Assembly: GCA_024689365.1 (NCBI GenBank) | Contig: JAILDQ010000048.1 | Location: forward strand, 1 to 32,135 | DNA length: 32,135 nucleotides | Source of the DNA: Treponema sp. | Lineage (GTDB): Bacteria; Spirochaetota; Spirochaetia; Treponematales; Treponemataceae | Direction of reading: 5' to 3' | Shown here: positions 1 to 32,135 of the stretch, one piece after another | Position numbering within the stretch: position 1 is the stretch's first letter | Layout: each line of letters opens with the position of its first letter | Notes under the pieces: generated by a model | What the model was told of the DNA's origin: nothing | What the model saw: the letters and a program-made list of their open reading frames with translations, nothing else | The model's database searches: none | Position numbers and translations under genes: made by a program

Positions 1-309
1 TTTCACGTTTTTTTCCCTGACCCCTGGCCAAAGAAAAAGCACCACAAACGCCGTCTTATGAGGCGGCCCAACACTGATTTGCTTGCAAAAAAACTTAGGG
101 ACGGCGGCTACATTTACATGTGCACCGATTGGGAAGAATACGCTGAGGAAGCCCTTGAGGAATTGAAGTCTACTGAAAGCCTCGAAAATAAATACGAATC
201 CTACGCTCCCCACCAGGAATGGCGGCCTGAGACTAAGTTTGAGCGAAAAGGCATTGAGGCCGGAAGGACCATTCGGGAATTGTTTTTTGTAAAAAAATCA
301 GAAGAGTGA
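1..309 (+). CDS. trmB: tRNA (guanine-N7-)-methyltransferase, C-terminal part (5' end outside window)
   Basis: Frame 1 is open from base 1: [28 protein letters not shown]..., which matches the TrmB [14 protein letters not shown] signature. The listed ORF at 58 is only an internal ATG. Confidence 0.9.
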
Positions 310-332
310 ACGAAGTCCGCTTGGGAGGATAA

Positions 333-2252
333 ATGGCCGATTTGTTTGAAAGCGCCCGCGTTGAAGAGCTGGCCGCCCTTATAAAAAAATACCAAGACTC
401 TTACTACAACGGCGAGGCCGAGATTGAGGACGCCGAATTTGACAAACTTTGGGACGAGTTAAAATCCCTTGACCCGCAAAATCCAATCCTAAAAAAAGTC
501 GGAGCCGATTCAGGAAACTTTGAAAAGGCTAGGCACGTCATGCCGATGGGAAGCCAAGAAAAAGCCGCCGACCCCGAGCAGTTTTTGGCTTGGGCTGCAA
601 AGCACTCTTATGACGAATACTTGGTTGAATACAAGCTTGACGGCGCCAGTTTGGAATTGCAGTATCAAAAGGGCCGCCTTGTGCGCGCGGTCACTAGAGG
701 CGACGGCTCAATCGGCGACGACATAACGGCAAACGCAAAAAAAATGAAGGGCGTTCAAAGCCTTTTAAAAAAGTCTCCCGATTTTACAGGAGGCGTTCGC
801 GGCGAAGTAATAATGACTCACAGCGTTCACAAAAAATATTTTTCCGACAAGGCGAATTGCCGAAACGCCGCGAATGGTTTGATGAAGAGAAAGGACGGGG
901 AAAAAAGCGAATTCCTTTCTTTGATAACTTACGACGCTTTGAGTACAGAAGGCGACAATCCCTTTTCTGACGAAGAGGAAAAAATCGCTTGGCTAAAAGA
1001 AAACGGCTTTGAATCAGTTCCTCTAAAAATATGCAAAAGCGCGCAAGAAGTCATTGACTATCGCTCGAGCGTTATGGAAATAAGGCCGGGCCTTGAATAC
1101 GACATTGACGGATTGGTCGTAAAAGAAAGGGCGATAAACCTTGACGACGCAAGCCGCGCCCGTCCCGACAGGCAGATTGCCTTTAAATTTTCGTTGGAAG
1201 AAGCTGTGAGCGTTGTTCGTGAAGTGGAGTGGAGCGAAAACGGCGCCACCTACACGCCTGTGGCCATCTTTGATCCCGTACAGCTTGCTGGAACCACAGT
1301 CCAGCGCGCGAGCCTTGCAAATCCAGACACTTTGCGAAAATTAGGCGTAAAAATCGGAAGCCACGTTGTCGTTGTAAAGCGCGGCGAAATCATTCCAAAG
1401 ATTCAAAGCGTCGTCGCTCATTCGGACGACGACAAAGTTTGCTCGCCGATTGCGTTTCCCAAAAAATGCTCGGTTTGCAATAGCGATTTGTTGGACACGC
1501 CAAGCCGCCTTTATTGTCCCAACAAAAATTGTCCAAAGCGCCTAAAGCACCAAATCTTTAAGTGGATTGAATGCGCGGACATCAGGGAATTTGGCGAGTC
1601 GATTGTCAACGCGCTTTTTAAAGACAAAAAGTTGCAGTCGATTAGCGACATTTATTCTTTGACCGAAGAGCTTTTGACGCCATATTTTTTGACGGAGGAA
1701 AGCATCGCCAAGGAAAAGAATTCCTTGGGCGCAAAAAATCTTGTCGCGTCTATAAAAGCGCATTCAAATATTTCTTTGGCGCAATTTATCGCAGGCTTTG
1801 ACATTGAGGGCATCGGCGAGCAAATGGTTGAAAAAGTGATTGAGGGCGGCTTTGATTCCTTGGATAAAATATTAAGCGCGGGCCCGGAAGATTTTGAAAA
1901 GCTTTATGGTTTTGCAAAAATCACCGCGGCGACTTTCGCGCAAGGCTTGGCTGAAAACGCTGTCGAAATGAAATCTCTTGCTTCCAGCGGCCATCTTTCA
2001 ATAAAAGAAAAAAAATCCGGCGCCTTGGCTGGAAAATCCTTTTGTTTTACCGGTGAATTGAAGACAATGAAGAGGGCTGACGCGGAAGCCTTGGTGAAGG
2101 AAAAAGGCGGAAGCGCAAAAAGTTCGGTCACCAAAGATTTGTCATACTTGGTTACCAACGATAAAAATAGCGGCTCCAGCAAAAACGCCAAAGCCGCAAA
2201 GTTTGGAATACCTATAATAAACGAAGAAGAGTTTTTAGAGCTCGTTAAATGA
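333..2252 (+). CDS. ligA: NAD-dependent DNA ligase LigA
   Basis: KLDGASLELQY adenylation motif, RGDGSIGDDIT, Cys4 zinc finger (CSVCNSDL...CPNKNCP), HhH region and C-terminal BRCT (GKSFCFTGELKTMKRADAEALVKEKGG). SD GGGAGGA upstream. Confidence 0.96.
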   Translation: MADLFESARVEELAALIKKYQDSYYNGEAEIEDAEFDKLWDELKSLDPQNPILKKVGADSGNFEKARHVMPMGSQEKAADPEQFLAWAAKHSYDEYLVEYKLDGASLELQYQKGRLVRAVTRGDGSIGDDITANAKKMKGVQSLLKKSPDFTGGVRGEVIMTHSVHKKYFSDKANCRNAANGLMKRKDGEKSEFLSLITYDALSTEGDNPFSDEEEKIAWLKENGFESVPLKICKSAQEVIDYRSSVMEIRPGLEYDIDGLVVKERAINLDDASRARPDRQIAFKFSLEEAVSVVREVEWSENGATYTPVAIFDPVQLAGTTVQRASLANPDTLRKLGVKIGSHVVVVKRGEIIPKIQSVVAHSDDDKVCSPIAFPKKCSVCNSDLLDTPSRLYCPNKNCPKRLKHQIFKWIECADIREFGESIVNALFKDKKLQSISDIYSLTEELLTPYFLTEESIAKEKNSLGAKNLVASIKAHSNISLAQFIAGFDIEGIGEQMVEKVIEGGFDSLDKILSAGPEDFEKLYGFAKITAATFAQGLAENAVEMKSLASSGHLSIKEKKSGALAGKSFCFTGELKTMKRADAEALVKEKGGSAKSSVTKDLSYLVTNDKNSGSSKNAKAAKFGIPIINEEEFLELVK

Positions 2253-3203
2253 CCAGTCTTCGTTCACAAAATAGTCTGGGTTTACGATAACGGAGTTCAA
2301 GCGAAGCTCCCAATGCAAGTGGGGGCCGGTGGAAAAGCCTGTTGACCCTGACAAGCCGATTACGTCGCCCTGCTGAACGATTTGGCCTTCCTTCACTTTA
2401 AGTGAGCTCAAATGATAGTACATGCTGTAAAAGCCCGGCATGTGCTCGATGATGATTGTCCAACCTGTTGCGATTCTGTTTTCCGCCAACATTACTTTTC
2501 CGCTTGCCGGACTGTAGATTTCCGTTCCTGTCGGAATGCCAAAGTCGATTCCGGCGTGAGTTGTTGTGCTTTCTTTTCCGCTTGGATATTTGTAAACGAT
2601 TCTTTCGGCAAAGGCGGTTGTTCTTCTTGTTGACTTTACTGGAAGAATGAAACGCTTTAGGCCGTAAACGTCGTTTGCGTCAATCGTGTTTATTATGTCG
2701 TTTAGTTTTTTTGACTGGGCAACTTTTTCAGGGCTTGTGTTTTTTGAAATGCTGTCCATCTTTTGATTTAAAGTGATTACGCCGCTTTCAAATTTTTTTT
2801 CTTTTACCGCCAACGGAAGGTCAAACTTTTTTTCGTTTCCGTCGCCGATTTCGTAAATTACAGTCAGCGTGTAGTCTCCGCTTTTTGCCCAGCTGGAAAG
2901 CGGAATGCCTGTCAAATAGTCAGTGGAGTTTTTCTTTCCCGTCAATGAATAAAATTCGCTGGAACTGATGGTTTTTTCCTCGATTTTCATCTCGGCCTTG
3001 GCCTTTGGATTGAAATTCTTTTTCTTTGTCTTTACGTTTTCAAAGCGCATTCTTAAAAAAACCGGGTCTCCTGGAAAAGCGCTGTCATTGTAGTCCAAAG
3101 AGATGCTGTACTGAGGGCCGTCAAAACGGGCGTTCTTGCAAAATGCGTTTGCCGCCAATGTTAGGGCAAGCGCGGCTGTAAAAATTTTTTTGATATTTTT
3201 CAT
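2235..3203 (-). CDS. Secreted M23-family metallopeptidase (LytM-like)
   Basis: Signal peptide MKNIKKIFTAALALTLAANAFC; THAGIDFGIPTGTEIYSPASGKV...GPHLHWELR zinc-peptidase motifs. Start trimmed from the ORF start at 3254 to the ATG at 3203, which has SD GGATGGAG. Confidence 0.9.
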   Translation of the reverse strand: MKNIKKIFTAALALTLAANAFCKNARFDGPQYSISLDYNDSAFPGDPVFLRMRFENVKTKKKNFNPKAKAEMKIEEKTISSSEFYSLTGKKNSTDYLTGIPLSSWAKSGDYTLTVIYEIGDGNEKKFDLPLAVKEKKFESGVITLNQKMDSISKNTSPEKVAQSKKLNDIINTIDANDVYGLKRFILPVKSTRRTTAFAERIVYKYPSGKESTTTHAGIDFGIPTGTEIYSPASGKVMLAENRIATGWTIIIEHMPGFYSMYYHLSSLKVKEGQIVQQGDVIGLSGSTGFSTGPHLHWELRLNSVIVNPDYFVNEDWSFNEL

Positions 3204-3350
3204 TTTAACTCCATCCTTTATTTTATCGGCAAAAAAAGCCTTGTCATTAGTCATGGCAAACTCATATAAGTAAAAAAAATTATTGAAAGGCTCGTTTTAG
3301 ACAAGATATAAGGCGTTGGCAATCGAATATCTATAGAATAATTTTTTCAT

Positions 3351-3378
3351 TTGCGCTATAATATTTTAAATTTATAAT
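3351..3378 (+). promoter_or_regulatory. Putative sigma-70 promoter for ileS (TTGCGC-N16-TATAAT)
   Basis: TTGCGC 3351-3356 and TATAAT 3373-3378. Another TATAAT lies at 3357-3362. Confidence 0.55.
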
Positions 3379-3397
3379 ATCATAAAGAGGTTTTATT

Positions 3398-6300
3398 TTG
3401 TATAAGCCGGTAGATCCCAAAGCGGACTTTCCTAAGCAGGAAGAAGAAGTATTACAGTATTGGAAAGACAACGACACTTTTAAGAAATCGATTTCGCAGA
3501 GAGAAGGCGCGGATGAATTTATTCTTTACGACGGACCGCCCTTTGCCACAGGCCTCCCGCACTTTGGCCACTTTATTCCTTCTACCATTAAAGACATTAT
3601 TCCTCGTTATCAAACAATGCGCGGAAAGCGCGTGGACCGCCGTTTTGGCTGGGACTGCCACGGACTTCCGGTTGAAAACTTAATCGAAAAAGAGCTTGGA
3701 ATCAACTCTAAGCATGAAATCGAGGCTTACGGCGTCGCAAACTTTAACGAAAAGTGCCGCGCCAGCGTTCTAAAATACACAAGCGAATGGCAAAAAACCA
3801 TCACAAGGCTTGGCCGCTGGGTTGACTTTGACCGCGACTACAAGACGATGAATCCTGACTACATGGAATCAATTTGGTGGGTGGCAAAATCTCTTTGGGA
3901 CAAGGGCTTGATTTACGAAGGAAAGTACATTCTTCCTTACTGTCCAAGATGTTCCACCGTTCTTTCTTCGCATGAATTGGCGCAAGGCTACAAAGAAGTT
4001 CAGGATCCGGCCATAACGATTCGCTTTAAAATCACAAGGGCTCCGGCGGCTTTTTCCGACCCGGACATGACAAACGGAAAGACATACTTTTTGGCGTGGA
4101 CAACAACTCCTTGGACCCTTCCTTCAAACGAAGGCTTGGCGATGGGACCGGACATTGAATACGTTAAGATTTTGGACAACGATTCGGGCGACTATTACAT
4201 TTTGGCCGAAAGCCGTCTTGCCGCCTACTACAAGGATCCCGCCGAATACAAGGTTATTTACAAAAGGCCCGGAAAAGATTTTGTCGGCGCGAAGTACGAG
4301 CCCCTTTTCCCGTATTTTGAAAAGCTTTCAACAAACGAAGACGGCTCTGACGGAGCCTTCCGCCTCTTTAACGCCGACTATGTTTCTACAGAAGACGGTA
4401 CCGGAATCGTTCACTTGGCGCCTTCCTTTGGCGAAGACGACAGCCAGGTTTTCAAAAAGGCCAACGAAGGAAAAGACGCCAAGGGCCAAATTCCTTTTAT
4501 GGAGCCGATTGACGCAGAATGCAAATTCACAAAAGAAGTTCCAGACTATCAAGGCCGCTTTGTAAAGGAATGCGACAAAGACATTATGGACCGCCTCAAA
4601 AAAGAGGGCAAGCTTGTAAAGCGCGATCAAATCAAGCACCAATATCCCCACTGTTGGCGATGCGGCTCTCCTTTGATTTACCGCGGAATTGGAAGCTGGT
4701 TTGTAAAAGTGGCCGGCGAAAACCAAAAGCTTTTAAAGGCCAACAGCCAAATCAAATGGCAGCCGGGCCACATAAAAGAAGGACGTTTTGGAAAATGGCT
4801 TGAAGGCGCCCGCGACTGGGCTGTGAGCCGCAACCGTTATTGGGGAAACCCGATTCCGATTTGGAAGTGTCCGGATTGCGGAAAAACTATATGCGTCGGA
4901 AGCCGCCAAGAATTAAAGGAATTGTGCGGAATTTATCCTGACGACTTGCACAAGCAATTTGTCGACAAGATTGAAATTCCTTGCTCTTGCGGCGGAAAGA
5001 TGAAGCGCATTCCTGAAGTCTTTGACTGCTGGTTTGAGTCGGGCAGCATGCCTTACGCTCAGCTTCACTATCCTTTTGAAAACAAGGAATTCTTTGAACA
5101 GCATTTCCCCGCTGAATTCATCAGCGAAGGCCTTGACCAAACTCGCGGTTGGTTCTATACCTTGACCGTTTTGGCCGCCGAGTTGTTCGACAAGCCGGCC
5201 TTTAAGAACTGCATTGTAAACGGCTTGATTTTGGCCAATGACGGCCGAAAAATGTCCAAGTCTCTTAAAAATTACACCGACCCTGTTGAAGTAATCAACT
5301 TGTTCGGCGCCGACGCCTTGCGTTTGTTCTTGATGCATTCTGCGGTCGTAAAGGCCGACGACTTGCGTTATTCTGACGACGGCGTTAAGGAAATCCTTAA
5401 GTCAATTTTGATTCCTCTTTGGAACAGCTATTCATTCTTCGTTACATACGCAAACATCGACAAGATTCAGCCCAACGGAAAATTGTTCGAGAAAAGCTTG
5501 CCGCAGAATCCGCTTGACCGCTGGATTTTGAGCGTGACCCAGTCTTTGGTAAAGAACGTAAGCGCGGCTCTTGACGACTACGATTTGAGCGGAGCGATTG
5601 ACCCGATCATCGCCTTCATCGACCAATTGAACAACTGGTACATCAGAAGAAGCCGCCGCCGCTTCTGGAAGAGCGAGAACGATTCCGACAAGGCCGAGGC
5701 TTACGAAGCCTTGTACTTGGCCCTTAAGACGTTTGCCCAAGTCAGCGCGCCCTTTATTCCTTTCATTACCGAACAAATGTGGCAGAACTTAAAGGTTGAC
5801 GGCGACGCGGAAAGCGTTCACTTGAGCGACTATCCAACATACAACGAAGCCTGGCATGACGAGGCGCTTGAGTTCAAGATGGCCACTGTTCAAAAGGCAG
5901 TGTCGATGGGCCACAGCCTCAGAAACCAATTCAACATCAAGAACCGTCAGCCCTTGGCCGCAGTCGCCTTGGTTACCCGAAACGACGAGGAAAAGAAAGT
6001 CCTTGCCGAAATGGAAGACGCGATTCGCGAGGAATTGAACGTAAAGAAAGTTGTTTTCCACGACCGCGAAGACGAGTTGGTTGAATACAAGGCCAAGGCA
6101 AACTTTAAGGTCTTGGGAAAAGAACTTGGACCTTTGATGAAGGTTGCCGCGACAAAAATCGCCGTTCTTGGACAAAACGAGATTCAGTCTATTTTGGACG
6201 GCTCAAAGCTTTCTCTTGACGTTGACGGAAAGAGCGTCGATTTGACAGAAGAAAAAATCCTCGTAGAGAGAATCGAAAAAGAGGGCCTTAAGGTTGTAAA

Positions 6301-6601
6301 CGACGGAACTCTTACGGTTGGACTTGAAACAAACATCACCGACGAGCTTAAGAAAGAGGGCTACGCGCGCGATTTGGTTCGCGGAATCCAAAATCTCAGA
6401 AAGGAAAGCGGACTTAGCGTTACCGACAGAATCAATCTTAAGGTCTTTGGCGACGACGAGCTCAAGGACGCTTGGTCAATGTTCTCTGATTTTGTTACCG
6501 GCGAAACTTTGGCTCAAAGCGCGGAATGGACAAAAATTGACGGCGCGACAATTGTTGACGCTGACGATAAAAAATGGAGCGTTAAAATTGAAAAAAATTA
6601 A
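3398..6601 (+). CDS. ileS: Isoleucyl-tRNA synthetase, eukaryote-like (type 2)
   Basis: HFGHFIP (HIGH-like) and KMSKS motifs; GWDCHGLPVENLIEKELGI; CPRCSTVLSSHELAQG; FDCWFESGSMPYAQ. TTG start with AGAGG upstream. Confidence 0.96.
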   Translation: MYKPVDPKADFPKQEEEVLQYWKDNDTFKKSISQREGADEFILYDGPPFATGLPHFGHFIPSTIKDIIPRYQTMRGKRVDRRFGWDCHGLPVENLIEKELGINSKHEIEAYGVANFNEKCRASVLKYTSEWQKTITRLGRWVDFDRDYKTMNPDYMESIWWVAKSLWDKGLIYEGKYILPYCPRCSTVLSSHELAQGYKEVQDPAITIRFKITRAPAAFSDPDMTNGKTYFLAWTTTPWTLPSNEGLAMGPDIEYVKILDNDSGDYYILAESRLAAYYKDPAEYKVIYKRPGKDFVGAKYEPLFPYFEKLSTNEDGSDGAFRLFNADYVSTEDGTGIVHLAPSFGEDDSQVFKKANEGKDAKGQIPFMEPIDAECKFTKEVPDYQGRFVKECDKDIMDRLKKEGKLVKRDQIKHQYPHCWRCGSPLIYRGIGSWFVKVAGENQKLLKANSQIKWQPGHIKEGRFGKWLEGARDWAVSRNRYWGNPIPIWKCPDCGKTICVGSRQELKELCGIYPDDLHKQFVDKIEIPCSCGGKMKRIPEVFDCWFESGSMPYAQLHYPFENKEFFEQHFPAEFISEGLDQTRGWFYTLTVLAAELFDKPAFKNCIVNGLILANDGRKMSKSLKNYTDPVEVINLFGADALRLFLMHSAVVKADDLRYSDDGVKEILKSILIPLWNSYSFFVTYANIDKIQPNGKLFEKSLPQNPLDRWILSVTQSLVKNVSAALDDYDLSGAIDPIIAFIDQLNNWYIRRSRRRFWKSENDSDKAEAYEALYLALKTFAQVSAPFIPFITEQMWQNLKVDGDAESVHLSDYPTYNEAWHDEALEFKMATVQKAVSMGHSLRNQFNIKNRQPLAAVALVTRNDEEKKVLAEMEDAIREELNVKKVVFHDREDELVEYKAKANFKVLGKELGPLMKVAATKIAVLGQNEIQSILDGSKLSLDVDGKSVDLTEEKILVERIEKEGLKVVNDGTLTVGLETNITDELKKEGYARDLVRGIQNLRKESGLSVTDRINLKVFGDDELKDAWSMFSDFVTGETLAQSAEWTKIDGATIVDADDKKWSVKIEKN

Positions 6602-7514
6602 TGAATTGATTTTTGCCGCCGCGCTGTCATTGGCGCTTTTTGCCTTGGCTTCTTGCGCCACAGTCGCCGGCTCGAAAGTAAAGGTAAACGCCTTTGACAC
6701 GCTTGACTCGGACGCGCTCGTTTATTTGAGCGTGCCTGTAGGAATTCACAGCGAGTTGACAAACAGCTTGCTCAAAGCCATGATTGGAAATGACGTTTCC
6801 GACAAATACATAAAGAACGTTACGGACAGCATTTCGCGCGTTTACATTGGAATCGGAAGCTCGGACGACAGAAACCGCCTTCAAGTGGCTTGCGACGGAA
6901 GCGTTTCGACCGCCTCTAAATTGGCATTGGCGACAAGCGATTATTTTAGCAAGAAGATTCAAAACGTAAACACGGCTGGAATCTATCCTGTTTACACGGA
7001 AAAACAATCTGGCATCCAGCTTTGCGCGCCTGGAAGCGATTTGATTTTGATTTCCCACGATGTGACTCCCTTGTTGACAAAATACGACAGGGAAGCGAAC
7101 TCTCAAATTGTTTCAAATATTATTGAAGGCTCTCCCGAAAACAAAAACGCGCTTGATTGGAAAGAAAGCGAAACCTACAAGTTTGTAGGCGATTCCAGCA
7201 CTAACAACGTTCGACTTTTTATGAACAAGCCGCTTTCTTTCATCACGAATCTTTTGGGAACGGCTCTTTCTTCTTCGATTTTTCAGCTTAACTACATTGA
7301 AGGCGAGTTTGCGAAATTGCCTTCGGGAAAATATTCGGTTGACTTGAACATGGAATTCAACAAGGACAATTTGATTCCAAAGGCGGTGGCTTTTCTAAAG
7401 GTCGCTCTATTGATGACGGATTCAAAGGTGACTGCCAGCGACAACCGCCATCTTTCTGTGACGGGCATACAAGTTTCGCTTTCTCAAATGCAAAAAATGC
7501 TTGGAATAAACTAA
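6588..7514 (+). CDS. Putative lipoprotein of unknown function
   Basis: TTG start at 6588 with GGAG at 6576-6579 gives MKKINELIFAAALSLALFALASC; lipobox LASC. Overlaps the ileS 3' end by 14 nt. The longer ORF call from 6318 lies inside ileS and is unlikely. Confidence 0.8.
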   Translation: MKKINELIFAAALSLALFALASCATVAGSKVKVNAFDTLDSDALVYLSVPVGIHSELTNSLLKAMIGNDVSDKYIKNVTDSISRVYIGIGSSDDRNRLQVACDGSVSTASKLALATSDYFSKKIQNVNTAGIYPVYTEKQSGIQLCAPGSDLILISHDVTPLLTKYDREANSQIVSNIIEGSPENKNALDWKESETYKFVGDSSTNNVRLFMNKPLSFITNLLGTALSSSIFQLNYIEGEFAKLPSGKYSVDLNMEFNKDNLIPKAVAFLKVALLMTDSKVTASDNRHLSVTGIQVSLSQMQKMLGIN

Positions 7515-7523
7515 GGGGGAATT

Positions 7524-8564
7524 ATGGACGGCGACAAAATCATTCTTAAGGCGGAAGACCTTGACGGCTATTTGACAGAAACGGACCAGGCGGATTTGAG
7601 GAATCTCGCCGCCATGTATGAGGAGACGATGAAAAGTTTTTCTCCTCTTGACCAGGAAAAAACAATCGCTCATTTTGACAAAATGGGCCACGTTATGCAA
7701 GACATCCTCAAAAAGCATCCTTCAATAAAAGTCTTTTCATTTGAGACGGAAGAGGGAAGCCACGCTGAGGCAAGCCACGTCATTTCAAAGCTCCGCAATA
7801 TAAAGACAGGAAACCACGAGTTTGTTTACTATACCCAGCGCGCTTACGAAATGCTTTTTAGATTGGCTTACACAGGCCCGCATTCAGACAAGAAAAATTA
7901 CATTGTAACGCCGACGCCTGTAAACAATCCCGTCCAGAACTTTGCGGTTCACAAGATTCCCGACATCGATTCTGAAATTTCAAATTCTGTTATGTGCGTA
8001 ATGCTTAGAGGCGCCTTGCTTCCCAGCATCATCATGTCAAAGGAAATCGAAGAGTATTCTTCAAACGGATACGTAACGCCGTTCGCGCTTTTTAAGATTA
8101 ACCGCGACGACACCAAGCAAGAAAACAACATGCAGTACATTCTTGACTTGAAAAAATCTTTCTTCAATCTTGAACAGCTTGACGGAAAGGACTTGATTTT
8201 CGCAGACCCGATGAACGCCACAGGCGGCTCTCTTGTAACTGTCGTGAAGTACTTGCAAAGCCAAGGCGTAAAGCCCCGCTCAATCAAGTTCTTCAACATC
8301 ATCTCGGCTCTTAAAGGCTCTTTGAGAATCAGCCGCGCCTTGGACAACTGCATTTGCTACACCTTGTGGATGGACCCAGCCTTGAACAAAAGCGCCTACA
8401 TCATGCCTGGCCTTGGCGACGCTGGAGACCGCTTGAACGGCTGCGACAAAAAGGAAAATCCCCGCAACATCATTCGTCTTATCGCAAACTACGGATCTAC
8501 AATCAACGGTTTGTACAACTCGCAGCTTGCCGAAATCGAATCAATGGTTTTGGATAAAAATTGA
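7524..8564 (+). CDS. Uracil phosphoribosyltransferase-like protein with N-terminal extension
   Basis: PRPP-loop-like [11 protein letters not shown] and uracil-binding-like [15 protein letters not shown] motifs; SD GGGGGA. Confidence 0.85.
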
Positions 8565-9265
8565 TGTTAAAGCGCGCCGCCTTAATTGTTTTTGCAATCG
8601 CGTCATTGGCTTCATGCCAAAGCTCAAAGTTTTTTATGCCTGGGCAAAAGCAAGTTGTAATCGAAAACATTTTTGTTGAGTATTACAATATTGCGGAAGA
8701 GTACGCAAAAATTCCTAATTACTCAAAGGCGGCTGAATATTATGTAAAGGCCGCGTCAAACAAAGAAATCTCCAAGGGGGCATATTTCAAGGCCGCCCGT
8801 TCATACGCCTTGGCAAGAGACTGGGAAAAAGCCCTTGAAATTTATCTGGCCCTTCAAAAACGCGACAAGGAAAACTTGAGCATAAAAGAAAGCCTTGCTT
8901 ACATTTACGCGATGAACAATGATTTTGAACGGTCTGAGCGCTTGTATGTGGAGTTGCTTACACAAAATCCGGACGTGCCGAGCATTCTCGTAAATTACAC
9001 AATTGTTCTTTTGACTTTGGAAAAATATGAAGACGCGCAAAAACAATTGGAAATCATTAAGGAAAAATTCCCTGACGAAGAGAAAATCGCCTCTATAGAG
9101 GAAAAGGTAAACGAGGCCTTGAATCCTCCGACCGACGAAAGCGAAGGGCAAATTCCGCCGGAATTGCAACAGCCTGAATTGGAACAACCTGACTTGGAGG
9201 CTTCTGAAAAAAGCGCGCCTAAAGATAAAGAAGAAAGTAAAAAAACTGAGTCTTCGAAAAATTGA
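8564..9265 (+). CDS. TPR-containing lipoprotein
   Basis: Signal peptide and lipobox [18 protein letters not shown]; repeated TPR-like helices (YSKAAEYYVKAASNKE, WEKALEIYLALQKRD). TGATG coupling with the upstream gene. Confidence 0.85.
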   Translation: MLKRAALIVFAIASLASCQSSKFFMPGQKQVVIENIFVEYYNIAEEYAKIPNYSKAAEYYVKAASNKEISKGAYFKAARSYALARDWEKALEIYLALQKRDKENLSIKESLAYIYAMNNDFERSERLYVELLTQNPDVPSILVNYTIVLLTLEKYEDAQKQLEIIKEKFPDEEKIASIEEKVNEALNPPTDESEGQIPPELQQPELEQPDLEASEKSAPKDKEESKKTESSKN

Positions 9266-9281
9266 AATAAAAAGGAATAAT

Positions 9282-9319
9282 AAAAAAGCCTTTCGCTTTG
9301 CGGCGAAAGGCTTTTTTTT
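9282..9319. terminator. Bidirectional Rho-independent terminator
   Basis: GCCTTTCGC (9288-9296), loop TTTGCG, GCGAAAGGC (9303-9311), flanked by A6 (9282-9287) and T8 (9312-9319), between convergent genes. Confidence 0.93.
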
Positions 9320-10691
9320 ATTCTTCGTCTTCGTTTTCCCCATTGACAAATTTGCGGTATTTTTCAGGATTGACCCTAAAGGCGATTATTGGCGAGTCTG
9401 GATCGTCGCTTGCGTGAATCAAGGCTTGCTCGGCTTCGTTCTTCAAGCGGTCGGCGGAAATAAGACGGAGAGATCTGCTTGAGATGCCAATCAATGGCTT
9501 TGCCTTTACTTGGGCTGCTGACAAGGTTCCCTGCAAGTTTGAGTGCAAAACTTCGGCGCTTTGCAAAGCTTGGTCAATGTCATTGCGTTGGATGATTACG
9601 GCAAAGCCGTCTTCCTTGCATTCAAAAATAAAATCCTTAAATTGAAAGTAGTCCAGCATTGTTTGGCATACGTTTCCGTAATATTCGGACTCTTTTGTCA
9701 TTCCAGGAATTTGTATCATTGCCAAAGCCAAGTCTTGTTCGCTGGAAGCCGCTCTTATCAATTCCGATTCAAGCCGCGCGTCCAAGTATGATTCCCAGCC
9801 AAAGCCGCTGGCAGGCGAGAATAAGCCCTGGTCCTCGGATAGAGGAGGAATGCTTTCTTGTTCTTCTGTTTGAGAGCTTTCGTTTTGAACGGAGCCGTCT
9901 TCTGTTGCTTCGCTGGCCTTTTGGGCTTGCTGGTCCGCGTAGGCGTTTTCAAGAGGATTGAAGTCAACTTTTTCTTCGCTTTCTTGAGGCTCAGCTTCTT
10001 GCGCGGCGTTTTTTTCTGGAAGGACTTCGCTTTTCTCTTCGCTGACAGGCGGAAGGTCCTTCTTTTCTTCCGGAACTTCTTCTTGAACTTCTTCCGGAAC
10101 TTCTTCTGAACTTTCTTCTTCGTCAAAAAGGGATTCGCCAAAATCATCGTTGACGCTTGTCTTTTTAAAGTCAACGTCGCCTTCATAATCTTCTTTTTCG
10201 GAAGCGCTCAAGTACAAGTACATCAAGATTACGCATGCGGCCAAGGTTCCTGCCAAAACAATGATAAAGGCGATTTTTGCCCTGTAAAAAATTATCGCGG
10301 GAGCTACGGTGTAAATTGTGGCGTTCAGCCTAATGTCCGCGCCGTCGGAGCCTGAAATTCTAGTGCTGAAGGCTTTTACAAAGACCGACGCTTGCGGTTT
10401 TTCTTGCATGGGATAGACGTAAACCGCTTGGCCGTTGACTTCAAGCTTGATTGAATCAAAGATTTCTGGAGAGCCGACCGCGGAGTTGAATAGATTTAAG
10501 AATTCTTTTGAGCCGCTGGAATATATTCCGCTTGCTTCCGCGGTTCTGGAAGAAAGCTTTTCAAACTTCGCGCCGGCAGTTTTTAGTCCTGAATTGTAGT
10601 CTGAATAAATGCAAGCCGCGAAAACAATTATCGTCACAACAAAGACGCAAGCGATTGCAAGCGCCGCTAAAGTAATGCCCCTCTTTTTCAT
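9318..10691 (-). CDS. Membrane protein with degenerate GGDEF-like C-terminal domain
   Basis: N-terminal TM, second TM near residue 140, Glu-rich linker, then a GGDEF-fold-like region (WESYLDARLESELIRAASSEQDLALAMIQI...FKDFIFECKEDGFAVII...ISSRSLRLISADRLKNEAEQALIHA) without a GG[DE]EF signature. Confidence 0.7.
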   Translation of the reverse strand: MKKRGITLAALAIACVFVVTIIVFAACIYSDYNSGLKTAGAKFEKLSSRTAEASGIYSSGSKEFLNLFNSAVGSPEIFDSIKLEVNGQAVYVYPMQEKPQASVFVKAFSTRISGSDGADIRLNATIYTVAPAIIFYRAKIAFIIVLAGTLAACVILMYLYLSASEKEDYEGDVDFKKTSVNDDFGESLFDEEESSEEVPEEVQEEVPEEKKDLPPVSEEKSEVLPEKNAAQEAEPQESEEKVDFNPLENAYADQQAQKASEATEDGSVQNESSQTEEQESIPPLSEDQGLFSPASGFGWESYLDARLESELIRAASSEQDLALAMIQIPGMTKESEYYGNVCQTMLDYFQFKDFIFECKEDGFAVIIQRNDIDQALQSAEVLHSNLQGTLSAAQVKAKPLIGISSRSLRLISADRLKNEAEQALIHASDDPDSPIIAFRVNPEKYRKFVNGENEDEE

Positions 10692-12208
10692 ATCTTACTA
10701 TTATACAGTAGAATTGTTTTGAGCGCAAGTTTTTTCGCTTCTTTTGTTGACATTTTATTTTCCGCGTTTTTGTTGAGACAAAAGGCTGTGTAGGGTAAAA
10801 TCAAGGCGCTTTGAGGCATTATTTTTTCTTCTTTTTCAAGCGTTCTTAAGTTTTCTTCAAGGGCCTTTTTAAAATTCAAAAAGTCAAAATCGATTGGGTA
10901 AAAGACGCGGGGCTTTTCATTCTTTTGATTGTCTTTTATGCGACATTCATAGATTTTTTCTTTGCTGTAAGTCAAGTTTGGGCCCAAAAAAACTTCCAGA
11001 GAGTCCTGATAGCTTTTCATCAATTCGTTTTGCAAAAAGCCGCGTTCGTTCGCTTGCAGTCGGCTCCTGAACATAAGGCTTGTGTAAGCGTTTTGCCAAT
11101 TGTCAACGCGCCTTTGCTTTTTGCAGTAAAGGTCGTCCAAGTAGCTTCCTTTTGCGTAAGGCTTTCCCCCTGAATAGCCAAAATCCGCTCCGAAAATTTC
11201 TATCTCAGAAAAGCCCGCTTGAATCGCAAAGTCAAGGGCCGCAATGCTAACGGTTCCGCCGCCGCTATTGGTTTTGACAAAGGGATTTTTGCAAAAGGCG
11301 CTGGCGAATGAAATCAATGGATGGCCGCCGTTAATGAAAAGCAAATTTCCTTTTTTTTCATAAACGAATTTTGCTATTGAATGGTTTGCCGCCAAGTCCA
11401 AAATAAAAATCGTGTCCTTGTCAAAAGGCGCGTTAAAATGCTCCGCGCTCAAATATTGCGGATCTATCGAAACTGCTGCGTCAACCTTTATCTTGTGGCG
11501 TGACAAAATTTTGTAGCCAGTGTCTGTCGCGATTGTAAAATATTTTTCTCGTTCAGCCTTTATTTTTTCTATGCTTTTGTCGAGGCTTGGACCGGCTGCG
11601 ATAATGGCGGCTTTTTTGCTTGCGTCAATTGTTATTGGTTTGCAATCGATTTCTTGCATTTTCTTTAATGTATGCAAATTGCAAAAAAAGTTTTTTTGCC
11701 AAAGACCGCCAAAACGCGCTTGCGTGGAATAGTCAACGCTGATTTTTTTTAGGCATTTATTTATTCTTTCGATTAGGCTTTTATAAAGAGCCGGCTCTTC
11801 GTCGGCCCAAGAGCGGAGACACGCAATTTGCAAGTTTCCGTAATAGGCTGGAAAGTAGTTGTTTGCGAGCGCTTTTTCCAAATCGCTTGAATCTTCCGCG
11901 CAGCAAAAAATTACGTTCGGGTTTTCAAAAAGCCTTTTGACGCATGGAATTTTTTCTTTAAGGAAGTTCAAGTCTTCAAGGGATTTTTCGAGCGCGATTA
12001 TTTTGCATGAAGGATTTCGTTTTAAAAAGCTTTCGATATGGTAGCCGCCGCCAACTCCGATTATTATGGCGAATAAAATGCCGTCATTTTGAGTCAAAAA
12101 ATTTTGGGCTTCCCGCTCGGGATTGTATTTTGAGTGGGCGGCTTTTCCAGAATGAAAAATCGGAATTAAAGATTCGTTTTTTGCTTGGACAATTTCAGTG
12201 TAAATCAA
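10688..12208 (-). CDS. DUF115 / Maf-like (motility-associated glycosyltransferase-like) protein
   Basis: GVGGGYHIESFL; AAIIAAGPSLDKSIEKI; VDAAVSIDPQY; EIFGADFGYSGGKPYAKGSYLDDLY, all typical of the DUF115 family. Confidence 0.83.
   Translation of the reverse strand: MIYTEIVQAKNESLIPIFHSGKAAHSKYNPEREAQNFLTQNDGILFAIIIGVGGGYHIESFLKRNPSCKIIALEKSLEDLNFLKEKIPCVKRLFENPNVIFCCAEDSSDLEKALANNYFPAYYGNLQIACLRSWADEEPALYKSLIERINKCLKKISVDYSTQARFGGLWQKNFFCNLHTLKKMQEIDCKPITIDASKKAAIIAAGPSLDKSIEKIKAEREKYFTIATDTGYKILSRHKIKVDAAVSIDPQYLSAEHFNAPFDKDTIFILDLAANHSIAKFVYEKKGNLLFINGGHPLISFASAFCKNPFVKTNSGGGTVSIAALDFAIQAGFSEIEIFGADFGYSGGKPYAKGSYLDDLYCKKQRRVDNWQNAYTSLMFRSRLQANERGFLQNELMKSYQDSLEVFLGPNLTYSKEKIYECRIKDNQKNEKPRVFYPIDFDFLNFKKALEENLRTLEKEEKIMPQSALILPYTAFCLNKNAENKMSTKEAKKLALKTILLYNSKI
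10700..10728 (-). promoter_or_regulatory. Putative internal promoter TTGCGC-N17-TATAAT, 8 nt upstream of the 10691 start codon
   Basis: Minus strand: TTGCGC (10728-10723), 17-nt spacer, TATAAT (10705-10700). It lies inside the 3' end of the upstream DUF115 gene. Confidence 0.55.
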
Positions 12209-13716
12209 TTTGTCTTTCGTCCCCTTGCAAAAACTTCTGTAAAAAGCTTTTCGCTTTTTTCTTTTATCAAAAGCCCCCTCTTTTCTTTTTGGCTAAAATC
12301 CATTTCCCTTTGAGCCATGATAAAGTCTGCTGGAAAAATTTCGTTTAATAGCCAATCGCTTTTAAAGGCTTCTTTTGCGATTTCTTGAATTTTTTTGGCC
12401 CTTTCATTTTTGTTTAAAATTTCGCTTTCGGATTTTTCTTGAAATTCAAAGGCTTCGTTTTTGTCAGAGCAGCTTTCTAAAATCAATCTTTCAAATTCGC
12501 TTTGCTTTATGTCTTTGATTTGCCCAAGCGTTCTTTTGAATTTTCTTGAGCCGGTGATCCTGTAAACATTTCTATTTTCAAGATTTTTTGAGCAAAACCA
12601 TTGCGCGTAAATTTCAAGGCTTGGATTGTAAAACGAAGATTTAGCCTCGCGCGTTTCTTTTGCGCTTAGCCTAAAGTCTTTTCGCTCGTTTTCTGTGTCC
12701 AAAGCGTTTGGCCTTGCGTGGCTTTTGTCTATGAAATTTTGCAAGTCCAAGCCTGCGAAAAAAATGTTTTCATCGCTTTGAGAAAGAAAAAAATCCAAGG
12801 CGCTTCCGCTTACTGTTCCGTTTCTTTTAAAAAGGATTGGCTCAATCTTAAGCGCTTCAAAAAGCTTTTTTGAAAGCGCGTCGTCTTCGTAACAAAGAGG
12901 AAGAATTTTTTTTGACTTGAACAAATCTGAAGGGCAGGCGGCTTCGGGATTAAGGGCTAGGGGACAGGCCCATGAATTTTTTCTAAGCGCGTCCAAATGT
13001 TTTTTTGCCCAATAGCCGCCGTCAGAGCTTAGGCACAAATCGGCTTTTATATTGTTTGCTGTCAATGGTTTGATTGCGGAAGAAAGAGCGCATAAAAAAA
13101 CTCGCTCTCGATTTTTTATTATAGAAGGAATCGCGTCTTCAAGGCTTGGGCCTGACGCGCAAATCAATATCGGTTTTTCTATTTTTTTTAAGAAGCAGAT
13201 TTTATTTAAATTGTCAAAAAAAAGAAATTTGTTTTTTAGCCAACGCTTTCCAAAATATTCTCTTGTTGCCAAAAGGCTTTTGGCCTTTTCCATCGCGGCC
13301 TTTATTTCTTTCCAAGCCAAAGCGCTTTCTTCTTGCCAAATTTTCGCGCTTGCAGGCCATTCATAAAAAAGGCATTGAAAAAGATTTTCCTCGCCCAAAA
13401 GGTCGAACAAATTTTGGGAAAGGCTTTTGCCTTTTTTTAATGTAATGCAAAAATCCCAAGCCTTGTCAAATTGATGGAAATCGTCGCAATAACGAACGCA
13501 GGCGATTTTTGCGTCGGGAAAGCGCTTCCTCAAAAATGGAAGGCAGTAGCCAAGGCCTCCTTCTAAAATCACAAGGCAAGTTGGCTTAAAGTCAGCCTGA
13601 AGGTTTTGGACAAAACGCTCCGCTTCCGCTTCTGGATTGTAGGATGAGTGCAAAAATATTCCGTTGACTTTTGCGCTTTGGCTTGAGTTTTTGGCTGGAA
13701 GAAATTCGAGGGGCAA
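12205..13716 (-). CDS. Second DUF115 / Maf-like paralogue
   Basis: EGGLGYCLPFLRKRFP; PILICASGPSLEDAIPSI; ADLCLSSDGGYWAKKH; NGTVSGSALDFFL...FFAGLDLQNF. TTG start; 4-nt overlap with the next gene. Confidence 0.78.
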   Translation of the reverse strand: MPLEFLPAKNSSQSAKVNGIFLHSSYNPEAEAERFVQNLQADFKPTCLVILEGGLGYCLPFLRKRFPDAKIACVRYCDDFHQFDKAWDFCITLKKGKSLSQNLFDLLGEENLFQCLFYEWPASAKIWQEESALAWKEIKAAMEKAKSLLATREYFGKRWLKNKFLFFDNLNKICFLKKIEKPILICASGPSLEDAIPSIIKNRERVFLCALSSAIKPLTANNIKADLCLSSDGGYWAKKHLDALRKNSWACPLALNPEAACPSDLFKSKKILPLCYEDDALSKKLFEALKIEPILFKRNGTVSGSALDFFLSQSDENIFFAGLDLQNFIDKSHARPNALDTENERKDFRLSAKETREAKSSFYNPSLEIYAQWFCSKNLENRNVYRITGSRKFKRTLGQIKDIKQSEFERLILESCSDKNEAFEFQEKSESEILNKNERAKKIQEIAKEAFKSDWLLNEIFPADFIMAQREMDFSQKEKRGLLIKEKSEKLFTEVFARGRKTN

Positions 13717-13718
13717 AA

Positions 13719-14582
13719 TTAACCTCGCAACAAATAGTCTAAAATTTCTTCGTCGATTGATGAGTAGCCGGCGGTCAAAATGATTATTTTTTTAGCGGCT
13801 TCGTTTCCGATTAAATCGCTGTATTCAAGCGACAAATGTTCTTTTAGGATTTCGTCTTCTATGTCGGAGTTTATAAGCGCGGCGGCCTTGATTTCGCTAG
13901 TGTCTTCCGCGTAAATTGCCCCCGGCTTTGCGAAAAGTTTTTTTGTCTTGTAAAATATTTCTTCAAAGATTGTGTTTGTAAGAATATGCTGAATTGTCTG
14001 CTCGCTTATTTCAATGTTTTTGGTGGTTTCGTCCAGGGCTTTTTTTGTTGAAATAAGGCATAGGCGAGCCTTTCCCTTGTTTGTCAAATCTTTTAAGGCC
14101 TCAAGACTGGGCTCGGCAAGAAGGGGATTGTCGCTCTTGTTTAATATTGAAAGAAGCTCGCTTTTAAAAGAAGGGCCCACTCGCAAAAAGCCTGACGGAT
14201 TGAAAGAATATTCAAAAAAGATGTAGAGCTTTTCATTGTCTGTGATTTTCAGGATTCTAAAGGCTTTGACTTTTGAGCGCGCGTCTTTTCCCAAAAATTG
14301 GGTGAAGGCCGTGAAGTTTGGGCTTTCTCTGTCTAGGCTAATCCAAGATTCCGTGCGGGCGGAGCCTAGCCAAAAGTCTTTTGTTGATATGGAGCTGAAA
14401 ATAGATTGGGCGTCGATTCCATAGGCTTTTTTGAGCATCATTAAGCCGCCTTGTTCGCAAAAAACTCCGCAGCGTTCAAAGCCGTATTCCTCGGCCCATT
14501 CTTGGAATGTCATTTCAGAGGCCTCTTGAGCTTTGTTCAAGAGGCCTCCTTTTTTGCCTGTGGCTATGCTTAGCAAACCCAT
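13719..14582 (-). CDS. Conserved-looking protein of unknown function
   Basis: Complete 287-aa ORF 3 nt downstream of the acidic protein gene and 2 nt upstream of the DUF115 pair. No family recognised. Confidence 0.75.
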   Translation of the reverse strand: MGLLSIATGKKGGLLNKAQEASEMTFQEWAEEYGFERCGVFCEQGGLMMLKKAYGIDAQSIFSSISTKDFWLGSARTESWISLDRESPNFTAFTQFLGKDARSKVKAFRILKITDNEKLYIFFEYSFNPSGFLRVGPSFKSELLSILNKSDNPLLAEPSLEALKDLTNKGKARLCLISTKKALDETTKNIEISEQTIQHILTNTIFEEIFYKTKKLFAKPGAIYAEDTSEIKAAALINSDIEDEILKEHLSLEYSDLIGNEAAKKIIILTAGYSSIDEEILDYLLRG

Positions 14583-14585
14583 TTT

Positions 14586-17462
14586 TTATGAAAGTCCAAG
14601 CTCGTCAAAAAGTTTTTTGTATGTGACAAAGTGCTCGGATTTAGCAAACTCCGTGATTTTGTCTTCCGGCAAATTCTCAAGCAATTGATCCATATATGAA
14701 AGAACAGAAACGATTTCCGTCTTAAGGTTCTTTGAAATCGAAGTTGTTTCCATGGCGCTTGGAGCGGCAGCCACTGTCTTTTCAACTTCCGGCTCGGCGC
14801 TTGGCTCTTCTTCGATTGTTGGCTCGTCAACAGAACTTTCGTCCATGATTGTCGGCTCGGCGTTTTCTTCAACAGTCGGCTCTTCGGCGATTGTCGGCTC
14901 TGAGCTTTCTTCAGCGAACGCGTCTTCCGCAACAGGCTCGTCAAAGATTGACATGTCAACTTCTTCGCCTGACTCGTCTTGAGCAACAGTCGGGTCTTCC
15001 GTCAACGCGCTTTCGTCCAAGGTTTCAGGAACAGGCTCTTCGTTTGCGTCGTCGTCAAGGTTGAATTCGTCGTCCAAAGACTTTGAGTTTTCGTACGCGT
15101 CTTTTTCCGCCAAAGCGTCGTCAACGATGTCTGATTCAACAGCGTCGGCTTCGTCAAAGGCGGCGTGAATGTCGTCTCCTACAGAAACCGAAACGTCGTC
15201 GGTGTCTTCCTGCAAGGAAATGTTTTCCTTCATAATGTCGGAAACTGAATTTTCGTAAGCGTCTTTTTCGGCTAGGGCAGTGTCTGTGATTTCAGATTCA
15301 ACAGCGTCGGCCTCGTCAAAGGCGGCGTTGATGTCGTCTCCGATTGAAACTGAAACGTTGTCGGAATCTTCTTGCAATGAAACGTTTTCTTTTACAATGT
15401 CGTCAACGCTTACGACTGTTTCGTCGCCTTCGCTTTCGGTCGGCATGTCCTGTTCCATATATTCGATTTTTTCATCGTCAAGGGAATCGGCGATTGAAAC
15501 GTCTTCCTGCATGATTTCGTCAACGGCTTCCGCGTTAATGCTTTCTTCAGGAAGGCTGTCCATCGGCTCGTCCGTGTTTACGACAGAATCCATCAAATCG
15601 CTGCTTGAAGACTCAACCGTGATGTCGTCTTCAACTTTCGGAACGCTGATTTCTTCAGGAAGAACGTTTTCCTCGCCAAACTCGTCGGTGGTTCCGGCCA
15701 AGTCTTCAGGAGTGATTTCAGCGCTTTCGATTTTTGGCTCTTCCATGTCGGCTTCATTGAAGTTCATCGTGATGTCTTCGCCGCCGATTGAAGTTTCGTC
15801 AAATTCGGGCTCGGCCATTTCTTCAACGGCAGGCTCTTGGTCAAAGGAAACTTCTTCTTCAACAGGCTCTTCGTCTGTTTCAGGAGCCGCGTCTTCTGTG
15901 GAGAATTCCGCGTTGCTCAAAATGTTTGTCAACTCGTTGCCGCTTAATGCGATTGTGTCGTCCCCGTCGTCGTCGGCGCCAAAGAAGCCCATGTCTTCTT
16001 CTGGGGCGCTTTCAGTCTTCGCGGCTGGAATAGGGGCAGTTCCGGCCGCTGCAGTAGGGCGGTCTTTCAATTCCTCAAAGTCGCTCTTAAGATTTTTGAT
16101 TTCGTCTTTAAGGTTTGAAAGCTCGCCCATGATTTGGCTGAGGATTTCCTGGCCTTTTTGGTTGATTTCAAGATTCTGTTCCGCGTTTTGCGCGCTTTCG
16201 TTTTCAATGCTCATAGTCTCGCCTTCGTCAATTTCCGTGTCGTCAGAACTTTCAACATTGCCCATTACAACATCCTGCACGCTGGGGACTTTTGAATCGT
16301 CGTCAGCTGAAACTTTCATGTCGTAATCAACAACCTCTTTCTTCGGAGCGCTTCCGCCGTCCGGTCCGTTCGTCATTCCAATGTTAGCGTCGTCGTCGTC
16401 AAATCCAAAGTCGCTCAAGTCGATTTCTTCTGTGTCGCCAGACAAAGCTTCTTGCGGCGCGGCAGGCTTTGGACTTTGGTCATTTCCAAAATTGTCGAAC
16501 ATATCGTCCGCGGAAGCCGTCGCTTCCGCAACAGGCGCGGCTGCTTCAGGAGCCGGGCTTTCCTCGTCTTCTTCCTGAATGATTTCCTCGGCGTTGTCGT
16601 CAAAGCTTACGTCGATGTCAAGGGATTTTTGGTCCTCGATTTCTTCAGGCTTTGTTTCTTTCTTGGCGGGTGCGTCGTCCATGAAGGCGCTCAAGTCAAC
16701 GTCGCCGTCTGAACCTCCGTCCATAAAGGCGCTGAGGTCAACGTCGCCGTCGGGGGCGGAGCTTGCGTCTGAGCCGCCGTCCATAAAAGCGTCCAAGTCA
16801 ACTTCTCCGTCGGGAGTTGAGTCTACGCTTGAAGAATCGCTCATAAAGTCATCCAGGTCAACTTCGCCGTCAGGAATGTCGTCAAGGCTGACTTCTTCCG
16901 TGGCGCCTGTGTCGGCCGGAATGTCGGCGGCCGTTTCTTCCGCGGCGCTTTCTTCAGGAAGGCTTTCGTCTGTCGTGATGTCAAGGCCGTCAATGTTAAA
17001 GTCGTCCATGCCGTCTTCAACTGCCGGCTCTTCAACGGCGGCTTCTTCCGTCGGGATTTCTTGGTTTTCAGTTATGTTCAAAAGTTCGTCAGGGCTAAGG
17101 GTTGTGTCGGCGTTTTCGTCTTCGCCGCCTTCCATGCTTCCTGTTATGTTTGAAAGTTCGTCAGGGCTGAGGGTTGTGTCTGTGTTCTCGTCTTCTTCAA
17201 CGCCCGAGCTTTCTTCCGCGGGGATGTCGATGTCAATGTCAAGGTCGGAGATTTCGTTTTGTTCGGGGGCAGGGGATTCGTTCAAGTCTTCCGCGGTCAT
17301 CGGGAATTCGATGTCGTTGAACATGTCGTCGTCGGAAGGCAAATCGATGTCGTCAATCGCGTTTTCAGGAATTTCGTTGGAGTCGCCTTTTATGTCTTTA
17401 GGCGTGTTTTTCACCCAAACGCCGTATTTGTCGAGGTCTTTTGAATCAGTTGAATCGCTCAT
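14586..17462 (-). CDS. Large acidic repeat-containing protein (958 aa) with central coiled-coil
   Basis: SD AAGGGGAA upstream of ATG; very Asp/Glu-rich; internal repeats; coiled-coil-like QEILSQIMGELSNLKDEIKNLKSDFEELKDR; distinct C-terminus TEIVSVLSYMDQLLENLPEDKITEFAKSEHFVTYKKLFDELGLS. Confidence 0.85.
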   Translation of the reverse strand: MSDSTDSKDLDKYGVWVKNTPKDIKGDSNEIPENAIDDIDLPSDDDMFNDIEFPMTAEDLNESPAPEQNEISDLDIDIDIPAEESSGVEEDENTDTTLSPDELSNITGSMEGGEDENADTTLSPDELLNITENQEIPTEEAAVEEPAVEDGMDDFNIDGLDITTDESLPEESAAEETAADIPADTGATEEVSLDDIPDGEVDLDDFMSDSSSVDSTPDGEVDLDAFMDGGSDASSAPDGDVDLSAFMDGGSDGDVDLSAFMDDAPAKKETKPEEIEDQKSLDIDVSFDDNAEEIIQEEDEESPAPEAAAPVAEATASADDMFDNFGNDQSPKPAAPQEALSGDTEEIDLSDFGFDDDDANIGMTNGPDGGSAPKKEVVDYDMKVSADDDSKVPSVQDVVMGNVESSDDTEIDEGETMSIENESAQNAEQNLEINQKGQEILSQIMGELSNLKDEIKNLKSDFEELKDRPTAAAGTAPIPAAKTESAPEEDMGFFGADDDGDDTIALSGNELTNILSNAEFSTEDAAPETDEEPVEEEVSFDQEPAVEEMAEPEFDETSIGGEDITMNFNEADMEEPKIESAEITPEDLAGTTDEFGEENVLPEEISVPKVEDDITVESSSSDLMDSVVNTDEPMDSLPEESINAEAVDEIMQEDVSIADSLDDEKIEYMEQDMPTESEGDETVVSVDDIVKENVSLQEDSDNVSVSIGDDINAAFDEADAVESEITDTALAEKDAYENSVSDIMKENISLQEDTDDVSVSVGDDIHAAFDEADAVESDIVDDALAEKDAYENSKSLDDEFNLDDDANEEPVPETLDESALTEDPTVAQDESGEEVDMSIFDEPVAEDAFAEESSEPTIAEEPTVEENAEPTIMDESSVDEPTIEEEPSAEPEVEKTVAAAPSAMETTSISKNLKTEIVSVLSYMDQLLENLPEDKITEFAKSEHFVTYKKLFDELGLS
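15093..15416 (-). repeat. Two tandem 162-nt (54-aa) repeats in the acidic protein gene
   Basis: Plus-strand landmark GATTCAACAGCGTCGGC[TC]TCGTCAAAGGCGGCG at 15133 and 15295 (period 162). Protein: DI[MV]KEN[IV]SLQED[TS]D[DN]VSVS[VI]GDDI[HN]AAFDEADAVES..ALAEKDAYENS. Confidence 0.85.
16679..16871 (-). repeat. Four short DG[DE]VDLxxFM repeats in the acidic protein gene
   Basis: 31-nt units at 16679, 16721, 16781 and 16841 (plus strand, e.g. CCATAAAGGCGCTGAGGTCAACGTCGCCGTC), spaced 42/60/60 nt. Confidence 0.88.
17071..17195 (-). repeat. Two DTTLSPDEL[SL]NIT repeats, 72-nt period
   Basis: GTTATGTT[CT][AG]AAAGTTCGTCAGGGCT[AG]AGGGTTGTGTC at 17071 and 17143. A diverged third motif, TIALSGNELTNIL, occurs further along the protein. 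Confidence 0.83.
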
Positions 17463-17615
17463 ATATATTCCCCTTTATAAACTTTTCATTATATTATCGG
17501 CCTTTATTGACAAAAACCGCGCATTTTTCTTTATACTTTTATTCATTATATTGTATCACATATTTAAAAAAAATCCAATAAGAAATTTGATTTTTTTTCC
17601 GATAATGAATTCATA

Positions 17616-18116
17616 ATGAAAACGGCCAAATATTTGCCTGCCTTGCTTGCGGGAACCTTAGTCTACGCTTTGCTTTCGATTTTTTGGGGCCAAAGCGGAA
17701 TTTGGGCGCAAAGGCAGCTTGAAGAACAAAAAAAGTCGATTAGCGCCCACACGCAAGAAATTCAGCGGATAAACGATGAATTGAATCTTGAAAAGACCGC
17801 CATTCGCGACGACGCTGACGTTATCGCCGCCTACGCGAGAAAGTTGGATTATGTTTTTGAGGACGAAAAGCTGGTCAAAATAAAGGGCCTGGCCGTTTCC
17901 GAGCCTTTGATGTACGACACTGGCACTGTTCTTAAAAGCGTTCCCGTCGCTTATGTTAGCGAATGGTTTTGCAAGGGAGCCGGACTCGCCGTCGGCCTTT
18001 TGCTGGCTTTTGCCATTTTCTTGTTCGACATTTCCTACGGAATAAAGTCTTTCTCAAAGAAAAAGCGTTTTGAGACCATAGAGGGAATTCCCGTTTATGA
18101 CGTTGCTCAAGTCTGA
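17616..18116 (+). CDS. FtsB/DivIC-like (septum formation initiator-like) membrane coiled-coil protein
   Basis: N-terminal TM, short coiled-coil (QLEEQKKSISAHTQEIQRINDELNLEKTAI), YARKLDYVFEDEKLVKI motif, then a second TM. Confidence 0.6.
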   Translation: MKTAKYLPALLAGTLVYALLSIFWGQSGIWAQRQLEEQKKSISAHTQEIQRINDELNLEKTAIRDDADVIAAYARKLDYVFEDEKLVKIKGLAVSEPLMYDTGTVLKSVPVAYVSEWFCKGAGLAVGLLLAFAIFLFDISYGIKSFSKKKRFETIEGIPVYDVAQV

Positions 18117-18687
18117 AAAAGACAGCGCCCAAAAAGCGGCCCAAGCCCTCTTGCAGGGAAAAATTGCGGTTTTGCCCACCGACACGGTCTACGGCTTTAG
18201 CGCCCTTGCGATTTTGGACAAGAAAAAGTCGGGCTTGGACCTTCAAATCGACAAAATAAAGGAAAGCCCTTCCTCAAAACCCTTGATCGAGCTGATTTCA
18301 AGGCCAAAAGACATTTTCCGCTACACCGACCAGGAGATTCCGCAAAAAGTTTTTGAAAAATGGCCCGGCCCCCTTACAGTCATTGTTCAAAACAACGAAT
18401 GGTATAAGGACTTGACCGGCCGTGAAAAGACCGCCTTTCGCTGTCCTGGCGACGAATGGTTGCGGGAAGTGATTTTTCTGTGCGAAAGCCCTATATATTC
18501 GACTAGCGTGAATCTTTCAGGAAAGGCCGTCCTTGAATCGGAAGCCGCGATTTGGGGAGAATTTGGCGGTCAAATAGACCTTTTTGTCAAAGACGGAGAC
18601 AAAAAAAACGCTCTGCCTAGCACAATTGTCGCGATTGAGGACGGAAAGCCTTGCTTGGTTCGTCAAGGCGCCGTCAAAATCGACTGA
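18097..18687 (+). CDS. Sua5/YciO/YrdC (TsaC-type) threonylcarbamoyl-AMP synthase family
   Basis: GKIAVLPTDTVYGFSA; KPLIELIS; WPGPLTVIV; STSVNLSGKAV; PSTIVAIEDGKPCLVRQGAV. 20-nt overlap with the upstream gene; SD GAGGG. Confidence 0.92.
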   Translation: MTLLKSEKDSAQKAAQALLQGKIAVLPTDTVYGFSALAILDKKKSGLDLQIDKIKESPSSKPLIELISRPKDIFRYTDQEIPQKVFEKWPGPLTVIVQNNEWYKDLTGREKTAFRCPGDEWLREVIFLCESPIYSTSVNLSGKAVLESEAAIWGEFGGQIDLFVKDGDKKNALPSTIVAIEDGKPCLVRQGAVKID

Positions 18688-18689
18688 TT

Positions 18690-19529
18690 TTATTCGTTTT
18701 CCAGCTCAAACTTGCGCTTTAAGTAAACGTATTCGTAGAGAATGTCGTCAAAATTCTCGTAGCCAAAAATCTTGTGGACTTTTGTGATTCTCCATTGCTT
18801 TATGTTGTCAACGTGGGGATAAGGAAGCCAAAAAAGCCTTTTTGAAAAATGCCTTATAACTGTATCTTTGTATAGGAATTTTTGATCGTTAAAGCGCTGC
18901 TTCAAGATTTTTTGTTTAGTCGTGCTTAAAATGATTGCGCTTTCGTCGGCGAACAGGAGTTTTCTGTGTTTCAAGATTTCCCTGGCTTTTTTCAATAGGC
19001 CTGTTTTTTTGCATTCCTCAAGGTTGAACAAAATCACGCCGGCGTTGATGAACTTCCTTCTAAAAAAGAGGATGATTTTTCCGTAATGGTCGCGGGCGGC
19101 GGCGTATTCATAGCCCTCGATGTCTGTGTCCCACAAAAGCCTTACGTCACGGTTGAACAAGAGGTCGATGTCAAGATACAAAAGTTTTTTTGGCATGTCG
19201 GGAACCATGTCCGCGAAAAGCCTTATGAGCGTGTATGGTGAGCAGTAGCATTGCTCGTTGGGGCAGGAATCAAATTCCGCTTTGTAAATGTCGGTCACGT
19301 CGGTTTTTGTCACTTTGTTTTGCGGGTTGTAAGATTTTGCAGTCTTGTCCAAAAAGCCTATCATTTTGTCGCTTATGCAAGTGTATTCGGGCTTTATGTG
19401 GGAAACGTCCATTGTCCAAACATGAAAGTTAAAGGGCTCGTCGCTTTTTGTTCGCTTTAAAATTGAAAGCATGCAAGTCAAGATTCCGTCAAAAATCTTT
19501 GAGTTTCCGCAAAACAAAATGTCAATCAT
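18690..19529 (-). CDS. Glycosyltransferase family 8-like protein
   Basis: LLYLDIDLLFNRDVRLLWDTDIEGYEYAAARD (DxD) and FINAGVILFNLEE, typical of GT8. Confidence 0.87.
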   Translation of the reverse strand: MIDILFCGNSKIFDGILTCMLSILKRTKSDEPFNFHVWTMDVSHIKPEYTCISDKMIGFLDKTAKSYNPQNKVTKTDVTDIYKAEFDSCPNEQCYCSPYTLIRLFADMVPDMPKKLLYLDIDLLFNRDVRLLWDTDIEGYEYAAARDHYGKIILFFRRKFINAGVILFNLEECKKTGLLKKAREILKHRKLLFADESAIILSTTKQKILKQRFNDQKFLYKDTVIRHFSKRLFWLPYPHVDNIKQWRITKVHKIFGYENFDDILYEYVYLKRKFELENE

Positions 19530-20319
19530 CGCTTTTTTCCTTTTTTATGTATTGAATTATCTCAATGTCGCTGTTTTGGCTTCTTTTTGTCATCGCCTCG
19601 TAAACCCTGTTCCTCAAGTCAAGGCGCGCTTCTTTGCTTGGAAGGTTTCCGTCGGCGTAAAAGGGGCCGTCAACGTAAGTTACCATTCTTGGATTTTTTG
19701 AAAAGCGCCTTTTTTGGTAAGTGTTGGTGAAGCAGTAAACCGCCGCCTTGAATTGCATGGGGTACCTAAACGACAGGTCTGAAAAAGGCCGTATTTTTGT
19801 GTAGTAAGGCCAAATGTGCGCCTCTGGATAAACGCAAACGGCTTGCTTTTCCTCGGCCCTGACCTTTAGAATGTTCATAAAATTTTTGGCGGCCCCCAAG
19901 TTGTCGGGAAGCGGAAGGGCGCCCAAAATTCTTGTTTTCAATCCCAAGCCCGGTATGGAAACGTTGTTGGCATGGACAATTACGTAGACACCTTTTGGGA
20001 AGGCGACAAAAGTCGGAATCAAGGCGTCGGCGATTGGATTGGTGTGGTTTCCGAAAATGTAAAGGGGCCCTTTTGGAGCCTTTTTCATAACGGCGCGGTT
20101 TACGATTTTGTGCCTGTATTTTAATTTTAGCCAAAGCCAGGCGATTGGCATTGAAAAAATCCTGTACCAAAAAAAGCGCTTGGCGTTCCAGCAAAAGCCG
20201 CTTTTTCCGTAGTCGTAGTTTTGGTCAATCGGAATGGCTTTTATTTGCATTTCAGAAAATTCGTCGTTCAATTCGTCGGAGTAATAGATGACGCGCTTTT
20301 CTTCTTGCTTCTTTTTCAT
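19522..20319 (-). CDS. PlsC-like 1-acylglycerol-3-phosphate acyltransferase family protein
   Basis: GPLYIFGNHTNPIADALIP...GLGLKTRILGALPLPDN...AVCVYPEAHIWPYY. Start placed at ATG 20319 (MKKKQEEKR). Confidence 0.75.
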   Translation of the reverse strand: MKKKQEEKRVIYYSDELNDEFSEMQIKAIPIDQNYDYGKSGFCWNAKRFFWYRIFSMPIAWLWLKLKYRHKIVNRAVMKKAPKGPLYIFGNHTNPIADALIPTFVAFPKGVYVIVHANNVSIPGLGLKTRILGALPLPDNLGAAKNFMNILKVRAEEKQAVCVYPEAHIWPYYTKIRPFSDLSFRYPMQFKAAVYCFTNTYQKRRFSKNPRMVTYVDGPFYADGNLPSKEARLDLRNRVYEAMTKRSQNSDIEIIQYIKKEKSDD

Positions 20320-20366
20320 AGGCGAAACTCTATCATTTTTTCTAAAAAAAGTATACACTTGCCTTC

Positions 20367-21191
20367 ATGAAAAAGAATCATAATAAAGGCGCCTTTGTTT
20401 TTGCGATTTTTGCCCTTGGAATTTTTTCCGCGTTTTCTGAGATTTCTCCTTCCGTCCAAAAAAACGTTGACGATTTTATGGACTTGCGGATGAAGGTTTC
20501 CGGCCTTTCGCAAAACGAGGCCTTGCCAAAAATCGAGGCTTTTGAAAAAGGCTTGAATGCCAATTCGTCTTCGTTCACCGACGAGGAAAGCCTTGTCTTG
20601 GAAAATTTCATTGTAATGGAAAAATACAATTTTTTGCGGAAGTCTCCCTCGCAAAAGGATTATCTAAAAAAGACCTTGAAAGCGCTGAAAGAAAAAAACG
20701 AAGCGTGGTTTGAAAGTCATGGCGAGGCTTCCGCCGGCAAGTGGCTTTTGGCTACAAGCGCCGACGTGACTTCTTGCTATATGTCTTATTCTTGGGCGGA
20801 AGTCATGAAAAGCGGCTTGGCCTTGCGCGATAAATACAAGGCCTCTGTCGAGCTTGACAAAAATTTCGCTTACGGTTGGATGAACCTTGGCCAATGGAAT
20901 TATTGGGCTCCTGCAATCAACGGCGGCGGCGGAAAGAAGGCAAGCGAGGCTTTTGAAAATGCCTATGCGAGCGCGAAAAATCCCGCCGAAAAATTTTTTG
21001 CCTGCATTTTCTTGTCTCAATTTTTGTTTGAGGAAAAGAACTTTGAGCGCTCAAAGCTTTTGCTCGACCAAGCGGAAGCCCAAAATCCCGGAAGCGCGAG
21101 CGTTGCCTTTTTGCGAAAAATCAATCAAGAGGACGGCGACTCCTTTTTTGAATGGAACAAAAAGCACAACCAAATGGAAAAGGACAAGTAG
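20367..21191 (+). CDS. Exported TPR-like protein of unknown function
   Basis: N-terminal signal-like MKKNHNKGAFVFAIFALGIFSAFS; helical repeats (YGWMNLGQWNYWAPAINGGGGKKASEAFENAYASAKNPAEKFFACIFLSQFLFEE). Confidence 0.7.
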   Translation: MKKNHNKGAFVFAIFALGIFSAFSEISPSVQKNVDDFMDLRMKVSGLSQNEALPKIEAFEKGLNANSSSFTDEESLVLENFIVMEKYNFLRKSPSQKDYLKKTLKALKEKNEAWFESHGEASAGKWLLATSADVTSCYMSYSWAEVMKSGLALRDKYKASVELDKNFAYGWMNLGQWNYWAPAINGGGGKKASEAFENAYASAKNPAEKFFACIFLSQFLFEEKNFERSKLLLDQAEAQNPGSASVAFLRKINQEDGDSFFEWNKKHNQMEKDK

Positions 21192-21214
21192 CCTTTTGCA
21201 AAAGCGCGTTCCGC

Positions 21215-21243
21215 TTGCAAGTTTGCCCTAAAAGCGCTAGTCT
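21215..21243 (+). promoter_or_regulatory. Putative promoter TTGCAA-N17-TAGTCT, 7 nt upstream of ATG 21251
   Basis: TTGCAA 21215-21220, TAGTCT 21238-21243. No SD before the ATG. Confidence 0.4.
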
Positions 21244-21250
21244 AACTTCT

Positions 21251-22525
21251 ATGAATTTTCCGCGAGTGTTTTTAAAAAGAAACGAAGAAAAAGAAATTAA
21301 GGGCGGCTTTTTGTGGGCTTTTGACAATGAGCTTGGCCGCGTAAAATATTTTGAAGGAAACGAATGGAGGGAATGCCAGTTTGTTCCCAAGGAAGAAGGC
21401 GCTGACTTTCCCGTAAAAGACGGCGAGCTTGTTGAGCTTTACACCAATGGCGGAGCCTTCTTGGCCAGCGGAATCTTCAACCGTTCGTCAAAAATAACCG
21501 TCCGTCTTTTGGGACCGGAAAAGGCCGACCGCATTGACGCTGACAAAAGCGCTTTTATCTACAAAAAAATATTCGACGCTTGGAACCTTCGCAAAATGCA
21601 TTTTGACCAAGGCGATTCTTTCCGCTTGCTTTTTGGCGAAGCTGATTTTTTGCCGGGCTTCATTTGCGAGCGCTATGTTGCGGAAGGCTGCAAGCCTTAT
21701 TTGCTAGTTCAATTTTTGTCCTTGTCTTGCGAAGTTTTCAGGAAGGAAATAATTTCCGCGCTTGAAAAAATCGCCGAGCCCTTTGCCATTTACGAAAGAA
21801 GCGACGCTGACGTTCGCCTTAAGGAAGGCCTGGACTTGAAGAGCGGCTGGATAAAAAAGCCCAAGGGCTCCGACTCTTCGACAATCACAATCGTTGAAAA
21901 TTCCGTTCGCATTCAAGTTGACTTGGCGAAGGGTCAGAAAACCGGTTATTTCTTGGACCAAAAATTCAACAGAAAGGAAATCTGGAAATATTGCCGCGGA
22001 AAAAATGTCTTTGACGCCTTTAGCCATACGGGAGCCTTTGGCCTTAACGCCTTTATGGCTGGAGCCAAGAGCGTTTTGTGCGCCGACATTTCGCAGGACG
22101 CGGTAGACCTTATAAACACGAACATTGGCTTGAACGGCGCGGAAAAAATCATGTCGTCGGTTTGCGCTGACGTTTTTGATTTGTTGAAGCAATATGAATC
22201 GGAAGGAAAGAAGTTCGACGTAATAATTCTTGATCCGCCGGCCTTTACAAAATCAGCGAAGATGATAAAGAAGGCTTACAGCGGCTACAAGGAAATAAAC
22301 CTTAGGGCCTTGCGAATATTGAATCAGGGCGGAATCTTAATCACTTGCTCTTGCTCGCACTTTTTTGACGAAAGCAATTTTTATTCAATGCTTACCGCGG
22401 CGGCGGCCGACAGCCACAGGCGCGTCCAGATTTTGCAAAAGAGGGGAGCCGCTCCGGACCATCCGCTTTTGCTCGGCTATCCAAAAAGCGAATACCTAAA
22501 ATGCGCGATTTGCAAGGTTCAATAA
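21251..22525 (+). CDS. Class I SAM-dependent rRNA methyltransferase, RlmI-like with N-terminal PUA-like domain
   Basis: VFDAFSHTGAFGLNAFMAGAKSVLCADIS; FDVIILDPPAFTKS; ITCSCSHFF. Start at MNFPRVFLKRNEEKEI rather than the listed 21152. Confidence 0.88.
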   Translation: MNFPRVFLKRNEEKEIKGGFLWAFDNELGRVKYFEGNEWRECQFVPKEEGADFPVKDGELVELYTNGGAFLASGIFNRSSKITVRLLGPEKADRIDADKSAFIYKKIFDAWNLRKMHFDQGDSFRLLFGEADFLPGFICERYVAEGCKPYLLVQFLSLSCEVFRKEIISALEKIAEPFAIYERSDADVRLKEGLDLKSGWIKKPKGSDSSTITIVENSVRIQVDLAKGQKTGYFLDQKFNRKEIWKYCRGKNVFDAFSHTGAFGLNAFMAGAKSVLCADISQDAVDLINTNIGLNGAEKIMSSVCADVFDLLKQYESEGKKFDVIILDPPAFTKSAKMIKKAYSGYKEINLRALRILNQGGILITCSCSHFFDESNFYSMLTAAAADSHRRVQILQKRGAAPDHPLLLGYPKSEYLKCAICKVQ

Positions 22526-23497
22526 GTGGAAGATCAAGCCGCCTATAATTGCGTAGTTCTCTTGGGGCCGACTGCCGTTGGAAAAACGGCCATTGGCGTT
22601 AGAATTGCGAAAGCCTTGAATTCAGAAATAATTTCCGCGGACAGCAGGCAAGTCTACAAGGGCTTGGACATTGGAAGCGGAAAGGACTTGGCCGACTACA
22701 CCTTGGACGGAGAAGCGATTCCGTATCATTTGATTGACGTTTCAGATTTGAGCCAAGAGTATTCCGTTTTTTTGTACCAACAAGATTTTTACAAATGTTT
22801 TTCACAGTTGCGCTCGCGCTCGATAATTCCTGTAGTTGTTGGCGGAAGCGGAATGTACGTTGACGCCGTCGTGCGCGGTTACGATTTGGTTCCTGTTCCA
22901 AGAAACGAAAAATTGCGGGCTGAGCTTGAAAAAAAGTCTTTGGAAGAATTGGGAAAAATTCTTTTGGACTTAAAGGGCGGCTCGATTCATGTGCCAAGAG
23001 ATTTGGAAGAGCGCGAGCGCGTTGTAAAAGCGATAGAAATAGAAACTTTTATTCAAGGCCCTGAATGCGAGTCATTTAAAAAATCCCTTGCCCCCAGGCC
23101 TCAAATAAAGCCTTTGATTTTAGGAACTAGTTTGCCGAGAGCCGATTTAAGGGCGAACATCGCGCGCCGTTTGGATGAAAGGCTTGATTCGGGCATGATT
23201 GAGGAAGTTCAGGGCTTGCATGACGCAGGCGCTTCTTGGGAGCGTTTGGAAAAGCTGGGCCTTGAATACCGTTTTGTCTCCCAGTTTTTGCAAGGAAAAT
23301 ATTCCAGCCAAAAAGAAATGCGAGACCTCTTATGCACGGCGATTTGTCAATTCGCTAAGCGCCAGGAAACTTGGTTCAGGGGAATGGAAAAAAAAGGCGT
23401 GAAGATAAATTGGATTTCGCCCGAAGGCGGAATCGAAGAAAGGTTTTTGGCCGCGACGAAAATCATCGCGGCCGCGGGTATTGAAATCAAGCGCTGA
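22526..23497 (+). CDS. miaA: tRNA dimethylallyltransferase
   Basis: VVLLGPTAVGKTAIGVRIAKALNSEIISADSRQVYKGLDIGSGK; GTG start directly after the preceding stop. Confidence 0.95.
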   Translation: MEDQAAYNCVVLLGPTAVGKTAIGVRIAKALNSEIISADSRQVYKGLDIGSGKDLADYTLDGEAIPYHLIDVSDLSQEYSVFLYQQDFYKCFSQLRSRSIIPVVVGGSGMYVDAVVRGYDLVPVPRNEKLRAELEKKSLEELGKILLDLKGGSIHVPRDLEERERVVKAIEIETFIQGPECESFKKSLAPRPQIKPLILGTSLPRADLRANIARRLDERLDSGMIEEVQGLHDAGASWERLEKLGLEYRFVSQFLQGKYSSQKEMRDLLCTAICQFAKRQETWFRGMEKKGVKINWISPEGGIEERFLAATKIIAAAGIEIKR

Positions 23498-23705
23498 TGG
23501 CTTCGGCCACAGACTCGTCCACTTTTGTCAAATAGCCAGTTCTTACACAGCTTTCAAAAAGCGACTTGCTAATGTAGTCCGTCTTAACTTCATTGTATCC
23601 GTCTTGGTCGCGGACAATGCGAACAACGTATCCGTCTTCAACTTCGCGAACTATTGTCATGTAGTCGTTTGCGTTTCCAATGCTTTTCAATGTATAGGTT
23701 CCCAT
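23487..23705 (-). CDS. Small (~72 aa) protein of unknown function
   Basis: SD AGGAGGA just upstream of ATG 23705; MGTYTLKSIGNANDYMTIVREVEDGYVVRIVRDQDGYNEVKTDYISKSLFESCVRTGYLTKVDE. Overlaps the miaA 3' end by 11 nt. Confidence 0.75.
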   Translation of the reverse strand: MGTYTLKSIGNANDYMTIVREVEDGYVVRIVRDQDGYNEVKTDYISKSLFESCVRTGYLTKVDESVAEAISA

Positions 23706-23744
23706 AAAATTCCTCCTATCAATTTTAAATAAAAGCAAAATCAA

Positions 23745-23759
23745 CTTGCAAATTGCAAG
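23745..23759. promoter_or_regulatory. Perfect palindrome CTTGCAA-A-TTGCAAG over the shared -35 position of divergent promoters
   Basis: Exact 7-bp arms. TTGCAA 23746-23751 is N17 from TATAAT 23769-23774 (plus) and N18 from TAAAAT 23727-23722 (minus). Confidence 0.5.
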
Positions 23760-23782
23760 CGCTAACATTATAATTGTCGGAG

Positions 23783-24592
23783 ATGGACAAAAATAGTTTA
23801 GCCCTTTTTTGCGACGCGCACTTTCATTTGTTGCCTTCGGAAGAAGCCCTAAAAGGAATGAATTTCTCTATTGGAAAGGCTTGCTCGGCCGCCCATTCCG
23901 CAAAGGAGTTTTTGGCGCAAGAAAAGCGCGTCCTTGAAATCAACCAAAATTTAAAGGAAAGCGGCGGCTTTTTGATTCAATCCTTTGGCCTTCATCCGCA
24001 AGAGCCCCTTTTGGAAAATCTTGATTTTTTGGAAGGGCTTTTAAAAGAAAGGCGGATTCAGGCGGTGGGCGAGTGCGGCCTTGATTTTTTTACAAAAGAT
24101 TTTTTGGCAAACAAAGAAGCTCAGGACAAGGCCTTTGACGCGCAAATTGAATTGGCCGCGCGCTTCAAGATTCCGGCTTTGATTCACGCAAGAAAAGCCA
24201 TGCAAGAAATTTTTGAGAGGGCGCAAAAACTAAAGGAGCTGCCTTCCGTTATTTTCCATTCCTTTGCGGGAAGCCCAATGGACGCGCTTTCGCTTTTAAA
24301 TAAAGGAATCAACGCTTATTTTTCTTTTGGAAAGCCCTTGATGAACGGCAACAAAAAGGCGATTTCTTGCGTCCGTTCTTTGCCGATGGACCGCTTGCTC
24401 TTTGAAACTGACGCGCCCTACCAAAGCCTAAAGGGCGAGGTGGCCACAAGTCCAAACGAAATCGCGGACGTTTGCCAAACGGCTTTTGAGATAAGAAATT
24501 CAGGCCTTCAGTTTGAGGCGCGGCCGTCCTTCGCGTCTTTTTCCGCCGCAATCGAAGAAAATTTTAGCCGCGCCTATTGCCTGAAAGTCTAA
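23783..24592 (+). CDS. TatD-family metal-dependent hydrolase
   Basis: FCDAHFHL; AVGECGLDFF; ALIHAR; VIFHSFAGS; LLFETDAPYQSL. Confidence 0.92.
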   Translation: MDKNSLALFCDAHFHLLPSEEALKGMNFSIGKACSAAHSAKEFLAQEKRVLEINQNLKESGGFLIQSFGLHPQEPLLENLDFLEGLLKERRIQAVGECGLDFFTKDFLANKEAQDKAFDAQIELAARFKIPALIHARKAMQEIFERAQKLKELPSVIFHSFAGSPMDALSLLNKGINAYFSFGKPLMNGNKKAISCVRSLPMDRLLFETDAPYQSLKGEVATSPNEIADVCQTAFEIRNSGLQFEARPSFASFSAAIEENFSRAYCLKV

Positions 24593-24958
24593 TTATAAAA
24601 GCCTTGCTTTTTCAACTTCCAAAAGGCATTTTTTGTAGTCCGCGGCAAAGTCATTTACAAGGCTTTCCAGCTCTTCAAGGCTTTTTTCGGCGGCGGAAGG
24701 AGAAATCTTTCCCCTAAAAAGGTCTTCCAAAAACTGGGCCTTGTCTCCTATTTTTTTAGCGCCGATTTGGTATGAGGCGCCCTTTGTTTTGTGGATTATT
24801 TTTGCCGCGGCCTCAAATTCTTTTTTTTGCAAAAGTTTTTTTAAGGCCTCGGGATCAAATTTGTTTTCCTCAAGGTATGTGTCCAGCAAGATTTTGTAGA
24901 GCTCTTTGTCTCCGCTTACAAGCTCCAGTCCTTCTTGAATGTTCAATATTTCTTCCAT
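24593..24958 (-). CDS. Stand-alone histidine phosphotransfer (HPt) domain protein
   Basis: 121 aa; AAKIIHKTKGASYQIGAKKIGDKAQFLED matches the HPt HxxKGxxxxxG pattern. Confidence 0.85.
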   Translation of the reverse strand: MEEILNIQEGLELVSGDKELYKILLDTYLEENKFDPEALKKLLQKKEFEAAAKIIHKTKGASYQIGAKKIGDKAQFLEDLFRGKISPSAAEKSLEELESLVNDFAADYKKCLLEVEKARLL

Positions 24959-24965
24959 AAATAAA

Positions 24966-24971
24966 ATTATA
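24966..24971 (-). promoter_or_regulatory. -10-like TATAAT 7 nt upstream of the HPt ATG
   Basis: Minus strand ...GTCTATAATTTTATTTATGG; no SD. Confidence 0.45.
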
Positions 24972-24998
24972 GACTGAAATATGTTTTTTTGCTATAGT
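24970..24998 (+). promoter_or_regulatory. Putative lepB promoter TAGACT-N17-TATAGT, 8 nt upstream of ATG 25007
   Basis: TAGACT 24970-24975 and TATAGT 24993-24998; no SD in CATTCAAT. Confidence 0.4.
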
Positions 24999-25006
24999 CA
25001 TTCAAT

Positions 25007-26758
25007 ATGAAGATTTTAAAAACGCTTTTTTTGCTTGACGCGATTTTCGCCGCGCTTTTTTCTTTGGCGAACATATGCTTTTCGCTTGACGCGGCGGCCT
25101 TGGCTTTTCCCGTGGCGCTTCTTTTTAACGCGATTCTTTTTCATCAAATATATTTTGGCCTTTTAAAAAATCCCGGCCGCGAAAATTTCAACGCGGTGAA
25201 AAAACTGTTGCAATACCAGCCTTTCGCGCACTTGGTTGTTTTCATCTTGCGCCGCGCAGGAGAGAACGAAAGCTCTTTTGCCCTTGACCTTTTTTCGGTT
25301 CTTTTTTGGCTTTTCGCTTTTGCCTTTTCATTCGCGGCCTTGCGCTTTATTTCTGAAAAGAGCCTTTTGAAAATCAATCCTGAATGGGCGCTCTTTTGCA
25401 AGGCAAAAAAGAGGCGCGGCGTTTCTTGGCTTGTCTTTGAAATCTTGGATTGGGCCGACGCTCTTGTTCAAGCCGTTTTTATGGTTTTGCTCTTCCAAAT
25501 TTTCTTTTTTCAATTTTACAAGATTCCGTCGGAATCAATGGTATCGGAGCTTTTGATAAAAGACCGTTTGATGGTTTCTAAAATCACAAGCGGGCCCAAA
25601 TTCCCTTTGACTAAAGTGGGCCTCCCGAAGTTGAAAAAATACAAGAGGGGAGACATCGTGGTTTTTAGAAATCCCCATTATTCAAGCGGAAGAAAGGACG
25701 AGGTGAAGTCTGTCGTTTCTGAATTGGTTTACATGCTCACTTTTACCACAGTCAACCTGAATGTTGACGAAAGGGGCCAAGTAAAGGCCGACCCCCTTGT
25801 AAAGCGCTTGGTGGGCCTTCCAGGCGAGCAGCTTATGATGCTGAACGGCGTCCTCTATTCTCGGACAAAAGATTCTCCGACTTTCAAGCCAATAAAAGAA
25901 GACTCAAAATGGGCCAACTACAACTTGAACGAAAAGAGCCCGCAAATAAAAAGCATGATTCAAGAATTTCCGATTAGCCAAGAGGGCTATGAAGAAATGC
26001 TCGCCTTTGAAAAGGAAAGGGATTCCCTTGACGTTGAGGCGGCAAAAAAAGAATGCCGCCGCCTGGCCAACGAATTTTCAAGCCTTTTCGGCCACTCAAA
26101 TTTGGGGCAGGCAAAAAAGGACTTCTTGTCTGAGAACGAGCTTTTTGAATACAACGCGCTCCGCGAAAACTACACCTTGACCACAAAAATTCTTTCGGGC
26201 GCGAAGGAAGGCTCCAAATGGTTTAACGCCTTTATGACCGATTGGATTGAAGAAAGCCAAAAGAGCCTAAAAGACGGCCTTTACGGAGGCGACCTTTATT
26301 CAGACTCGAACTTTAGGCTCAACTTGATGATTAAGCTTTGCGTCGGAAACTTTGTTCTAAGAAACAGCCAGTTGATTTCTAGCGGCGTGTCGTATTCAGA
26401 CTTGAACAAGGATTCAAAAATAAACGAGCTTTGGGACAGGGCTCAGACGCTTCAAAATTACGTGAACTTTTTGGACAGGCGCAATATGCCGGTTTTTCCA
26501 GCGAACAAGGCTGACGGCTCTCCAAGCTACATACCAGACGGCTCTTACTTTATGATGGGCGACAACCGCTTCAATTCCTTGGACATGAGGCACAGCTATG
26601 ACGAAGTTCTAAAGCCAATTTCTTCTATCGATAATTATTCGCTTTATTACTACACGAACATGGCGCCCCAATATGTCAGCGGCCAAAAGATTTTGGGCAC
26701 AACCGAATTCCGTTTTTGGCCAAAAGGAAGAATCGGCTTTTTGCGTTCCAAAGATTGA
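25007..26758 (+). CDS. lepB: Signal peptidase I with N-terminal membrane extension and large internal insertion
   Basis: FYKIPSESMVSELLIKDRLMVSKI (Ser box), VKRLVGLPGEQLMMLNGVLY (Lys box), GSYFMMGDNRFNSLDMRH (box E). 583 aa. Confidence 0.9.
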   Translation: MKILKTLFLLDAIFAALFSLANICFSLDAAALAFPVALLFNAILFHQIYFGLLKNPGRENFNAVKKLLQYQPFAHLVVFILRRAGENESSFALDLFSVLFWLFAFAFSFAALRFISEKSLLKINPEWALFCKAKKRRGVSWLVFEILDWADALVQAVFMVLLFQIFFFQFYKIPSESMVSELLIKDRLMVSKITSGPKFPLTKVGLPKLKKYKRGDIVVFRNPHYSSGRKDEVKSVVSELVYMLTFTTVNLNVDERGQVKADPLVKRLVGLPGEQLMMLNGVLYSRTKDSPTFKPIKEDSKWANYNLNEKSPQIKSMIQEFPISQEGYEEMLAFEKERDSLDVEAAKKECRRLANEFSSLFGHSNLGQAKKDFLSENELFEYNALRENYTLTTKILSGAKEGSKWFNAFMTDWIEESQKSLKDGLYGGDLYSDSNFRLNLMIKLCVGNFVLRNSQLISSGVSYSDLNKDSKINELWDRAQTLQNYVNFLDRRNMPVFPANKADGSPSYIPDGSYFMMGDNRFNSLDMRHSYDEVLKPISSIDNYSLYYYTNMAPQYVSGQKILGTTEFRFWPKGRIGFLRSKD

Positions 26759-26803
26759 AAAATCGCTTTAAAAGTCTTTTTGTTTGATTTTTGTTTCTTG
26801 CAG

Positions 26804-26837
26804 AGGGCTGGCTGATTTTGGACAGTCCCTTTTTTTC
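26804..26837 (+). terminator. Probable Rho-independent terminator downstream of lepB
   Basis: AGGGCTG / CAGTCCCT imperfect stem (one bulge) followed by a T tract. Confidence 0.55.
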
Positions 26838-26846
26838 TTTCTTATA

Positions 26847-26875
26847 TTGAAATAAATTGCGCGTTTCGTTATAAT
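26847..26875 (+). promoter_or_regulatory. Consensus-like sigma-70 promoter for secA (TTGAAA-N17-TATAAT)
   Basis: TTGAAA 26847-26852, 17-nt spacer, TATAAT 26870-26875, ending 9 nt before ATG 26885. Confidence 0.7.
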
Positions 26876-26884
26876 AATCTAATT

Positions 26885-29686
26885 ATGATAGTAGATAAAA
26901 TTTTAACCGCGATTTTCGGTTCAGCCAATGACCGCGAAGTAAAAAAACTAAGGCCGATTGTGGCCCAAATCAACGCCCGTGAAGAATGGGCGGCCTCACT
27001 TAAAGACGAAGACTTTGCAAAGCAAACAAAAATATTCAAGGAAGCCCTTGCAAGCGGAAAAACGCTCGACGACATTTTGGTCGACGCTTTTGCCTTGGCC
27101 CGCGAAGCCGCCAAGCGCGTTTTGGGCGAGCGTCCCTACGACGTTCAGCTTATGGGAGCCTTGGTCCTTCATTCCGGAAGAATCACTGAAATGAAAACCG
27201 GCGAAGGAAAAACCTTGATGTGCGTCGCGGCGGTTTACCTTAACTCTCTTAGCGGAAAGGGCGTTCACATCGTAACTGTAAACGACTACCTTGCCGAACG
27301 CGACGCCGCTTGGATGCGTCCTGTTTACGGCTTGTTGGGACAAACTGTTGGAACCATTCTTTCAAACATGGACAACGACGCCCGCCGCGCGGCTTACGCT
27401 TGCGACATCACTTACGGAACCAACAATGAATTTGGCTTTGACTACTTGCGCGACAATATGTGCGTTGAGCTTGAGACAAAAGTTCAGCGCGGCTTTAACT
27501 TTTGCGTAGTCGACGAAATCGACTCAATCTTGATTGACGAAGCCAGAACTCCTCTTATCATCAGCGGAGCGGGCGAGGACGACACCTACAAGTATCACGA
27601 GGTTGACAAGTACATCGGCGAACTTACGGAAGTGGCCAAAGACCCCAAGACTGACGATTACCCAGACGAAGTTCAAATGACTCCGGAAGAAAGGGCCGCC
27701 TTGCAGGGCGACTACAAGCTTGACGAAAAGTCAAAGCATGTTTCCTTTACCGACAAGGGCATGAACCATATTGACGCGATTTTGCATCAGCACAATTTGA
27801 TTCCGGCGGGAACTACAGTTTTTGACTCTGAGAATTTTGAGTTCATCCATTATTTTACGCAAGCCCTTCGCGCCCACAAACTCTATCATCCTGAAGTCGA
27901 TTACTTGGTAAAAGACGGACAGGTTCAAATCGTAGACGAATTCACCGGCCGCGTTTTGGAAGGAAGACGCTACGGAGACGGCTTGCACCAAGCCATTGAG
28001 GCCAAAGAGCATCTTAAGATTGCCCAGCGAAACCGCACTATGGCCACAATCACATTCCAGAACTTTTTTAGAATGTACACAAAGCTTTCGGGAATGACCG
28101 GAACCGCGGCCACCGAAGCGATAGAGTTCAACAAGATTTACAAGCTTGACGTTGTTGCGATTCCCACAAACAAGCCAGTCGCCAGAAAAGACGAAAACGA
28201 CGAGGTTTATTTGAACGAAAGCGACAAGTGGGAGGCCATGTGCAAGGAAATCCAAGAGGCGCACAACAAGGGCCAGCCTGTTTTGGTCGGAACGATTTCT
28301 GTAGAAAAGTCTGAGCGCCTCAGCGCCCTTCTTATGAAAAAGGGAATTCGCCACGAGGTTTTGAACGCGAAGAACCACGCGCGCGAAGCCACAATCATCG
28401 CCGAAGCCGGAGCCAAGGGAGCGGTTACAATCGCCACCAACATGGCCGGCCGCGGAACCGACATCAAGCTTGGCGGAAACCCTGAGATGCGCGCCAGAAA
28501 AAGAGCCGGAACCCAGGCAAGCAAGGAGCAATACGAAGAGGCTCTTGCAATTGAAAAAGAACAATGGAAAAAAGACTACGAGGAAGTCAAAAGCCTCGGA
28601 GGCCTTTATGTAATCGGCTCAGAGCGCCATGAAAGCCGCCGCATCGACAACCAGTTGCGCGGACGTTCAGGCCGCCAAGGAGACCCTGGCCGCTCTAAGT
28701 TCTACATCTCAATGGACGACGACTTGATGCGTTTGTTCGGCGGCGAGCGAATGAAGAGCATTATGACCAGAATCGGAATGGAGCCCGGCGAGCCGATTGA
28801 CCATCCGATGCTTAATAAAGGAATTGAGCGCGCCCAGCGAAAAGTGGAAGAGCGCAACTTTGAAATCCGAAAGCACTTGCTTGACTACGACGACGTTCTT
28901 AACGAGCAGCGTTCTGTAGTTTACGAGCAGCGCGACGCGATTTTGTCTGACAATAATTTGAGCGAGCGCGTCTTTAACAACGCCAAGGATTTCTTGACGG
29001 ACTTGTTCGGCCAGTACGGAAGAAAGGGCAACGAAAAGGAAATCGGCGAGCAGGTTAAAAACGTCTTTGGCTTGCAGCTTCCGCCCGAGCGCCTTAACAT
29101 TGAGTCTATTGAAAGCGAGCTTCAAAACGACATAACTCAAAAACAAACTCTTGTCGGAAAAGAAAACTTGAACATGTTCATCCGTTACTTGTACGTTCAG
29201 GTAATCGATAAAAAATGGCTTGACCAATTGGAATTCCTTGAGGCCTTGAGAGAGGCGGTAAGCCTTAGAAGCTACGGCAGCAAGAATCCTTTGACTGAAT
29301 ACAAGATTGACGGCTTCAATCAATTCTACGACACGCTTGACTCTATCAGGCAAACGATAATTTCACGCTTGTTCAAGGCTAGAATTCAGTTGTCCCCCGA
29401 GGCCTTGGCCGAACGCCAGCGCCAGCAGGAAATGGCGAGAATGAACAACTTGAACGCCCGCCACGATGAAACTGGCCAGAACTTTGGCGGTCAAGAGCCT
29501 GCCGCTCGTCCCAGCTCTTTTGACGGAGACGCGGCAAGAAGACAGGCGGCCAACGGCGCCATGCAAAAAAGCAGACAGGGCGCTTCCGTGACTGTTAGAA
29601 GAACGATTCCCAAAGTGGGCCGAAACGATCCTTGCCCTTGCGGAAGCGGAAAAAAGTATAAGAACTGCCATGGAAGGAATGAATAG
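26885..29686 (+). CDS. secA: Preprotein translocase ATPase SecA
   Basis: [81 protein letters not shown]-terminal zinc motif [14 protein letters not shown]. Confidence 0.98.
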
Positions 29687-30923
29687 TTTTTCTAACTTGA
29701 AAAAAATCTCTTTCGCGCTTTTGGCCTTTGCCTCAATCTTTCTTGCAAGCCTTTTTGTTTCTTGCAAGAAGGATTCTGTTGTGGCAAGCGTCAAGAGGGA
29801 AGAATTGTTTTCTCTCTCTTACGGCGGCTTTGAGGAAGAGCTGAATATGGCCAGCGGCTTGAACGCAACTGGCTATGTGAACACCGACATCGCGATGCGA
29901 GACGGTTTCTTTTACATTTCCAACGGAGAGTCGCAAAAGATTTTGGGCCTCAACTCTTACGGCGACTTGCTGACCCTTTACCACAATCCCGAGACAAATC
30001 CCGCGCCGCTTTTTGACTCTTCAGATTCAAGAAGGACAAATCTTTCAAAAGACGTGAGCACTAGAAAAACGATAGACTATCCTTTTAACGCTCCGTCTTT
30101 TTTGGCCTTGGATTCAAAGCAAAGAATTTATGTCGCCGAAACCCTCCCCAAAGAACGAAGGGAAAACACTGACAACAAAATATTGTCGCAAGTGGTTTTG
30201 CGTTTCAATTCTTCGGCCTTTGTTGATTACATAGGCCAGCAAGGTGTCGGCGGAACTCCTTTTCCTTTTATCAGAAACATTTTCGTCACCGAAGACGACG
30301 GCCTTGTTGTTGTTTGCGTTGTTTACAATGGCTTTGAAATTTATTGCTACGACTCTGCGGGCCAGCCCTTGCATAATGTCTTGATAAAATATTCGGACGC
30401 ACCTGAATACGGAGAGGCAAAGCCCGGAGTTTCCAGGTTTGCCGAAATCGAAAATGTGATTCCAGACCCTGCCGGCGGCCGTCTTTTTGTCAAGGCTGAC
30501 TATTACGAAACTTCCCTGGATTCTGCAAGCAAGGTTCAAAACGGAATTACAGATCCAGTCAGCGTTATTTTTCCATATGATTTGGGCTCTGGAACTTTTG
30601 GACAGGGAGTGGAGATTCCTTCTTACGAAGAAACCCTTTCAGACGGCTTTGCCAAAGAAACTTACGCTTTGCCTTACGATTTTATAGGCGCGACAAAAAA
30701 CGGCTGCCTATTTTTTATGATTTCGCTTGACACGGGCTGCATGGTTCAAATGCTTGACTTGCAAAGCGGAAAAATTACAAGAAGGCATTTAAAATTTGAC
30801 AACAAGGATCTTGTATACAGTTCTTTCTCTCTAAGCCCAGCCGGAATAATCAGCGCGCTTTTGGCCCAAAAGGATTGCGCAAAAGTCGTATGGTGGCGCA
30901 CCGACACTTTGGTAAGCCAATAG
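29679..30923 (+). CDS. Lipoprotein, possibly beta-propeller/NHL-like
   Basis: Signal peptide with lipobox FVSC ([31 protein letters not shown]); repeated blade-like segments. 8-nt overlap with secA. Confidence 0.72.
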
Positions 30924-30931
30924 GGGGAGCC

Positions 30932-31534
30932 ATGGCCTTTTATGACAACATCCCGGAAGGCAAGGAAGCCGAAGAGAATGACAGCTCCAATTTGCATTTT
31001 TACTACAACCGCGAAGAGCGAATAAAAAACGCGCCTAAAATCGTTCAGGATTATTACGCCGGAAGAATGACGCCGCCAAAGGGCTTGTTCAAAGTCTTGG
31101 TCGCCACAAAGTTCAACCGCTTAATGCTGCTGACAGTTGCCTTGTGCTTTTTGGTTGTAGTCATTACAAGCATTTTTGGAAACAGGCCTTCATTGGCTAC
31201 AGCGGCGGGCTTTGAGCTTGAGCTTTCGGCATTTTCTTATGATGAAAGCGTTTTCGCGCAAGTGAAGATTCATCCCTTGAAAAAAAACCTGCAGGATAAA
31301 AATTTTCCAATTGACAAATACATTGAAGACGAAGAAAAAGTTTGGGCTAATTTTACTTTTGTTGACGTTGACGGAGAGAATTCCGCAAAAGAGCAAAAGT
31401 CAGGCAAAATTGAAAAAAGCGCTTTTTTTATAAGGACAAACAGTCCTGATTATGATATAATGGAAGTGACAGCGGAAGTTGAAATTCTTGGCGAGAAGGC
31501 GACGCTTGTTTCTAAAGTGAAGCGGAGCCAATGA
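30932..31534 (+). CDS. Single-TM membrane protein of unknown function
   Basis: SD AGGGGGAG; TM LMLLTVALCFLVVVITSIFG after a charged cytoplasmic segment. Confidence 0.75.
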   Translation: MAFYDNIPEGKEAEENDSSNLHFYYNREERIKNAPKIVQDYYAGRMTPPKGLFKVLVATKFNRLMLLTVALCFLVVVITSIFGNRPSLATAAGFELELSAFSYDESVFAQVKIHPLKKNLQDKNFPIDKYIEDEEKVWANFTFVDVDGENSAKEQKSGKIEKSAFFIRTNSPDYDIMEVTAEVEILGEKATLVSKVKRSQ

Positions 31535-31549
31535 CAAAGAGGAGTTTAT

Positions 31550-32011
31550 ATGGCGCAGTTTTATTGCTTGTCTGTAATGCTTAGCTTGTTGTGCGGATTG
31601 ATTTTGATTTATGGCCACGACGATGAGTTGGCGGATGAAGCCTTTGAGGATTCGGCTGGCAAAAAAGCGATTCCTGGCGTTTCAAAAATTCAAGAAGGAA
31701 TTGCCGGCGAAAGCCTTTTTACAAACGAACTTTTTAGGCTTGTTTGCGGAGCCCTTTGCTTTGTGACCGGTCTTGTTGTTTTTTTCGCTCCATACAGAGG
31801 CGTTGCCGTTTTTGGCGATTTGATTCCCGCTTTGGCGTGCCTTTTTGCAGGCGCCGCCGTTTTGCTCGGATATTTTGAGGATAGAAGCGACGACTTCATT
31901 CCGCCCGAGATTTTGGACGTGATTTTGACCAACAATAGGCTTTACATTGGAATCGCGGCCTTGTTTGCCGGAGTCCTTCACTTTGTTTTGCCCGGAGTTC
32001 CTTTGATATGA
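31550..32011 (+). CDS. Multi-TM membrane protein of unknown function
   Basis: SD AGAGGAG; hydrophobic segments LVCGALCFVTGLVVFFAPY, LIPALACLFAGAAVLLGYF, LYIGIAALFAGVLHFVLPG. Confidence 0.75.
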   Translation: MAQFYCLSVMLSLLCGLILIYGHDDELADEAFEDSAGKKAIPGVSKIQEGIAGESLFTNELFRLVCGALCFVTGLVVFFAPYRGVAVFGDLIPALACLFAGAAVLLGYFEDRSDDFIPPEILDVILTNNRLYIGIAALFAGVLHFVLPGVPLI

Positions 32012-32135
32012 AAAAATCCGTCGCCTGCCTTGTTCTTGGAAAAACTTTGCAGACCAAAAATAAAATTTTGATCGCTCACAGAATCCAAAAAGGCCAAATG
32101 GGCGGCCGTTGGGAATTTCCCGGCGGAAAGGTTGA
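32008..32135 (+). CDS. NUDIX/MutT-family hydrolase, N-terminal part (truncated by window edge)
   Basis: MKKSVACLVLGKTLQTKNKILIAHRIQKGQMGGRWEFPGGKV; start of a MutT domain. ATGA overlap with the upstream gene. Confidence 0.85.
   Translation, partial: MKKSVACLVLGKTLQTKNKILIAHRIQKGQMGGRWEFPGGKV

Follow-up and report, generated by a model that had tools for sequence, protein, structure and literature searches.

A conserved five-gene operon of spirochaetes with two DUF115/Maf-like genes: a candidate module for flagellin glycosylation and hand-over

Spirochaete motility rests on periplasmic flagella, and the FlaB flagellins of Treponema denticola bear a 450.2-Da glycan that is essential for filament assembly (PMC9481697), in agreement with the initial annotation of the DNA studied here, which had stated that treponemal flagellins are glycosylated. 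No name for the transferases that attach this glycan was found in the open-access literature. The question is therefore which process is served by a compact operon of Treponema sp. in which two DUF115/Maf-like genes are accompanied by a large acidic protein, a 287-aa protein and a membrane protein. The operon lies in a window of 32,135 nt (the whole stretch of DNA analysed; contig 35 of a 2.51-Mb draft genome in 337 contigs). It had been proposed to link flagellar or envelope glycan modification to an acidic scaffold and a nucleotide-sensor-like membrane protein.

Layout and conservation of the locus

The five minus-strand ORFs, their gaps and overlaps and the terminator behind them were all found again in the window (Table 1). 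The genes occupy 9318-17462, are transcribed in the order ACID (the acidic protein), P287, DUFa, DUFb and gene 5, and are separated by 3, 2, −4 and −4 nt, a spacing that suggests co-transcription. The terminator is common to the operon and a convergent plus-strand TPR gene, and an Rfam search gave zero hits. Nearby, a UPRT-like protein (7524-8564) carries about 78 extra residues ahead of its UPRT domain and falls short of the equivalog cut-offs for uracil phosphoribosyltransferase.

Table 1. Positions of the operon, its flanking elements and the conserved parts of ACID in the window
Feature	Position	Strand	Description
Bidirectional intrinsic terminator	9282-9317		15-16 bp hairpin, T runs on both sides
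Gene 5	9318-10691	−	457 aa, two TM segments, apparently catalytically dead GGDEF domain
DUFb	10688-12208	−	506 aa, TTG start, second putative DUF115/Maf-like enzyme
DUFa	12205-13716	−	503 aa, TTG start, first putative DUF115/Maf-like enzyme
P287	13719-14582	−	287 aa, MGLL-type, best read as degenerate GAF plus degenerate GGDEF
ACID	14586-17462	−	958 aa, acidic, mostly low-complexity, first operon gene
ACID C-terminal domain	14589-14729	−	47 aa, conserved in most of the phylum, one copy per genome, three short helices predicted
ACID island DDxDxTIALSGxEL-NIL--A-F	15903-15974	−	conserved; looser copies at 17073-17186
ACID coiled-coil-like island	16062-16169	−	short; from the family conservation line
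ACID N-terminal motif (E/D)LD-Y-GVWVK	17409-17438	−	alignment of 41 family members; also in class-level relatives
Divergent intergenic region	17463-17615		presumed promoter region for the operon and the DivIC gene

The window was compared with gene neighbourhoods from another 48 members of its family, in which ORFs were called using iterated profiles (49 loci in total). All five genes stood on one strand and in the same order in 45 of the 49 loci, among them those of T. pallidum- and T. denticola-like genomes; among the remaining four, three were truncated at contig ends and one was without gene 5. The median gaps in the family loci were −1, 2, −4 and −4 nt. Since order and strand are kept so widely, the arrangement is not due to chance; the linked module proposed initially is borne out, with a synteny that extends across the family and is not limited to the strain. 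In most other families of the class, DUF115 genes, usually as a pair, are close to ACID. Gene 5 is the loosest member of the module, because in some of these class-level loci it is absent or set apart by a gene on the opposite strand.

The five-gene set is present in T. pallidum at 192564-199665 on the minus strand. Its DUFa (470 aa, 195453-196865; L073:7454-8866) agrees in length and position with TP0177 of the Chicago strain (470 aa, 195519-196931; PMC3373638) and is thus identified as TP0177, for which the published Nichols and Chicago annotations give lengths of 470 and 436 aa (PMC3373638). In this orthologue the PF01973 match is shortened and the GPSL motif is lost. Gene order would make ACID TP0179, P287 TP0178, gene 5 TP0172/173 and DUFb TP0174-176, genes described elsewhere as merged (PMC3265458). 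TP0179 is reported to vary in length (PMC11318916) and to carry non-synonymous variants that are fixed in lineages (PMC11371664), a variation as expected of a disordered chain if TP0179 is ACID (L073:9783-11666). TP0183, the reported DnaA binder in the T. pallidum interactome, falls outside the operon by gene order. A functional study of the operon was not found in the open-access literature using T. pallidum gene numbers and DUF115.

Products of the five genes

Both DUF115 genes matched PF01973 (MptE-like) above its cut-off of 34.6 bits (DUFb, E 5e-30, 104.9 bits; DUFa, E 3e-17, 63.2 bits), in support of the DUF115/Maf relationship assigned earlier. The Maf N-terminal domain PF20157 scored 13.5 bits in DUFb against a cut-off of 23.5, gave no match in DUFa and reached its cut-off in a distant relative (L135); the proteins are hence termed Maf-like, and neither is termed a Maf. 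DUFb also gave a weak match to the solved Maf 5mu5 (E 0.002). Over 60 loci, the first gene is characterised by the motifs AsGPSL, DGG-wA-Hl, GTVsgtA and GLDl and the second by AGPsLd, siD-Q-S-Hf, GtVt and GaDF-Y--gK-Y, and the window copies of both keep the core motifs. Judged from their sequences, DUFa and DUFb are two ancient, distinct, class-wide paralogues. They share the PF01973 core, the GPSL and late G-D motifs and a cytoplasmic location with Maf of A. caviae (Maf1) and Magnetospirillum (5mu5), and in both cases the genes co-occur with flagella and a NeuB synthase. Unlike Maf, they form two distinct short tandem paralogues with PF20157 below cut-off or absent. As far as a literature search shows, no known Maf system is reported to share an operon with an acidic protein and a pair of dead GGDEF-type proteins. 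Two further DUF115 genes are present in the genome, on contigs 15 and 57.

ACID is composed of 31.5% D+E and 3.8% K+R, and its gene contains a 162-nt tandem duplication at 15084-15402. Uncut family members range from about 520 to 1730 aa, with conservation confined to four islands, namely the N-terminal motif, the coiled-coil-like stretch, the TIALSG island and the C-terminal 47 residues. Searches gave no Pfam match above cut-off, no NCBIfam match and nothing usable in PHROGs. A single match to the C-terminal profile was present in 201 of the 296 spirochaete genomes sampled over the phylum, representing 116 of 133 genera, and no second copy was detected at E < 0.3 in six genomes. This part of the protein was modelled as three helices (mean pLDDT 74); profile comparison and Foldseek gave no PDB match, and it matched no known family. 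This 47-residue domain, conserved in most spirochaete genera, was previously without a family. Given its acidic composition and its short conserved motifs, the chain could be the scaffold that had been envisaged. ACID is not homologous to FliS, and the idea that its C-terminus mimics the FliS-binding C-terminal end of flagellin was rejected, as profile comparison showed no similarity.

For P287, direct searches of Pfam (including GAF), NCBIfam and PHROGs gave nothing usable; the protein, earlier labelled 'unknown', is nevertheless not an orphan. Its family profile aligned over 284 columns to the gene next after ACID in the other families at class level (98.6% probability, E 1.3e-15), a group that contains three divergent sequences from the Treponema family itself and thus bridges by design. 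The class-level group in turn matched the post-ACID genes of distant spirochaetes with 96.6% probability (E 5e-10), and Pfam recognises GAF and, with weaker scores, GGDEF in several of these genes. On the basis of this two-step profile chain, P287 is best read as a reduced protein with a degenerate GAF and a degenerate GGDEF domain. It resembles the GAF-GAF-GGDEF proteins of distant spirochaetes in its place after ACID, in profile continuity and in the MGL(L)-KA start common to most of these genes; the Treponema form differs in being shorter, with one GAF-like unit and below Pfam detection. An AlphaFold model built from three sequences (pLDDT 36) allowed no reading of the fold. The 5′ coding part of the gene contains an almost perfect inverted repeat of 14 bp around a 3-nt loop (14518-14548); it is shared with the closest relative (L033) and absent from the others examined, and was rejected as a conserved RNA element.

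In the gene 5 product, a pair of TM segments (aa 3-33 and aa 126-164) encloses an extracytoplasmic part of about 100 aa; an acidic linker and a GGDEF-type C-terminus follow. The Pfam GGDEF match was below cut-off (E 0.011), and profile comparison established homology to diguanylate cyclases (5euh, E 1.5e-9), consistent with the degenerate-GGDEF membrane protein described initially. In comparison with the GGDEF domains of 5euh, DosC and PleD, the GG(D/E)EF signature is replaced by x-x-D-G-F, and the substrate-binding/GHxxGD segment is deleted (about nine residues). The protein is very unlikely to be a diguanylate cyclase from its sequence, and because signature and substrate-binding part are both lost, it appears to be no enzyme and is not recognisable as a nucleotide sensor either; the sensor-like role first suggested finds no support. 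Homology between P287 and gene 5 was considered and was not detectable by direct comparison (0.5% probability). Two 'hypothetical' genes can accordingly be described as probable dead GAF/GGDEF proteins.

Association with flagella

PF01973 was absent from 53 of the 296 genomes, namely 34/34 Borreliaceae (f6, identified from flagellin), 15/16 genomes of family f12 and 4/4 of genus g40; the families of unlisted absentees were derived by subtraction. Family f12 appears to be Sphaerochaeta-like (no FliG), and f24 Brachyspira-like by its flagellin. FliG_C was missing in each of the 16 f12 genomes, as well as in two incomplete MAGs with flagellin hits, and genus g40 lacked flagellin in 4/4 genomes and gave only weak FliG hits. 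G420, a genome of the flagellate sister genus in the family of g40, carries the module along with flagellins and five copies of DUF115. These profiles indicate two non-flagellate lineages that are both without DUF115, which is missing in 19 of 20 non-flagellate genomes and also from the flagellate Borreliaceae. A Fisher test of DUF115 against flagella gave 5e-15 with genomes treated as independent and uncorrected for phylogeny, a value that overstates the link because only two independent losses stand against one exception clade.

ACID itself is missing from all 34 Borreliaceae, from f12, from most of f24 and from three of the four g40 genomes. G380, a genome of genus g40 in which no flagellin was detected, encodes a 210-aa mini-ACID (L113:5877-6509) with the N-terminal motif, the coil and an intact C-terminal domain and with neither P287 nor DUF115 alongside; ACID may therefore have another role.

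Gene neighbourhoods in distant spirochaetes provide a second line of evidence. FliS, a single-copy gene in 18/18 genomes checked, lies directly 5′ of ACID in four loci from three distant families (L097, L115, L126 and L128; all Pfam-confirmed). FapA lies 3′ of the ACID partner gene in L097, L115, L127 and L128 (Pfam-confirmed in L115), and FliM lies two genes 3′ in two other families (L137 and L138; both Pfam-confirmed). This adjacency to FliS or FliM was seen in distant families only, where no DUF115 pair adjoins ACID. Together with the phylogenetic profile, these neighbours substantiate the flagellar connection that had been surmised. All DUF115-bearing genomes checked, T. pallidum among them, contained a NeuB-family synthase, and none was found in the one Borreliaceae genome checked. 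The FlaB glycan of T. denticola is reportedly a pseudaminic-type nonulosonic acid.

The flagellin of Aeromonas is glycosylated by Maf1 in the cytoplasm, and in its glycosylated form it passes from Maf1 to FlaJ, the homologue of FliS (PMC4065374). As Maf-like genes and FliS alternate beside ACID and P287 in spirochaetes, ACID may serve such a hand-over.

A tentative reading and its alternatives

We favour the reading of the operon as a scaffolded module for Maf-type O-glycosylation and hand-over of flagellin, with a confidence that remains somewhat short of probable. DUFa and DUFb would be cytoplasmic Maf-type transferases that add a nonulosonic-acid-type sugar to flagellin. ACID, as a long flexible acidic chain, would hold the transferases together through its motifs and its three-helix C-terminal domain, and perhaps flagellin or FliS too. 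P287 would act as a soluble pseudo-GAF/pseudo-GGDEF adaptor for ACID, and gene 5, as a membrane pseudo-GGDEF protein, would anchor the assembly at the inner membrane, from where glycosylated flagellin would pass to FliS and then to the flagellar type III exporter. Counted in favour of this reading are the gene order in 45/49 loci, the co-loss of PF01973 with flagella, the linkage to FliS, FapA and FliM, the co-occurrence with NeuB and the Aeromonas and T. denticola precedents. Counted against it are the lack of ACID in the flagellate Borreliaceae, the Brachyspira-like genomes that keep DUF115 mostly without ACID, the restriction of FliS adjacency to three of the distant families sampled, the location of the flagellin genes of this genome on other contigs and the mini-ACID of flagellin-less G380; moreover, flagellin could instead be glycosylated by the products of the two DUF115 genes outside the operon. 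From the earlier interpretation, the linked module, the Maf relation and the flagellar tie are thus retained, and nucleotide sensing by gene 5 is dropped. The analysis offers candidate genes for a species that is amenable to genetics and for T. pallidum (TP0177 for DUFa and, by gene order, TP0179 for ACID). In a broader form, which we regard as speculative and rather unlikely, ACID and its MGLL partner would be an undescribed, near phylum-wide scaffold of periplasmic-flagellum biogenesis, in which dead GAF/GGDEF adaptors and a disordered acidic chain unite Maf-type transferases and FliS and couple glycosylation to export at the membrane.

Among the alternatives, an organiser of the cell pole or export gate fares best, although we consider it doubtful. 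Here an ACID-P287 core would position flagellar assembly, or else FliS, at the membrane or cell pole, with the DUF115 genes as passengers in some classes. The ACID-P287 pair does outlast the linkage to DUF115, for in distant families it stands beside FliS, FapA or FliM instead, and dead GAF/GGDEF domains suit an adaptor better than an enzyme; however, DUF115 genes are nearly always nearby within the class, and G380 retains a mini-ACID without flagellin.

Less probable still is glycosylation of the envelope or of lipoproteins, in which the DUF115 enzymes would act on a different acceptor in the cytoplasm or envelope and the correlation with flagella would reflect genome reduction among Sphaerochaeta-like and Borrelia-like lineages. 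It would account for the absence of flagellins from the operon, the neighbouring outer-membrane lipoprotein of the TP0453 family, the additional DUF115 genes in the genome and the GT8 glycosyltransferase and acyltransferase genes past Sua5 (18690-20358), which are present in close relatives only and replaced by different genes elsewhere; yet DUF115 was co-lost in two separate non-flagellate lineages, and the linkage to FliS and FliM also argues against it.

A cell-division or housekeeping operon tied to the divergent DivIC and Sua5 genes, which lie upstream in most loci of the family, is highly improbable, since distant families have other neighbours (ATP synthase genes, FliS), Borreliaceae divide without the module and the ZipA match of gene 5 sits in the acidic linker, far below cut-off. 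The apparent ATP synthase genes, identified by eye as gamma, beta and epsilon, precede the ACID-MGLL pair in five loci of distant families (L096, L098, L130, L133 and L134).
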